Shown: positions 1 to 64,000 of the stretch, in pieces
How positions within the stretch are numbered: position 1 is the stretch's first letter
Layout: every line of letters begins with the position of its first letter
Assembly (NCBI GenBank): GCA_020161405.1
Contig: JAIUOD010000003.1
Span: 467,392 to 531,391, forward strand
Direction: 5' to 3'
Length of the DNA: 64,000 nucleotides
From: Pseudomonadota bacterium
Lineage (GTDB): Bacteria; Pseudomonadota; Alphaproteobacteria; Caulobacterales; Aquidulcibacteraceae
Position numbers and translations under genes: made by a program
The notes under the pieces: generated by a model
The model's input: the letters and a program-made list of their open reading frames with translations, nothing else
The model's database searches: none
What the model was told of the DNA's origin: nothing

Positions 1-49
1 CCATTTTGCGCATACCTGCATTGTCTTCTGCATAGAGAATTTTTAACAT
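1..49 (-). CDS. Response regulator receiver protein, N-terminal fragment
   Basis: The gene leaves the window at base 1, so only the first 16 residues are visible: MLKILYAEDNAGMRKM. A hydrophobic beta strand followed by an acidic pair (ED) is how CheY-like receiver domains begin; the acidic pair helps bind the metal ion near the phosphoacceptor aspartate. An AGGGG ribosome binding site lies just upstream of the ATG. Whether it is a single-domain regulator or carries an output domain cannot be seen. Confidence 0.6.
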   Translation of the reverse strand, partial: MLKILYAEDNAGMRKM

Positions 50-247
50 ACTTACCCCTAAGTACATAAAACCATAGTCAATTTACTCGATTATTAATAA
101 AAATATAGTTTTGTGCAAAAAAGCGCCAAAAACTTATATAATTTGCATATCACCCCTTAAATACCCCCAAAATTATAAGCTAATGATTGACAAATTGACG
201 CAATATAATATGTTAAAACTAGGGCAAATTAGGTTGGGGAATGTCTT

Positions 248-505
248 ATGGAACAGTTTTTTAGCATTTTAATTCAAAAAATAATCGCTGTTTCACTTGG
301 TCTGTGCGCAATAAATTACCAACCAAATGATGGAAAATATGCACAAGTCGATTCTTCGGTAACCGCATTTGAAATTCAAATTGGTAGTTCAAATCACGGT
401 TTTACGGCTACTATGGATACACAAAGTGGTTCAACAAATCTTGATAATTTGGGTGCAAGTTCGAAATCACACTTAAAAAGCCTAAGCCTTACTTTTGGCG
501 AATAA
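248..505 (+). CDS. Small protein of unknown function (85 aa)
   Basis: I do not recognise this protein. It opens with a short hydrophobic stretch (about residues 4-21) and continues as a Ser/Thr/Asn/Gly-rich polar chain with no cysteine after residue 20 and no clear motif. A GGGGA sequence ends about 8 bases before the ATG at 248; another ATG at 241 lies too close to that site. The gene stands alone between the divergent response regulator and the TipN-like gene. It could be a small secreted or membrane-anchored protein, or a non-coding open frame. Confidence 0.4.
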   Translation: MEQFFSILIQKIIAVSLGLCAINYQPNDGKYAQVDSSVTAFEIQIGSSNHGFTATMDTQSGSTNLDNLGASSKSHLKSLSLTFGE

Positions 506-558
506 TTGCAATCACAAATTGTAGATAAAAAATAAATCATTAGAATAATGATTAGCTT

Positions 559-574
559 ATCATCTATAGATGAT
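559..574. promoter_or_regulatory. Perfect 16-bp palindrome, possible operator
   Basis: ATCATCTATAGATGAT reads identically on both strands. It lies about 95 bases before the TipN-like gene and after the small gene at 248-505. It has no loop and no T tract, so it looks more like a dimer binding site than a terminator. The binding protein is unknown. Confidence 0.3.
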
Positions 575-666
575 TAATAATATTGCAAAACGTTTAAATA
601 TGGCGTTTTAGTGACTAATCTAATATCGAATTTTAAATTTGCATTGAATTCTAACGGCGACAAAAA

Positions 667-3300
667 ATGAATAACAGCGATAAGAACGAATATAATAAAA
701 TTGCTGAAAAAAACAAAGATTCTGATTTTGAATTTCATGACCCTAATGAAGGCACATCACCTGCACGTGTTTCTGAAAATGCGCTTACAAATCAAACTGA
801 AGCTTTTACATTTGAAACTGATGAAGAAGAAACCATAAAGCAGCGCAAAAGACGTCGCAAGAAGAAGCCACAACCTTATTTATTAGTTTTCTCCTTAGTT
901 GTTGCCACTTTATATATAATTGGCGCGCTTTTATATGTTAACAATCTTCAAAATAAAGCCATTAATGAACTTGATGTCTTTACAATGATTGTAACCTTGC
1001 TTGGCCCAGCGGCATTGACTGTGCTTGCGGGATTTTTAGGCGAATCAATAAGTAAAGCTAATCGGGATTCAAGGACACTAACATTTTATGCAAAGCGAAT
1101 TTTAGAGCCTGAAAAATCACTTTCTGATGGGGTGAAATCGCGCCTGTCCAGTGTTCGTGAAGAAATTGAAAAACTAGAAATCACAATTAATGCCGCGACT
1201 AATAGATTGGCAGGTCTTGAAGAAAATATAAGAACTAAAAATCTTCAATTACGTGAAGTTACGAATGAGGCGCGTGGCGGTGCCGATCAATTAGTAAACA
1301 CTATGGAGGCCGAACGTAATCGTCTTTCATCTATCCTAAACGGCCTTGCTGAATTGAATAAATCGGCACAAAATTCGGCACGGCAAGCAACAATTGGCCT
1401 TGATGAGAAAACCGCACTTCTAACCAAAGCAGCAGAAGCCTTAACTGAAACCTCAACCAATGCAGCAAATGCCGCTGAAAATGCCGCGCAAAGACTTGAT
1501 GGCGCAGTCGATAAAGCAATTGGCGCCGCAAGTAGTTTAGACGAAGCTTCAGTCCGTGGCGAACAAGCAATTGGGCGCGCCCATGACTTAATGGTTATGG
1601 CACGTGTAAGCGCAGATAAGGCAATTGGCGGGGTTTCAAACGCGATTGATTATCTCAATGATGCAGCGAATAATGCCGCTGAAACTGCTAAGCAAGTTTC
1701 GCAATTGGTTGCCAAAGAAAATAAAAACACACTTCATGATTCTGAAGCAATGATAGAAAATGTTCGCCGCATTGCCGAAGAAAGCGCAAAACATATCGTT
1801 AGCCTAATGGAAGCTGAAGCTCAAAATGCAAGCTTAAAAGCAAAAGAAAGCGTTCAAGCATTCGAAGAAACTGCGGGATCTGTAAAAAAACTTACCGAAG
1901 AAGCAGGAAACCTTATTGCCGCGCAATTACAGGCTAATAAACATAGAATTGATAATCTTCGCCAACAAAGCTTTGAACTTAGCCAAGAGGCCGATAGTTT
2001 TGCACAAAGCCGCCTGAATTCTGCCAAGGATTTAATCGAACAATCTTCTGGCCTTCTTAATGATGCGGGTGAAAAAATTAATTCACGCTTCAACGATGTT
2101 GCAAATGTGTGCATCGAGCAAGCAAAATCAATCGAAGCAATTATTGATGGTTTAAATCATAAACTTGATAGCCTTCCACAAGAAGCGCAAAACCGCGCCA
2201 ATATGGTTGAAGCACTTTTAAATGAAACCCTTGCCAAGCTAAATGATGCCGGAAAACAGGCAGCAGAAGAAGCAAAAGGCTTGAATGAAAACTTCCAAAA
2301 CAGGCTTCAAGAATCATATTCTGCGCTTGGTGAGGTTGCGCAAAGACTTGCGGCAATCTCTGGAATTGGGATTGTGCAACCGCCAATTAGCGCGCCAATA
2401 AATAAGCCAATTCCCGAAGCGCCAAAGCCAAATATAGCGACTGAAAATAATAATGATATTATGCCTGACCCGCGTTCTGTCATTGGTCGCCCAATTCACC
2501 ATGACGCCCAAACTTCGCCAATAAGTGAAAATAAAACACAAACCAGTGATTTGAATGATGCGGAAAATAAGGCATCAATAAACAAGAATACCAGCTTTGG
2601 CTCAATATTATCGCCAAATATTCCTGTTCGTTCAACACCAATTCAAAATACGCCAATGCCTGTTGAACAAAAAATCGATAAATTAGAAGAACCGCCTAAA
2701 CCAACTTTTGTTTTGCGCGGAAGAACATCTAATATTGATGATGAAATTGTTTCAATAAACAACGATAAAAAAGATGCTTTCAAAGATGCAGTTTTAAAGC
2801 CGAATAAGCCTGAAGAACTACCAATTGAAGTAAATCTTCATTCGGATGCGCAAAATACAAATGCGCCTACAAAACCAATTTCAACAGCAATTGAAACCCA
2901 AGAAACAAATTCGCCAACAAGCATAACCTTAAACCATGACATTGATCGTGATTGGTCATGGCGCGAGGTTTTATTATCTTCAGGCGCGCAAAAGCAAACC
3001 ACTGAAGATAAAATCAAATCTGATATTTTGAATGAATTTGCCCTAGATAGAATTTTAAACGATGTGACATTGGAACGCTATCTTCAAGCCTATTCGCGCA
3101 ATGCAATGAAAGCGAAAGATTTAACTAAATCAAATCTGCCAATGCAAATAAGCGGACTACAAAGAAAGATTGCCGAAAATCTTGAATTAAGGCCATTCTT
3201 AGCAAGATTTGTTGATGAGCGCCGCGAACTTGTGAAACTTGGTCGTTTACGTGGTAATGATTTGCGTATCTATTTACTTGCCGAAGCTTCTTTGGATTGA
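667..3300 (+). CDS. tipN: TipN-like polar localisation protein, two membrane segments plus long coiled coil
   Basis: The 877-residue protein has an acidic then very basic N-terminus (RKRRRKKK near residues 60-67), two membrane segments at about 71-91 and 104-124, and a long Ala/Glu/Asn-rich coiled coil from about 155 to 560. A Pro/Asn-rich linker follows to about 770, then a compact helical C-terminus. Two N-terminal membrane helices plus a long coiled coil, and this length, match the Caulobacter polarity marker TipN, which marks the new pole after division and guides flagellum and chromosome placement. The name rests on architecture, not on a detected signature, so another coiled-coil membrane protein is possible. 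Its 3' end overlaps the convergent lipoprotein gene by 31 bases. Confidence 0.55.
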   Translation: MNNSDKNEYNKIAEKNKDSDFEFHDPNEGTSPARVSENALTNQTEAFTFETDEEETIKQRKRRRKKKPQPYLLVFSLVVATLYIIGALLYVNNLQNKAINELDVFTMIVTLLGPAALTVLAGFLGESISKANRDSRTLTFYAKRILEPEKSLSDGVKSRLSSVREEIEKLEITINAATNRLAGLEENIRTKNLQLREVTNEARGGADQLVNTMEAERNRLSSILNGLAELNKSAQNSARQATIGLDEKTALLTKAAEALTETSTNAANAAENAAQRLDGAVDKAIGAASSLDEASVRGEQAIGRAHDLMVMARVSADKAIGGVSNAIDYLNDAANNAAETAKQVSQLVAKENKNTLHDSEAMIENVRRIAEESAKHIVSLMEAEAQNASLKAKESVQAFEETAGSVKKLTEEAGNLIAAQLQANKHRIDNLRQQSFELSQEADSFAQSRLNSAKDLIEQSSGLLNDAGEKINSRFNDVANVCIEQAKSIEAIIDGLNHKLDSLPQEAQNRANMVEALLNETLAKLNDAGKQAAEEAKGLNENFQNRLQESYSALGEVAQRLAAISGIGIVQPPISAPINKPIPEAPKPNIATENNNDIMPDPRSVIGRPIHHDAQTSPISENKTQTSDLNDAENKASINKNTSFGSILSPNIPVRSTPIQNTPMPVEQKIDKLEEPPKPTFVLRGRTSNIDDEIVSINNDKKDAFKDAVLKPNKPEELPIEVNLHSDAQNTNAPTKPISTAIETQETNSPTSITLNHDIDRDWSWREVLLSSGAQKQTTEDKIKSDILNEFALDRILNDVTLERYLQAYSRNAMKAKDLTKSNLPMQISGLQRKIAENLELRPFLARFVDERRELVKLGRLRGNDLRIYLLAEASLD

Positions 3301-3914
3301 TTTTGCTCTAATACCCAATCAAGAATTTGATCCGCTGCAATTTGCGTTGCGTTTTGTAACGCAATTGCAGGCTCAATGGCACTACCTTTTTTAGCAATTG
3401 TATCGATTTCAAAAACCTTATTGGCAATTGCAGTACGGTCATAATAATTTATTAGGCGCGCACTTATTGTAACATTTGCATGACCAGGCTTGCGCCAACC
3501 AGGTTCGGTTACATCAAAACGTGTAACATCAATAGCAAGAAAATAATCAGCCCTTAATGTTGTTGTTTCGCGTCCAACCAATTTGAAAGCCAATGATTTA
3601 TCGAATGTTTCAATCAATAAGTTTTGAATTGCTTTTGGCGCCGGCGCAATAAGGTTTAAACCATCAACATAAGCAAGCGAACCATCAGGCAAATTTACCA
3701 TAATCTCATTAGTTGCAAGGCTTCTTGGCATTAAAGGGGCATCAACAATTATTGATTTGCCAATATTCTCACGAATTGAAATATTTTTCGCTGCACTAAA
3801 TGGCGCAACTAAAGGGGGTTTCCCAGGCTTTGGTAAAAGTGAAACACAACCACCAAGCATTAAAGGAAGGGTTAAGCCGATTATTGATAAAGTGAATATT
3901 GGTTTTTTGCGCAT
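3270..3914 (-). CDS. ABC-type transport auxiliary lipoprotein (Mla/PqiC-like)
   Basis: The 214-residue protein begins with a lipoprotein signal peptide ending in LGGC, with Cys23 as the acylated residue. The rest fits the ABC_trans_aux family (as in PqiC/YmbA), predicted periplasmic lipoproteins that accompany MCE transporters. It is the last gene of the Mla-type operon and its start overlaps the stop of the MCE gene by one base. It probably supports lipid movement between inner and outer membranes. Its 3' end overlaps the TipN-like gene on the opposite strand. Confidence 0.8.
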   Translation of the reverse strand: MRKKPIFTLSIIGLTLPLMLGGCVSLLPKPGKPPLVAPFSAAKNISIRENIGKSIIVDAPLMPRSLATNEIMVNLPDGSLAYVDGLNLIAPAPKAIQNLLIETFDKSLAFKLVGRETTTLRADYFLAIDVTRFDVTEPGWRKPGHANVTISARLINYYDRTAIANKVFEIDTIAKKGSAIEPAIALQNATQIAADQILDWVLEQNQSKEASASK

Positions 3915-5017
3915 TATTTTTTCCAGCGAACTTTTTTACTTGGCGCTTTAGCCAGCAAACCCGAAGGGCTTTGGTTTAAATCCTGAACCAATGTATCAAC
4001 ACTATCACCTGTTTTTGCAATTCCCTTAGCAGCAGCGCTTAAATCAGGTAGCGTTTCATTAGACCCAATACGGAAAAAATCATCAACAGAAGCAGATGCT
4101 TTGTTCACACCATTTGCCGCATTTTTAATTTCCAATGTGGCATCGCGCAATTGAAAATTGGTTTTATCAAATTCTTTTAATGAATTTCGTGTGTCCGATG
4201 TCAAACCACGTAAATCCTTGACCAAAAATTGCCCATCATCAAGAATTGAATTTGCTTTTTTTGAAATTGTACCCGTTTGTTCAATAAGGCTTTGCCCCAG
4301 TTGTGAATAAGTGCCGGCCGCGGTATTAAAACTCTCACTGCTTGATTTTGTGGCTTGTGATAGGGTTTGGGCAAGGCGCGAAACCTCTATGCCTGCTTTA
4401 TTTATATTATTTGCCGCTTCATTTGTCTTATCTAAAAGGGCGCCACGCGCACTTATAAGTTCACTTGCACGGCGCGTATTTTCTAGGGTCAAAGCAAAAT
4501 TACGTAGATTTTGATCATCAAGAAGCATTTTCATGCGATTCAAAGTTTCTATTGAAGTATCAACAACCCCTTGCCCACCTTGGAATAATCTATCTAATTG
4601 GCCATAGCGTGTTGTGATTACCGGTCGTTCCTGCCCCGCAAGTTTGACAAGTGGGCCTGCGCTTTTACTTCCTGCAAGGATTTGAATATATGCAAGACCA
4701 GTAAGGCCCGCAGGTTCAAGCTGCGCAACTGAATCGGTTTTTACAGGCGTATCAGATAAAACGCGAATACGCGCCACTACCGAACTTGGGTCGGTTTTAT
4801 CAAGGCCTAATTTGGTAACTTCGCCAACTTTAATGCCATTAAACCTTACCTCGCCGCCAAGCTCAACGCCGCGAACAGGGCCATTGAATTTTACGTCATA
4901 GACAGCATAGGATTTATCCAAACCAGCATTAGCAATCCAAACCGCAAAAATAGCAGCCATTATCAAAGAAAGAAGCGTAAACGCCCCAATCAATATATAA
5001 TTAGCCCGTGTTTCCAT
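3914..5017 (-). CDS. mlaD: MCE-domain substrate-binding protein of the Mla lipid transporter
   Basis: The 367-residue protein has one N-terminal membrane helix (about residues 8-30), then an MCE domain with the typical run FNGPVRGVELGGEVRFNGIK and a VGEV turn. A long helical region rich in Asn, Ser and Leu follows. MlaD-type proteins form hexamers that pass phospholipids between the permease and the periplasm. E. coli MlaD is only about 180 residues; the long helical tail resembles larger MCE proteins that may reach further across the periplasm. It sits between the ATPase and lipoprotein genes of the operon. Confidence 0.88.
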   Translation of the reverse strand: METRANYILIGAFTLLSLIMAAIFAVWIANAGLDKSYAVYDVKFNGPVRGVELGGEVRFNGIKVGEVTKLGLDKTDPSSVVARIRVLSDTPVKTDSVAQLEPAGLTGLAYIQILAGSKSAGPLVKLAGQERPVITTRYGQLDRLFQGGQGVVDTSIETLNRMKMLLDDQNLRNFALTLENTRRASELISARGALLDKTNEAANNINKAGIEVSRLAQTLSQATKSSSESFNTAAGTYSQLGQSLIEQTGTISKKANSILDDGQFLVKDLRGLTSDTRNSLKEFDKTNFQLRDATLEIKNAANGVNKASASVDDFFRIGSNETLPDLSAAAKGIAKTGDSVDTLVQDLNQSPSGLLAKAPSKKVRWKK

Positions 5018-5126
5018 AAATTACCCAACAAAATCCCAAAATTAGAATCAAACTATTTACAACTTCCACATTTTAAAGTGGAAAATTAATATAGCAATGC
5101 AAACTTCCTTTGCATAGAAATAGATT

Positions 5127-5927
5127 TTACCCCAAAGCAGCGCGACCACGCGGCCCTGAAAAATATTCTTTTAGCCAGCCATCGGCTTGTGTGCGAACAT
5201 ATTCAAGTGGGCCAATTGCTTCAATATGTTTATTGGCAAGTGCCGCCACCCTATCACACGCATCACGCAAAGTATCCAAATCATGCGTAATAAGAAAGAC
5301 CGTAAGCCCCAATGTTTCTTTTAATTCATTTATTAATTCGTCAAATCGACCCGCAGTAATTGGATCCAGACCTGCGGTTGGCTCGTCTAAGAATAATATA
5401 TATGGATCAAGAGATAATGCGCGGGCTAATGCAGCGCGTTTGCGCATACCACCTGATAATTCTGACGGAAGTTTTTGCGCAGAACTTAAGGGCAAACCTG
5501 CCATAAGTATTTTTAATTCAGCGATTTCAACCATCATTTTTTTTGAAAGATTTGTATGTTCTTTCATTGGTATCATTACATTTTCAAGAACATTCATTGA
5601 TGAAAAAAGCGCCCCATCTTGAAACATCACGCCCCAGTATGATGCAAGTTTCTTTTTCGCCGTCTCTAAATCATTCCAAACATTAACACCCATAACTTCA
5701 ACACTGCCAGCGAATGGGCGATTAAGGCCAATAATTGTTCTTAATAATACAGATTTTCCAGCGCCAGAACCGCCAACAAAGCCAATAGTTTCACCGCGCA
5801 AAACATCTAAATCAAGGTTTTCATGAATAATTGTGTCGCCAAATTTATTGGTTACACCACGCAACCTTATTGCGATTTCGCTTTCATCGCATTCAAGGAT
5901 TGGTGTTTTCGCATCTTGTGGTTTCAT
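5127..5927 (-). CDS. mlaF: ABC transporter ATP-binding protein MlaF
   Basis: A complete 266-residue ABC ATPase: Walker A GGSGAGKS at 52-59, Q-loop Gln103, signature LSGGM at 157-161, Walker B ILFLDEP at 177-183 and switch His215. The LSGGMRKRAALARA form is typical of MlaF. It powers lipid transport through the MlaE permease encoded just upstream. Its ATG overlaps the permease stop as ATGA, pointing to translational coupling. A 109-base gap separates it from the MCE gene. Confidence 0.92.
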   Translation of the reverse strand: MKPQDAKTPILECDESEIAIRLRGVTNKFGDTIIHENLDLDVLRGETIGFVGGSGAGKSVLLRTIIGLNRPFAGSVEVMGVNVWNDLETAKKKLASYWGVMFQDGALFSSMNVLENVMIPMKEHTNLSKKMMVEIAELKILMAGLPLSSAQKLPSELSGGMRKRAALARALSLDPYILFLDEPTAGLDPITAGRFDELINELKETLGLTVFLITHDLDTLRDACDRVAALANKHIEAIGPLEYVRTQADGWLKEYFSGPRGRAALG

Positions 5928-7090
5928 ATCTCAAGCTCGTTATAAACCATTGCAAATATTGCATCGACAACAATAACCATGAAAATTGATTGCACAACAG
6001 CCGCAGTAGTATTGCGACCAAGTGAAATAACATCATTTTCAACTTCAAGGCCTTTGCGACAGCCAACAATTGCAATTATTGATGCCATAATCGGAACTTT
6101 TGCCATACCAACCCAAAAATGGCGCGCGCCAACATTTTCTTGAAGCCTTGTTAAGAACATCTGAACGCTCATATCAAGGGAAAGGATTGAAACAATCCCA
6201 CCACCAAGCAATCCCGCTAACATTGCGAAAAAAACCAAGATTGGCATCATGAATAAAAGCGCCAAAACACGCGGGATAACCAAAACATCCATCGGCTCAA
6301 GCCCCATGATTGACATTGCATCGACTTCTTGATTCATTTTCATAGAGCCTAGTTGGGCCGTAAATGCACTTGCCGAACGACCTGCAAGGATAATTGCCGT
6401 TATCAAAACCGCAAATTCGCGCAGGACAGACCATCCCAAAAGCTCTACAACAAATACAGAAGCACCAAAACTTTGTAATGTCTGCGCACCCATGAAAGTT
6501 ATTACAACGCCAATGAAAAACGTAAGCATAAAAACAATTGGAATGGCATTAAAGCCCGCGGTTTCCATTATTGCGACAGTTTGCGTCCAACGAATTTTTT
6601 GTGGGCTGAAAATTGATTTAACCAAACTATAGATTGTTGCGCCAACAAAACTAATGGTTGAAACTAATTCTGCCCATGCGTTTTTTAAGGAATCCCAAAC
6701 GCGCTTTCCAACCAAAACAAAAATATCGGTTTCGACAGGTTCTATAAATTCTGTATCGTGATATTTATCAATTTCATTCAAAAGACGCTCAAAACTTTGA
6801 TGATTGCCAATTATTTTTGGCATATTTTCATGTTCAATTAGTTTTGAAATTAAATGCGCACCAGAAGTATCAAATTTACCAAGTTTCACAGTATCTATCG
6901 TGGCAATTTTTGCATTATTATCTTTTAAATAATTTATTATTTCATCAATTACGCCGCCCATTGGGCCAATAGAATCAATATCAAAATCACCAATAATTTT
7001 TAATATTCTATCGCCGCTATCATCACCAGAAAGTAATAATTTTGGCGCAATCACAGGATTATTCTCATTCTGTATATGTGATTGTTCCAT
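5924..7090 (-). CDS. mlaE: Mla permease with fused N-terminal STAS domain
   Basis: From the chosen ATG at 7090 the protein has 388 residues. The first 125 or so resemble a STAS domain, equivalent to the separate MlaB of E. coli, and the rest is a MlaE permease with about five membrane helices and the family motif MSIMGLEPMDVLVIPR. The open frame extends further upstream, but AAGGGA precedes ATG 7090 and no site precedes the earlier ones. It is the first gene of the operon, divergent from the esterase gene at 7202. Confidence 0.88.
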   Translation of the reverse strand: MEQSHIQNENNPVIAPKLLLSGDDSGDRILKIIGDFDIDSIGPMGGVIDEIINYLKDNNAKIATIDTVKLGKFDTSGAHLISKLIEHENMPKIIGNHQSFERLLNEIDKYHDTEFIEPVETDIFVLVGKRVWDSLKNAWAELVSTISFVGATIYSLVKSIFSPQKIRWTQTVAIMETAGFNAIPIVFMLTFFIGVVITFMGAQTLQSFGASVFVVELLGWSVLREFAVLITAIILAGRSASAFTAQLGSMKMNQEVDAMSIMGLEPMDVLVIPRVLALLFMMPILVFFAMLAGLLGGGIVSILSLDMSVQMFLTRLQENVGARHFWVGMAKVPIMASIIAIVGCRKGLEVENDVISLGRNTTAAVVQSIFMVIVVDAIFAMVYNELEI

Positions 7091-7201
7091 ATTTCCCTTA
7101 GCGCTTTGAATAATAAATATAAGTTTCATAGGACGATGTTTGAAATTTTGCAACGGAATCATAAACATCATTCGTTCAAATATTATAAAATAGGTGAAAC
7201 A

Positions 7202-8143
7202 ATGAAACTTCGTTCTACTTTAATAATATTTCTTACTTTATTAGCAGGCACGGCAATTGCGCGCCCAAACTTTCGCCAAAGAATTGAACAATTCAAAAGC
7301 CAATCACAACAAACTTCCCAAGAAGAAATCAACATAAATGGCGTTAATCGCACCTATATTGTTGATAATGTGAATTATAATAAATCTAATCCAAGGCCAT
7401 TGATGATTGTATTGCATGGCGGCGGCGGAAGTGCTGCACAGGCTAAATCTGCCTATGGCATGAGTGAAAAAGCACGTAAAGAAAATTTCGTTGTTATTTA
7501 TCCTAATGGAAGTGGTCGTCAGGCCGATAAATTCCTAACATGGAATGCAACCCATTGTTGCGGTTATGCGATGGAAAACAATGCTAATGATATTGGCTTT
7601 ATTAGCGCTTTAATAGATAAAGCAATTGCACAATATGGCGTTGATAGAAGCCGTATTTACGTAACCGGTATGTCAAATGGGGCGATGATGACGCACCAAT
7701 TGGCTATCGCATTACCAAATAAAATCACAGCAATAGCAACCGATGTTGGAACTATGTTTGGTGATGAAAAAATACCATCAAGCCCTGTTCCAGTACTTAT
7801 AATGAATGGCATGAAAGATGAAATGCTACCATTTGAAGGTGGCACATTAGGGAAATTTGATAAAGCATGGGATGGCACGAAAATGAAGCCTGCAAATTAT
7901 CAGGCGCAATTTTGGGCAAATGCAAATCATTGCCAAAATAATCCAAAAACCTTTGAGAATAATGATATTATCCAAAATGATTATATTTGCCCTTATAATT
8001 CAGCAGTTAGGCAAATAATTGTCAAAGAAGGCACACATACATGGTTTGGCGCAACATCACGCCGTAAAAATGCCCCAGAGCCATCTTATGATATTGATGC
8101 AAATGATGAAATTTGGAAATTCGTTTCGCAATTTAAAAGGTAA
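7202..8143 (+). CDS. Secreted PHB depolymerase/LpqC-type esterase
   Basis: From ATG 7202 (preceded by AGGTGAAAC) the protein has 313 residues with a signal peptide ending near AIARP. It shows the LpqC/PHB-depolymerase esterase pattern: LHGGGGSAAQ oxyanion loop, VIYPNGSG, paired cysteines in THCCGYA, the nucleophile elbow GMSNGAM, and a terminal catalytic histidine in GTHTWFG. These alpha/beta hydrolases act on polyhydroxybutyrate, feruloyl or acetyl esters outside the cytoplasm. The true substrate cannot be told; there is no separate substrate-binding module. Confidence 0.8.
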   Translation: MKLRSTLIIFLTLLAGTAIARPNFRQRIEQFKSQSQQTSQEEININGVNRTYIVDNVNYNKSNPRPLMIVLHGGGGSAAQAKSAYGMSEKARKENFVVIYPNGSGRQADKFLTWNATHCCGYAMENNANDIGFISALIDKAIAQYGVDRSRIYVTGMSNGAMMTHQLAIALPNKITAIATDVGTMFGDEKIPSSPVPVLIMNGMKDEMLPFEGGTLGKFDKAWDGTKMKPANYQAQFWANANHCQNNPKTFENNDIIQNDYICPYNSAVRQIIVKEGTHTWFGATSRRKNAPEPSYDIDANDEIWKFVSQFKR

Positions 8144-8204
8144 TTAAGCATTTACATAATCCCAAATTTGCTTAATCTAACCTTATTAAGCTAATGGGGA
8201 AATT

Positions 8205-9185
8205 ATGCGCCTTTTTGTGCAAGAAGAAGTTTGGCCTTTAAAAACAGTTTTTCGTATCGCCCATGGTGCGCGTACAGAGGCGCGGGTCGTAAGTGTAACA
8301 TTGGTTGAAGAAGATGGCACAACTGGTCGCGGCGAATGCGTCCCCTACCCGCGCTATGGCGAAAGCCCATTAAGCGTTATCGCACAAATCGAAGCCTTGC
8401 GTGAGACCATTGAAAATGGAATTGATAATCAACAATTATTAGATTTAATGCCGCCTTGCGCGGCAAGAAATGCAATTGATTGTGCAATTTGGCATTTGAA
8501 TTGCAAAAAATCAGGCAAAAGAATTTGGGAATTAGCAGGCTTACCAGAACCAAAACCTGTTCAAAGTGCATATACAATCGTGATTGACGAGCATGATAAA
8601 ATGGTTGAGGCGGCACTTGAGGCTAAAAACTATCCGTTATTAAAAATAAAAATCGGAAGCTATGATGATATTGACGCTATTGTTGAAATTGGCAAAGTTC
8701 GCAATGATGCCAATTTCATAATCGATGCCAATGAATCATTGGATGAAAATGGTTTCAAAACCTTACTTTCAAAAACTAGCCATATGAATGTTGATTTGAT
8801 TGAACAACCTTTCAAAGTTAATGAAGATGGCGCTTTACGTAAAATCGCATCACCAATTGCGATTTGCGCCGATGAAAGCTTTCACTCCGGTCGTGATATT
8901 GAAAAAACCGTTCAGCAATATGACGCGGTTAATGTAAAATTAGATAAAACCGGCGGCTTTACAGAAGCTTTGGCCGCTATTCGTGCAGCGCAACGTGCGG
9001 GGCAAAAAACTATGATGGGCTGTATGGTTGGAACAAGTCTTGTTACTGCACCAGCCGTAATATTGGCAAATTTGGTTGATTGGGTTGATTTGGATGGCCC
9101 GTTATTCATGGCAAAAGACCGCGAATTTGGCCTTGAAATTAATAATGGAATAATTCAACCGCCAAAAGAGCAATTGTGGGGTTAA
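8205..9185 (+). CDS. Dipeptide epimerase (L-Ala-D/L-Glu epimerase type)
   Basis: A 326-residue enolase-superfamily enzyme of the muconate-lactonizing subgroup. It carries the KxK base (LLKIKIG), the metal ligands in IIDANES, LIEQPF and CADES, and the second lysine in NVKLDKTGG. This set fits L-Ala-D/L-Glu epimerases, which convert the murein-derived dipeptide for catabolism; a related group racemises N-acetyl-glutamate. The next gene starts 1 base after its stop and its ribosome binding site lies inside this gene, so they are co-expressed. Other dipeptide substrates are possible. Confidence 0.8.
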   Translation: MRLFVQEEVWPLKTVFRIAHGARTEARVVSVTLVEEDGTTGRGECVPYPRYGESPLSVIAQIEALRETIENGIDNQQLLDLMPPCAARNAIDCAIWHLNCKKSGKRIWELAGLPEPKPVQSAYTIVIDEHDKMVEAALEAKNYPLLKIKIGSYDDIDAIVEIGKVRNDANFIIDANESLDENGFKTLLSKTSHMNVDLIEQPFKVNEDGALRKIASPIAICADESFHSGRDIEKTVQQYDAVNVKLDKTGGFTEALAAIRAAQRAGQKTMMGCMVGTSLVTAPAVILANLVDWVDLDGPLFMAKDREFGLEINNGIIQPPKEQLWG

Positions 9186-9186
9186 T

Positions 9187-10266
9187 ATGATTGATGAATA
9201 TTTTTCAAAAGATTATTTTGAGGCGCGCGAAAAATTTCTAAGTGCATGCAATGAAAATGGATTCGTAATCAAAAGCGAAAAGCACCCAAATGCTAAGGGG
9301 CCACAAAATCGTGATATTTTCATGGATTGTGCAATTAAAGGCCCAGAAGACGCAAAAAAAATGCTTTTAATAATAAGCGGTACACATGGCCCTGAGGGCT
9401 ATTGTGGTTCTGGTTTCCAATATGGCCTTTTAAAATCTGGAATTGCCAATGAATGGGCAAAAAAATATAAAATCGCCTTTATACACGCGCATAATGCCTA
9501 TGGCTTTGCATGGGATACAAGGTTTAATGAAGATAATATTGATTTAAACCGAAACTATCTTGAAGACTGGAACAATCCACCGAAAAACCCTGATTATGAT
9601 GAATTATCACAATGGGCTTTACCAACCGATTATAGCGAGGAAAATGTAAATCTTGCTATGATGAAATTAGTTGAATATGCACAAAAAAATGGGTTTCCCA
9701 AATTACAATCCGCATTAACTGCGGGGCAATATAATCACCCAAAAGGTGTTTATTATGGCGGCAATGGCCCTTCATGGTCGAATAAAACTATTAAAAACTT
9801 TGCGTATGAAATAACCCAAGATATCGAAAATATTGTAATTATCGATATGCATACTGGCCTTGGCCCTTTTGGGCATGGCGAAATTCTTTGTGATTGCGCG
9901 CCAGATACAGAAGAATATAAACGCCTTCACGCCATATGGGGTGACGAAGTAGTTAGTACCAAAACCGAAGCATCAGTTTCAGCGGATTTAAGCGGCACAC
10001 TTGATAGCGGCCTTACAAAATTATTATCAAAACTTTCACCTGCTTTTATTGCAATTGAATTTGGAACAATTGACCCCTTAAGCGTTTTTAAATCAACGCA
10101 AGGCACTTCATGGCTTCACACTTATGGCGATAAGGAAAGCGAATTTGGTAAAAAACTTACCCAATTATCGCGCGATGCATTTTATCCGCAATCAAGTGAA
10201 TGGAATGAAAAAGTTTGGGCGCGTTCCGTTGAAGTTGCGCAAAAAGCTATTGATAATTTTGCATAA
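9187..10266 (+). CDS. DUF2817/M14-like zinc carboxypeptidase family protein
   Basis: The 359-residue protein matches the DUF2817 family, related to M14 zinc carboxypeptidases. A HxxE zinc motif sits at His67-Glu70 (GTHGPEG), an RNY motif lies in IDLNRNY, and a third possible ligand is the histidine in IDMHTGLGP. It has no signal peptide, so it is probably cytoplasmic. Its position directly after the dipeptide epimerase suggests it handles short peptides, perhaps glutamate-containing or cell-wall ones; that link is inference. Confidence 0.75.
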   Translation: MIDEYFSKDYFEAREKFLSACNENGFVIKSEKHPNAKGPQNRDIFMDCAIKGPEDAKKMLLIISGTHGPEGYCGSGFQYGLLKSGIANEWAKKYKIAFIHAHNAYGFAWDTRFNEDNIDLNRNYLEDWNNPPKNPDYDELSQWALPTDYSEENVNLAMMKLVEYAQKNGFPKLQSALTAGQYNHPKGVYYGGNGPSWSNKTIKNFAYEITQDIENIVIIDMHTGLGPFGHGEILCDCAPDTEEYKRLHAIWGDEVVSTKTEASVSADLSGTLDSGLTKLLSKLSPAFIAIEFGTIDPLSVFKSTQGTSWLHTYGDKESEFGKKLTQLSRDAFYPQSSEWNEKVWARSVEVAQKAIDNFA

Positions 10267-10280
10267 AAACAGGCAATATT

Positions 10281-11111
10281 ATGGGCGAATTTTATGAAAT
10301 TGATGCCGATGAAGGCAAAAATATTCCTACATGGCGCGCGGCTTATTCGGATAGAAGCGCTTTATTAATGGCGAAAATTTCTTATCATTTATATAAGTAT
10401 GATTTTGACCAAATAGCCAAAATAATTAAAATTGGTGGCTTTAAAATACTTAAAACCTATGAAATTGGTTCTATAAAAGGTTATCTTGCAAAATCAGATG
10501 ATTTTGCCTTTCTTGTCTTTCGCGGTTCAGTTTCATTGAACGATTGGAAAACAAATTTTAACTTCGAACTTGTTGATGTTGAAAGCGATGTTGGAACTAT
10601 AAAAATACATTCGGGGTTTTGGAATACGTATCAAAGCTTTGCGGCTGAATTAAAAAAAGATGTTGATAATTTGGTTGGCGATAAAATCGGGCTTTATACT
10701 GCTGGCCATTCATTAGGTGGTGCATTGGCGCAGATTGCAAGCGCAACTTTAAAATTGGATAATCTTGCCGCCTGTTATACTTATGGTTGCCCGCGTGTTG
10801 GTAATGATAAGTTTGATGAATTCGTTAAATGCCCGCATTATCGCATAGTTAATGGCTGGGATTTAGTGCCAACAATTCCATGGGCAATGTGGGGCGGTTA
10901 TCAACAATCAGGTGATGCGCGCATCTTAACCCAATTGGGGAATGCACCGCAAAGACGCACAACATCCAACATTGTTGAAATCGCGCGCCAAATTTTTGGG
11001 CTTGTAACTTTTTGGCTTGGAACAAAAAACCCACTTATTCTTGATCATCAAATGCGCGAATATATCGCAAAATTGCGCGCAATTGTTAGCTCACGAAATA
11101 GCCTTGTGTAG
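10281..11111 (+). CDS. Class 3 lipase family protein
   Basis: The 276-residue protein has the lipase class 3 fold signature: LVFRGSVSLNDW strand, nucleophile elbow GHSLGGALAQ with Ser144, Asp194 in NGWDLVP, and a likely catalytic histidine in LILDHQMREY near the C-terminus. There is no signal peptide. It follows the DUF2817 gene by 14 bases and is probably the third gene of that operon. Family members hydrolyse acylglycerols or other esters. Its 3' end overlaps the convergent SDR gene by 21 bases. Confidence 0.8.
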   Translation: MGEFYEIDADEGKNIPTWRAAYSDRSALLMAKISYHLYKYDFDQIAKIIKIGGFKILKTYEIGSIKGYLAKSDDFAFLVFRGSVSLNDWKTNFNFELVDVESDVGTIKIHSGFWNTYQSFAAELKKDVDNLVGDKIGLYTAGHSLGGALAQIASATLKLDNLAACYTYGCPRVGNDKFDEFVKCPHYRIVNGWDLVPTIPWAMWGGYQQSGDARILTQLGNAPQRRTTSNIVEIARQIFGLVTFWLGTKNPLILDHQMREYIAKLRAIVSSRNSLV

Positions 11112-11963
11112 GAAGTTTTGGGTTTGATTATTGCCTTCTAAATATGCTTCAGCGTCTTTAGAATCGCTAATTGCGGCGAAATTTTTGGCAATATTTTCGG
11201 CATTTATTTCATCACCTTTAAAATTAATACCTTTAGTTTCAATAATTTTTGCCATTGCAAATGTGCCCGCACCTGCACTTAAAATAACGCCATTTGGGGC
11301 TTCTTCACTGCATAAATATGCAACAGCAGGGGAAACATATTCTGGCTTTAGCATTTCCAAAAATTGCGGCGGCATCAAATCTTGCGTCATTTGGGTTGCT
11401 GCAACTGGGCTTATGGCATTTATATGAATATTTTTTTTTCTTCCTTCAATCTTAAGCGTATTCATCAAACCAACAAGTGCAAGTTTGGCTGCCCCATAAT
11501 TTGATTGCCCAAAATTTCCATAAAGACCGGATGATGAAGTAGTTACAATAATTCGCCCATAATTTTGCGATTTCATAATTTCCCAAACCGCTTTAATCGG
11601 CTTAAAAGTTCCAAGCAAATGAACATCAAGGACGATGTCAAAATCTTCCTGTGCCATTTTCGCAAATGATTTATCGCGTAAAATTCCTGCATTATTGACT
11701 AAAATATCAATACGACCCCATTTTTCCATTGTTTGTGAAACCATTTGCGAAATCGCCGCATCATCGGTTACTGACCCTATCGCGGCAATCGCCGCGCCGC
11801 CATTTTCAACAATCTCTTTTACAACGGCATTCGCGTTTTCAGACGATAAGTCATTAACAACAATTTTTGCCCCGCGTCTTGATAATTCCAGTGCATGTGA
11901 ACGCCCAAGGCCGAGTCCTGCGCCTGTAATAATTGCCACTTTATTGCTGAAATTTATTACCAT
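11091..11963 (-). CDS. SDR family oxidoreductase, 3-hydroxyacyl-CoA dehydrogenase-like
   Basis: A 290-residue classical short-chain dehydrogenase: nucleotide-binding TGAGLGLG at 13-20, NNAG at 90-93, catalytic Ser145, Tyr156 and Lys160 (YGAAK). The start and the C-terminal extension resemble the (3R)-hydroxyacyl-CoA dehydrogenase domain of multifunctional beta-oxidation enzymes. NAD(H) is the likely cofactor. It is a single gene, divergent from the S46 peptidase. Substrate assignment is tentative because SDRs are poorly predictable. Confidence 0.78.
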   Translation of the reverse strand: MVINFSNKVAIITGAGLGLGRSHALELSRRGAKIVVNDLSSENANAVVKEIVENGGAAIAAIGSVTDDAAISQMVSQTMEKWGRIDILVNNAGILRDKSFAKMAQEDFDIVLDVHLLGTFKPIKAVWEIMKSQNYGRIIVTTSSSGLYGNFGQSNYGAAKLALVGLMNTLKIEGRKKNIHINAISPVAATQMTQDLMPPQFLEMLKPEYVSPAVAYLCSEEAPNGVILSAGAGTFAMAKIIETKGINFKGDEINAENIAKNFAAISDSKDAEAYLEGNNQTQNFLHKAIS

Positions 11964-12058
11964 ATCACTTGCCCCAGTTGCTTAGATCCATTCGTTACAA
12001 TATAACATTGTGTATCTATTATTTAATAGTTATTCGCATAAAAAAAAAGGGTTGAAAT

Positions 12059-14146
12059 ATGCATAATCTAAAACCAATGTTTTTTGCCGCATCAAGCGTT
12101 TTTGCAATTACGGCTTTAATGTCAAATTCTGCAAAAGCAGACGAAGGAATGTGGACTTTTGACCAATTCCCATCGCAAAAAGTTGCCAAGGCCTATGGCT
12201 TTGCACCAGATGCAAAATGGTTAAACCATATTCAAAATTCTGCGGTGCGTCTTAGCACTGGATGCTCTGCAAGTTTCGTATCTAAAGATGGATTGATTCT
12301 TACAAATTGGCATTGTTCTGAAGGTTGTGTGAACGATATTTCGGATGCTAAAAATGATTATGCAAAAAATGGTTTTGTTGCCTTAAAACGTGAAGATGAA
12401 AAAACCTGCCCTGGTATGCAGGCCGAAGTTTTAGAAAAAATCATTGATGTAACCAATGATATAAAAGAAGCAACCAAAGGTAAAACAGGCGGTGATTTTG
12501 CTGCGGCACAAAATGCAGCACGCACAAAAGCTGAAGAAGATGCCTGCAAAGGTCTTGATAAAGATAAATATCATTGTGACGTCATAAGTCTTTATCGCGG
12601 CGGTCAATATAAAGTCTATCGCTATCGCACATATAATGACGTGCGCCTTGTATTCGAACCTGAATATGCGGTTGGCTTCTTTGGTGGCGACCCTGATAAT
12701 TTCAACTTCCCACGCTATAATCTTGATAGCTCTTTCCTACGTGCCTATGAAAATGGCAAACCTGTAAGTGGTGTTGAACATTTAACATGGACAACAGAAG
12801 TTCCAAAAGAAAATGACCTTGTATTTGTTGCGGGCAACCCAGGTTCAACCCAAAGATTGCGCACAGTTTCGCAATTGAAATTTAACCGCGATTGGCTTTT
12901 GCCAACGCGCCAATTAGTTCGTTCAGAATTGCGTGGTCGTTTAACCCAATATATGCATGAAGGCACAGAGCAAGCACGACAAGCGGGCGGGCCATTATTC
13001 AGCCTCGAAAATTCATATAAGGCACAATATGGTCAAATGCGCGCTTTGATGGATCCACAATTCTTTGCAATTAAAGCCAATGAAGAGGCTGATTTACGTA
13101 AAAAAGTAAACGCAAATCCAAAGCTTAAAAAAGAGATTGGTGACCCATGGTCAGTAATTGATAAAGCAACCGAAAAACAGCGTGATTTATTCATGCCATT
13201 TGACTTCTTGGAAGCACGTGCAGGTTCAATTTCATCGCTTTATGGCGTTGCAAAATCAATCGTCCGTGCCGCTGAAGAACGCGAAAAACCTGCTTCTGAT
13301 AGGCTTCCTGGTTATTCTGATGCAGGAATAAAAAACCTTGAGCGTCAATTATTAGCGCCATCGCCAGTATATAAAGACCAAGAAATAATTGGCCTTGAAA
13401 CATGGGCGTCAAAAACCCGCGAATATCTTACTGTTGATAGTCCTTATGTAAAAACCATTCTTGGCAAAGAAAGCCCAGAAGATATGGCGCGCCGCCTTAT
13501 TAACGGCACAAAACTTGACGACTTAAAAGTTCGTGAAGCGCTTTTGAAAGGTGGGAAAGCGGCAGTTTTGGCATCAGATGATCCATTGATTAAATTCATG
13601 CTTAAAATCGACCCTCAAGCACGCCAAATCAGAAGCCAATATGTAAACCAAGTTGACGCACCAATGTCGCAAGCGGCAGAAAAAGTCGCGGCGGCACGCT
13701 TTAAAGCCTATGGCGCAGATGTTTATCCTGACGCAACTTTCACCCTTCGTCTTTCTTATGGCAAAGTTACGGGTTGGACTTATAATGGCACCAACATTCC
13801 TGCCTTCACAAAGATGGGCGGCGCGTATGAACGTGCAACAGGTTCTTTCCCATTCGAACTTGCAAAATCATGGGTGGCAGCAGAAAGCAAAATCAATAAA
13901 GATTTGCCATTTGATATTTCAACAACCAATGACATTATTGGCGGAAATTCAGGTTCACCATTAATCGACAAACAAGGCCGTGTAGTAGGCGCTGTTTTCG
14001 ATGGTAACATTCATTCACTTGGTGGTGATTATGCCTATGACGGGCGTTTAAATCGCGCCGTTTCGGTATCAACCGCCTCAATTCAAGAGGCATTGACCAA
14101 AATCTATAATGCCGAAAATATTGTTTCGGAATTGAATGGAAAATAA
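12059..14146 (+). CDS. S46 family dipeptidyl-peptidase, DPP7-type
   Basis: The 695-residue protein has a signal peptide ending near KADEG and a chymotrypsin-like S46 catalytic site: His85 in LTNWHCSEGC and Ser631 in GGNSGSP, with an aspartate candidate in the GGDPDNFNFPR segment. S46 enzymes remove dipeptides from the N-terminus of peptides in the periplasm. The residue 18 positions after the serine is Gly649 (FDGN); in this family glycine there is linked to DPP7-like hydrophobic P1 preference, while arginine gives the acidic preference of DPP11. It probably feeds peptide uptake. It is followed by a strong terminator. Confidence 0.9.
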   Translation: MHNLKPMFFAASSVFAITALMSNSAKADEGMWTFDQFPSQKVAKAYGFAPDAKWLNHIQNSAVRLSTGCSASFVSKDGLILTNWHCSEGCVNDISDAKNDYAKNGFVALKREDEKTCPGMQAEVLEKIIDVTNDIKEATKGKTGGDFAAAQNAARTKAEEDACKGLDKDKYHCDVISLYRGGQYKVYRYRTYNDVRLVFEPEYAVGFFGGDPDNFNFPRYNLDSSFLRAYENGKPVSGVEHLTWTTEVPKENDLVFVAGNPGSTQRLRTVSQLKFNRDWLLPTRQLVRSELRGRLTQYMHEGTEQARQAGGPLFSLENSYKAQYGQMRALMDPQFFAIKANEEADLRKKVNANPKLKKEIGDPWSVIDKATEKQRDLFMPFDFLEARAGSISSLYGVAKSIVRAAEEREKPASDRLPGYSDAGIKNLERQLLAPSPVYKDQEIIGLETWASKTREYLTVDSPYVKTILGKESPEDMARRLINGTKLDDLKVREALLKGGKAAVLASDDPLIKFMLKIDPQARQIRSQYVNQVDAPMSQAAEKVAAARFKAYGADVYPDATFTLRLSYGKVTGWTYNGTNIPAFTKMGGAYERATGSFPFELAKSWVAAESKINKDLPFDISTTNDIIGGNSGSPLIDKQGRVVGAVFDGNIHSLGGDYAYDGRLNRAVSVSTASIQEALTKIYNAENIVSELNGK

Positions 14147-14149
14147 TAA

Positions 14150-14178
14150 AAGGGCGGCGTCAAAAGCGCCGCCTTTTT
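14150..14178. terminator. Bidirectional Rho-independent terminator
   Basis: A 7-bp all-GC stem (GGCGGCG / CGCCGCC) with a short loop is followed by TTTTT on the plus strand and, on the other strand, by CCCTTTTATT. It sits between the converging S46 peptidase and PLD-like genes and can serve both. Confidence 0.9.
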
Positions 14179-15905
14179 CATTTTGCGAACAAAATCCTAT
14201 CACGTAATTTTTGTGAATTTGGTTTATAATATGACTTAAACCACGTATATTCATTCGGATTACGTGGCGGCTTTCTAAGTTTTATTACATAATTTTCTTT
14301 ATTGTCGCCCTCTTTCATTTTTACCCTAAATTGCAAATGGTCAAAAACCCGCATTGCCTCTAAAGCATATGAAACCGCAATTCTTTGGTCCTTTATCATC
14401 ATCAAATTATCGCCATTCTTTTCCTCACCAGATGGTGCAAGATTACTTGAACCAAGGAATACAGTGGCATCTTCGGTGTGAAAGTCGGCAACAACAAATT
14501 TGTGGTGAATATTAATTCCGCCCTGCCCTGACCATTCTTCCTTGAATGGCGATGGTGCAAATTTGCTTAATGATGCAAAACTAACAAGGCCAAATGAACC
14601 GTCAGGCTTATGAAGCGTAAGTTTTCCGTTCTTATCGGATGTTCCATAATTCAAAATATTTGGATTTTGTTCAACCGCCATAAGCGCAGGCAAAACAGGG
14701 CCACTTTTGGTTTGGTATAAAAAGGCGATTGAATAAAATAAAGATTCTTTGCAATTTTTAATTACATCGGCCAATTTCACCATTGATAAATCGGAATCCT
14801 TATGCGGCGAAAAACAAAATTCCATTTTGGGCAGGCCATTTTGTGTAATTTCATGCCATTTTTTCGCAAAATCATTTTTGGCAAAATCATCAGGATTATC
14901 CCATGCAATTTCAAACATTTGATTGAAAAGACCTGCGACTTCTTCATTTTCAAAAACAATCACATTATTGGCCTGAATATAAATGCCACGATATGAAAAA
15001 TTGGTTGAGCCAAAGAGCGCCTTTATTGGTTTGCCATTTTCAATTTCAATAAATACTTTATTATGTTGCAATCCTTTGAAATGAGTACGCTTAACTTTAC
15101 AGCCGTTTTCCTCTAGTCTTTTGGCGGCTTTCGATTCTGCGCTAAATGGGTTTATGTGTTTTGAAGAACCCTTATTTTCATTGCCAGAATCATCAATTAT
15201 AGCTTTAAGTTTTGCGCCAAATGATTTGAATTTAAACAATAAATCTGGTTCATTAAAATCATAAAGCATGATTTTTATTTCATTGCCTTTTGCCAAAGCA
15301 TTATCAAGAAAATAATCAATTTTTTCTTTTGCCTTAAAGCCAAGCCAGTCATAGACGCTTTTCTTGCTATAATTATCAATCAAATTTGGTTTTTGAAACT
15401 CCAACCCATCGTGAGAATATTTTGGAATAATGTTTTTATGGCTTCCAAACTTGTCATTATAAGCCTGTGAAGATGCAAAATTACGAGTGAAGCCAACATC
15501 TAAAAGCCCATCAATAGTTTGATTTTGAACTTCGATTGGCAATTCGATTGTTTTGCCCTCACGAAGCACGTCATTTTCATCCATATGCATCATTGTGGCT
15601 TTATAAGTATAAATGCCATCCTTGGGATCATATGGAAAATGTAGCCAGCGGAATTTTTGGATTGGTGCTTCTAGACTTGAAAAAAGCCTAAAGCCATTTA
15701 CCGCTTCTTTATTAGCGTAATCAAATGCGATGCGGTTTCTTAAATAATAAAATTTATCTGAATTTGGCGATTTAACCGCAATTGCAAAACCAACGAAATC
15801 ATCATCTGGTGCTTCAACATCAAAGGCAAGCAAAAACATATATTCGCCGCGCCAAATTTTAAAGCTAAAGCCGTCAATAGTTTTCTTTACAAACACATTT
15901 TGCAT
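14178..15905 (-). CDS. Phospholipase D-like domain protein
   Basis: The 575-residue protein has two PLD half-sites. The second is complete: His467-x-Lys469-x4-Asp474 followed by GSSN at 485-488. The first has His281 and Lys283 plus GSTN at 299-302, but isoleucine where the HKD aspartate is expected. The first 200 residues are a separate domain that I do not recognise. There is no signal peptide. PLD-fold enzymes include phospholipases, nucleases and phosphodiesterases; the cytoplasmic location makes a nuclease or stand-alone defence-type role as possible as lipid hydrolysis. GGAGG precedes the start. Confidence 0.75.
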   Translation of the reverse strand: MQNVFVKKTIDGFSFKIWRGEYMFLLAFDVEAPDDDFVGFAIAVKSPNSDKFYYLRNRIAFDYANKEAVNGFRLFSSLEAPIQKFRWLHFPYDPKDGIYTYKATMMHMDENDVLREGKTIELPIEVQNQTIDGLLDVGFTRNFASSQAYNDKFGSHKNIIPKYSHDGLEFQKPNLIDNYSKKSVYDWLGFKAKEKIDYFLDNALAKGNEIKIMLYDFNEPDLLFKFKSFGAKLKAIIDDSGNENKGSSKHINPFSAESKAAKRLEENGCKVKRTHFKGLQHNKVFIEIENGKPIKALFGSTNFSYRGIYIQANNVIVFENEEVAGLFNQMFEIAWDNPDDFAKNDFAKKWHEITQNGLPKMEFCFSPHKDSDLSMVKLADVIKNCKESLFYSIAFLYQTKSGPVLPALMAVEQNPNILNYGTSDKNGKLTLHKPDGSFGLVSFASLSKFAPSPFKEEWSGQGGINIHHKFVVADFHTEDATVFLGSSNLAPSGEEKNGDNLMMIKDQRIAVSYALEAMRVFDHLQFRVKMKEGDNKENYVIKLRKPPRNPNEYTWFKSYYKPNSQKLRDRILFAK

Positions 15906-15999
15906 TTTAAACCTCCAATATTATGAGGAATAAGCAAATCACGTGACAATTTTATACGCCTATTTGGTTTATAATGCCTGATATTAAATAAAAATCAAA

Positions 16000-17664
16000 C
16001 TATAATTTATCGCGATATTTATTAGTTATTGGATATCTTCTATCACGACCAAAGTTTTTATGACTTATTTTTACCCCTGGCGGCGCCTGCCTGCGTTTAT
16101 ATTCAGCAATATATAAAAGGTTTTGCACCTTTTGCACCGTCGCCAAATCATGCCCACGCGCAATTACATCTTCGATTTCATCTTCAAGCTCTACAAGGGC
16201 ATAAAGAATATCATCCAAGACATCATAAGGTGGCAAACTATCTTGGTCTTTTTGATTTTCGCGTAATTCTGCGCTTGGTGGTTTGGTAATGATATTTTGT
16301 GGTGTAACAATCCCACTTGGCCCAAGGCCGATTTTTGCAATATTATGATTGCGCCATTCGGTTATTTTGAAAACTTCGGTTTTATAGAAGTCTTTCAAAC
16401 AATTATAACCACCGCACATATCACCATAAAGCGTGGCATAACCCACCGCCATTTCCGATTTATTGCCGGTAGTAAGAACCATATGCCCAAATTTATTGCT
16501 CATAGCCATAAGGAAAACGGCACGTGCGCGGCTTTGTAGGTTTTCTTCTGTCAAATCACGATTGCGACCAATGAATAAAGGGGCAAGTTCGGCTTCAAAA
16601 TCATCAACCACCTGCCCTATACGCACTATTTCATAACGAACACCAAGATTATTGGCACATTCTTTAGCATCTTTTAGACTTTCATCAGATGTGTATTTTG
16701 ACGGAAGCATGACGCAAATAACCCGATCCGCCCCCAATGCATCAACCGCCATTGCCGCCGAAATCGCACTATCAATTCCACCTGATAGACCTAATAAAAC
16801 GCCAGGGAAGCGATTTTTATTTACATAATCGCGCAATGCCAAAACTGCAGCTGAATAATCTTGCTCTTCTGGTGATAATTCTTCAACTTCTGGGGCGCTT
16901 ATTAATTCAACTTTTTGACCGTCAAAATGCCATTCACTTATCGAATATGTTTCTTGGAATTGCCCAGAGGTTTGGCGTATTTTACCATCAATTGTTGCAA
17001 TGAAAGACGTGCCATCAAAGCATAATTCATCCTGACCACCCAATTGATTTTGATAAAGCATAGGGATTTTATTTTCATTTACACGGTTTTGAATATTGTT
17101 TTTGCGCCGTGAAATAACCCCACGTCTATAAGGCGAACCATTAGGGCATAAAAGTATTTTTGCACCATTTTTTGTAAGATTTTCGCAGGTCGTTGGATAC
17201 CAAATATCTTCACAAATGGGGACACCAAAATCAATACCATCAATATTTACAGGTAAAAATTCATTGCCTGAATCAAAAACCCGCTTTTCATCAAATACAT
17301 CATAATTTGGCAATTCATGCTTGAAACGGAGCGCATCAATTTTCCCATTTTGCAAAACCGCAATTGCATTATAGAGTTTGCCATCTTGCGCCCAAGGAAG
17401 GCCGATGATTATTTTTGGGCCATTTTCAAATTCTTGGGCAAGTTTTTCAATTGCAATTTTGCAATCCAAAACCGCAGATGGCTTTCGAACCAAATCTTCT
17501 GGTGGGTAGCCAAGAATGAATAATTCGGTGAATAACACCAAATCTGAATATTCATTTTTTGCAATTGAACAATATTTTCGCGCAATTTCTAAATTGCCAT
17601 CAATATCACCCAAAATTGGATTGGCTTGTACACTTAGGATTTTGATTTTTTTTGAAATACTCAT
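16000..17664 (-). CDS. nadE: Glutamine-dependent NAD+ synthetase
   Basis: A full-length 554-residue two-domain NadE. The N-terminal nitrilase-type amidase has its Glu-Lys-Cys triad (FTELFILGYPPEDL, the lysine in RFKHELPNYDVFDE, and VPICEDIW), which frees ammonia from glutamine. The C-terminal synthetase has the ATP pyrophosphatase loop GLSGGIDSAISAA and TTGNKSEMAVGY. It makes NAD+ from deamido-NAD+ in the cytosol. It stands alone between the PLD-like gene and the divergent RNase H-fold gene. No strong ribosome binding site precedes its ATG. Confidence 0.95.
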   Translation of the reverse strand: MSISKKIKILSVQANPILGDIDGNLEIARKYCSIAKNEYSDLVLFTELFILGYPPEDLVRKPSAVLDCKIAIEKLAQEFENGPKIIIGLPWAQDGKLYNAIAVLQNGKIDALRFKHELPNYDVFDEKRVFDSGNEFLPVNIDGIDFGVPICEDIWYPTTCENLTKNGAKILLCPNGSPYRRGVISRRKNNIQNRVNENKIPMLYQNQLGGQDELCFDGTSFIATIDGKIRQTSGQFQETYSISEWHFDGQKVELISAPEVEELSPEEQDYSAAVLALRDYVNKNRFPGVLLGLSGGIDSAISAAMAVDALGADRVICVMLPSKYTSDESLKDAKECANNLGVRYEIVRIGQVVDDFEAELAPLFIGRNRDLTEENLQSRARAVFLMAMSNKFGHMVLTTGNKSEMAVGYATLYGDMCGGYNCLKDFYKTEVFKITEWRNHNIAKIGLGPSGIVTPQNIITKPPSAELRENQKDQDSLPPYDVLDDILYALVELEDEIEDVIARGHDLATVQKVQNLLYIAEYKRRQAPPGVKISHKNFGRDRRYPITNKYRDKL

Positions 17665-17783
17665 AATTCAAATATAAAGCTATGAGGTGGGTTTGAAAAC
17701 CCAAAAACCATAAATTTGCCGCATTAATGTCTTTGAAAGGCAAACAAAAAGTATTAAAGCGCACTCACAGCTGAGGAAATAAA

Positions 17784-18668
17784 ATGGCGCGTTTATTTGA
17801 TAATTATATAATGATCGACTGGTCGGCAAGTTCAAAGCCTAATACTGGTAGCGATTCTATTTGGATTTATATACTTAAGCGCGATGTACGTTTTCAATTG
17901 CGCGGCGAAAGCCATAATCCCGCAACCCGCCATGCTGCGTTGGAAATAATTGAACGCGAACTATCAGCTTTTACTAAACGTGGTGATAAAACCCTTGTCG
18001 GTTTTGATTTTGCGCTTGGTTATCCTAATGGCACATCAGCAGCGCTAAAATTAAGTGATGCACCTTGGTCTTCAATGATGAAATTCTTATCAAAAGAAAT
18101 TATTGATAAGGCAGATAATGATAATAACCGCTTTCAGGTTGCATCAAAAATGAACCGATTGATTAGCAATTCTGCAACGCCATTTTGGGGCTGTCCGCCG
18201 AAAATGGTGAATACGTATTTGCAGCCAACAAAATCAACAAGCATATTAAATTTGAACGAATTGCGAATTTGTGATTCTGTTGGCAAAGTTGCAAGTTCAG
18301 TTTTTAAATTATATACGCCAGGGTCTGTTGGATCTCAAAGCCTTACAGGCATTCCATACGTTCAAAAATTGCGCGATAAATTTGAAAAATCACGTATTTG
18401 GCCTTTTGAAACAGGTTTAAAAGAATTAAATCGTGATGATATTGAAGATTTGGATGTTATTTTCTGTGAAATTTATCCATCACTTTTAAAAACAAAGCCA
18501 GATAAAGGCGAAACCAAAGATTTAGCGCAAGTTCGTGCGATTGCAGAATATTTTGCCAAAATTGACGATGATGGAAAACTTGAAAAAGAGTTTTTGGGGC
18601 GGGCTAAAATTGATGAAACCCAAAAGGCCATTATTGAAAATGAAGAAGGCTGGATATTGGGCGTTTAA
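17784..18668 (+). CDS. DUF429-like RNase H-fold protein of unknown role
   Basis: The 294-residue protein has a pattern expected of the RNase H-like DUF429 group: Asp12 in the first strand (MIDWSAS), Asp75 in VGFDFALGYP and Glu229 in CEIYPSL. These could form the acidic metal-binding site. A conserved-looking core FWGCPPK lies near residue 135. Related alphaproteobacterial proteins are sometimes annotated as cofactor synthesis proteins without evidence. GAGGAA precedes the start. Its stop touches the end of the convergent transglycosylase gene. Nuclease activity is inference. Confidence 0.55.
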   Translation: MARLFDNYIMIDWSASSKPNTGSDSIWIYILKRDVRFQLRGESHNPATRHAALEIIERELSAFTKRGDKTLVGFDFALGYPNGTSAALKLSDAPWSSMMKFLSKEIIDKADNDNNRFQVASKMNRLISNSATPFWGCPPKMVNTYLQPTKSTSILNLNELRICDSVGKVASSVFKLYTPGSVGSQSLTGIPYVQKLRDKFEKSRIWPFETGLKELNRDDIEDLDVIFCEIYPSLLKTKPDKGETKDLAQVRAIAEYFAKIDDDGKLEKEFLGRAKIDETQKAIIENEEGWILGV

Positions 18669-19607
18669 TTATTTTCGCCCACGAAGCGCAAGGCCTTGTT
18701 TTGGTTCTTCTTCTTGCTCCTTTGGTAATAATGCCATTGCCAATGAATCATTATTTTCAAGCGCGCCAGCGGCAATTTCGATTGCTTTATTTTGGCTTAT
18801 TTGGTCTTGGGTTTGATAAAATTGGGCAAGCATTTGCGGGCTAAAACTTTGGTTATTGTTTAAATTTTCACCTACGCCGCCATCAGTCATCATATTCAAT
18901 AGACTTTGATTCCATGATGTTTGTAATTGCGCCAAAATTAATTGCGGATTTGGAAAATTGGCAGGATTTGAAAACTCATCCTTACCAATATTTGGAGTGT
19001 TTTCAGTGGTCTTTCTTAAGTTTTGCAAAACTTCTGCAACACTTAGCGCCCTGCCATCTCGGTAGAATACAGGTCGGTTCGCTGCAGCAGCGGCAGGGAA
19101 TAATTCACTTGCCTTAACCCATGGCGTATCTTGCGCAGCATTAATTAGATTAGCAGCGCCCGCCGCACCCAAGAAATGGGCAGCATATAAATCACCTGCC
19201 TGCGGCTCATTGCCTGTTCGCGCTTTAATGAATTGCGCATTGTCATTTGAAAACTCTGCCGCCATTAATGATGAAATTCGGGCATCATAGCGAAGGTTTA
19301 ATAATTTACGGCGTATTTGCGGATCATCAACATAAGCCTTGCCATCTGAATTTAACGATATCATCGCCGCTTCATTTTCAAGACCATGTTTTGCACCATG
19401 ACGCTTAAGAGTTGTAAGCCAACTTTGGTCAAGAAATTGAAAAAGACCAGTAGCCGAAGATGTTCTTGCTTCTGCCTTTGGGTTAAGGCTTGATTCGCGT
19501 ACCGCAGTTGCCAATAGGAAGCCAAAATCCGCACCTGTTGACTTTGACGCTTCGGCAATCGCTTGGCGTACAGGTGAGTTTCCAACAATTTCTGATGTTG
19601 CGTCCAA
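18669..19607 (-). CDS. Lytic transglycosylase (SLT-like) protein, TTG start
   Basis: The 312-residue protein begins with TTG, placed by an AGGGG site about 7 bases upstream; no ATG fits as well. An SLT-like fold is seen: LLATAVRESSLNPKAEA, whose glutamate is the likely catalytic acid, then SATGLFQFLDQSW and an AAHFLGAAGAANLI segment. The C-terminal half is Asn/Gln-rich and probably flexible. There is no evident signal peptide. Such proteins cut glycan strands to let flagella or secretion machines pass. A CtrA-like box lies about 50 bases upstream, which fits a cell-cycle or flagellar role. Confidence 0.72.
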   Translation of the reverse strand: MDATSEIVGNSPVRQAIAEASKSTGADFGFLLATAVRESSLNPKAEARTSSATGLFQFLDQSWLTTLKRHGAKHGLENEAAMISLNSDGKAYVDDPQIRRKLLNLRYDARISSLMAAEFSNDNAQFIKARTGNEPQAGDLYAAHFLGAAGAANLINAAQDTPWVKASELFPAAAAANRPVFYRDGRALSVAEVLQNLRKTTENTPNIGKDEFSNPANFPNPQLILAQLQTSWNQSLLNMMTDGGVGENLNNNQSFSPQMLAQFYQTQDQISQNKAIEIAAGALENNDSLAMALLPKEQEEEPKQGLALRGRK

Positions 19608-19656
19608 TTTTGGCCCCTAAAATTCTTTTAAGTGGGCAAATTAATACAAAAACATG

Positions 19657-19672
19657 GTTAACGCATTCTTAG
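19657..19672 (-). promoter_or_regulatory. Candidate CtrA-binding box
   Basis: Read on the minus strand the site is CTAA-N7-TTAACC, one mismatch from the CtrA consensus TTAA-N7-TTAAC, and it includes the TTAACCAT half-site form. It ends 49 bases before the TTG start of the transglycosylase gene, a place where CtrA usually overlaps the -35 region. Confidence 0.4.
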
Positions 19673-19677
19673 TAAAC

Positions 19678-20715
19678 CTACTTACCACTAAGATACATTG
19701 GGATATTTGTGCCTAAAGCAATATTTTCGATAAGAATTTTGCCCATATAGGGCGCATATGCCCAACCATTTCTATATGCGCCAATTGCAACAAACACATT
19801 ATCAATTTCTGATTCGCCAATTATTGGCGCTTCGCCTTTTATAAGTGGCCTTAATCCTGCAAAACTATTTGTAACTTTTTTATCCGTTAATTGTGGCATT
19901 AATTGACAAGCATTTTTAAACAAAAACTCGTGATCAGTTTCACGAATTTGCCAATCTTCATCGTTCATCTGCGAGGTTGCACCAACCATAATTTTATCAC
20001 CACGCGCCATTAAATATGTTGAATTATGACGCATAGAGCCATCAAAATTTGGCTTACAATCAATTTCAATCACCTGCCCGCGAACGGCAATTAACTTATT
20101 AGTTGCTGAAACTTTTTCCATGAATTTTTTGGCATTAAAGCCATTAGCAATTATTGTAAGTTCACTTTTATAATCTTGTTTTTGTCCAAATATTTTATTT
20201 TTTTCAATGTTAATGATTTCATCATTTATGAAAATTGCACCATTTTCAATGCAATATTTACGCATTCTATTCATCGCAATTATTGGATTTAAAAGCCCAT
20301 CTGTTGTTAATGAAAGCGCATGTTTACAATCCAAAAAATCATATGGTTTTATATATTCAAATATTAGGTCAAAACTTTTGGCCCGTGCCTTAATTTTTTC
20401 TAGTCGCGCCAATTCATCATCATCATTGCCAAGGGCAAGTGCATATGGGGCAATATCAATCCCTAGGGCTTTTGCGATATTGTCCCATTCTTTTCTAGAA
20501 CAAAGCGCAAAATTAGTTAAATCATCATCTGCTTCTTCAAAGCATTCATAGGCAGGCGCAAGCATTCCACCCGCCGCAACGCCAGCAGTTTTTTGGTTTT
20601 CTTCATCAAGTGAAATTATAATAGGTCTAAAATTATTATTAATGGCATAAATTGCACACATCAGGCCAACGGGCCCTGCGCCAATAATTGTAATCTTGCT
20701 ATTTTGATTATCCAT
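19678..20715 (-). CDS. FAD-dependent oxidoreductase, ThiO/glycine oxidase-like
   Basis: The 345-residue DAO-family flavoprotein has an N-terminal FAD site (IIGAGPVGLMCAI), a GVAAGGMLAPAYE segment typical of ThiO, LIAVRGQVIEID, and a C-terminal AGLRPLIKGEAPIIG substrate/FAD region. ThiO oxidises glycine to the imine needed for the thiazole ring of thiamine. No other thiamine genes are adjacent, so another D-amino acid or glycine-type substrate is possible. It starts 32 bases downstream of tRNA-His on the same strand and may share its transcript. Confidence 0.7.
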   Translation of the reverse strand: MDNQNSKITIIGAGPVGLMCAIYAINNNFRPIIISLDEENQKTAGVAAGGMLAPAYECFEEADDDLTNFALCSRKEWDNIAKALGIDIAPYALALGNDDDELARLEKIKARAKSFDLIFEYIKPYDFLDCKHALSLTTDGLLNPIIAMNRMRKYCIENGAIFINDEIINIEKNKIFGQKQDYKSELTIIANGFNAKKFMEKVSATNKLIAVRGQVIEIDCKPNFDGSMRHNSTYLMARGDKIMVGATSQMNDEDWQIRETDHEFLFKNACQLMPQLTDKKVTNSFAGLRPLIKGEAPIIGESEIDNVFVAIGAYRNGWAYAPYMGKILIENIALGTNIPMYLSGK

Positions 20716-20747
20716 TAGGATGACCTATCTAATAAAGGCCAAAACAA

Positions 20748-20824
20748 TGGTACCGTGAGGTGGGTTCGAACCACCGGCCTCCAGTGCCACAAACTGGCGA
20801 TCTAACCAACTGATCTATCACGGC
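20748..20824 (-). tRNA. tRNA-His (anticodon GTG)
   Basis: A complete cloverleaf is visible on the minus strand. The acceptor is GCCGTGA paired with TCACGGT, the D-arm GATC/GATC, and the anticodon stem CCAGT/ACTGG with loop TTGTGGC (anticodon GTG). The T-arm is GGTGG/CCACC with loop TTCGAAC. The 3' CCA is encoded. Base -1 is T rather than G, the first pair is G1.T72 and the discriminator is A73, the known alphaproteobacterial form of this tRNA. Confidence 0.95.
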
Positions 20825-20842
20825 ATGTCTTGAAGTGTGGGA

Positions 20843-20869
20843 ATTATCCCATTTCTTTTTGTATAACAA
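20843..20869 (-). promoter_or_regulatory. Possible sigma-70 promoter of tRNA-His
   Basis: TTGTTA and GATAAT on the minus strand are separated by 15 bases, a short but usable spacing, and the -10 element lies about 19 bases before the tRNA 5' end. Confidence 0.3.
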
Positions 20870-20996
20870 GCGTTTCAAGCATGATTTTACACCGTAAATG
20901 TAGGCAATAATACAGTTAATTTTGTGCGCCAATGAAAATTGCCTTGATAAATATATTTGCTAAGCGCAAAACTAATCCTAATTTCGGAAAAATAAA

Positions 20997-22004
20997 ATGA
21001 GAATAATTGTCACGGGAAGCGCGGGCTTCATCGGATTTTATGTATGCAAAATCCTTCTTTCACAAGGCCATGAAGTTTTGGGTTTTGATAGTTTCAATGA
21101 TTATTATGATGTGGAACTAAAAAAAGCGCGCCACGATATTTTAAAACAACATTCTAATTTTATTGAGAAAATCGCCAAACTTGAAGATGATAATATTTTC
21201 ATAGAAGAAGCGCGGACGTTTAAACCTGAAATAATAATTCATCTTGCCGCTCAAGCCGGGGTTCGTTACAGCCTGGAAAATCCACGTGCCTATATTGATG
21301 CCAATGTAATAGGTACTTTTAACGTTATGGAAGCTGCACGCGAAAATAATATTAAGCATCTATTATTTTCATCGACTTCATCTGCTTATGGTGCGAATAA
21401 AAAAATGCCATTTGCCGAAAATGACAAAGCCGACACACCTTTAACCATATATGCCGCAACAAAACGCGCGGGTGAAGCAATGCTTCATGCCTATTCGTAT
21501 GCCCATAAAATCCCTGTTACAGCCTTTAGGTTTTTTACTGTCTATGGCCCATGGGGGCGCCCTGATATGGCATTATTCAAATTCGTAAAGAACATTATCG
21601 AAAACAAACCAATTGATGTCTATAATGGCGGCAATATGGTTCGTGATTTCACTTATGTTGAGGATCTTGCCAATATTGTTTGCACTTTAATTGATAAAAT
21701 CCCCCAAACTGGGATTGAAGTTTGCGGCAATGATTCCATAAGCTCTGTTGCACCTTGGCGGCTTGTAAATATTGGTCGCGGTGAACCAATTTTGCTTAAT
21801 GATTTTATCACGCAAATTGAAAATTGCCTTGGCAAAAAGGCAATAAGAAATGAATTGCCTATTCAAACAGGTGATGTAAGTGCGACAAGTGCTGACACTT
21901 CGCTATGCAATGCTTTGGTTGGTTCAACGCCATCAACATCTTATAAGGATGGGGTAAAGGCATTTTGCGATTGGTATTTGGATTTTTATATGCCTAAGAT
22001 TTAG
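20997..22004 (+). CDS. UDP-glucuronate 4-epimerase-like NAD-dependent epimerase
   Basis: The 335-residue extended SDR has TGSAGFIG at residues 6-13, the serine-rich FSSTSSAYG and the YAATK catalytic motif, followed by FRFFTVYGPWGRPDMA, which is typical of UDP-glucuronate 4-epimerases. These make UDP-galacturonate for polysaccharides or lipopolysaccharide. No other glycan genes are adjacent. Its 3' end overlaps the convergent broken membrane gene by 11 bases. Other UDP-sugar epimerase specificities remain possible. Confidence 0.88.
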   Translation: MRIIVTGSAGFIGFYVCKILLSQGHEVLGFDSFNDYYDVELKKARHDILKQHSNFIEKIAKLEDDNIFIEEARTFKPEIIIHLAAQAGVRYSLENPRAYIDANVIGTFNVMEAARENNIKHLLFSSTSSAYGANKKMPFAENDKADTPLTIYAATKRAGEAMLHAYSYAHKIPVTAFRFFTVYGPWGRPDMALFKFVKNIIENKPIDVYNGGNMVRDFTYVEDLANIVCTLIDKIPQTGIEVCGNDSISSVAPWRLVNIGRGEPILLNDFITQIENCLGKKAIRNELPIQTGDVSATSADTSLCNALVGSTPSTSYKDGVKAFCDWYLDFYMPKI

Positions 22005-22466
22005 CGAAAAATAAATCTATAGCATATTGGGCGTCTTTGCGCTCAGTGAAGTGCGGTGAAATGTATTTATCACCATTATAATCATGCAATTCAATAACAT
22101 AAGTATCAGGCCCACTATCAGAGCTTCGTTCCAATATATTATATCCATTAATATTAGAACTTAATATTTCACGCTTTTGGATATTATTGCCACGTGATGC
22201 GATAATTTCAATGACTTTACGTTTTATCTTCCATTCTTCATTAAATGAAAGCAATATGGCATACATAAGTTTTGCGCCCATAAACACGCCAGTGCCAGTT
22301 AATAAGCAAAAAACAAAGAAAATACTGAAAAATTACGTGCAGCTTTAATAAAGTCCCATCCAGCAAGGCAAATTACGCATAATGCTATGAAACTTATAAT
22401 ATAGCGCATAAATTGTGGTATATGCGTACTTATTGTAATTTCATTTTTGGTAATTTGTTCACTCAT
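21994..22466 (-). pseudogene. Two-helix membrane protein gene split by a frameshift
   Basis: One coding unit appears in two frames. From ATG 22466 a 55-residue frame (MSEQITKNEI...) contains one membrane helix and begins a second before TAA at 22299-22301. The -1 frame continues the second helix (CLLTGTGVFMGAKLMYAILL) and runs to 21994 as a charged cytoplasmic tail. The switch falls at six Ts (plus-strand A tract 22308-22313); one more T would give a single protein of about 157 residues. The family is unknown. It may be a true mutation, an assembly error at the homopolymer, or frameshifting. Downstream translation could also restart at GTG 22287 or ATG 22281. Confidence 0.6.
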
Positions 22467-22500
22467 GATGCCAAAATAACAAGAAACAATTACATTTTTG

Positions 22501-23310
22501 CTAAACTCGATAACCCATTTTCACGAGTTCAGATTTTAAACGCGCAATGCGGGTTTCCTCATTGGGGTGGGTCAATATAAATTCTGTAGCACTTGTCTTT
22601 TGTACTATCTGCATTCTTTCCCATAATTTTATAGATTCGCGTGGGTCGTATCCAGCCTTCTTCATATAATGAAGGCCAAGAATATCAGCCTCTGCTTCGT
22701 GATTGCGTGAGAATGGCATCAAAATGCCATATTGAACACCAAGGCCAAGCGTAGTCACCAAGTTTTTTTGCGCCTCGGAGCTTATGGCAAATTTGGTAAC
22801 GCCTGTTTGTATTGCATTCATTCCAATTTGTGTGTCCATAACCTGTGACATACGCTCACTTGCGTGTTTGCTTGTTACGTGAGCTATTTCATGGCCTAAT
22901 ACGCAGGCAAGTTGGGCATCATTTTGAACTAAATTCAAAAGACCGCGATAAACCCCAACTTTGCCACCAGGTAAAACAAAAGCATTTATTTCGGGTGTAT
23001 CAAAAACTTCATACTCCCAATTAGCATTTGGAATATTAACAACTTTTGTAATTTTCCCACCAATAGATGCAACACGATTGCGCGCATTATTATCGGTTGA
23101 AATTTTGGTTTTTATCTTAATATCATTCCAAACAGAAATTGAAAGTGCCTCTAATTGAGCATCAGGAATAAAAACAATCTGTGAACGACCAGTCTTAGAA
23201 TTAGTTTCACAACCTGTAACAATCGCTATTGAGCTAGCCGCAAGCCCTATGGCAATATCGCGTCTTGTAAGCGATTTTTTATCATCAATCTTATGGCACG
23301 CACAATCCAT
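22501..23310 (-). CDS. M48 family zinc metallopeptidase lipoprotein
   Basis: From ATG 23310 (AAAGG upstream) the protein has 269 residues. An RR pair at 16-17 precedes a hydrophobic stretch ending in VTGC, so it looks like a Tat-exported lipoprotein with Cys34. HEIAH at 140-144 gives the zinc histidines and catalytic glutamate, and NHEAEADILG near 203-212 supplies the third ligand. This is the LoiP/YcaL-like periplasmic M48 group that takes part in envelope protein quality control. Divergent from the crystallin-like gene. TatABC is encoded elsewhere in this window. Confidence 0.87.
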   Translation of the reverse strand: MDCACHKIDDKKSLTRRDIAIGLAASSIAIVTGCETNSKTGRSQIVFIPDAQLEALSISVWNDIKIKTKISTDNNARNRVASIGGKITKVVNIPNANWEYEVFDTPEINAFVLPGGKVGVYRGLLNLVQNDAQLACVLGHEIAHVTSKHASERMSQVMDTQIGMNAIQTGVTKFAISSEAQKNLVTTLGLGVQYGILMPFSRNHEAEADILGLHYMKKAGYDPRESIKLWERMQIVQKTSATEFILTHPNEETRIARLKSELVKMGYRV

Positions 23311-23469
23311 CTTTTTACCTTTCAAGATTTATTTGATTTTAAAGCGATTATGAAACCAATCAAGAATTTTGTGTTTAATTGCCCGTTCTCTAAGATGAAT
23401 AAATCTGAACAATAAAATCATTTTACCTTCAGCTTTGTCATGCAATACTAATTTAAAAGGAGACCAGCC

Positions 23470-24027
23470 ATGAAAAGCAAAAAACTAATGTTAATGTCGA
23501 TAGGAATCATTTCATCACTTGCGATAGGTACGCAAACTGTAAATGCCCAAGGTTGGCGTGAAAACAATAGCGGCAGGCCAAGTGTAACACTTTTCAACGA
23601 GAAAGACTTCCAAGGCGAAAGACGCTTTATTACAAATGATATTCCAGATCTTACTATGATGGACTTTAACGATAGAACAAAATCACTTATGGCGCAGGGA
23701 AATTGGGAAATCTGTGAAGATCCATATTATAGAAAATGTGTTGTAATAAGCGGTGAAAATCGTGCCCTTGGCAATATGCACCGCAAAATTAGTTCTATCA
23801 GATATGTTGGTGGCAATAATGGACGTCCCGATAGACCTAATCGTTATGAAGGTCGCCCAGTAGCTGGGATAAATTCTACTTTTTACCCAAATTTCATACA
23901 TGGCTATAGAAACAACCAAAGAGATGCAGATGATTTTTGCCGAAGCCAAGGTAAAAGTGGGGCAATTGCCTTTGGGTCAATAAGCATGAGTTTTGATAAA
24001 TTAGGCGATGTTCTTTGCCGCAATTAA
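23470..24027 (+). CDS. Secreted beta/gamma-crystallin-like protein
   Basis: The 185-residue protein has a signal peptide ending at VNAQG. Residues about 38-115 look like one beta/gamma-crystallin domain: VTLFNEKDFQGERRFI is the first Greek-key strand pair, followed by DFNDRTKSLMAQGNWEICED and ISSIRYVG. The C-terminal 60 residues hold a Cys pair (DDFCRSQG, VLCRN) and are of unknown fold. Such domains often bind calcium and are found in extracellular or periplasmic proteins. AAGGAG precedes the ATG. A strong terminator follows at once. Confidence 0.75.
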   Translation: MKSKKLMLMSIGIISSLAIGTQTVNAQGWRENNSGRPSVTLFNEKDFQGERRFITNDIPDLTMMDFNDRTKSLMAQGNWEICEDPYYRKCVVISGENRALGNMHRKISSIRYVGGNNGRPDRPNRYEGRPVAGINSTFYPNFIHGYRNNQRDADDFCRSQGKSGAIAFGSISMSFDKLGDVLCRN

Positions 24028-24053
24028 AAAAGGCGCCCAATTGGGCGCCTTTT
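24028..24053. terminator. Bidirectional terminator, perfect 26-bp palindrome
   Basis: A perfect inverted repeat (arms AAAAGGCGCCCAA and its complement) begins right after the crystallin-like gene and continues into TTTTCTTTTT. The A run on the other side serves the convergent TonB receptor gene. Confidence 0.9.
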
Positions 24054-24072
24054 CTTTTTATGTTTCTATAAA

Positions 24073-26583
24073 CTAGAATTCATAAGTGATTTTACCATAA
24101 ACATAACGACCAGAACGACCGAATGGTGAATAGTTTGAGTATGGTGTGTTTGATGTACCATTCAATAAGAATGGCGTTTTTGTTGGATATTGGTCAGTTA
24201 TATTATCTGCACCAATCGCCATTTTAACTTTTGGTGTCAATTGAACACGACCCTCTAAGTCCAAAAGAATTTTTGGTTCAAGAATAAGGTCAGCGCCAGA
24301 ACCACCAGCAACACCGGTTGAACCCGGCGACAATACTTCACCATAACGTGTAGCACGGAAAGTAATGCCATAACGGCTTAAAGACCAATCAGTTGAGAAG
24401 CTATATTTGTCTTTTGGTGTACCTTTTTCAAAGGTCAGCTTGTTCACACGTGCAAACAAACCGTCAGCAGGAATAGCAGTTTCGCCAGGATTCAGAGGTA
24501 ATGTAGCAAGCAATGGAATATAAGGAACTCTTGTAACTTTAGTATCATTAAAGTTAGCACCAAGAGTAAAATTAAATTTACCAAAGCCTTCAGTTGTTAC
24601 TTTGTAATTTGCAATTATGTCCAAACCTTTTGTTTCAGTATCAACACCATTGATAAAGAAGCGGCCACCGCCGATACCAGGGAAACCATTATTACCCAAG
24701 AATCTGCGAACCTGTGGTTGAGTAAGGTTTTCAGAAAGAACAATACGATTATCAATATTAATTTGATAAGCATCAACTGTTACATTGAATTTACCAAAAC
24801 GAATAACCGAACCGATTGCATAGTTTTGCGATTTTTCAGGTTCAAGTGGTTTTGCACCCAAAGCTTTTGCAACTGCACTATCTGGGGTGAATGTTGTGAT
24901 ATCAAACGGCACACCACCAATAAAGTTGGTTGATGTAGCAGTATAACCAATTTGTTGCAATGACGGCGCCCTAAAGCCATTTTGAACTGAACCACGAAGT
25001 GCAAAATTGTCATTAATATCCCAACGCGCACCCAATTTACCTGTTACTGTGCTTCCGAAATCATCATAATTTTCGGCACGAACCGCACCTGAAACAAGGA
25101 AATTATCGGTAATATTTGCTTCTAAATCAACATAAGCAGAATAAGAATTTCTGTTTGGGCTAACTTCGTTTGCAGGGCGGAAACCAGGGAAAACCTGTGC
25201 ACCAGATGGAGTAGCGGCAGTACCAAGTAATACGCCACCATTTGCCCATGATTCATATTCACCCGCAAAAATTGAATAACCTTCACGGCGCGCTTCTAAG
25301 CCTACAGCGAAATTAAGTGGTTTTGCAAGGCCAACATCATAAGTACGGCCAGCAGAAAGGTTTAATACAGCTTGTCTATAATCAAAACCACCAGCATCAT
25401 ATTGTGTTTGTGAAGCAGAGCCGAATGAACGGTTTAAAGTATTTTCGATGGTGAATTCCATACTATTATAGCCACCAACAAGTGACAAATCCATATCCCA
25501 TTCGCCAGCTTTCCATTTCACGCCTTGACCAAATGAGAAATCATCAACTTGCGGCGCAATTAAAGGAAGGAAACCATCTGGATATATGCTTATAACATTT
25601 CGGTCATCTAAAGCCCGACGGAAGAAGCCAGCAGATTCAGCAAAACGACTTTGGAATGATGCCCAACCATAATAATCAAGACCATTATCTAATTTTGTGC
25701 CAAAGTTTGCAAATAAACTTAATTGCTCAATATTTGGCTCACCATACCATGCATTATAACGATCAAAAGTTGCTTCGCGCGGGTCAAAATTACCACTTAC
25801 TAATGCATATTGTTGGCGCCAATCTGGCGCAGTACGCACAGTTTTCTTTTGGTTTAAATATTCAGCAGCAACAGTGAAATAGCCGTTTTTAAATACTGGC
25901 AGACCCGCCCATGCAGATAGATTTAATGTTTCACCATCATGACGTTTATAATTAGCTTTATCAGCAACAGTCCAATTAGCGCCAGTTGGAACATTTGCTA
26001 CCAAAGTTTCAACATCAGTTATACGCTCACCATAAGAAATAGTGAAACCGCCGCTTGTATTTGCTTCTTTTAGGCGAACGTTAACAACACCCGCGATTGC
26101 ATCAGAACCATATTGCGCAGACGCACCGTCACGCAAAACCTCAACAGAGCGGATAATGCCTGCGGGGATTGTGTTCATGTCAACTGCAGCAGAACCACGA
26201 CCAACAGTACCATTTACGTTAACCAAAGAAGCCGAATGGCGACGTTTTGAATTTACCAAAACCAATGTTTGGTCAGGTGCAAGACCACGCAAAGTTGCAG
26301 GACGAATTGAATCTGTACCGTCTGCAAGACCAGGACGTGGGAAGTTCAAAGACGGCAAAGCAACAGATAATGCTTGGTTTAATTCTGAAGTGCCTGATTG
26401 TGTTAATTGTTGCGCACTTACAACATCAACAGGTGCGGCAGTGTTTAATGCCGAACGTTGTCCAACGCGTGTTCCAGTTACTACGATTGTTTCTGAATCT
26501 TTTGGCGCATTTTGTGCATTTGCAATTGCAGAGATTGACGCAATTCCAAGCCCTATTAATAGAGCGCGGGCTGATACTTTCAT
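24073..26583 (-). CDS. TonB-dependent outer membrane receptor
   Basis: From ATG 26583 (AGGGGAA upstream) the protein has 836 residues. It has a signal peptide ending at ANAQN, a TonB-box-like ETIVVTGTR, a plug domain with LRGLAPDQTLVLVN and VEVLRDGASAQYGSDAIAGVVN, and a C-terminal beta barrel ending in phenylalanine (YGKITYEF). It imports an unidentified ligand using TonB energy. No ligand-specific genes are adjacent, so iron-siderophore, cobalamin and carbohydrate roles are all open. An earlier upstream ATG in the same frame is not preceded by a ribosome binding site. Confidence 0.93.
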   Translation of the reverse strand: MKVSARALLIGLGIASISAIANAQNAPKDSETIVVTGTRVGQRSALNTAAPVDVVSAQQLTQSGTSELNQALSVALPSLNFPRPGLADGTDSIRPATLRGLAPDQTLVLVNSKRRHSASLVNVNGTVGRGSAAVDMNTIPAGIIRSVEVLRDGASAQYGSDAIAGVVNVRLKEANTSGGFTISYGERITDVETLVANVPTGANWTVADKANYKRHDGETLNLSAWAGLPVFKNGYFTVAAEYLNQKKTVRTAPDWRQQYALVSGNFDPREATFDRYNAWYGEPNIEQLSLFANFGTKLDNGLDYYGWASFQSRFAESAGFFRRALDDRNVISIYPDGFLPLIAPQVDDFSFGQGVKWKAGEWDMDLSLVGGYNSMEFTIENTLNRSFGSASQTQYDAGGFDYRQAVLNLSAGRTYDVGLAKPLNFAVGLEARREGYSIFAGEYESWANGGVLLGTAATPSGAQVFPGFRPANEVSPNRNSYSAYVDLEANITDNFLVSGAVRAENYDDFGSTVTGKLGARWDINDNFALRGSVQNGFRAPSLQQIGYTATSTNFIGGVPFDITTFTPDSAVAKALGAKPLEPEKSQNYAIGSVIRFGKFNVTVDAYQINIDNRIVLSENLTQPQVRRFLGNNGFPGIGGGRFFINGVDTETKGLDIIANYKVTTEGFGKFNFTLGANFNDTKVTRVPYIPLLATLPLNPGETAIPADGLFARVNKLTFEKGTPKDKYSFSTDWSLSRYGITFRATRYGEVLSPGSTGVAGGSGADLILEPKILLDLEGRVQLTPKVKMAIGADNITDQYPTKTPFLLNGTSNTPYSNYSPFGRSGRYVYGKITYEF

Positions 26584-26771
26584 AAAAATTCCCCTCATGT
26601 TATGCTTTGAATTGCTTTCAAAGCTAACTACCATTAGAGCGCACGACATACTGCGGCGCTTTGTCACTATTTGGGGGCAAAACCTGCACTTTTTCAAGGC
26701 GACTGACTGGTATATCTTTCTAAAAATTCATGTTTTTAAAAAAGTGTAGTCTAATTGACACATTTTTCGCT

Positions 26772-26798
26772 ATATTTGCCAATTTTTTTGGCAAATAT
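26772..26798. terminator. Hairpin after the crotonase gene
   Basis: A perfect 9-bp stem (ATATTTGCC / GGCAAATAT) encloses a T-rich loop and begins five bases after the crotonase stop. No T tract follows, so it is a weak terminator or an mRNA 3' end stabiliser. Confidence 0.4.
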
Positions 26799-26803
26799 TA
26801 ACT

Positions 26804-27601
26804 CTAACAACCTTTGAAATTGGGTTCACGCTTTTCAATAATTGCCTTAATGCCTTCTAAGTGGTCTTGCGTATGGTGCAACATTCCTTGAATATCTGCG
26901 GACATTTCAAGTATAGCATCAAAATCAAGTTTCATTCCTTGGCGCAATAATGATTTGGTAAAGCGTAATGCTTGTGGTGGTTGCTTTGCGATAGATTGCG
27001 CAAGGCCAAATGCTGCATCTTCTAATTCATCAGCTTCAGTTATTTCACTTATATAACCCCATTCATAGGCTTTTTTTGCGTCAATTATTTCGCCGCTATA
27101 CAAAAGCCTTGAAGCATTGGAAAAGCCAAAGGCACGCGGCGCAAGCCATGCACCACCATCACCAGGTATCAAACCAATTTTTAAGAAACTAAGGCCAAAT
27201 TTTGCATTATTTGATGCAATTCTTATATCCGCCATTGACGCAACATCACACCCAAGCCCAACCGCAGGGCCATTAATTGCCGCAATTAATGGTAATTCAA
27301 TATTCCAAATCCCATGAACCATTTTACGAACTTCGGTTTTATAATTTTGGGCTATTTCATAGGCAGACCCTGCAAAAATGCCAGTTTTATCACGCATACT
27401 TTTAATATCACCGCCCGCAGAAAATGCGCGTCCCTGCCCCGTAATTATTATTACACGTAGGTTTTTATCATTGTTTATCTCGTTACAAATTTCTTCAAAA
27501 ACAGCGCCATCACCAACAAGGCCGATAGCATTCATACTATCAGGACGATTAAATTTTATAATTCCAATTTCACCATTTTTTTCAAACAACAATGCAGACA
27601 T
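26804..27601 (-). CDS. Crotonase/enoyl-CoA hydratase family protein
   Basis: The 265-residue protein has the crotonase fold: oxyanion loops AFSAGGDI and GPAVGLGCDVASMADIR, then KFGLSFLKIGLIPGDGGAW. The first catalytic glutamate of classical hydratases (LPE position) is replaced by phenylalanine, and I see no clear second one, but an Asp is present in PGDGG as in some isomerase-type members. Simple hydratase activity is therefore uncertain; an isomerase, hydrolase or other acyl-CoA reaction is equally likely. GGGGAA precedes the start. Confidence 0.82.
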   Translation of the reverse strand: MSALLFEKNGEIGIIKFNRPDSMNAIGLVGDGAVFEEICNEINNDKNLRVIIITGQGRAFSAGGDIKSMRDKTGIFAGSAYEIAQNYKTEVRKMVHGIWNIELPLIAAINGPAVGLGCDVASMADIRIASNNAKFGLSFLKIGLIPGDGGAWLAPRAFGFSNASRLLYSGEIIDAKKAYEWGYISEITEADELEDAAFGLAQSIAKQPPQALRFTKSLLRQGMKLDFDAILEMSADIQGMLHHTQDHLEGIKAIIEKREPNFKGC

Positions 27602-27812
27602 TTTTTCCCCACAATCTAAGAAAAAATATACTCACAATAGTTTTGAATTACAATTTAAATGAAAGAGGGCGCGCGCATGTGACGCGCCTAAAACCTACAA
27701 ATTTCACATTGCGCCTTATTAATATAAGTTTTATTGCATAATAATCACTTTCTAAAATTTCTAGATAGTGAAGCATGTCACGCCAATTATTTTTGGCTTT
27801 GGAGGAGTTTTA

Positions 27813-28379
27813 ATGCGCACAAAATTCAATAATTTGCCTTTGCTTGCAATTGCAACTTTAAGCTTGATTGGTCTTTCAGCTTGTTCAAAAAAAGAAGAAG
27901 CAAAAGCACCAGAGGCAACAACTGAAGCTGCAAGCATGCATGCGGCTGATACTGCATCAACGAATAGCGTTGCAAACGAAGTTGCAGCAATGCCTGCTGC
28001 TGCTGGTGACGCTATTAGCGAAGAAGATAAAGAAGCATTGGGAAAATTACCTGCGCCGTATAAAGATGCTGATTTGGCAAATGGCAAAAAACAATTTGCA
28101 CTTTGCAAAGCCTGCCATTCAATTGTAGCATCAGAAGGTAATAAAGTTGGCCCTAATATGCATGGTCTTGTTGGCCGCAAAGCAGGTACTGAAGCTGGCT
28201 TTACTTATTCAGATGCTATGAAAGCTTCAGGAAAAACTTGGGACCTTGCAACTATAGATTCATATTTGAAAGATCCAAAAGGCTTTGTAGCTGGAAATAA
28301 AATGGCATTCGCCGGCATTCCAAATGAGAAAAATCGCCGTGACGTAATTGCTTATATCGCTGTAAATAGCAAAAAATAA
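27813..28379 (+). CDS. Class I cytochrome c, lipoprotein-anchored
   Basis: From ATG 27813 (GGAGGAG upstream) the protein has 188 residues. A lipobox LSAC puts Cys24 as the lipid anchor; an Ala/Glu/Thr-rich linker follows to about residue 80. The haem site is C98-K-A-C101-H102 and Met164 in GNKMAFAGI is the other axial ligand. This is a c550/CycM-like electron carrier held to a periplasmic membrane face, likely linking the bc1 complex to a terminal oxidase. It has its own terminator. Confidence 0.9.
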   Translation: MRTKFNNLPLLAIATLSLIGLSACSKKEEAKAPEATTEAASMHAADTASTNSVANEVAAMPAAAGDAISEEDKEALGKLPAPYKDADLANGKKQFALCKACHSIVASEGNKVGPNMHGLVGRKAGTEAGFTYSDAMKASGKTWDLATIDSYLKDPKGFVAGNKMAFAGIPNEKNRRDVIAYIAVNSKK

Positions 28380-28399
28380 ATTTTCAAATTATCTGCAAG

Positions 28400-28427
28400 A
28401 ACCCCCAAATTCATTTGGGGGTTTTTA
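28400..28427. terminator. Rho-independent terminator of the cytochrome c gene
   Basis: Stem AACCCCCAAAT / ATTTGGGGGTT with a 2-base loop is followed by a T-rich run. It overlaps the 3' end of convergent rodA and could serve both strands. Confidence 0.88.
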
Positions 28428-29585
28428 TTTGCCCGATTGAAAGCCTGTATGCATTATTTTATCACGATGTACTTTGACATTTTGCACCAATCCAAGCGCA
28501 AATAAAACTGAAAGCATAACCGAACCACCATGGCTTAAAAATGGCATTGGCATACCAACAACTGGAAAAAGCCCCATAACCATCGCTGCATTTATGCTTA
28601 CATAAATGAATAATAGAATTGTAATTCCGCCGGCTAACATTTTGCCAAAAAAGTGGCGCGAAGAACGGGCAATTAAAAACCCCATTGCCATAATTGCAAA
28701 AAATAGAACAAGCGCAAAAATACCGCCCATCATTCCAAATTCTTCCAAAAGCATTGCGAACACAAAATCTGTTTGTCTTTCTGGAAGAAAATCTAATTGG
28801 CTTTGTGTGCCATTCATATAGCCAACCCCAAAAAAGCCACCAGATCCAATCGCTATTTTAGATTGCGTAATTTGATAACCCTGCCCCATCTTGTCAAGCT
28901 CAGGGTTTAAAAATGTTGTTATTCGCTTCTTTTGAAAATCATGCAAAACAAAATCATAGGCGATTATAAATAATGATATTGCCCCAACAATTGCCCCAAT
29001 AATATATCGCCAATAAATTCCCGCAAGGAAAACCATAAAAGCGCCAACTAATGCAACAGTTGACCCCGTACCCAAATCTGGTTGTTTCATAATCAAAAGT
29101 GCGGGCGCAAGTGCTATAATCATTGGAATAATATGGTATTTTAATGGCCCCATATTTTTAAAATTCATATCCTGATAATAACGTGCAAGCGCCAAAACCA
29201 CAGAGATTTTCATAAATTCTGAAGGCTGTATTCTTACTGGGCCGATTGCAATCCATCTCTGTGCGCCCAATGCCGTATGACCGAATAAATCCACCGCGAT
29301 TACAAGTAAGAAAGCAATTGCATAAGCGGGATAGGCAAGATTATACCAAAACCTTATGTCTATCATTGCCACAATAATCATCATGACGATAAACATGCAA
29401 AATCTTACAATATGTGGCAAAGCCCATGGCATCCAATTACCACCCGCCGCACCATATAAAAGCACAGCTCCAAAAGATGCCAAAAGCGAAACAAGTAAGA
29501 CCATCCCCCATTCAATACGCTTTAATTTGCCGCCTATTGAATTAACGCCTTCATTTTTTGTGATGTCGAGTAAATTAAGCACCAT
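28425..29585 (-). CDS. rodA: Rod shape-determining protein RodA (SEDS glycosyltransferase)
   Basis: The 386-residue SEDS membrane protein has about ten helices and the family motifs QPDLGTGSTVAL, IAIGSGGFFGVGYMNGTQSQLDFLPERQTDFVFAMLLEEFG and a C-terminal PFLSHGGSVMLS. RodA polymerises glycan strands with PBP2 during side-wall growth. Its ATG shares one base with the mrdA stop (TAATG), so the two are translated together. Last gene of the mreB-to-rodA operon. Confidence 0.95.
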   Translation of the reverse strand: MVLNLLDITKNEGVNSIGGKLKRIEWGMVLLVSLLASFGAVLLYGAAGGNWMPWALPHIVRFCMFIVMMIIVAMIDIRFWYNLAYPAYAIAFLLVIAVDLFGHTALGAQRWIAIGPVRIQPSEFMKISVVLALARYYQDMNFKNMGPLKYHIIPMIIALAPALLIMKQPDLGTGSTVALVGAFMVFLAGIYWRYIIGAIVGAISLFIIAYDFVLHDFQKKRITTFLNPELDKMGQGYQITQSKIAIGSGGFFGVGYMNGTQSQLDFLPERQTDFVFAMLLEEFGMMGGIFALVLFFAIMAMGFLIARSSRHFFGKMLAGGITILLFIYVSINAAMVMGLFPVVGMPMPFLSHGGSVMLSVLFALGLVQNVKVHRDKIMHTGFQSGK

Positions 29586-31459
29586 TAGCCATTCTCACTT
29601 CCATCTTTTTTGGCAATATTTTCCCATGGATTATAGGCTTTCATGCTTGAAGGGTCTTTTAAAATTACCGCTTTCATCATTTCTCGCGCCCTTGGTGCTG
29701 CTGCCCTTGCGCCGCCGCCGCCATGTTCAACAATTACTGAACATGCATATTTTGGATTATCAGCAGGTCCAAAGCAAATGAAAAGACCGTGGTCACGCAG
29801 CTTCCATTCAAGGCTTGCATTTGAACGAACACCGCCCGCACGTTCAGCCATTGTAATACGCCTTACTTGCGCAGTACCAGTTTTACCGGCAATTTTCATG
29901 CCTTCAATACCAAATGGTGCATTTGCCGTCCCGCCTGGTTCACTTGTAACGCCTACCATTCCCGCATGAACCGCTTTCATATGGTCAGGATTTATATTCA
30001 TTGATGGCCAATCGCGGCGTGCAATTCCACTTTTAGGTCTAATAATGCTTGGCACAACTTCTTTGCCAAATGAACCAAGTCTTGTTGCTAATACCGCCAA
30101 TTGTAATGGCGTTACGCCAACCAGCCCCTGACCGATTGACATATTGATTGTGTCTGTAACATGCCACGGTTGCTTAAATACTTTTTGTTTCCATTCGGGG
30201 TCAGGAATATGAGCCTTTGAAACACTTGGAATACCTATATCAAAAGCCTTATCTAAGCCAAAGCGGCGTGCCATTTGTGCAATTTTATCCGCACCCAATC
30301 TGCGACCAACTTCGTAAAAATAAACGTCGCACGATGCCTTAATCGCATAATGTAAATTTACTGAGCCATGACCGCGACGTGCATCGCAATGAAAGCGATT
30401 ACCACCAATATAAATAAAGCCTGGGCAATTTATATGCTCATCTTCACGAATTACGCCCGCCTCTAATGCGGCAACTGACATAAGGGTCTTAAATGTAGAG
30501 CCTGCAGGGTAATTTCCACGCACCGCTTTATGGTAAAGCGGATGTCTTTCATTTTCTAGATAGGCTTTATAATCAGGCCCTGAAATACCATCAACAAATT
30601 TATTTGGATCATATGATGGTGACGAAGCCATGGCCAAAATTTCACCAGTCTGCACATCCATTAAAACAATTGCCCCTGCCTCACCCTTTAATTGTTCATA
30701 AGCCAATTGCTGCATTTCTGCATCAATAGTAAGAACAATTGGTTCACCTGATTTAGGGTTTAATGCAGGATCAGGAATTTCACGAACAATTTTACCATGG
30801 GCGTCAACTTCTAATTTTCGTGCACCATGCGTGCCTTTTAAATTCACTTCTTGTGTTTTCTCAAGGCCTTCTTTACCAACACGAATAGCTGGGTGTTTAG
30901 CATCCTTATCAATCTTTGTTTCTGCATCATTTGCTTTTGCAACATAACCAACAATATGCGCGAAACTTTCACCCAATGGATAATTACGGCTTTCGCCCAT
31001 TTCAGGATAAACACCGGGATATTGCGCCTTAAATAGGCTTATCTGTGAATATTGTTCCCATGACAAATTACTTACAATCTGTGCAGGTAAATAACGCGGC
31101 GCGGTTTTAATATCTTTTTTAGTTTGTTCAACTTTTTCATATGGAACATTGAAATAGCCAGATAATTCATCAATAGTTTTGAATAATTGTTTGCTATCTT
31201 CAAATTCGTCACGAACTACCATTACGCGAAAATCACGACGATTAACCGCAACTGGAATACCAAATCTATCATAAATTGGGCCGCGAGATGCAGGAATAAT
31301 TGTAAAATTAAATTGGTTTTGTGCAGCTTCTAAGCGAAACTCACTATTTTCAAAAATTTGTAATTTTGCCATCCTAAGGCCAAGGGCTGCAAACCCAAGC
31401 CCGCCCATTGCAGATAGAAAGAAGGTACGGCGATTAAAGAGAGATTCACTATCACTCAT
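29585..31459 (-). CDS. mrdA: Penicillin-binding protein 2
   Basis: The 624-residue class B PBP has one N-terminal membrane helix and a dimerisation domain beginning ASRGPIYDRFG. The transpeptidase domain has SxxK in AGSTFKTL, SxN-type ASCDVYF and KTG in AGKTGTAQV. It crosslinks peptidoglycan in the elongasome with RodA. The start overlaps the mreD stop by one base and GAGGTGCG lies inside the end of mreD. Length is normal for the family. Confidence 0.95.
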   Translation of the reverse strand: MSDSESLFNRRTFFLSAMGGLGFAALGLRMAKLQIFENSEFRLEAAQNQFNFTIIPASRGPIYDRFGIPVAVNRRDFRVMVVRDEFEDSKQLFKTIDELSGYFNVPYEKVEQTKKDIKTAPRYLPAQIVSNLSWEQYSQISLFKAQYPGVYPEMGESRNYPLGESFAHIVGYVAKANDAETKIDKDAKHPAIRVGKEGLEKTQEVNLKGTHGARKLEVDAHGKIVREIPDPALNPKSGEPIVLTIDAEMQQLAYEQLKGEAGAIVLMDVQTGEILAMASSPSYDPNKFVDGISGPDYKAYLENERHPLYHKAVRGNYPAGSTFKTLMSVAALEAGVIREDEHINCPGFIYIGGNRFHCDARRGHGSVNLHYAIKASCDVYFYEVGRRLGADKIAQMARRFGLDKAFDIGIPSVSKAHIPDPEWKQKVFKQPWHVTDTINMSIGQGLVGVTPLQLAVLATRLGSFGKEVVPSIIRPKSGIARRDWPSMNINPDHMKAVHAGMVGVTSEPGGTANAPFGIEGMKIAGKTGTAQVRRITMAERAGGVRSNASLEWKLRDHGLFICFGPADNPKYACSVIVEHGGGGARAAAPRAREMMKAVILKDPSSMKAYNPWENIAKKDGSENG

Positions 31460-31956
31460 TAGCGCACCTCTTTAAATTCAATATAGGGCGCAGCAAAAAT
31501 GCCGATTAAAATAGTTAAGGCCAATGGCAAAATAAGACCTTTAAGGTTTGGAATATCTGAAATTAACAACCCAACTATTATAATTGAAGCCAAAAAACAT
31601 AATGTTGAGGCAAAAATATCAATAATATTACTCTTGAAGTTTAGCGGTAAAAAAGCAAATAAACCCGCCAATAATCCGTATGATGCAACATTTACGGCGC
31701 CATAAATTCCAATTTTCTGCCCTAAAATCAAATCTTGAATTATTCCCAAAATGAATAGAAAAAGCGCAATATATGCATTAAATCCATATTTGCTTATGCT
31801 TGGCAAAAACCAAACAAGTGCAAAAGGCCATATGTAAGTTCCCAAAACATTACCAAATTGAGCAAGATTTAATATGCTTATTCCAACAACCAAAAACGCA
31901 CAAAGCAATAATTGGCGATAATTAATTTTAGGAAGTTCGATTGCACTATCAATCAT
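31459..31956 (-). CDS. mreD: Rod shape-determining protein MreD
   Basis: A small hydrophobic protein with about five to six membrane helices, placed between mreC and mrdA as in most rod-shaped bacteria. The chosen start is ATG 31956 (MIDSAIELPKIN, 165 residues); a TTG four codons earlier is possible but has no better ribosome binding site. MreD anchors the elongasome to the inner membrane. Sequence conservation in this family is low, so synteny carries much of the call. Confidence 0.88.
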   Translation of the reverse strand: MIDSAIELPKINYRQLLLCAFLVVGISILNLAQFGNVLGTYIWPFALVWFLPSISKYGFNAYIALFLFILGIIQDLILGQKIGIYGAVNVASYGLLAGLFAFLPLNFKSNIIDIFASTLCFLASIIIVGLLISDIPNLKGLILPLALTILIGIFAAPYIEFKEVR

Positions 31957-31991
31957 GGCAAGCACCAATCAAACATGCATTTGCAAATTTC

Positions 31992-33188
31992 TTATTGTTG
32001 AACATTTTCAGGGTTGGCAGTTTTAGGAGCCTCATTTTGACCTGTTTCTTTTTTGGGTTCAACATTATTATCAATTACTTTTACTTTAAATCCTTCTGGC
32101 GGTTTTGCGCTTATTACATTTCCAGACTGTTCATTGGTTTGCGAATTATTAGAACCCTGTTTTTTCTTAGTATTTTCAAGCTCAGCTTTTAGTTTGCGTA
32201 ATTCTTGGGCTTGGGCGATTGCCTGAGGTGTTTGAGCACTAGGAATTGCGGCTGCACCTGCATCAAGTGGTAAAATTGCGCCGCCTGCATTTGGCGTATT
32301 TAATTGCGTATTTGCATTTGGCACCATTCCTTGACCAATAACATAGCCATTCGTTTTGTCATTTGGCGCAGGTATATAATTTGGCGCAATCAATTTAACA
32401 TAATCAATAGCACCTGAATTAATTGCAAGTTTCACACGCCATTTACCATCAGGCCCAATTGCAGCCTGACCAACGGCAACACCGCGCGGAATAATTCCAT
32501 CATCACCGGAAGTAAGTACGCGTTCATTTGCTTGAATAAGTGCGGGAATATTTAAATGTTCAAGACTTGGGGCATCGGTTTTATCACCAACTAAAATGGC
32601 CCTTCCACGTGTGGTTTCACCCATAATTGGAATACGGCTATCACCATCGGTCAAAAGCAGGACACGTGAACTATCTTTACCAACCGAAACCACGCGCCCG
32701 ACAAGGCCAAATTGATTTACAACAATCCAATTTGCCGCCACACCTTGATTAGAACCAATATTGACAATCGCAGACTTTGCGAATGGCCCATTAATCTCGG
32801 CAACCAAACGGCCGACCAACATTTTTGAAGGCGTAAGACTTGTTATATTATTTAGCTTTTCATAAGTTTCAAGTTTTTCGGCAATCGCGCGTGCACTGTC
32901 GCGCCATTCCAATAAGGCTTTATTTTCAGCGCGTAAACGCCTTACTTCCTCTGCAGAGGTGAAAATTGAACCAACATAATCAACGCCTGAACGAACTAAA
33001 TTCACAGGTGCATTGACAATATCGCCGCCAATTTTCCCAATGTCAGAAAAAGCACCAGATAAAGCAGGTACTTTTTGACTTCTAACGAGAAAAACACCGC
33101 CCGCGACCAAGGCAATAATCACACCAATTCCAACAAAACGCCCAAACGGGGTTTCTTGTTTGCGATAGGAACTGGTACGTCTTGCCAT
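31992..33188 (-). CDS. mreC: Cell shape-determining protein MreC
   Basis: The 398-residue protein has a basic N-terminus, one membrane helix (about 18-35), a coiled coil around EEVRRLRAENKALLEW, and the two-barrel MreC core (VGRLVAEINGPFAKSAIVNIGSN is its start). The C-terminal 100 residues are a Pro/Asn/Gln-rich tail that is longer than in E. coli. MreC is the periplasmic scaffold joining MreB filaments to PBP2 and RodA. It lies 27 bases after mreB. Confidence 0.94.
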   Translation of the reverse strand: MARRTSSYRKQETPFGRFVGIGVIIALVAGGVFLVRSQKVPALSGAFSDIGKIGGDIVNAPVNLVRSGVDYVGSIFTSAEEVRRLRAENKALLEWRDSARAIAEKLETYEKLNNITSLTPSKMLVGRLVAEINGPFAKSAIVNIGSNQGVAANWIVVNQFGLVGRVVSVGKDSSRVLLLTDGDSRIPIMGETTRGRAILVGDKTDAPSLEHLNIPALIQANERVLTSGDDGIIPRGVAVGQAAIGPDGKWRVKLAINSGAIDYVKLIAPNYIPAPNDKTNGYVIGQGMVPNANTQLNTPNAGGAILPLDAGAAAIPSAQTPQAIAQAQELRKLKAELENTKKKQGSNNSQTNEQSGNVISAKPPEGFKVKVIDNNVEPKKETGQNEAPKTANPENVQQ

Positions 33189-33215
33189 TTTTTTAATCCA
33201 TTCAATCGAGTTGAA

Positions 33216-34253
<1,038 letters not shown>

Positions 34254-34323
34254 CTAAACTTCTTTTCACCGATAAAGTTAAAATGTGGCGCAAATCCGCC
34301 AAATTAGATTGTGAGTTTTCGTG

Positions 34324-34348
34324 CCTTGATACGCATTTTTAATCAAGG
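34324..34348 (-). promoter_or_regulatory. Hairpin in the mreB upstream region
   Basis: A 7-bp inverted repeat (CCTTGAT / ATCAAGG) with an 11-base A/T-rich spacer lies about 75 bases before the mreB start. It could be a leader hairpin or an operator; the promoter itself is not clear by eye. Confidence 0.25.
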
Positions 34349-34470
34349 GCAAAAACTGAAATTCACGCATTTTTAGGCATTAATTTTTCACAACAATATT
34401 GTGATATGGCGTTACATATCAATTGGGGTTAAAAAAAGGCAAAATTATAGAAAATTCGCACAATTTTAGG

Positions 34471-36699
34471 TTACATCTCAAGCTCTGCTTTTTCGAGAGC
34501 ATGGATTTCGTCACGCAGTTTTGCGGCTTCTTCAAATTCTAATTCTTGGGCGTGTTTTAACATGCGTTTTTCAAGATCTTGAATAATTGCGCGAATATTA
34601 TGCCCTGTTAGTTTTGGCTTATCTTGAGATTTTGCGCTTGGTTTGGCGTTATATTCACCTTTGCGATAGTTTTCGGCGGCTTCTGCGCCATATACCGCCT
34701 CCATAATATCTTTGATTTCAGACTTCACGGTTTTTGGCGTTATATTATTGGCAAGATTGTGGGCAATTTGTTTTTCACGGCGCCTATTGGTTTCCTTCAT
34801 CGCACGTTCCATAGAGCCAGTAATTTTATCGGCATATAAAATCACTTTGGCTTCTGCATTACGTGCAGCACGTCCAATTGTTTGCACTAATGAAGTTTCG
34901 GAGCGTAAGAAGCCTTCTTTATCGGCATCAAGAATACAAACCAAGCCGCATTCAGGAATATCCAAGCCTTCACGCAATAGATTGATACCAATTAAAATAT
35001 CAAACACACCTTCACGTAAATCACGCACAATTTCGATACGTTCGACTGTATCAACATCAGAGTGCATATATCGAACCCGCATTCCTTGTTCGAATAAATA
35101 ATCGGTCAAATCTTCGGCCATTTTTTTTGTTAGGGTGGTTATTAATACCCGATGCCCATCTTGAATGGCGCTGCGGCATTCATCCAAACAATCATCAACT
35201 TGGGTGCGTCCATGCGCATGGACGGGACGCACCTCAACAGGTGGATCAATAAGGCCAGTTGGGCGAATTACCTGCTCTACATAAACCCCTTCGGTCTTTG
35301 TTAATTCCCAAGGCCCAGGGGTCGCAGAAACAAAGATTGATTGCGGGCGCATTGCATCCCATTCTTCAAACCGCAGGGGTCTATTATCCATACAAGATGG
35401 AAGCCTAAAACCATATTCAGAAAGTGTACGCTTTCGATTATAATCGCCCTTAAACATTGCGCCAATTTGCGGCACAGTTTGATGGCTTTCATCAACAAAG
35501 ATAATGGCATTCTGCGGAAGATATTCAAATAATGTTGGCGGCGGCTCACCCGGCGAACGCCCTGTTAGATAACGTGAATAATTTTCAATGCCCGCACAAA
35601 AGCCAGTTGCCATCATGGTTTCAAGGTCATATTTTGTGCGCTCATTTAGCCTTTGGGCTTCGATTAGCATGCCATTTTCTTCAAACCATTTAACCCTTGC
35701 CTCGGCCTCGGCCTTAATTTTTATCATTGCAGCCGAAAGTGCTGGGCGCGGCAAAGTATAGTGATTATTGGCATAGATTTTGACGGTTTCAAATTCATCA
35801 GTTTTTTTGCCAGTTAAAGGGTCAAATTCGTGGATGGTTTCAACATCATCACCAAAGAAACTTATTCGCCATGCCCTATCTTCCATATGCGATGGATAGA
35901 CATCAATGACATCACCGCGCACACGAAATGTGCCGCGTGTAAAGGCAATATCATTTCTTTTATATTGAAGCGCGACCAATTCCTTAGTTAATTGGGTTAA
36001 ATCCGCCGCCTCACCTGCGTTTAATGTTATTGTCATAGATGAATATGATTCAACAGAGCCAATACCATAAATGCACGAAACCGATGCAACGATAATAACA
36101 TCATCGCGTTCTAATAAAGCGCGGGTTGCAGAATGGCGCATCCTATCAATTTGCTCATTAACCGAACTATCTTTTTCGATATAAGTATCGGTGCGTGGCA
36201 CATATGCTTCTGGCTGATAATAATCATAATATGATACAAAATATTCAACCGCATTATTTGGAAAAAAGCTTTTGAATTCGCCATATAATTGCGCCGCCAA
36301 AGTTTTATTATGTGCAAGTATAAGCGCAGGTCTTTGGGTTTTTTCAATAACTTGCGCCATTGTATAGGTTTTTCCAGAACCAGTTACACCTAATAAAACC
36401 TGTTCACGCTCACCATCTTTTACGTTTTTTACCAATTCAGTGATTGCGGCAGGTTGATCGCCCGCAGGTTCATAGGGCGCTACAAGTTCAAACTTTTTAC
36501 CGCCTTCTAATTTTGGCGGAACCTCTGGCAAATGCGGAACCCATTCAGGCGGCTTTTCTTTACCGCGCGCATCAAGCACATCATAATCAAAATCATAGAC
36601 AAATTTAGGCTTGTTTTGCATATGATCTTGCAAAATCTCAAAATTAGATTTGGCTTTGGCTTTTGGGCTTTTTGGTTCGGGCGATTTGGTTTTTTCCAT
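34471..36699 (-). CDS. uvrB: Excinuclease ABC subunit B
   Basis: About 742 residues. Walker A is GVTGSGKTYTMAQV, the beta-hairpin region is YYDYYQPEAYVPRTDTYIEKD, helicase motifs include FVDESHQTVPQ, FVSATPGPWEL and QTIGRAARN, and a C-terminal UVR motif contacts UvrC. A charged N-terminal extension of about 60 residues precedes the usual start, as in other alphaproteobacteria. ATG 36699 is chosen; GTG 36702 in the same frame is equally possible. A LexA-like box lies directly upstream, so SOS control is likely. Confidence 0.97.
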   Translation of the reverse strand: MEKTKSPEPKSPKAKAKSNFEILQDHMQNKPKFVYDFDYDVLDARGKEKPPEWVPHLPEVPPKLEGGKKFELVAPYEPAGDQPAAITELVKNVKDGEREQVLLGVTGSGKTYTMAQVIEKTQRPALILAHNKTLAAQLYGEFKSFFPNNAVEYFVSYYDYYQPEAYVPRTDTYIEKDSSVNEQIDRMRHSATRALLERDDVIIVASVSCIYGIGSVESYSSMTITLNAGEAADLTQLTKELVALQYKRNDIAFTRGTFRVRGDVIDVYPSHMEDRAWRISFFGDDVETIHEFDPLTGKKTDEFETVKIYANNHYTLPRPALSAAMIKIKAEAEARVKWFEENGMLIEAQRLNERTKYDLETMMATGFCAGIENYSRYLTGRSPGEPPPTLFEYLPQNAIIFVDESHQTVPQIGAMFKGDYNRKRTLSEYGFRLPSCMDNRPLRFEEWDAMRPQSIFVSATPGPWELTKTEGVYVEQVIRPTGLIDPPVEVRPVHAHGRTQVDDCLDECRSAIQDGHRVLITTLTKKMAEDLTDYLFEQGMRVRYMHSDVDTVERIEIVRDLREGVFDILIGINLLREGLDIPECGLVCILDADKEGFLRSETSLVQTIGRAARNAEAKVILYADKITGSMERAMKETNRRREKQIAHNLANNITPKTVKSEIKDIMEAVYGAEAAENYRKGEYNAKPSAKSQDKPKLTGHNIRAIIQDLEKRMLKHAQELEFEEAAKLRDEIHALEKAELEM

Positions 36700-36704
36700 C
36701 ACTA

Positions 36705-36719
36705 GAACATAATAGCAAC
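36705..36719 (-). promoter_or_regulatory. Candidate LexA (SOS) box of uvrB
   Basis: The minus strand reads GTTG-ctattat-GTTC, one mismatch from the alphaproteobacterial LexA consensus GTTC-N7-GTTC. It lies within 20 bases of the uvrB start, where binding would block transcription. Confidence 0.45.
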
Positions 36720-36755
36720 TCGTAACAATTTAAAGCCCTAAATTGTCAAAAACTG

Positions 36756-37453
36756 TCAGTATCCTAAATGCGCCAAATGCGCTTCAAGGGCAATCAAACC
36801 TAAGAACCCAACGAAGAACATTGATGTTATAAGGGGATTATCGGGTTTTTCGTGGGCTTCGACTAATAATTCTTCTGTTACAAGATATAATAAAGCGATT
36901 AATGCAAAACTATAGGCAACTGAAACCCAAAATGGCGGAAGGTGAACAACTGGTGCACCTAATAAAGACCCAATTGGTAAAACTGCGCCGCCAATTGCAA
37001 CAATCAAAACCTGCCAAATTTTGCTTTTAAAAACTTCTTTTAATTCAGCACCAATTGTTAGGCCAAGGAAAAGAATTTCAAGGCTTAGGGCAAAAAGCAA
37101 TAATGCGCCTTGCTTTGCACCAACCGCAAAACCAATTCCCAAAACCACGCCATCAATAAAAATATCAACACCAATTAAAATAATAAGCGACATATTCCCA
37201 CTAAATCTTTCACCAAAAGATTTGACACCAAACATGGTCAAAAGCCGATACCACCGCCAAGTAAAATGGCAAAAATATCACCGCCATGCTGTATATCAGG
37301 AAGAATTTCCGTTGCTGCTGCCGCAAATACGACCCCTGCCGCAAGATGTTGTAATCCTGCTAATAATTTATCATTGGGTGCTTTATAGCGGGCAATCATT
37401 GCGCCAATAAACAAACAAACCCACGGAATTAAAGTAAATTGCCACGCTGCCAT
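36756..37453 (-). pseudogene. ZIP-family metal transporter gene split by a frameshift
   Basis: Two overlapping frames encode consecutive parts of one ZIP protein. The first (37238-37453, 71 aa) starts after AGGGG and holds helices 1-3, with LQHLAAGVVFAAAATEILPDI. It ends ILLGGGIGF at TGA. The second (36756-37241) continues MFGVKSFGERF and holds the remaining helices, with VGVDIFIDGVVLGIGFAVGAKQG. One extra T in the TTTT at 37240-37243 (plus-strand A tract) would join them. The usual helix 4 and 5 histidines are not present (DIFIDG; LEILFLGL), as in one known ZIP subfamily. TTG overlaps TGA, so the second part might still be made by coupled restart. Confidence 0.75.
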
Positions 37454-37514
37454 AATGTCCCCTTTTTTCGCCCCAAATATATGTTTAGCGCAAAAAATCT
37501 ATGGGGCAAATGCC

Positions 37515-38324
37515 CTAATTCCCATAATTTAGTGAAGGTGATTTAGTACCATCTGGCATTGGTGGGCGCGTACAACCACCAAGTCCTTTTTCCATACATA
37601 ATTCGTATGGGGTTTTTACGCGCGGGGGTTTTTTGCCCATTGCAAAACAATTTTGATATTGGCTTCCATCTTCGCGTTGGCATTTATCACGCCATCCACC
37701 CATATATTTTGAATTAAGTTCGCCACGTGAAAAAGCCTCGACCTTTTCGGGGCGATATTTTGGGGCAAAGGCTTGATCAATCATTTTCTTTGCAAGATTG
37801 CTTGGTGGGCAATCTTTTGGGCGTTGCTTTTCATCCAATTTTTGACATTCAATATCATGCAAAGTTTTTTGGCTTGCATCAGTTAAAACCTTACCATTTG
37901 TTTTTGGCAAGAATGCGCCATTTTCCACAGGGCCAGTTGGTGGATTATTACCGCTTTGCGAATTTTGATTATTTAAGACATTTTTTGAAATATACTGATT
38001 TGGAATTAATGGTGTTTGTAATGGTGTTTGCGGAAAATCATTTTGCTTTTGGGGATTAGCGTTGTTTTGGTTTTCAGGTTTTAAATTATCAGTTTTTTGG
38101 TCTTGAATTTCAGGCTTTTCAATAATTTTTGGTTTTGTTATTTCTACAGGTGACAATTCAAATGTAACATCCGCAGTATCAGGATAATTTTTGGTATTCA
38201 TAATTTGGCTGAAAATTGCCCAAAAAGACAAAGACGTAATTAAACACGATAATAATAATGAAGAAAGCCTGATTTTCCAATCAGGCTTATTTATTTTTGA
38301 AGTGTTTGCAATTTTCTGCCTCAT
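37515..38324 (-). CDS. Membrane-anchored Pro/Asn-rich periplasmic protein of unknown function
   Basis: The 269-residue protein has a basic N-terminus, a single membrane helix at about 20-42, and then a Lys/Glu/Pro/Asn-rich stretch (residues 55-140) that resembles the periplasm-spanning linker of TonB or TolA. The C-terminal 110 residues contain six cysteines (IECQKL, KDCPPS, DKCQRE, NCFAMG, ELCMEKGLGGC), probably disulphide-bonded, but no TonB C-terminal fold. I do not recognise the family. Confidence 0.6.
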   Translation of the reverse strand: MRQKIANTSKINKPDWKIRLSSLLLSCLITSLSFWAIFSQIMNTKNYPDTADVTFELSPVEITKPKIIEKPEIQDQKTDNLKPENQNNANPQKQNDFPQTPLQTPLIPNQYISKNVLNNQNSQSGNNPPTGPVENGAFLPKTNGKVLTDASQKTLHDIECQKLDEKQRPKDCPPSNLAKKMIDQAFAPKYRPEKVEAFSRGELNSKYMGGWRDKCQREDGSQYQNCFAMGKKPPRVKTPYELCMEKGLGGCTRPPMPDGTKSPSLNYGN

Positions 38325-38387
38325 TTTTTTAAAATAGTCATTTATATTGCAAATTTCATCTTAAAAAACATTAATTTAGTTACGGTT

Positions 38388-38858
38388 TTATATTTCGTGA
38401 TCGCTACGGTATCTTTGACGTTCCCATGCCAATAATGCCCATGCATGGCTTTCGTGGCGAAGTTTCCTTAATGCGTCATCAATATTAAGCCAAATCAAAG
38501 AATGATCTTTTTCACTTGGCGCAAATGGCGTACCTGTAACCTCAACTTCATAAAAACTTGCAAGCGAATTTACAGGGTTTTCATTATTAACCCAAAACTG
38601 CCCCGCGCGACCTAATTGGCGAACAGGCCATACATCAAGGCCAACCTCTTCGGAAAATTCACGAATTAAAGCCTCTGGCTCACTTTCTTCATTTTCAATT
38701 CCGCCACCAGGAAGGTCATATTTATAATGATCTTTTGTTCCAATGCGGGCAATTGCAATTTTATTCATATCGCCAACGCAAATGCCATATACTGCGGGTC
38801 TTTCTTTATATTGTTTCTTTGGAATTTGCTTGCCAAATTGAATTGCGAAATGTGCCAT
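38388..38858 (-). CDS. NUDIX hydrolase
   Basis: The 156-residue protein has a full Nudix box: GGGIE near residue 51, then REFSEEVG, matching GX5EX7REUXEEXGU. The catalytic metal-binding glutamates are all present. It hydrolyses nucleoside diphosphate-linked compounds such as oxidised nucleotides or sugar nucleotides; the box does not reveal which. It stands alone and is divergent from the DUF4349 gene. Confidence 0.85.
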   Translation of the reverse strand: MAHFAIQFGKQIPKKQYKERPAVYGICVGDMNKIAIARIGTKDHYKYDLPGGGIENEESEPEALIREFSEEVGLDVWPVRQLGRAGQFWVNNENPVNSLASFYEVEVTGTPFAPSEKDHSLIWLNIDDALRKLRHESHAWALLAWERQRYRSDHEI

Positions 38859-38946
38859 AAAAAAGCCTTTTTGACGATATTAATTGCGCTAATAGGCACA
38901 AATTTTACTTAGTCAAGGATTTGTAGCTTTTACTTTGGGGTTAAAT

Positions 38947-39858
38947 ATGCGGTTTAAATTAATTATATCATTAAGTTTTGCAGTTTTGGCAGGATGCGGG
39001 AAAGCTGGCGAACAAGCAGCAAATATTGCAAGTGATGCAACATTTGTTGCGGAAAAGGCAGCGCCACTTCCACCTAACGCAGCACAGAGTGTTGCTGGCT
39101 CAGCGGAGCCAAAAGCCGAAACCCCAAAACCGCCAACTATAATCACCCCAATGCTTGCCTATACTTATGCAAGTGAATTATTAGTTCCATCTGAAAAATT
39201 ACCAATCCTTATGAATACTCATAAGGCCAATTGCGAAAAAGCAGGGTCGCAAATTTGCCAGATTGTAAATTCAAACCTAAGCAATAATGATGGTTCGGCA
39301 AATGGCGTGCTTGTTATACGTGCCGAACCAAAATTCCTTGGGTCTTTCCGCGATAAATTGGGCGAAGATGCCAAAAATAGCGGCGGTAAAATCACAAGCT
39401 CTACAGTTTCAAGCGAAGATTTGACCCGCCAAATCACTGATAATGAAGCAAGATTACGCGCCCTCACCACCCTAAGAACACGCGTTGAGGGCATTATCGC
39501 CACCCGCCCCGGTAAATTATCAGACCTTTTGGAGGCTGAACAAGAATTAGCACGCGTTCAAGGCGAAATTGATACAATGAATTCTGAAATCGCCCTTGCA
39601 AAAGGTCGCGTCGCCATGAGTGAGATGACACTTAATTATCATTCAAACTATGGCGGGCAACAAGCCGGCGTATTTAGCGAATTGCAAAGCGCATTTTCAG
39701 AATTCTTTATGCTAATGTTTGGCACAATTGCCCAATTAGTTAGGGTTTTAGCTGTAATATTGCCAATTGGTTTGGTTGTAATTCCTTTATTCGTTTTTAT
39801 AAGAAAATACTTGGCAAATCGACCAAAGAAAGAAACCCCACCTAAATCAAATACCTAA
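38947..39858 (+). CDS. DUF4349 domain lipoprotein
   Basis: From ATG 38947 (TTTGGGG upstream) the protein has 303 residues with a lipobox LAGC near residue 17. The DUF4349 domain covers about 65-270: YASELLVPSEKL, the ISSSTVS-type segment GGKITSSTVSSEDLTRQI, then a coiled coil with LEAEQELARVQGEIDTM and a closing membrane helix near 265-288. The family is membrane-bound with unknown function. Its stop overlaps convergent thrB by 4 bases. Confidence 0.82.
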   Translation: MRFKLIISLSFAVLAGCGKAGEQAANIASDATFVAEKAAPLPPNAAQSVAGSAEPKAETPKPPTIITPMLAYTYASELLVPSEKLPILMNTHKANCEKAGSQICQIVNSNLSNNDGSANGVLVIRAEPKFLGSFRDKLGEDAKNSGGKITSSTVSSEDLTRQITDNEARLRALTTLRTRVEGIIATRPGKLSDLLEAEQELARVQGEIDTMNSEIALAKGRVAMSEMTLNYHSNYGGQQAGVFSELQSAFSEFFMLMFGTIAQLVRVLAVILPIGLVVIPLFVFIRKYLANRPKKETPPKSNT

Positions 39859-40817
39859 CCACCATAATCGAATAGACTTTGCGCCGCGCGGTGAAATGCA
39901 AGGCGCGAAGAATATTCTTTTGGATCTTTCTTGGTAACAATCGCGCCATCATCGGGGCGAAGCCAATCTTTCATTCTTGTCAAGAAAAAGCGTAATGCCG
40001 CGCCGCGCGCCAAAAGTGGCATTGCGCTTTTTTCGCTTTCATTAAGTGGACGAATTGATTCATAACCACTTATAAGCGCCCTGCCCTTGGTTAAATCAAA
40101 TTCTCGCCCCAATGGTAAAAAGCACCATGCATTAAGCATTATCGCCAAATCGTATGCAAAAAAATCATTCGCACCAAAATAAAAATCAATAAGCCCTGAA
40201 ACTTCATCACCAACATATAGAACATTATCAGGGAATAAATCGGCATGAATAAAGCCAGACGGCAAATTTTGCGGCCAATTTTGTGCAATTTCTTTTAAGT
40301 CTTCATCAATAAGCTTTTTAACGCCAGTTTCGAACTTATCGGCATCTTCTGCAATTACATCCCACATTTTTGGCCATGCCTTTGGCCCCAAATCATTACT
40401 TCTTTTATTGGGATAATTTTCAAGCGCCAAATGCAATTTCGCCAATGCAATACCTGCCGATTTAACTTGGTTCACATTTGGGGTTTTGGGTGAAAAGCCT
40501 TTTAAAAAACTACACAAAGCAAGGGTTTTGCCATTTAGATTTAAAGTTAAATCGCCACTTTTGGTATGAATTGGCAATGCCGTTGGCAAATCATGCTTTG
40601 CCGCCCATTCGGTTGCACCAAGGAAGAATGGTAATTCGGCAACCTCGGTCATGGCCTCATAGATTGTAAGAATATATCGCGCATCCTCGGTTTCAAGGAA
40701 ATAATTGGAATTTTGAACTCCTTCGGCAATGCCTTTAAAGGTCATAATTGCGCCAAGCCCAAAGGCTTCACGGATAAATTCTACATCTTGGTCTGAAAGA
40801 ATAGTATAAACGGCCAT
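39855..40817 (-). CDS. thrB: Homoserine kinase, ThrB type II
   Basis: The 320-residue APH-fold kinase starts MAVYTILSDQDVEFI and has the substrate loop GIAEGVQNSNYFL, catalytic loop FIHADLFPDNVLY and metal site GLIDFYFGANDFFAYDLAI. This is the kinase-superfamily ThrB used by alphaproteobacteria, unrelated to the GHMP enzyme of E. coli. It phosphorylates homoserine for threonine synthesis. It stands alone and is divergent from ruvX. Confidence 0.92.
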   Translation of the reverse strand: MAVYTILSDQDVEFIREAFGLGAIMTFKGIAEGVQNSNYFLETEDARYILTIYEAMTEVAELPFFLGATEWAAKHDLPTALPIHTKSGDLTLNLNGKTLALCSFLKGFSPKTPNVNQVKSAGIALAKLHLALENYPNKRSNDLGPKAWPKMWDVIAEDADKFETGVKKLIDEDLKEIAQNWPQNLPSGFIHADLFPDNVLYVGDEVSGLIDFYFGANDFFAYDLAIMLNAWCFLPLGREFDLTKGRALISGYESIRPLNESEKSAMPLLARGAALRFFLTRMKDWLRPDDGAIVTKKDPKEYSSRLAFHRAAQSLFDYGG

Positions 40818-40867
40818 ATTTTTCCTTTAAAGGGATTTATAGATAAAACTCAAGCCATAAAGAAAAA

Positions 40868-41341
40868 ATGCCACAGCTAAATTTTGATGAATTTAAAGAA
40901 TTTTTGAACCTTAACGCCAATAGACGCGGTGCGCTGCTTGGTATTGATTATGGCGAAAAGAATATTGGCATTGCCGTGTCTGATTTAACCCGCACAATCG
41001 CAAGTCCTATGAATTTTGTCGCCCGCAAAAAATTTGGCGAAACCGCAGCCGCAATTTTCAAAACTTTTGATGAAAAAGAATGTATCGCAATTATAATGGG
41101 CCACCCCCTTAATATGGACGGAACATCAGGCCCATCAGCCCAAGCCGCAAGGGCAATGGCGCGTAACCTTATTCAAATTCGTGATGTCCCACTTTTATTA
41201 GTTGATGAACGCCTTTCCACCACCGCCGTTCAAAAACAAATGATAGAAGCCGACATGACAAGAAAAAAACGCGCCGAACAAGTTGATAGCGCGGCTGCGG
41301 CATTTGTATTGCAGGGGTTGTTGGATAGGGTAAGGTATTAA
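40868..41341 (+). CDS. ruvX: Holliday junction resolvase-like protein RuvX/YqgF
   Basis: The 157-residue RNase H-fold protein has the first acidic strand GIDYGEKNIGIAVSD, MGHPLNMDGTSG, the LVDERLSTTAVQKQM segment and a C-terminal VDSAAAAFVLQGLL. YqgF proteins take part in pre-16S rRNA 5' end processing and have been proposed as Holliday junction resolvases. A 7-bp tandem repeat starts exactly at its stop codon. Confidence 0.93.
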   Translation: MPQLNFDEFKEFLNLNANRRGALLGIDYGEKNIGIAVSDLTRTIASPMNFVARKKFGETAAAIFKTFDEKECIAIIMGHPLNMDGTSGPSAQAARAMARNLIQIRDVPLLLVDERLSTTAVQKQMIEADMTRKKRAEQVDSAAAAFVLQGLLDRVRY

Positions 41342-41368
41342 TTACGAATTACGAATTACGAATTACGA
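41341..41368. repeat. Four tandem copies of a 7-bp unit
   Basis: ATTACGA occurs four times in a row, beginning at the last base of the ruvX stop codon. The unit is too short and unspaced to be CRISPR; it looks like slippage-type microsatellite DNA. Confidence 0.9.
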
Positions 41369-41384
41369 ATTTTGCCATAGCTCA

Positions 41385-41410
41385 AAAATGTTAGCATTTG
41401 TTAGCATTTT
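41385..41410. repeat. 10-bp phased tandem motif (locus 1)
   Basis: TGTTAGCATT occurs twice with 10-bp spacing (41389-41398, 41399-41408), flanked by A and T runs. Each half is close to an AATG...CATT palindrome. Three related pairs occur at 52.7 kb. The rest of 41411-41554 holds two small hairpins (GGTG/CACC near 41470 and TTCCCAA/TTGGGAA at 41492-41508) and no gene. Confidence 0.7.
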
Positions 41411-41554
41411 ACTATGAAAAGCTCCTTCGTTTTAATATGTTAAGCGGCAATATAAATTATATTTGAAATGGGTGGATAAACACCTTTCTATTTCCCAATT
41501 ATTGGGAAGGTAAATTTACATAATGCTTTAAACCAATCCTCAAACTTTAAATTA

Positions 41555-41863
41555 TTATATATTCTTAAACAAAATCGCAGCTGCGCCAATTGCAAATAAT
41601 ATCGCATAATATTCCATTGGAATCCAAAACATTGTGTGTTTGTTTTTTAAAATTACTTCTTGGTTTGTTTGCGGATCTATAAGTATTTTTGCAGGCTGGG
41701 AGTTTAGTTTTCTACCGACCAACCATACAATTATTGCAGTTGCCAGCAATGTGACTTCTTCCGAAAATTTGAAATTTTTATCTATTCCGAGGACAGAAAA
41801 CAAAAGCAATATTACAACTGGAATAAGCGCCACCAAAAAACCGAACCCTTGCCATACAATCAT
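41555..41863 (-). CDS. Small three-helix membrane protein of unknown function
   Basis: The 102-residue protein has membrane helices at about 5-25, 37-50 and 82-100, with a short loop carrying the motif NKHTMFWIPMEYY that recurs in small bacterial membrane proteins. AGGAAG precedes the ATG. There is no enzymatic motif. It lies alone between the repeat region and pyrB, on the opposite strand. Confidence 0.7.
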   Translation of the reverse strand: MIVWQGFGFLVALIPVVILLLFSVLGIDKNFKFSEEVTLLATAIIVWLVGRKLNSQPAKILIDPQTNQEVILKNKHTMFWIPMEYYAILFAIGAAAILFKNI

Positions 41864-41999
41864 GTTATTCTTCCTAAATTTTAATCAATTTAGTAAATTG
41901 CATTTGATTTGTAAATTTTATCAAGTTTAATTTGTAAAAAGAATAACACAGAATATTTCCCTTGCTCTTTCATAAGATTCGCGCTTAAAGACAGATTTT

Positions 42000-42962
42000 G
42001 TGAATATATTAATTGCACCCCCGCCCCGCGCAGCTTTTACCAAGCGTCATTTGCTGCAAATTGATGATTTAAATCGCCTTGAAGCCCTTGAACTTCTTGA
42101 GCGGGCAGAGCTTTTCCTTCCCTATACACAGGCCAAAGAAAAGAAACTTGAAACCCTTAAAGGGCGAACGCTTGTAAATTTATTTTTTGAAAATTCCACG
42201 CGAACGCAGGCTTCATTCGAACTTGCGGGCAAACGCCTTGGCGCGGATGTGGTAAATATGAGTGTGAAGACTTCATCGGTTGCCAAGGGTGAAACCCTTC
42301 TTGATACTGCCACCACATTAAATGCGATGGGCCCTGATTTATTGGTGGTGCGCCATCAATCATCGGGCGCAGTGCAATTATTATCGCGCAAAGTATCTTG
42401 CAGCGTGGTCAATGCAGGTGATGGCAAACACGAGCACCCATCACAGGCCTTTTTGGATAGTCTAACCCTAAAACGCACTTTTGGGCGTATCGAAGGGCTT
42501 AAGATTGCCATTTGCGGCGATATTCTTCATTCGCGGGTTGCGCGCTCCAACATCATGCTTTTAAATATGCTGGGTGCGGAGGTTCGCCTTATCGCACCGC
42601 CAACCTTAATGCCAAATAGTGCCGATTTATGGGGTGTGAAGATTTTTGATAATCTTGAAGACGGCATCAAAAATGTCGATGTAATTATGGCATTAAGGTT
42701 ACAGCTTGAAAGGATGGAAGGCTCATTCCTGCCAAGTCCGCGTGAATATTTTAGATTTTATGGAATTGACCGCGACCGCTTAAAACATGCCGCACCACAC
42801 GTAAAAATTATGCACCCAGGGCCAATGAATAGAGGTGTTGAAATTGATTCAGATATTGCAGATGACCCTAAAATCTCATTAATCGCCGACCAAGTTGAAT
42901 CAGGGGTTGCAATGCGAATGGCAATTTTAGAGGCCTTGGCATCATTCGGGGGAAATGAATAA
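42000..42962 (+). CDS. pyrB: Aspartate carbamoyltransferase catalytic subunit, GTG start
   Basis: The 320-residue enzyme has the carbamoyl phosphate loop [21 protein letters not shown] and [11 protein letters not shown]. It joins carbamoyl phosphate and aspartate in pyrimidine synthesis. The start is GTG at 42000. Its stop overlaps the ATG of the pyrC-like gene (TAATG), fitting the alphaproteobacterial pattern in which ATCase associates with a dihydroorotase-like partner. No regulatory pyrI follows. Confidence 0.95.
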
Positions 42963-44257
42963 TGAGTGCGATATATTTCAAAAACGCCCGCATCATCGAC
43001 CCCGCAACCAATTTTGATGCCCAAGGGGAAATTTTGGTTGAAGATGGAATTATAACTGGCTTTGCCGAAACCCTATCTTCAATCCCATCAAATTGTGAAG
43101 TGATTGATTGCGATGGTCACGCCCTTATGCCCGGCATTATAGACATGCGTGTCTCTACGGGTGAACCAGGGGCGGAACATCGCGAAACTCTTAAATCTGC
43201 TGGTCGTGCTGCGGTTGCAGGTGGTATAACAACAATTGTGGTGCAGCCCGATACTAATCCAGTTATTGATGAAGCATCATTGGTTGATTTTATAAAACGC
43301 CGCGGGCGCGATCATGCCTTATGTAAGGTTTTGCCATGCGGCGCACTTACCAAAGGGCTTGAAGGCGCGCAAATGGCGGAAATTGGGCTTATGGCTTCTG
43401 CCGGTGCGGTGATGTTTTCAAATGGTCAAAAGCCAATTGAAAATACCAAAATCATGCAACGCCTTATGACTTATTCAACCGCCTATGACGCACTTATTAC
43501 TTCAAGGCCACAAGATCCATGGCTATCATCTGGCGGTGTTATGGCATCGTGCGAATTATCAGCACGCCTTGGCCTATCTGGCATAAGCGCAAATGCCGAA
43601 GTTATTTTTGCTAATCGTGACATTGCCCTTGCCGAAAATACAGGTGCGCGGCTTTTACTTGATATGATTTCAAGCAAGAAAACTTTGCCAATAATCGAAA
43701 ATGCCAAGGCACATGGGCTTGATGTCTATGCAAGTGTTAATATTCACAATCTTTGCATGAATTTTTATGACATTGGCGATTATAGAACATTCGCCAAATT
43801 ATCACCACCACTTCGCGGTGAAGATGATCGTAAAGCCTTGGTTGCAGGTATCAAAAACGGCATTATTGATGTTATTGTTTCAGGTCATGACCCCCGCCCC
43901 GCCGAAGAAAAACGCCTCCCCTTTGATGAGGCAAGTTTTGGGGCATCAGCGCTTGAGGCATTACTTCCCGCCGCCCTTACACTTTATCATGATGGCAGTT
44001 TGGAATTAATGGAAATTGTGCGCGCTTTATCATATAATCCTGCGCAAATTTTGGGTCTTGAAAGTGGTAAAATCGCAATTGGCGCGCCTGCTGATATTAT
44101 TTTGGTTGATTTAGGTTATCCAATTAAATTTAATGCCGCAAAATTATATTCAAAAGGCAAAAATGCCGCCTTTGATGAGAGATTGCTTCAGGGGCAGGTT
44201 CTGCAATGCTTCATTGACGGTGATAAAGTTTTCGACCTTAATCAAAGCAATATATAA
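42962..44257 (+). CDS. pyrC: Dihydroorotase-like protein, probably catalytically inactive
   Basis: The 431-residue amidohydrolase-fold protein aligns with class I dihydroorotases, but the DxHxH zinc motif is DMRVS at 61-65, so both metal histidines are missing. The late TDHAPH motif reads SGHDPRPAEEKRLPF. Companion pseudo-dihydroorotases of this kind are known to hold the ATCase complex together while a separate active PyrC works elsewhere. It is coupled to pyrB by TAATG. I infer a structural role; a true pyrC should lie outside this window. Confidence 0.88.
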   Translation: MSAIYFKNARIIDPATNFDAQGEILVEDGIITGFAETLSSIPSNCEVIDCDGHALMPGIIDMRVSTGEPGAEHRETLKSAGRAAVAGGITTIVVQPDTNPVIDEASLVDFIKRRGRDHALCKVLPCGALTKGLEGAQMAEIGLMASAGAVMFSNGQKPIENTKIMQRLMTYSTAYDALITSRPQDPWLSSGGVMASCELSARLGLSGISANAEVIFANRDIALAENTGARLLLDMISSKKTLPIIENAKAHGLDVYASVNIHNLCMNFYDIGDYRTFAKLSPPLRGEDDRKALVAGIKNGIIDVIVSGHDPRPAEEKRLPFDEASFGASALEALLPAALTLYHDGSLELMEIVRALSYNPAQILGLESGKIAIGAPADIILVDLGYPIKFNAAKLYSKGKNAAFDERLLQGQVLQCFIDGDKVFDLNQSNI

Positions 44258-44268
44258 GGAAAAATTGG

Positions 44269-44859
44269 GTGGAATACGCTTTATCAATTATCGGCGGTTA
44301 TTTATTGGGTTCAATTCCCTTTGGCTTAATTATCACAAAACTTGCGGGTCTTGGCGATATTCGTGACATTGGCTCTGGCAATATTGGGGCAACAAATGTT
44401 TTAAGAACTGGGCGCAAAGATATTGCGGCGGCAACCCTTATTCTTGATGCCGCCAAGGCAATGATTGCATTGGTAATTTTTCGCAATCTTTATGGCAATG
44501 ATATTGGCTTTATTGCGGGTGCGGCGGCATATTTGGGGCATTGTTTCCCTGTATGGCTTAAGTTTAAGGGCGGCAAAGGTGTGGCAACATTTTTTGGCAC
44601 GCTTTTGGTTGGTATTTGGCCTGTTGGACTTTTAGGAATTTTAATTTGGCTGGCCTGCGCCTATACATTTAGATATTCATCACTTGCGGCATTGATTGCG
44701 GCATTTTTGGCACCATTATTTGCGCTTTTATTCCCGCATAGCAATATTATGATTGGTGCAATTGCCTTTATGACATTACTTATTTTCATTCGCCACCATG
44801 AAAATATTGGCCGCCTTTTAAAAGGGCAAGAAAGCAAGATTGGCGGCAAAAAAGAATAA
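44269..44859 (+). CDS. plsY: Glycerol-3-phosphate acyltransferase PlsY, GTG start
   Basis: The 196-residue protein has five membrane helices and the three PlsY motifs: GSIPFGLIITK, DIGSGNIGATNVLRTGRK, and the glycine loop KFKGGKGVATFFG. It transfers acyl groups from acyl phosphate to glycerol 3-phosphate, the first step of phospholipid synthesis. It starts with GTG 11 bases after the pyrC-like gene and its stop overlaps the dprA ATG (TAATG). Confidence 0.95.
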   Translation: MEYALSIIGGYLLGSIPFGLIITKLAGLGDIRDIGSGNIGATNVLRTGRKDIAAATLILDAAKAMIALVIFRNLYGNDIGFIAGAAAYLGHCFPVWLKFKGGKGVATFFGTLLVGIWPVGLLGILIWLACAYTFRYSSLAALIAAFLAPLFALLFPHSNIMIGAIAFMTLLIFIRHHENIGRLLKGQESKIGGKKE

Positions 44860-45947
44860 TGAACCCACGCGAAACCGAAATTTTTAATTGGCTTAAACTT
44901 GCCCGCACTGATGGCATTGGGCCAATTAGTTTTTTCGGGCTTTTGGCAAAATTTGGCGATGCAAAATCGGCGCTTAATGCCATTCCAAAAATCACGGCAA
45001 AATCGGGCGCATTAAAATATAAAATTCCAAATGATGATGTGATTTATCAAGAAATTGAAAACACACAAAAATTTGGCGGGCGCTTTTTTCTTGCCAAGGA
45101 TGATGAATATCCTTTGGAACTTAAAAACATCAACCCACCGCCCCCAATTATAAGTGCGGTGGGAAATTTTTCACTTTTATCAAAGCCCAAAATTGCAATT
45201 GTTGGCGCGCGTAATGCCTCTATGGTTGGTATAAAAATGGCGCGCGAATTGGCGGGAAATCTGTCAAAGGCAGGCTTTATAATAACTTCTGGCCTTGCGC
45301 GCGGCATTGATGGCGCAGCCCATGTTGCAAGCCTTAATGACGGCACAATTGCGGTTGTTGCGGGGGGCATTGACCATATCTATCCACCCGAACACAAAGA
45401 ATTATACGAAAAAATCAAAGAAGTCGGCCTAATAATCTCTGAAAACCGCTTTGGCGCTGAGGTTTTTGCACGCGATTTCCCACGCCGCAACCGCATAATA
45501 TCTGGCCTTTCCCTAGGTGTTATTGTCGTTGAGGCAGAAGAAAAATCAGGTTCCCTAATAAGTGCGCGCTTTGCCAATGAACAGGGGCGCGAAGTTATGG
45601 CAATCCCTGGCTCCCCGCTTGATCCACGTGCATTCGGCCCCAATCATTTAATCAAAGAAGGCGCGGCCTTAATCACTAATGCCAATGATGTAATCGAAAT
45701 TATCCAAAGCCAAAGAAAATTCAAAGAAGATAGATTTGAATATGAAAACCAGTATTCAAACCAAGAAAAAGATGAAAATCTAAACCAAGAAATCTTGGCA
45801 CTTCTATCCCCCGTCCCCATTTCAATGGATGAATTATGTATGCAAACAGGCATTCCGTGGCGCGTAATCGCGGCGGCAATTGTTGAATTGGAAATAGATG
45901 GGAAAGCCTTTATAAAAAATGGAAATATGGTTGCAAATTGTCCTTAA
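44859..45947 (+). CDS. dprA: DNA-processing protein DprA
   Basis: The 362-residue protein has the DprA Rossmann core: IVGARNASMVGIKMAREL, SGLARGIDGAAHVASL, VVAGGIDHIYPPEH, RDFPRRNRIISGLSLGVIVVEA and GREVMAIPGSP. A C-terminal winged helix follows (PVPISMDELCMQTGIPWRVIAAAI). DprA loads RecA on incoming single-stranded DNA during natural transformation. No competence genes are adjacent; it belongs to the pyrB-to-rnr gene run. Confidence 0.95.
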   Translation: MNPRETEIFNWLKLARTDGIGPISFFGLLAKFGDAKSALNAIPKITAKSGALKYKIPNDDVIYQEIENTQKFGGRFFLAKDDEYPLELKNINPPPPIISAVGNFSLLSKPKIAIVGARNASMVGIKMARELAGNLSKAGFIITSGLARGIDGAAHVASLNDGTIAVVAGGIDHIYPPEHKELYEKIKEVGLIISENRFGAEVFARDFPRRNRIISGLSLGVIVVEAEEKSGSLISARFANEQGREVMAIPGSPLDPRAFGPNHLIKEGAALITNANDVIEIIQSQRKFKEDRFEYENQYSNQEKDENLNQEILALLSPVPISMDELCMQTGIPWRVIAAAIVELEIDGKAFIKNGNMVANCP

Positions 45948-46034
45948 AGTGAAAATGACAACTCCACATGCCATATTGACAAAACCCCTTAAATTGCCGC
46001 ATGGGCTTAGTATTGAATTTTATAAAGAAGAATA

Positions 46035-48650
46035 ATGCAAGTCGTAATCGTTGAATCACCCGCAAAAGCGAAAACAATCAATAAATATCTTGGCAAAGAT
46101 TATGACGTAATCGCAAGTTTTGGTCATGTTCGCGATTTGCCATCCAAAGATGGTTCGGTTGAGCCTGAAAAAGACTTTGCTATGCATTTTGAATCAGATA
46201 GCCGCGGCAAAGAAAAAATAAAGGCAATCATTGATTTAGTTAAAAAATCAAATGGCGTAATCCTTGCAACCGACCCCGATAGAGAGGGTGAGGCCATTTC
46301 ATGGCATATTGTTGAAATTTTGCGCGATAAGAAGCTATTGGGCAAAATTCCTGTTTCGCGTGTTACATTCAATGCCATTACAAAAACTGCAGTTCTTGAG
46401 GCTATGGCAAACCCGCGTGAGATTAATCAAGAATTGGTCGATGCCTATTTGGCGCGCCGCGCAATTGATTATCTTGTTGGCTTTGAATTATCGCCTGTTT
46501 TATGGCGCAAACTACCAGGGGCACGTTCTGCAGGTCGCGTTCAATCCGTAACCCTTCGCCTTGTAGTTGAGCGTGAGCAAGAAATCGAAGATTTCATCAC
46601 CCAAGAATATTGGTCAATAATTGCCAATGGTAAATCGACAAGTTCGATGCCTTTTGATGTTCGCCTTGTAAATTTAAACGGCAAAAAACTTGGCAAATAT
46701 GATATTGCCAATGAGGCGATGGCAAAAGCTGCTGCCGAACAAATTAAAAAATCCAATTATGTAGTTGGTAATGTTGAACAAAAACCACAAAAAAGAAACC
46801 CATTCGCCCCTTTTACAACCTCAACCCTTCAACAAGAAGCTGCGCGCAAACTTGGCTTTTCAACCAAGCGCACAATGGAAATTGCGCAAAAATTATATGA
46901 AGGCGTTGATATTGGCGGTGAAACCGTCGGTCTTATAACTTATATGCGTACTGATGGCGTTGATATGGCGCCAGAGGCGATACAAAGCGCGCGTAATTAT
47001 ATTGAAAACAAATATAGTTCGCCATATTTGCCGCGTACTCCGCGCCTTTATCAATCCAAAGCCAAAAACGCCCAAGAAGCGCACGAGGCCATTCGCCCAA
47101 CCGATATGATGCGCGAACCATCAAGACTGCGCCTAGACCCTGATATGGCGCGCCTTTATGATTTAATTTGGAAACGCGCGGTGGCAAGCCAGATGGAAGC
47201 TGCCGAATTTATGCGTACTACAATTGATATTGAGGCGACAGATAAAAATTCAACCCTTCGTGCCAATGGGCAAGTTGTGGTTTTTGAAGGCTATCAAGCG
47301 CTTTATCAAGAAGGTGTTGACGAAAAAGAAGATGATGAAAATGCCCGCCTTCCCGCCCTTAAAGTCGGCGAAGAAATTGGCGTCTCTAACATAAAGCCAA
47401 ACCAGCATTTCACCGAACCGCCGCCACGTTACAGTGAGGCGACATTGGTCAAAAAAATGGAAGAATTGGGAATTGGAAGGCCATCAACCTATTCTTCAAC
47501 CCTATCGGTTCTGCAAGACCGTGAATATATGAAACTCGAAAAAGGGCGTTTCCACCCTGAAACCAAAGGGCGTTTGGTTATTGCCTTTTTGGAATCTTTC
47601 TTTGGTAAATATGTTGAATATGGCTTTACCGCCGATCTTGAAGAAAAACTTGATTTGGTTTCCGCCGGTTCTTTGGAATGGAAAAAGCTTCTGCGTGAGT
47701 TTTGGATTGATTTTCATGGCGGTATTACCGACATGGCGGATGTTCGCATCACCCAAGTTATTGATGAATTAAATGGTCGCCTTGAAAATTATCTTTTCCC
47801 TAAAGTTGATGGCGTAAATTCACGCACCTGCCCACAATGTGGCAGTGGAACTTTAAGCCTTAAAATTTCGCGTTATGGTTCATTCACTGGTTGTTCAAAT
47901 TACCCTGAATGTAAATTTACACGCCAATTGGGTGGTGATAATGAAACCTCAAATGGCGAAAATGGGGATGTTGAATTAGGCATAGATGACACAAGAGGCC
48001 TTGCAGTTTTATTGCGCAATGGGCGTTTTGGTTATTATGTTCAATTAGGTGAAGACCCTGAAAAAGGCAGCAAGGAAAAGCCAAAACGCGCTTCATTGCC
48101 AAAGGGTTGGGTACCCGATGCCATGACTTTTGAAAAAGCCATGCAATTATTATCTTTACCGCGCACAATCGGGCAACACCCTGAAGACGGCAAAGATATT
48201 GTCACAAATATTGGGCGTTTTGGGCCATATATTTTGCATGATGGCACTTATGCCAATCTTCCTGATGTCAACGAGATATTTGAAATTGGTATAAATCGAG
48301 CGGTTGATTTACTTGCACAAAAACGTGCAGGTGGCGGGCGCGGCGCACGTTCTGCCCCTGCGGCTTTAAAAGAACTTGGGCAAAATAGCGATGGTGTTGA
48401 GGTTAAACTTATGTCGGGTCGTTATGGACCTTATGTAACCGATGGCACAACTAATGCGACTTTGCCAAAGGATGTGCCTCAAGATAGTTTAACGCTTGAA
48501 ATTGCAATCGGACTTTTGGCGGCGCGTGCCGCGTTAGGCCCTGCAAAAAAGGGGCGTAAAGCGCCAACTAAGAAAACTGCGGCGAAAAAAGCACCCGCTA
48601 AAAAAGCCACAACTAAAAAAACCACCACAGCTAAAAAGGTAAAATCTTGA
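46035..48650 (+). CDS. topA: DNA topoisomerase I
   Basis: The 871-residue type IA enzyme has the TOPRIM motifs (VIVESPAKAKTINKYLG, ATDPDREGEAISWH), the active-site tyrosine in GLITYMRTDG, a C4 zinc ribbon (CPQCGSGTLSL...CSNYPEC) and repeated C-terminal domains. It ends in a lysine/alanine-rich tail of KKxxAKK type. It relaxes negative supercoils. Its TGA overlaps the TTG start of rnr, so the two are coupled. Confidence 0.97.
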   Translation: MQVVIVESPAKAKTINKYLGKDYDVIASFGHVRDLPSKDGSVEPEKDFAMHFESDSRGKEKIKAIIDLVKKSNGVILATDPDREGEAISWHIVEILRDKKLLGKIPVSRVTFNAITKTAVLEAMANPREINQELVDAYLARRAIDYLVGFELSPVLWRKLPGARSAGRVQSVTLRLVVEREQEIEDFITQEYWSIIANGKSTSSMPFDVRLVNLNGKKLGKYDIANEAMAKAAAEQIKKSNYVVGNVEQKPQKRNPFAPFTTSTLQQEAARKLGFSTKRTMEIAQKLYEGVDIGGETVGLITYMRTDGVDMAPEAIQSARNYIENKYSSPYLPRTPRLYQSKAKNAQEAHEAIRPTDMMREPSRLRLDPDMARLYDLIWKRAVASQMEAAEFMRTTIDIEATDKNSTLRANGQVVVFEGYQALYQEGVDEKEDDENARLPALKVGEEIGVSNIKPNQHFTEPPPRYSEATLVKKMEELGIGRPSTYSSTLSVLQDREYMKLEKGRFHPETKGRLVIAFLESFFGKYVEYGFTADLEEKLDLVSAGSLEWKKLLREFWIDFHGGITDMADVRITQVIDELNGRLENYLFPKVDGVNSRTCPQCGSGTLSLKISRYGSFTGCSNYPECKFTRQLGGDNETSNGENGDVELGIDDTRGLAVLLRNGRFGYYVQLGEDPEKGSKEKPKRASLPKGWVPDAMTFEKAMQLLSLPRTIGQHPEDGKDIVTNIGRFGPYILHDGTYANLPDVNEIFEIGINRAVDLLAQKRAGGGRGARSAPAALKELGQNSDGVEVKLMSGRYGPYVTDGTTNATLPKDVPQDSLTLEIAIGLLAARAALGPAKKGRKAPTKKTAAKKAPAKKATTKKTTTAKKVKS

Positions 48651-50947
48651 GCAAGAAAATTATCAAGAAGGTAAAAAGAAGCCACAAGGAATTTCCTATT
48701 CTTGATAAAACCAATTTGCTTAAGTTTATTGAACAATCGGGCGGGCATATTCAAAAGCGCGACATTGCCAATCACTTTAATATAAAGGGTGATGAGAGGC
48801 GCAAATTAAATGCCATGTTACGCGATTTGGATGCATCAGGTGAATTAAATCTAAAACGCCGCAAAGAAGTTTCAAGTTTTGGCGCACCGCCCAAATCATC
48901 AATCTATCAAGCTATTGAAGTTGATGAACATGGCGATTTATGGTGTCGCCAAGTTGGCGATGAAGGCCTTATTGGCTCTAAATTCATTGTCGCAATGTCT
49001 TTTGGACGTGACAAAGGAGATAGTGTTGGGATTGGCGAAAGATTTGTTGGCGTATCCCGCAAGTCGAAAATTGACGAAAAGTTTGAAATCAAGATAATAA
49101 AGAAATTGGGCGCTACTGTTTCGCGCCTATTCGGGGTCTTGCATCTTGAACCCAATCAAGTAGGTCGAATTATCCCTGCCGATAGGAAAAACAAGCATGA
49201 ATTAATGGTCTTGCCACAGCATTTGAATGATGCGCAAAATGGTGATTTGGTTGCGTGCCGTGAATTACCACAGCGCGGCTTTGGCCCACGTAAATGCGAA
49301 ATTTTGGAAATTTTTGGCAAAGTTTCAGATCCAAAATCAGCGTCAATCCTTGCCATTGCCGCACATAATATTCCAACGGGCTTTACAGAAGAAGAAGAGG
49401 CGCAGGCAAATAGCGCCACCCCCGCCCCACTCGAGTATCGCAAAGATTTGCGCAATATACCCTTTGTTACAATCGACCCCGATGATGCACGTGACCATGA
49501 TGATGCCGTCTATGCAGAGGCAACAGCAAATGGCCATAAAATCTGGGTCGCGATTGCCGACGTTGCACATTATGTGACACATGGTTCACCCCTTGATAAA
49601 GGCAGTATAAAGCGCGGTAATTCGGTCTATTTCCCTGATAGGGTTGTGCCAATGCTGCCGTTTAAATTATCGGCAGATTTGTGTTCTTTACGCGAAAATG
49701 AAGATAGACCGTGTTTGGCGGTTGAAATTAATGTTGATAATCATGGCATTTTGAAAGATTTCAAATTCTATCGCGGACTTATGAAATCTGTTGCCCGCCT
49801 TACCTATACACAGGCGCAATTTGCGATTGATGGAAAAGGCGATGAAAAAACCCTACCATTATTAGATAAAGTCCTTCGCCCTTTATGGGCGGCATATGGC
49901 GCTTTAAAGCATGAGCGTGATGGGCGTGCGCCATTAGAAATTGAAAGTTCGGAACGACGAATTGAAATGTCGCCCGAAGGTAAAATTCTTTCGATTACAC
50001 AAAAAGAGCGTTTTGACGCCCATAAATTAATCGAAGAATTTATGATTCTTGCAAATGTTTGCGCCGCAACCGCAGTAATGAACAAAAATGCGCCTTTAAT
50101 TTACCGTGTACATGACACACCAAGTGCGACAAAAATCGCAAGCCTTGGTGATTTTCTGGCAAGTCTTGATATTAGATGGGCAAAAGGTGAGGTTGTGAAA
50201 CCTGCGCGCTTCAACCGAATTTTGCATTTGGCAAAAGAGGGTGAAAACTTCCAAACCATTAATGAAATGGTACTTCGCACACAGGCGCAGGCGGTTTATG
50301 ATACTGATAATATCGGGCATTTTGGTTTGCAATTACAAAAATATGCCCATTTTACCTCGCCAATTCGCCGCTATGCCGATTTGTGCGTACACCGCACATT
50401 GATTGATGTTTTGGGTTTGGGAGGCGAAGGTTATGGCGCGCGCAAGCCAACATTGCCCGAACTTCAAAGAATTGCACAAACCATATCGGATTGCGAACGC
50501 CGTGCAATGGCGGCGGAGCGCGATGCAACCGATAGATATTTGGCGGCCTTTTTATCCGAACGTATTGGCGCAATTTTTGAAGGTCGTATCACATCGGTTG
50601 CTGGCTTTGGGGTTTTTGTTCGTCTTGATGAAACAATGGGCGATGGTTTGGTTCCTGTTTCCCATTTGGGCGATGAATATTTCTTTTTGGATGAGGCGGC
50701 ACGCACATTAATTGGAACCCAATCGGGCGATAGATGGCAATTGGGAATGAAAGTTCGCGTTCGCCTTTTGGAGGCGGCGCCTATTACTGGCGGCCTTATG
50801 TTCGATATGGTTTCCGAACCTAAGAAAGGCCCTGTTCCAAAAGGGCGCAATATGGGTATGCAAAGGCAAAATGATAGGTTTAAACGCCAAAAAAGCGGTT
50901 TGCCACGCGGTGTTTCACGCAAACCAAGCGGTAAAAAGAGACGTTAG
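48647..50947 (+). CDS. rnr: Ribonuclease R, TTG start
   Basis: The 766-residue exoribonuclease has an N-terminal helix-turn-helix-like region, a cold-shock domain, the RNB core with TIDPDDARDHDDAVYAE and HFTSPIRRYADLCVHR, and an S1 domain (FEGRITSVAGFGVFVRLDE). A basic tail ends GVSRKPSGKKRR. It digests structured RNA from the 3' end. It begins with TTG inside the topA stop (TTGA). Confidence 0.95.
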   Translation: MSKKIIKKVKRSHKEFPILDKTNLLKFIEQSGGHIQKRDIANHFNIKGDERRKLNAMLRDLDASGELNLKRRKEVSSFGAPPKSSIYQAIEVDEHGDLWCRQVGDEGLIGSKFIVAMSFGRDKGDSVGIGERFVGVSRKSKIDEKFEIKIIKKLGATVSRLFGVLHLEPNQVGRIIPADRKNKHELMVLPQHLNDAQNGDLVACRELPQRGFGPRKCEILEIFGKVSDPKSASILAIAAHNIPTGFTEEEEAQANSATPAPLEYRKDLRNIPFVTIDPDDARDHDDAVYAEATANGHKIWVAIADVAHYVTHGSPLDKGSIKRGNSVYFPDRVVPMLPFKLSADLCSLRENEDRPCLAVEINVDNHGILKDFKFYRGLMKSVARLTYTQAQFAIDGKGDEKTLPLLDKVLRPLWAAYGALKHERDGRAPLEIESSERRIEMSPEGKILSITQKERFDAHKLIEEFMILANVCAATAVMNKNAPLIYRVHDTPSATKIASLGDFLASLDIRWAKGEVVKPARFNRILHLAKEGENFQTINEMVLRTQAQAVYDTDNIGHFGLQLQKYAHFTSPIRRYADLCVHRTLIDVLGLGGEGYGARKPTLPELQRIAQTISDCERRAMAAERDATDRYLAAFLSERIGAIFEGRITSVAGFGVFVRLDETMGDGLVPVSHLGDEYFFLDEAARTLIGTQSGDRWQLGMKVRVRLLEAAPITGGLMFDMVSEPKKGPVPKGRNMGMQRQNDRFKRQKSGLPRGVSRKPSGKKRR

Positions 50948-50971
50948 ATTTTTTTGCCGCGTTTATTATCC

Positions 50972-51001
50972 AAAAAACCGTCTCCCAATTTTTGGGAAAC
51001 G
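50972..51001 (-). terminator. Rho-independent terminator after tatC
   Basis: On the minus strand a hairpin (CGT, one mismatch, TCCCAA arm and its complement, 3-base loop) is followed by GTTTTTT, 3 bases after the tatC stop. It may also end rnr transcription weakly. Confidence 0.75.
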
Positions 51002-51003
51002 CT

Positions 51004-51831
51004 TTAATTATCTTTCGGTTCAACCAATTTGGCGACAAATGCACCACCATAATAAAGTGCAACCAATGGTGCAGCCATTAAAAGCTGGCTAATCATATCT
51101 GGTGGTGTGATAAAGGCAGAAAGCGTTACAATGCCCAAAATCGCATAACGCCCAGATTTAAGCCACGTATCCCCACTAACAATTCCAATCTTTGAAAGAA
51201 TTGACTGGATAACAGGTATTTGAAAGCAAATACCAAAGGCCAAAATAATCGTAGTTATAAGATGAATATAATCAGAGATTTTACCTTGATAAGTAACACC
51301 AACACCCGAAACAGTTTGCTTGACTTCAAGACGCAATGAAAAGTTCATAATCATTGGCATTGCAACATAATATGCCATCGCCGCGCCTGCGACAAAAAGA
51401 ATAGGTGATACAATCAAAAACGGCAAAAATGCATGTTTTTCGTGCGAATAAAGACCAGGGGCAACAAAGCTATATAATTGAAACGCCAAAACTGGAAAGG
51501 CCAACACAATACCGCCAAAAATGGCAATATCCATTTGCGCAAAGAACGGCTCCATTGGTGCGGTATAAATAAGCGCAAGGCCTTTTTGTAAAGCATCAAT
51601 ACCCTTAATCTGAATTGCCGCAGTTTTATATGGAATAAGCAGAAATTCTAAAACAGGCGTCCAAAAATAAAAGCAAATGCCAAAACCAATGAAAATTGCC
51701 AAAACGCTCCAAAATATGCGATTTCGAAGTTCAACTAAATGATCCATCAATGGCGCGCGCGATGCCTCAATCGCCTCTTCATCATGCGTTAAAGCAGGTT
51801 CATTAATTGGTGCAGGAAGATTATCACTCAT
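51004..51831 (-). CDS. tatC: Sec-independent protein translocase TatC
   Basis: The 275-residue protein has six membrane helices and the TatC signature near the start, MDHLVELRNRIFW, plus FVAPGLYSHEK. It is the receptor for twin-arginine signals. Its start overlaps the end of tatB by 8 bases. The M48 lipoprotein at 22.5 kb is one likely substrate in this window. Confidence 0.96.
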   Translation of the reverse strand: MSDNLPAPINEPALTHDEEAIEASRAPLMDHLVELRNRIFWSVLAIFIGFGICFYFWTPVLEFLLIPYKTAAIQIKGIDALQKGLALIYTAPMEPFFAQMDIAIFGGIVLAFPVLAFQLYSFVAPGLYSHEKHAFLPFLIVSPILFVAGAAMAYYVAMPMIMNFSLRLEVKQTVSGVGVTYQGKISDYIHLITTIILAFGICFQIPVIQSILSKIGIVSGDTWLKSGRYAILGIVTLSAFITPPDMISQLLMAAPLVALYYGGAFVAKLVEPKDN

Positions 51832-52240
51832 TGGTGTTTACAACTTTTTTGGCGCGCGGTTTGCGGGGCTTTTTTGGTTTTGGCTCTTCAATTGGCGCTT
51901 GTATTTGTGCAGGCTCTTCTTTGGCAAATTCGTGTTCAGTTGCAGGGTTTGGATTCATATAATTTTCACCCAAACTTGTGGCGCTTTCAATTTCGCGCTT
52001 TATGTCATTGATTGGGTTTAATTGTTTTAATGAATCAATTTCTTGGCGCAATGAATCAAGTTCTGATTGCCTTGCAAGTTCATCAAAATTATGGCGAAAA
52101 TCACTTGCCATGTCGCGTAATTTACGCGTCCATTCGCCAAGTTTACGCATTACAATTGGTAAATCCTTTGGCCCAACAACCAATAATGCCACCACAACGA
52201 TGACAATCCACTCGCTTACGCCTACGCCGTCTGACCACAT
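51824..52240 (-). CDS. tatB: Sec-independent protein translocase TatB
   Basis: The 138-residue protein starts MWSDGVGVSEWIVIVVVALLV with the VGPKDLPIVMRKLGEW hinge and amphipathic helix typical of alphaproteobacterial TatB. The C-terminal half is Pro/Lys/Glu-rich and unstructured. It partners TatC in signal recognition. It follows tatA by 20 bases. Confidence 0.93.
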   Translation of the reverse strand: MWSDGVGVSEWIVIVVVALLVVGPKDLPIVMRKLGEWTRKLRDMASDFRHNFDELARQSELDSLRQEIDSLKQLNPINDIKREIESATSLGENYMNPNPATEHEFAKEEPAQIQAPIEEPKPKKPRKPRAKKVVNTNE

Positions 52241-52260
52241 ATTATTTCCAGAATTTGCCT

Positions 52261-52497
52261 TTAGGCTTGGGTTTTATCTTTATTTACCGATGCGTCAATT
52301 GTCTTTTCATCATTTAAGCGCGGCGCATCACTTGGCGCTTTTGGTTCATCCTCAAGACCTTTTTTAAAGCCTTTAATGCCTTGCGCAAAATCAGTCATAA
52401 TGCCTGATAATTTTCCCCTTCCGCCAAAAAGAACAACCACAACAACCAAAATCAACAATAATTGCATCAAGCCAGGTGCGTGCATAAATGCCTCCAA
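52261..52497 (-). CDS. tatA: Sec-independent protein translocase TatA
   Basis: The 78-residue protein has one membrane helix ([17 protein letters not shown]), the hinge [23 protein letters not shown] and a polar tail. TatA forms the pore that moves folded proteins. GGAGG precedes the ATG. In most alphaproteobacteria it follows scpB directly; here about 2.2 kb of other DNA lies between. Confidence 0.94.
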
Positions 52498-52652
52498 AAA
52501 ACACTTTTAAAATAACTTTATGACTTTAGACCATAATTTTTCCAACACAAAGCGATTTTGACGGTTCATTAAAGATTTTTTATTTTGAATCTTATAATTT
52601 CTCGGCTGTCATTGCGCGTTCATTGCGCGGGCTTGGTTGATTATTCTTCGAG

Positions 52653-52673
52653 ATCGCGCAACAAGTGCGCGAT
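52653..52673. repeat. GC-rich hairpin in A+T-rich context
   Basis: A perfect 8-bp stem with a 5-base loop. Its outer flanks (CGAG before, GACATGG after) resemble short dispersed palindromes common in alphaproteobacterial intergenic DNA. No T tract follows. Confidence 0.5.
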
Positions 52674-52704
52674 GACATGGTTTTTATAATTTTCGCACTC
52701 CCTT

Positions 52705-52797
52705 AAAATGTTGACATTTGTTGACATTTTTTACCCTCAAAAATGTTATCAATTGTAATCATTCCCCTTTAAAATGTTAGGAAATGTTAGCAATTTG
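52705..52797. repeat. Three 10-bp phased tandem motif pairs (locus 2)
   Basis: Three pairs of 10-bp units follow one another: TGTTGACATT twice (52709-52728), TGTTATCAAT-TGTAATCATT (from 52744) and TGTTAGGAAA-TGTTAGCAAT (from 52774). Each is preceded by AAAA. They match the pair at 41389-41408. The 10-bp spacing places each pair on the same face of the helix. Confidence 0.65.
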
Positions 52798-52970
52798 GGA
52801 AAACCTGATTGCCAACAATGATTTTATTATAAAGATAAAGCATAAGGCGTGGATAGGCCTGATTTACAACTTATCACTATAAAACAATGCGCACAAACCT
52901 ATGGTATTTTTGTAGTTTTCGATATTAAAAAGACACCACAGTAAGTGAGTTTATATGGAAATTATAAAAA

Positions 52971-53810
52971 TCACATGCATTGAATTGGTATTGAAATATC
53001 ACCCTTAGTTTGCGTCATAATTTTATCAAAAAACTTTTTTATTTCAGGGTCAATTGGATTATTTTTGTAGGATTTCGCAAAACACCATAATAAACCGATG
53101 CGTGTTTTATCATGAAATTTATCATCTTCTCTAATTGTGAATTGAACTTCTTTCTTTAAGTCCCAATATGCTTTTCCCATGCCTCCCTCAAGAGTAGCGT
53201 AGGGATTATCACCGACCATCACTTGACGAACATATAAATCATAAGCCATTTTTTCTTCTTCCAAACCTCCACCATAATTCGGGCTAGGAACAACATCTAT
53301 AGAATAAATAAATTGCAGTATTTCAGGGAAATACAAATCCCTAGCAACATCAATTAATCCCTTGTTATTTGACTGATTTAAAAATGATGTTTTTGGCTGT
53401 ATATTAAAACAAACAAGTGCAGGTGAAATTAAAACATAGGTATCATAATAAAATGGCCTTACTAATTCGGAATCAGGCTTCTCTTTCAAGCCTTTTTCAA
53501 TCAAATTAGATAATCTTTTGTAAGCTTCTTTCTCCTTTGCACTTGAAGATGGTGAATTTGGATTACAATCATAAAGATATTCAACGCTGTGGTCTTTAAT
53601 TAAATTAAGATAGTAATTTATATCTATAAGACACTTCAAAATGCCATCAGATTCACGCGCGCGCCCCGAACAAGACCCAAAATTTTTATCTTTTTCAATA
53701 TGAATAATCGCTTTGTTCAAAGATTTTCTCGATAAATCGCCATTAACTCCCCCTGAAATGGAAGCACAGCCAGACAATGTTAAGATGAAAATTAAAACAA
53801 ATTTGTTCAT
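52971..53810 (-). CDS. Putative lipoprotein of unknown function
   Basis: The 279-residue protein has a short signal peptide with lipobox LSGC (Cys15). Six more cysteines are spread through the chain (GSCSG, LKCLI, YDCNPN, LVCFN, LWCFA, IQCM), fitting a disulphide-bonded periplasmic domain. No family is recognised. The ribosome binding site GAGGAATGAG lies at the end of the gene just upstream, 6 bases away, so the two are co-expressed. The pair interrupts the usual scpB-tatA junction. Confidence 0.65.
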   Translation of the reverse strand: MNKFVLIFILTLSGCASISGGVNGDLSRKSLNKAIIHIEKDKNFGSCSGRARESDGILKCLIDINYYLNLIKDHSVEYLYDCNPNSPSSSAKEKEAYKRLSNLIEKGLKEKPDSELVRPFYYDTYVLISPALVCFNIQPKTSFLNQSNNKGLIDVARDLYFPEILQFIYSIDVVPSPNYGGGLEEEKMAYDLYVRQVMVGDNPYATLEGGMGKAYWDLKKEVQFTIREDDKFHDKTRIGLLWCFAKSYKNNPIDPEIKKFFDKIMTQTKGDISIPIQCM

Positions 53811-53816
53811 AATTTC

Positions 53817-54644
53817 TCATTCCTCATAAGTATTCCTTAATTTCCAAATCATCCAAATTGGCCGACTTGGATCTTCAATTATTGACTGACTTATTTCAGG
53901 TTCCCACATTTTATTATACTTTATTGCATTATCTTCTTTAGTGTAACCAGGTAGGGTATATGTTCTTGTTATAAAGCCGCATGTATCAATAAAATAAGCT
54001 AAATAATTGGAACCTCCCTGCGAAGGATAATATACCGCCTTCCCAATTTCATTTTGAAAGATGCCCAATTCTTTTTTGTCCTTGTCAAAAGCACTAATCC
54101 TCATTGGAGAATTTGGGTCATCGCCGCCATTTGGGATTTCATCTGATACTATTTTGCGAATTATTTTTTTTGACATCTCTCTTGAGTTTTGGCGCATTAT
54201 TTCGTTTTTTTTATAGAGATATGGTGTTCGTGCAATATATTTGCCGATTTCATAACCTATATTTCCACCAGTATCCGCATCTAAATCCACGGCCCCAATT
54301 AATAAATTAGAACCTATACATTTGCGTTGCTTATCTGAAAGCATTATTTCACTAGTTTTTATACGCTTCTCTAGTGTCGTATTTGTACAATCATCAAATA
54401 ATTTCTTTGTATTTAATATTGCTTCATGTTTTATTTGATTAACTGAATCTTCAAAGAGAGACCCTGGATACCCATTGTTTAAAAAGCAGGTTTTCTTATA
54501 TTTTTCCTCATGCATCTTGTCTTTATAAATCATGCTATTAAAAACTTTATAGCCATAACCATGCTTCTCTTTCTCGCAATGAGTAAGAATAATAGAAGAT
54601 ATAAATAATATTATGATTGAAGCAATAATTTTGAATTGTGCCAT
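53817..54644 (-). CDS. Putative exported protein of unknown function
   Basis: From ATG 54644 the protein has 275 residues with a hydrophobic N-terminal segment ending IILTHC; the histidine before Cys23 is unusual for a lipobox, so lipidation is uncertain. The body is rich in Lys, Asn and Tyr and holds further cysteines (KKTCFLNN, DDCTN, RKCIG, DTCGF). A segment LIGAVDLDADTGGNIGYEIGKYIA looks membrane-like or surface-inserting. No family is recognised. First gene of the two-gene insert; an upstream in-frame start at 54677 is less likely. Confidence 0.6.
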   Translation of the reverse strand: MAQFKIIASIIILFISSIILTHCEKEKHGYGYKVFNSMIYKDKMHEEKYKKTCFLNNGYPGSLFEDSVNQIKHEAILNTKKLFDDCTNTTLEKRIKTSEIMLSDKQRKCIGSNLLIGAVDLDADTGGNIGYEIGKYIARTPYLYKKNEIMRQNSREMSKKIIRKIVSDEIPNGGDDPNSPMRISAFDKDKKELGIFQNEIGKAVYYPSQGGSNYLAYFIDTCGFITRTYTLPGYTKEDNAIKYNKMWEPEISQSIIEDPSRPIWMIWKLRNTYEE

Positions 54645-54735
54645 ATATCTTAGTCTAAATACATAATATAAAACCAATAATTGATTTTATATACTAACCT
54701 AAATTTATGACTATAGATAATATTTGTAATTAACA

Positions 54736-55476
54736 CTATTCAAAAAAATCCTGAACGAAATCGCTTTCGTTAGTTTCGAAAGGATTTTCTATGATTTCGT
54801 CGTCATTTTGGATGTTTTGGCTTGGGCGGGGGACTTCGAAATCTTTTGGTAGATTTGCACTTAATATGCCTTGGGCTTGAAGTTCGGTTTTGCCCGGTAA
54901 ATCATCAAGACCTGAAAGATTAAAATGCGCCAAAAATTCATTTGTTGTTCGATACGTAAGGGGTTTTCCGGGGCTTCTGCGTCTTGCGCCGGGGCGAACC
55001 CATTTGATTTCCATCAATAAATCCAATGTTCCGCGCGATAAAGAAACGCCGCGTATTTCCTCAATTTCGGCGCGTGTGCATGGTTGGTGATAGGCAATGA
55101 TTGCCAAAGTTTCCAATGCAGCACGCGATAATTTTCGTGGCTCTTCCTTATGTTCTTCTAAAATGGGTGCAAGGTCAAAAGCAGTTTGAAAGCGCCAACC
55201 ACCGCCAGTTTCAATCAATTGCACCCCACGCCCAACATAATGGCGTTTAAGGCGCGCAAGGGCCGAACCAATATCAACCCCCTCACCCAATCTTGCCGCC
55301 AAATCCTGGGCACGTAATGGGATTGGGGAAGCGAATAATAAAGCTTCTATTTGTCTTTCTACTTGGTCAATATTTTTTGCCAAAAATTCGGCAGTATCAA
55401 CCAAATCAAGTTTTTGACGTGCCAAATCCTTTATGGCGCGGGCAATTTCTTGTTCTGTATTCGGTTCATCACTCAT
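54736..55476 (-). CDS. scpB: Segregation and condensation protein B
   Basis: The 246-residue protein has two winged helices typical of ScpB: VERQIEALLFASPIPLRAQDLA and the LETLAIIAYHQPCTRAEIEEIRGV core. It binds ScpA and SMC to compact the chromosome. Its ATG overlaps the scpA stop as ATGA. The acidic C-terminal tail extends about 50 residues beyond the folded part. Confidence 0.95.
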   Translation of the reverse strand: MSDEPNTEQEIARAIKDLARQKLDLVDTAEFLAKNIDQVERQIEALLFASPIPLRAQDLAARLGEGVDIGSALARLKRHYVGRGVQLIETGGGWRFQTAFDLAPILEEHKEEPRKLSRAALETLAIIAYHQPCTRAEIEEIRGVSLSRGTLDLLMEIKWVRPGARRRSPGKPLTYRTTNEFLAHFNLSGLDDLPGKTELQAQGILSANLPKDFEVPRPSQNIQNDDEIIENPFETNESDFVQDFFE

Positions 55477-56273
55477 GATTTTGGCTTTAAATTCTTTTGC
55501 AAATAGACTTTATCATAAATTTCCAATTGGCGAAGGTTTATTTCACCTTGTTTCACCATTTCAAGCCCTGCAGATAAAAGGCTTGCATATTGGCTTTTGG
55601 CACTTGGGATTTCGCCTTTAAATTCATATTTTTTTGGCGCAAATTCACCCAAATCACGCCATTTATCATCGCGTGGCACTTTGTGTTTAAGGGCGGCGCG
55701 GGCATCTTCAAGTGAATAAACAGGCCATTGGGCAACTTTATGGATTTTGGCCTTCACTTTATTACGTTGCCGCCCATAGGCACGAAGCAAATCAATTATA
55801 TCAGCTTCATAAATTGAAAGCACTTCGGGCGCTAATTCATCATTAATGCCACGTGCAAAACTATCGATACGCATTTGCGGAAGTTCATAAATCTTCTCCC
55901 CCGCTTTTCGCATTGAATCAAGGCGTTTTAAGCGCCATGCAAGATGAGATGACAAAATTTCAGGTGAGACTTCATCTTCTTTATTTTCGCGCTTAGGAAG
56001 CAAAAGGCGCGATTTTAAATAAGCAAGCCATGCCGCCATCACCAAATAATCAGATGCAAGTTCAATATTTTCACGTTTGGCTTTGTTGATGAAAACCAAA
56101 TATTGTTCGGCAAGTTTTAAAATTGAAATGCGCGCCAAATCAACTTTTTGTTCGCGCGCAAGATTAAGAAGAATATGAAGTGGCCCACCATATTCATCAA
56201 GCTCGACAATAAAGGCTTTATTGTCATATTCGCCCTCAAACAAATTGGCTTGGTCAGGGGCGCTTTGCTTCAT
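55473..56273 (-). CDS. scpA: Segregation and condensation protein A
   Basis: The 266-residue kleisin starts with the conserved FIVELDEYGGPLHILLNLAREQKVDLARISILKLAEQY region, has YLVMAAWLAYLKSRLLLP and a C-terminal winged helix. It bridges SMC heads. Its start directly abuts the nagZ stop (TAA then ATG), so nagZ, scpA and scpB are one transcription unit. Confidence 0.95.
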   Translation of the reverse strand: MKQSAPDQANLFEGEYDNKAFIVELDEYGGPLHILLNLAREQKVDLARISILKLAEQYLVFINKAKRENIELASDYLVMAAWLAYLKSRLLLPKRENKEDEVSPEILSSHLAWRLKRLDSMRKAGEKIYELPQMRIDSFARGINDELAPEVLSIYEADIIDLLRAYGRQRNKVKAKIHKVAQWPVYSLEDARAALKHKVPRDDKWRDLGEFAPKKYEFKGEIPSAKSQYASLLSAGLEMVKQGEINLRQLEIYDKVYLQKNLKPKS

Positions 56274-57326
56274 TTATAGTCTTTCAGTTGGATCAGCAGC
56301 CAAAGCCAGTTTTGCGCCGTTTTCAATACCTGTTAATTCGGTGAAACGATGCCATGCTGCATCGAAATCAAAATCATCAGGCTTTTTAGTCGCAATCGCT
56401 TCGGCAATTTTGGCGCGTTCTAATGATTTACCTTTTAATTCACCACAGGCTTCGATAAATTTGATACGCGCTTCAAGTGGTTGATTACAAAGCATTGCAA
56501 CATCACAACCCGCATTAATTGACGCCTTTGCTTTATCAGCATCATTTCCGCTTAAAGCCTTCATTGAAACATCATCAGTCATCAAAAGGCCGTCAAAGCC
56601 AATTTTAGTGCGAATTATTTCACTTATTACTTTTGATGATAAGGTTGCGCAATTTTGTGCGTCTAAAACAGGATATTTAACATGTGCCGTCATTGCCATT
56701 GGTGCATCTTTTAAAGCCAAAAATGGCGCAATATCCATTTCCAATTCTTCAATTGACGCATCAACCACGGGTAATTCATGGTGACTATCGGCAAGGGCGC
56801 GCCCATGCCCTGGAATATGTTTAATCACACTTGCAACAGAGCCAGAATGAAGCCCCTTAATTGCCGCCTGCCCTAATTCACCAATAATTTGCGGATATGA
56901 AGAAAAGGCGCGGTCGCCAATAACCGAATGCGCGCCTTCAAGCCCTAAATCAAGGCATGGGGCGCAATCGGCATCAATACCAACATTACGTAATTCATAG
57001 GCGATTAATTGATGATGCAAGACCACCGCCTCAATCGCTTTTTCTTTATCAGAATTATAAAGTGCACCATAAATATTATTCGGTGGAAATTGCGGCCAAA
57101 TTGGTGGCTTTAGACGTTGAACACGACCACCTTCTTGATCAAGGAAAATTAAGCAGTGACGACCAACAGCTTCCCTTATTTCATCGGTCAAAGCGCGAAT
57201 TTGATCAGGTGTCTGGCATGAGCGACCAAAAAGGATAAAAGCCCAAGGCTGCGCATCTTTAAAAAACGCTTTTTCATCCGCACTTAAAGAAGTAGCGGCA
57301 ACATCAATTATTCCAGCAGATAACAT
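56274..57326 (-). CDS. nagZ: Beta-N-acetylhexosaminidase NagZ
   Basis: The 350-residue GH3 enzyme has LIFLDQEGGRVQRL, the catalytic-loop motif KHIPGHGRALADSHHELP and the nucleophile region LLMTDDVSMKAL. It removes GlcNAc from anhydro-muropeptides during cell-wall recycling in the cytoplasm. TAGGAAAT precedes the start. It follows the SPOR gene after a small hairpin, linking wall recycling with chromosome and export genes by synteny only. Confidence 0.95.
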   Translation of the reverse strand: MLSAGIIDVAATSLSADEKAFFKDAQPWAFILFGRSCQTPDQIRALTDEIREAVGRHCLIFLDQEGGRVQRLKPPIWPQFPPNNIYGALYNSDKEKAIEAVVLHHQLIAYELRNVGIDADCAPCLDLGLEGAHSVIGDRAFSSYPQIIGELGQAAIKGLHSGSVASVIKHIPGHGRALADSHHELPVVDASIEELEMDIAPFLALKDAPMAMTAHVKYPVLDAQNCATLSSKVISEIIRTKIGFDGLLMTDDVSMKALSGNDADKAKASINAGCDVAMLCNQPLEARIKFIEACGELKGKSLERAKIAEAIATKKPDDFDFDAAWHRFTELTGIENGAKLALAADPTERL

Positions 57327-57341
57327 TTTATTTCCTAATAT

Positions 57342-57361
57342 ATGGGGGATAAAACCCCCAT
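57342..57361 (-). promoter_or_regulatory. Hairpin between the SPOR gene and nagZ
   Basis: A 7-bp stem ATGGGGG / CCCCCAT with a 6-base loop lies 3 bases after the SPOR gene stop and 15 before the nagZ start. No T tract follows, so it is more likely an attenuating or processing hairpin inside an operon. Confidence 0.45.
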
Positions 57362-57364
57362 CAA

Positions 57365-58177
57365 TTAATTAGCAGGTATACAATTTGCACCCGCAGATTT
57401 TGCCTTTGCACAGAATGCAACCACTTCATCACGCGAACCAAAGCCAGTTGCACGAACACGATACCATGTACCCTTTGCACCCAAGTCAGCGGCAACAATT
57501 GCAGCATTTCCCTTAAAGCCTTTGGCACGATATGATGCCAATGCTTTTTCCGCTTGGTCTTTAGACGGGAATGAACCCAATTGCGCAGATGAGCCACCAG
57601 TTGATTTTGGTGCCTCAGTTTTAGGCGCTGGCGTTGCAATTGGTTTTGGCGCACTAACAACAGGTTTTGGCGCTTCAGCCGCAGGTTTAGTCGGAACAGC
57701 CGCGACTTTAGTAGTTGGCGCAGGTGTTGTAACCACAGGTTTTGGCGTAATCGCAACAGGTTTTGTAACCACAGGCTTAGTGGCAGGTGCCGCAACTTGG
57801 TTAGCAGGAACCATTGGTTCTTGAGTTGCGCCATTTGCTGCTTGAACTTCTAATGGTGGTGGTTGGGTTCCATCAACTGAATTATAAACCGCTTTATCAA
57901 GGTCTTCGCCAGTTGGGCTTACGCCATTAATTGGGGCTTCTTTATAAGTTTCAGTTTGTGATGCAATTTCAGGTGTTGCATCTTTATTAGCCTTATTATT
58001 GTTGAAATAAACCCAAACAATTGCCAGAACTACTGCCGCCAGAAGCACCAATGCCGCCAAAATTATCGGCCCACGCGATACACCTTCATCGTCGCCACGC
58101 GCATCAAAGGTCATAAAGCCTTCGTCTTCATCATCGTCAAAATCATCAAAATGGTCGTTTTGGTGCCCAGGCATCAA
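57365..58177 (-). CDS. SPOR domain-containing inner membrane protein
   Basis: The 270-residue protein has an acidic cytoplasmic N-terminus (DDFDDDEDEGF), one membrane helix at about 36-56, a Pro/Ala/Lys/Val linker and a C-terminal SPOR domain from about 195 (SSAQLGSFPSKDQAEKALASY to the end). SPOR domains bind glycan strands lacking peptide stems at division sites. The position before nagZ-scpAB-tatABC is conserved in alphaproteobacteria. Confidence 0.9.
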   Translation of the reverse strand: MMPGHQNDHFDDFDDDEDEGFMTFDARGDDEGVSRGPIILAALVLLAAVVLAIVWVYFNNNKANKDATPEIASQTETYKEAPINGVSPTGEDLDKAVYNSVDGTQPPPLEVQAANGATQEPMVPANQVAAPATKPVVTKPVAITPKPVVTTPAPTTKVAAVPTKPAAEAPKPVVSAPKPIATPAPKTEAPKSTGGSSAQLGSFPSKDQAEKALASYRAKGFKGNAAIVAADLGAKGTWYRVRATGFGSRDEVVAFCAKAKSAGANCIPAN

Positions 58178-58235
58178 TTATTCTCCAAAGTTTTTCGCTT
58201 GTTTAGCGAATTTTTTGACTGACGTCAGCAATTTG

Positions 58236-59423
58236 TCACAAGAATCTGTCAAGATTGAACAGTCGACGATGCTCATCTATGGCAAAATCATCGGTCATAC
58301 CGGCGATATAGTCGCAAACATGGCGCGCAAGACGCGGCACATCTTTGAAATCTACACTTTGCCAAAGTGGTGGCAGCGTTTCTGGTTCATTCAGAAAGAC
58401 TTCAAATAGTTCTTTAATGATTCGTCTTGCTTGTGAACGGGCGCGATTGACCTTCCAATGCCTATACATTTTGGCAAACAGGAATTTGCGCAAACTTGCG
58501 GCGCGTTCAAGCATTTCATTGGAGAAACCAACCAAAGGCGCGCCAAGATTTCGAACCTCTTCGGCAGATTGTGGTTTGTATTTTTCAATTCGCCTTTGAG
58601 ATTCTTCAACTAAGTCATTTACCCATGCGCCAATTAAACGACGAATTGCTTCGCCGCGTAATCTTTGCGGGCTTGTATTTGGATATTCATTTCGAACCTG
58701 TGCAAAAACTTCGCCAACCCAAGGAACGGCGGCTGAAACTTCTTCGACAGTGAAAATTTCACCATGTAATGCATCATCTAAATCGTGATTATTATATGCA
58801 ATATCGTCAGCAACGGCGGCAATTTGCGCCTCAACTGATGCATAAGTTGTCAGCAATAAATCAAAGCCTTCATTAAAGTCACGCCAAACAGGTGCAAGGC
58901 TTGAATATTCATCCATAGTGGCAATCAAAGGGCCATTATGTTTTACCGTGCCTTCTAAAGTTTCCCATGTAAGGTTTAAGCCATCAAAATTTGGATAAAT
59001 CTGTTCCATGCGCGTGATAACGCGAATGGTTTGGGCATTATGGTCAAAACCGCCCCAGTTTTTCATTGCTTCATCCAGAATTTCTTCACCTGTATGCCCA
59101 AATGGCGGATGCCCAAGGTCATGTGATAAAGCGCAAGCCTCTGCAAGGTCTTCATTTACCTTTAAGCGACGCGCTACGGAGCGCGCAATTTGCGCAACTT
59201 CTAATGAATGCGTTAGGCGTGTTCTGAAATGATCGCCCTCGTGAGCCACGAAAACTTGGGTTTTTCCTTTTAAGCGGCGAAATGAACTTGAATGAATAAC
59301 CCTATCCCTGTCCCGTTCAAATGGGGTACGGGTTTTACTTTCTGCTTCCTGATAACGGCGACCGCGCGATTGGTTTGGATCACTTGCGAAAACTGCCTGC
59401 GTTGAAATGTCAAATTTTGCCAT
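58236..59423 (-). CDS. dgt: Deoxyguanosinetriphosphate triphosphohydrolase-like protein
   Basis: From ATG 59423 (GAGGTGGAA upstream) the protein has 395 residues. HD-domain motifs include RLTHSLEVAQIARSVARRL, CALSHDLGHPPFGHTGEEIL and a later D in AVADDIAYNNHDLDDA. Family members cleave dNTPs to nucleoside and triphosphate, controlling dNTP pools. Its closest kin are the alphaproteobacterial dGTPase-like proteins next to erpA. The usual argS gene between dgt and the SPOR gene is absent. Confidence 0.92.
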   Translation of the reverse strand: MAKFDISTQAVFASDPNQSRGRRYQEAESKTRTPFERDRDRVIHSSSFRRLKGKTQVFVAHEGDHFRTRLTHSLEVAQIARSVARRLKVNEDLAEACALSHDLGHPPFGHTGEEILDEAMKNWGGFDHNAQTIRVITRMEQIYPNFDGLNLTWETLEGTVKHNGPLIATMDEYSSLAPVWRDFNEGFDLLLTTYASVEAQIAAVADDIAYNNHDLDDALHGEIFTVEEVSAAVPWVGEVFAQVRNEYPNTSPQRLRGEAIRRLIGAWVNDLVEESQRRIEKYKPQSAEEVRNLGAPLVGFSNEMLERAASLRKFLFAKMYRHWKVNRARSQARRIIKELFEVFLNEPETLPPLWQSVDFKDVPRLARHVCDYIAGMTDDFAIDEHRRLFNLDRFL

Positions 59424-59535
59424 TTCCACCTCTCTATAAAAATATATACTTTTATTTTTTAAATTATATACCATATATATAATGCAAATCATTACTTTTT
59501 AGTTTGTAAATCATACAAGAAAGCACAAAAAATCA

Positions 59536-59901
59536 ATGAATAACGCCAATTCTGTGGAAAAATTGCATTTAGAATCAAATAATTTTTCCATTTCAGACAA
59601 AGCCGCTGCGCGAATTGCGAAATTACTGGCGGAAAATACAAACCAAAAATTCTTTCGAATTGCGGTAAATGCAGGTGGCTGCTCTGGTTTTCAATATGAA
59701 TTCAACCTTGATGACAAAAGTGATGACCATGATATTATTCTTGAAAAAAATGGCGCAAAAGTTGTTATTGATGATATTTCCCTTGGTTTTTTACAAAATG
59801 CGCAGGTAGATTGGGTTGAAGAATTGATAGGTTCATCATTTAAAATTGTTAATCCAAATGCCCGCTCTTCATGTGGTTGCGGTATGAGTTTTTCAGTATG
59901 A
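59536..59901 (+). CDS. erpA: Iron-sulfur cluster insertion protein ErpA
   Basis: The 121-residue A-type carrier has the three cluster cysteines: one in VNAGGCSGFQYEF and two in the C-terminal SSCGCGMSFSV. It hands Fe-S clusters to target enzymes. Its TGA overlaps the xthA ATG as ATGA. The gene is divergent from dgt. Confidence 0.93.
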   Translation: MNNANSVEKLHLESNNFSISDKAAARIAKLLAENTNQKFFRIAVNAGGCSGFQYEFNLDDKSDDHDIILEKNGAKVVIDDISLGFLQNAQVDWVEELIGSSFKIVNPNARSSCGCGMSFSV

Positions 59902-60683
59902 AAATCGCCTGTTTTAATGTCAATTCAATTAATGCACGCCTTTTAAACGTCCTTGATTGGCTTAAGAATGCACAGCCCGGTGTGGTTTGTTTGCAAGAAT
60001 TAAAATGCGAAGAACATAAATTCCCACGCGAGGAAATTGAGGCTTTGGGTTATAATTGCCTTGTTCACGGGCAAAAATCTTATAATGGCGTTGCGATTTT
60101 ATCAAAACTACCAATCGAAGAAGAAAGACGCGCCCTTCCCCTTAATGAAGAAGACGAGCAATCAAGATTTTTAGAGGCAATTATTAGCGCCCCAAATGGT
60201 AAGGCAATTCGCGTTATTTGTGTTTATTGCCCCAATGGTAATCCAGTTGATACTCCAAAATTTGATTATAAACTTGCATGGATGGCTAGGTTAATCGCCC
60301 ATTGCAAAAACCTATTAGAGCTTGAAGAAGCATTCGTTGTTTGTGGTGATTGGAATATTATCCCACGTCCCGAGGATTGCCATGATCCCAAAGCATGGGA
60401 AAATGATGCATTATTTCGCGCTGAATCACGTGCAAAATGGCATGAATTATTGAATTTGGGCCTTACAGATAGCTTTATGGCGCTTGATGGGCGCGCGCAT
60501 CAATATACATTCTGGGATTATCAAGGCGGTGCATGGCCGCGTGATTTGGGCATCCATATCGACACCCACCTTCTAAGCCCGCAGGCCGCAGATTTACTTA
60601 AATCCCACAAAATTTGGCGCAATGAACGCGAAATGCCAAAGGCATCGGATCACGTGCCAGTTTCTATTGAACTTGCTCTTTAA
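59898..60683 (+). CDS. xthA: Exodeoxyribonuclease III
   Basis: From the ATGA-overlapping start at 59898 the protein has 261 residues. It has the EEP-fold motifs MKIACFNVNSINARL, VVCLQELKCEEHKFP with the metal glutamate, VCGDWNIIPRPED and the closing KASDHVPVSIEL. It cuts DNA at abasic sites in base excision repair. Its end overlaps the convergent membrane protein gene by 20 bases. Confidence 0.95.
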   Translation: MKIACFNVNSINARLLNVLDWLKNAQPGVVCLQELKCEEHKFPREEIEALGYNCLVHGQKSYNGVAILSKLPIEEERRALPLNEEDEQSRFLEAIISAPNGKAIRVICVYCPNGNPVDTPKFDYKLAWMARLIAHCKNLLELEEAFVVCGDWNIIPRPEDCHDPKAWENDALFRAESRAKWHELLNLGLTDSFMALDGRAHQYTFWDYQGGAWPRDLGIHIDTHLLSPQAADLLKSHKIWRNEREMPKASDHVPVSIELAL

Positions 60684-61539
60684 CTTCACCCGCCTCTATT
60701 TGGTGATAAGCATAAGCGCCAACGCAAAGTAAGGCTAAAGAACCAAAAGAGCTTAAGAATGAGAATATAAATTGAAACAATAATGTTCCAATTGTTAGAA
60801 TTTCATTCCCATTAGCTGGGGCTTTATAGAAAGTGCCAGCGGGCATTATTGCCGAAAACAAGAATGATAATAGTGCTTTCACAAATATTGATGCGATTAT
60901 GAATAAAGTAACACATAAAATATAAGCACCAACAAAAGACCAAAATTGTTCTTTTGTATATTTATAGGTTTCTTTTATTCCAATTGTATGATTTGCAATT
61001 GAAATAACCGCCCAAATACCAAGACGCCCGATAAGAAAAATAACGCCAAGAATAGCAAAAACTGGAAATAAAAAAGCTATGGGTGGGAAAAATACTGCCA
61101 CAAATGAAATAACAAAACTAATAGCAAAAATAACGCCAAAAATAATTAATGCTATAATCAAATTGCCAAAAATTATATTTTTCTCATCATTGCCAAAACT
61201 TAAGCCGTAAAAACCAGTTTCTTGATTTCGAACTAATTTTCGAAGCGCCATAGCGCTTAAAATACCACTGACCAAAATTGCAGTAATGAAGAAACCAAAT
61301 GTAACAGGTGTATTTATTAGCTTAAGTGCATTGTAAAAAGGCTCTAGGTCAGTGGAGTTTGGGTTTAGTTTTTCAACTGCGGCACTAAATTCCATAATCC
61401 CTGTAAATGAAAGCATAATAGTGAATATAAGTGATAATATAGCTGAAATTGCCATAAATTTTATTGTAAATTTTGGGTTTAATTTTGCAAAAGTAAAAAT
61501 TGAAACCGCAGCGTCAGATGGTGAAAACTTATTTGCCAT
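60664..61539 (-). CDS. Polytopic membrane protein of unknown function
   Basis: The 291-residue protein has about six hydrophobic helices, with long loops between helices 1 and 2 and near residue 230. It contains no catalytic motif I recognise. The pattern, with a short soluble N-terminus and glycine-poor helices, recalls DUF-type membrane proteins found beside glycerophosphodiesterases and in Caulobacterales. It is divergent from trmFO, with a gap of about 70 bases. Confidence 0.65.
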   Translation of the reverse strand: MANKFSPSDAAVSIFTFAKLNPKFTIKFMAISAILSLIFTIMLSFTGIMEFSAAVEKLNPNSTDLEPFYNALKLINTPVTFGFFITAILVSGILSAMALRKLVRNQETGFYGLSFGNDEKNIIFGNLIIALIIFGVIFAISFVISFVAVFFPPIAFLFPVFAILGVIFLIGRLGIWAVISIANHTIGIKETYKYTKEQFWSFVGAYILCVTLFIIASIFVKALLSFLFSAIMPAGTFYKAPANGNEILTIGTLLFQFIFSFLSSFGSLALLCVGAYAYHQIEAGEVKEQVQ

Positions 61540-61610
61540 TTATAATTCCATTTATTTGTTTCAGTTTACCCCCCTAGTAAAAGAAAGTGCAAGTGTATAA
61601 ATCACCAAAT

Positions 61611-62993
61611 ATGGCAAATATGAAAAAAATTAATATTATTGGTGGCGGCCTTGCTGGCTCTGAAGCGGCGTGGCAGGTGGCAAATCTTGGACTTAATGTA
61701 AAATTATATGAAATGCGCCCTGTCAGGATGACAGATGCGCACCATAGCCAAAATTTTGCCGAAATGGTTTGTTCAAATTCATTTCGTTCCGATGATTCAG
61801 ATTATAATGCAGTTGGCCTTATTCACCATGAAATGCGCATGTGTAATTCGCTTATTATGGAATGCGCGGGTGAAAATAAAGTTCCTGCGGGTTCTGCGCT
61901 TGCGGTTGATCGTGAAGGTTTTGCACAAAGCGTTACGAATAAAATTGAAAACCACCCAAATATCGAAATCATCCGCCAAGAAGTTACAAATATCGAAGAT
62001 TTTGGCGATGAATTGACAATCATTGCCACTGGCCCGCTTACATCCGAAAGCCTTGCAAAATCTATTTTGGCAAAATCTGGCGAGGATGAATTATCATTTT
62101 TTGATGCCATTGCGCCAATTATCTATAAGGATAGTATCGACTTTTCAAAAGCATGGATGCAAAGCCGTTATGATAAAATTGGCCCTGATGGTGATGGCGC
62201 CGATTATATTAATCTTGGCATGGAAAAAGATGAATATTATGCTTTTATTGACGCGCTTTTAGAAGGTGAAAAAGCGGATATAAAACAATGGGAAGGCACG
62301 CCATATTTTGAGGGCTGCTTGCCTGTTGAAGTTATGGCAGAACGTGGGCGTGATACGTTGCGTTATGGCCCATTAAAGCCTGTTGGCCTTACAAATCCAC
62401 ATACTGGTAATCGCCCATATGCGGTTGTGCAATTGCGCCAAGATAATAAACTTGGCACGCTTTATAATATGGTTGGATTTCAAACCAAATTAAAACATGG
62501 CGCGCAAAGCGAAATTTTTAGAAAAATTCCAGGGCTTGAAAACGCACAATTTGCACGCCTTGGCGGTATTCACCGTAATACTTTCTTAAATTCGCCAAAA
62601 TTACTTGATACGCAATTACGCTTTAAACCCATGCCAAATATTCGCTTTGCTGGGCAAATTACGGGATGTGAGGGCTATGTTGAAAGCGCGGCATTGGGCC
62701 TAATGGCGGGACGCTTTGCAGCTTTTGAGGCACTCGGTAAAGAACTTATACCACCGCCAATAACCACCGCATTGGGTGCAATTCACAACCACGTTACCAT
62801 TGGTCACTTTAGCGGCAAAAAAGGTATGTTCCAACCTATGAACGTAAATTTCGGCCTTTTCCCTGAACTTGACGAAACTCGCCAAAAAGAAGCCATGAAA
62901 GTGCGTGGCAAAGAACGTGAAAAGTCCCGCAAATATCAATTATCACAAAGGGCGAAGGAAGAATTGGCTATTTGGGTTAAAGAAAATTTTTAA
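61611..62993 (+). CDS. trmFO: Methylenetetrahydrofolate-tRNA-(uracil-54) methyltransferase TrmFO
   Basis: The protein (460 residues from ATG 61611) has the FAD site [18 protein letters not shown], the [12 protein letters not shown] motif, [14 protein letters not shown] with a conserved cysteine, and [26 protein letters not shown]. It methylates U54 in the T loop of tRNA using folate. The start is uncertain: GTG 61587, ATG 61611 and ATG 61620 share the frame and none has a strong ribosome binding site. The stop overlaps the convergent gene by 4 bases. Confidence 0.94.
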
Positions 62994-63457
62994 TCAATTA
63001 AATTATGTCGCTTGAATAATTGCAACATTTTATCTTCAAATTTTTCCACTTCTTCTAATTGGGCTTCTTCATTTGATTGATTATAATTTTGCCTAACTTG
63101 CATATCCTTCATAAGAATTTGAATTTCCTCATTTATTTTTGCTCTTCTTTCTACTGGAAGGCTTTCTAATTTATTTTTTGCCTGCTGTGCCAATGCAGCA
63201 AATGTTGCGTTTTTTTTGTTTCTAGCAACCGCTTTTTCAATTTTTTCTTCACGCATTTTTTTGTGAAATTCTTCATTATAATCATCTAAACTAGTATTTT
63301 TATTTTGTTCAATTTTTTGCATGTATTCAGATTTATTACTTGAAATTGAAGGACTTCCAAAACTATAATAGTTTTAAAAAAAACCTCTACCAATTACAAA
63401 CAATGTAAACATTACCGAGCAACCAAGAATTAAATATGATATATCTATTTTCTTCAT
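62990..63457 (-). pseudogene. Membrane-anchored coiled-coil protein gene interrupted by an in-frame TAA
   Basis: A strong AGAGGACTGAA site precedes ATG 63457, which opens a 27-residue peptide with a membrane helix (MKKIDISYLILGCSVMFTLF...GFF) ending at TAA (63374-63376). The same frame continues without another stop through NYYSFGSPSISSNKSEY into MQKIEQNKNTSLDDYNEEF and a highly charged helical chain to 62990. The ATG at 63322 has no ribosome binding site. Together this looks like one protein of about 155 residues with a nonsense mutation. The family is unknown. Stop readthrough or restart at 63322 would leave some function. Confidence 0.6.
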
Positions 63458-63595
63458 TTCAGTCCTCTTATTTGTAACTTTAACGACTTTAAATATAAGT
63501 ATTTTAAAAATTTCACATTTTTAAATATGTATTTTAAATGTTTTTAAAAAATTAATATTTATGTGTTTTTATTATAAAATATCAAGGTAATACAC

Positions 63596-64000
63596 ATGAA
63601 ATCTTTTTCACAACTTGTTTTCCTAATAATAATACTAGTAAGCATTACTTTAATTACTAGAAAAGATAATACTCAAAGTATTGAAACCGGTCAATTAAGC
63701 GCTCGCGTAAGCACAAGCTTTTCTGATGTCCAAGAAAGTCTTAGGAATATGACACCTGAACAATCGGCTGAACTAGATAGAAAAATGTATGAAAATAACG
63801 AAGAGCAACAGGCGATGATGCGCGAAAAAGCAACCAAAGTCATGGAAATGCAAGTCGGACTGGTCGAAGCCATTGTTAATGTTAGGAAAAAATCAATGAC
63901 ACCAGAGGAAATTAAATCCGCTGAAGATTACGTTGACCAACAAAAAATCATTATCCGCAGCATGGAAGATGGCGATAAGTTTCAATCTGCATCGCAAGCT
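63596..64000 (+). CDS. Exported helical protein of unknown function, C-terminus beyond window
   Basis: An open frame of 135 codons runs off the right edge. AAGG precedes the ATG 9 bases away. The first 22 residues form a signal peptide or membrane anchor (MKSFSQLVFLIIILVSITLI). The rest is Gln/Glu/Met/Lys-rich with a predicted long helix (MTPEQSAELDRKMYENNEEQ and similar), recalling small periplasmic helical proteins of the Spy/CpxP kind, though no motif confirms that. It is divergent from the broken coiled-coil gene. Confidence 0.6.
   Translation, partial: MKSFSQLVFLIIILVSITLITRKDNTQSIETGQLSARVSTSFSDVQESLRNMTPEQSAELDRKMYENNEEQQAMMREKATKVMEMQVGLVEAIVNVRKKSMTPEEIKSAEDYVDQQKIIIRSMEDGDKFQSASQA

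Follow-up and report, generated by a model that had tools for sequence, protein, structure and literature searches.

A two-gene, AT-rich insertion between scpB and tatA of an alphaproteobacterium, likely of foreign origin

How do two genes of no recognised family come to lie between scpB and tatA, and what might they do? In the 64,000-nucleotide stretch of an alphaproteobacterial genome analysed here (the window), the minus strand reads nagZ-scpA-scpB-g2-g1-tatA-tatB-tatC. The original prediction took the order nagZ-scpA-scpB-tatA-tatB-tatC to be usually contiguous, and saw in the intervening pair the best candidate in the window for an undescribed function. Among the flanking genes, scpB, tatB, tatC and nagZ pass curated family cut-offs, and scpA has only matches to models that score far below their cut-offs. 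The TatA/E matches of tatA are all below cut-off (52.5 bits vs 53.9 for TIGR01411), so that its name leans also on gene position; its ATG at 52485, which follows GGAGG, is a more likely start than the TTG at 52497.

54736–55476, minus strand: scpB, neighbouring gene, curated family cut-off passed
52261–52485, minus strand: tatA, neighbouring gene, likely ATG start at 52485

ScpB is present in 57 of 60 relatives, and the junction was surveyed in the best 29 of the loci of these 57. In 25 of the 29, scpB and tatA lie on the same strand, 14–297 bp apart, and in the four other genomes of the genus the gaps are 106, 106, 108 and 297 bp. In the remaining four loci (L006, L018, L024, L028) tatA is absent from the fetched flank of scpB, and it was not found either in a 7-kb stretch (L038) of G010, one of those four genomes. 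Given these four loci, the scpB-tatA order is common, not universal, and the contiguity originally assumed holds at this junction to that extent. Our literature searches on scpA, scpB, tatA and nagZ together, or on tatABC with scpB in Caulobacter, returned nothing. In the closest relative, G003, whose ScpB and TatA are 96% and 97% identical to those of the window, 108 bp separate the two genes, compared with 2.25 kb here; an insert of about 2.2 kb with two genes in a usually tight junction is thus borne out. That it entered in the lineage of this genome, relative to G003, is nearly certain.

52583–54734: inserted DNA, about 2,152 bp, without counterpart in G003 (alignment of junction L033)
52522–52582: conserved tatA-proximal upstream DNA, outside the insert, 55 of 61 positions identical to G003
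52508–52538, plus strand: imperfect 31-bp direct repeat, left copy, near insert end
54695–54725, plus strand: imperfect 31-bp direct repeat, right copy, near insert end

In the alignment, homology to G003 is kept on the tatA side up to about 52582 and is back near 54735, where scpB ends, or possibly about 20 bp earlier, the boundary on the scpB side being precise to about 20 bp. The extent first proposed, 52498–54735, therefore needs correction: the insert is real, but its DNA starts near 52583, as 52522–52582 aligns to G003. The earlier claim that the insert separates tatA from its upstream promoter context is likewise not supported. Since the roughly 61 bp upstream of tatA are 90% conserved with G003, tatA probably keeps its own predicted promoter; positions 52475–52499 are identical to G003 as well.

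The composition of the insert stands out, with a GC content of 32.0% against about 41–42% in the flanks. An equally AT-rich stretch of insert length (within 0.5 points) occurs at 7 of 1,237 window positions, each of them on the insert. The two copies of the direct repeat match at 24 of 31 positions, a value reached in none of 100 shuffles of both end regions (mean 18.4). They lie near, not exactly at, the boundaries; hence they are not a clean target-site duplication, and the insertion route is not shown. Nor is the vehicle shown, since neither the ORF list nor Pfam gave an integrase, transposase, resolvase or phage gene in the insert, which holds g1, g2, short overlapping antisense ORFs of 51 and 68 aa, and nothing else. 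Composition and the clean empty site nevertheless make lateral acquisition from a foreign source likely, with donor and vehicle unseen.

53817–54644, minus strand: g2 (protein P0002), 275 aa, five Cys, N-terminal hydrophobic helix, lipobox-like LTHC at residue 23
52971–53810, minus strand: g1 (protein P0001), 279 aa, lipoprotein signal, lipobox LSGC (Cys15), six further Cys

Both genes are transcribed in the direction of scpB and tatA. The ATG of g1 stands 6 bp past the g2 stop, with GAGGAA just upstream, overlapping the g2 end; a longer form of g2, from a TTG at 54677, is possible. A bacterial lipoprotein carries an N-terminal signal with L-[AS]-[GA]-C. The translated N-terminus of g1, MNKFVLIFILTLSGCAS, with the lipobox stretch MNKFVLIFILTLSGC, conforms to this rule, so that g1 resembles the lipoproteins processed by Lgt and LspA in having a signal that ends in LSGC; unlike known lipoproteins, its mature part fits no Pfam or NCBIfam lipoprotein family. 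g2 has ILTHC, with His at −1, and His before Cys is at odds with the usual lipobox. The prediction of cysteine-containing, exported or anchored proteins agrees with the lipobox of g1 and with the N-terminal helix and non-canonical LTHC of g2. AlphaFold2 without alignment returned a mean pLDDT of 32.5 and 33.2 for the two proteins, a level too low for any claim on the fold; the low-confidence model of g2 has a helix at residues 2–33. The predicted envelope location of both proteins follows from their N-terminal signals, and a putative joint role from their coupling.

Relatives of the pair were sought in samples of related, order-level and class-level genomes, which overlap. Neither protein has a relative in the 60 related genomes, which rejects the pair as a conserved neighbour of scpB across the order and answers the synteny check that had been proposed. 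P0001 gave nothing in the 384 other genomes of the 385 at class level, and a single match among 397 other order-level genomes (G757, E 0.009), which we regard as chance: it covers 77 residues, and its frame looks by eye like a TonB-dependent receptor. P0002 had no relative in the 397 other order-level genomes and one weak match among the 384 other class-level genomes (G090, E 0.007), also put down to chance, as it contains an internal stop and tblastn did not reproduce it. No relatives of either gene were found in viral contigs (IMG/VR pattern scans), in 50,697 phage records or in plasmids. For P0002 only, an 84,980-genome collection was scanned with exact peptide patterns, which reach close relatives only, and had no match. 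Pfam and NCBIfam offer no credible family for either protein; PHROGs (best E 0.32) and the PADLOC anti-phage defence models have no match, and the PDB holds no sequence relative (best E 0.73 and 0.51). Weak matches to TBD, Lig_chan-Glu_bd, Peptidase_S77, an unnamed PHROG, a spanin, HTRA1 and a ligase interacting factor (E 0.03–0.9) were dismissed as chance. The absence of a recognised family, including any known lipoprotein family, is thereby upheld; of the proposed structure and homology check, the homology part found no relative or family and the single-sequence folds were uninformative. As to the proposed check of co-occurrence, no genome was seen to carry the pair, or either gene, a second time.

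Between g1 and tatA the insert is free of genes and, as predicted, rich in repeats.

52583–52970: gene-free stretch, 388 bp, repeat-rich, with two dispersed repeats
52607–52677: dispersed palindrome TGTCATTGCGCG...CGCGATGACA, a hairpin between g1 and tatA, arms 78% complementary
52700–52796: tandem-decamer array (units 52705–52730, 52740–52765 and 52771–52796), degenerate copy of a genus-wide interspersed element
52823–52857: TTTTATTATAAAGATAAAGCATAAGGCGTGGATAG, similar to the final conserved block in the consensus of the interspersed element (judged by eye, unscored)

Elsewhere in the genome the palindrome recurs at three places (four rows, 73–79% similar), and minus-strand RNA of the whole gene-free stretch folds with a z of −3.8. 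Four terminator-like sites were found vs 1.6 expected; the promoter scan, with 12 sites vs 12.9 expected, is uninformative. Rfam gave nothing at gathering score, and its three sub-gathering matches, to animal miRNA or lncRNA models, were rejected.

The decamer element was followed with the motif AATGNNNNCATTTGNNNNCATTTT at no more than one mismatch, with the backward sequence as control. The motif occurs 15 times in this genome, 18 times in G002, six times each in G004 and G003 and three times in G001. Of these rows, three of G001 and two of G003 do not resemble the motif, and a near-palindromic site may count twice, once per strand. Five of 56 other genomes have one each, and the control occurs once in this genome and not in the other 60. 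The two unit centres are identical within a site in 33 of 48 genus rows vs 7.7 expected by shuffling, and in 10 of 15 sites of this genome vs 2.5 expected, an excess not to be read as a probability because the copies are related. At one orthologous intergenic site this genome has a single decamer unit (L052) where G003 has two (L099); given this exact 10-bp difference, tandem gain or loss of a unit may account for centres that match.

The element also has a longer form, about 230 bp in length and with several conserved blocks; a 241-bp query from G002 gave 27 matches in G002, 24 in G004 and two here, and none in G001 or G003. Two sister species have about 25 matches each, and some of these adjoin the same genes in both. 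Its consensus, built from 18 copies, consists of the blocks TTTGTAACAAT, ATTATTAATCAATT, TGTTGACATTTGTTGACATT and CTGACATTTCCTGACATT with variable spacers (window 41387–41410 and 52700–52796; L118–L147). Three copy pairs flank the same genes in G002 and G004; their identity is 84–89% where the other 16 rows are conserved and 46–56% in the remaining columns, in an alignment built with all rows, which favours such a contrast. Like REP-like or MITE-like dispersed repeats, the palindrome and the decamer element occur at several intergenic places. Unlike them, the decamer element consists of conserved blocks with variable spacers and unit centres, is hardly found outside the genus and matches no named family. 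Exact matches were seen four times in contigs of Hyphomonadaceae bacterium UBA1933 and once, presumably by chance, in a Fructobacillus contig, and the genus probably belongs to the Hyphomonadaceae. The exact decamer pair has no copy in viral contigs; nothing pertinent was found in the literature on Hyphomonadaceae and intergenic or extragenic repeats, and nothing at all on UBA1933.

Several genes elsewhere contain the repeats or lie near them. A stand-alone terminase small-subunit gene of this genome (L041:1361–1693; Terminase_2, E 8.6e-8) has one decamer pair inside its coding sequence; the view that the units are pieces of such genes was not adopted, as most sampled copies look intergenic by ORF inspection and the number of units varies. 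A DUF559 endonuclease-like gene (L040:1803–2228, minus strand) adjoins palindromes near a decamer array, and by eye a similar gene lies near the copy in L049. In L056 the element is adjoined by a gene for an apparently exported protein without Pfam family (727–1416, minus strand), with atpD, identified by eye, on the other side.

What, then, is the origin of g1 and g2? That they are not genes at all is extremely improbable. All eight neighbours scored do have a better codon fit, but the lengths of g1 and g2 are beyond chance: the longest stop-free run of the insert has 289 codons, as compared with 90 on average and 185 at most in 500 Markov-1 sequences, and the ribosome-binding site of g1, the coupling and the lipobox point the same way. 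An ancestral pair, lost from the scp-tat cluster in the relatives, is also very improbable. The loci without tatA beside scpB suggest that the junction is not fixed, but with tight gaps in the other four genus genomes and neither gene in any of 60 relatives, it would need several independent precise losses.

Two other sources deserve more weight. Local birth, or fast divergence, of native genes within a non-coding, repeat-rich spacer would agree with the missing donor and with a spacer that also contains repeats native to the genome and genus, and an AT-rich composition by itself may stem from weakly constrained native DNA, a point against lateral transfer. At 279 and 275 aa, however, the two full-length ORFs, with their coupled start and good lipobox, are long for de novo genes, and G003, close as it is, has no remnant of either, which leaves this source rather improbable. 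A residue of a phage or integrative element, with g1 and g2 as cargo of the superinfection-exclusion or immunity kind, is somewhat unlikely, although it comes closer: the pair is small, AT-rich, envelope-directed and orphan, an imperfect direct repeat lies near the ends, and ORFans in atypical clusters are, according to PMC2718499, often viral or plasmid in origin. Against it stand the phage, IMG/VR, PHROGs and PADLOC searches, and the figure, from PMC1559721, of viral homologues for only 2.8% of ORFans. On the whole, the best reading, and a fairly probable one, is that an ORFan bicistron encoding two envelope-anchored proteins was acquired laterally.

In such an acquisition, a short AT-rich segment would have entered between scpB and tatA after the split from the closest relative, presumably as a piece of foreign DNA, such as part of a mobile element not yet sampled, rather than by local gene birth. 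The two genes would act as a translationally coupled bicistron, in which g2 is translated first, its N-terminal helix anchoring it in the inner membrane, and g1 follows from the ribosome-binding site inside the g2 end. g1 would leave through Sec, receive a lipid at Cys15 and probably end up in the outer membrane. The cysteine-bearing domains of both proteins would face the periplasm, and tatA would keep its expression from its own conserved upstream region. We infer from sequence an envelope role, most likely a dispensable, strain-specific one such as surface protection, immunity or exclusion.

The claim to an undescribed function is weakened, since g1 and g2 resemble ordinary AT-rich ORFans, a common kind, and absence of relatives is no evidence of new function. 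As published, 96% of 8,428 ORFans have atypical composition (PMC2718499), and orphan genes of this sort are an ordinary component of bacterial genomes (PMC2718499, PMC1559721). Like the ORFan gene clusters of Cortez, Forterre and Gribaldo 2009 (PMC2718499), g1 and g2 are lineage-specific, atypical in composition, without found relatives and without identifiable function; unlike those clusters, which have at least four atypical genes, there are two genes here and no mobile-element gene. That the pair is an undescribed two-protein envelope system, for example of exclusion or immunity, beside a putative chromosome-wide binding site in the form of the decamer element, is doubtful indeed; in that case the 10-bp units, which vary in concert at each site and stay at corresponding places in different species, would indicate such a binding site.

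We thus describe a clean gene gain inside a housekeeping cluster, where chromosome segregation stands beside protein export, with a near-identical empty site in a sister genome. In addition, the genus-wide element with its conserved blocks, reached through the repeats of the insert, may merit separate study.
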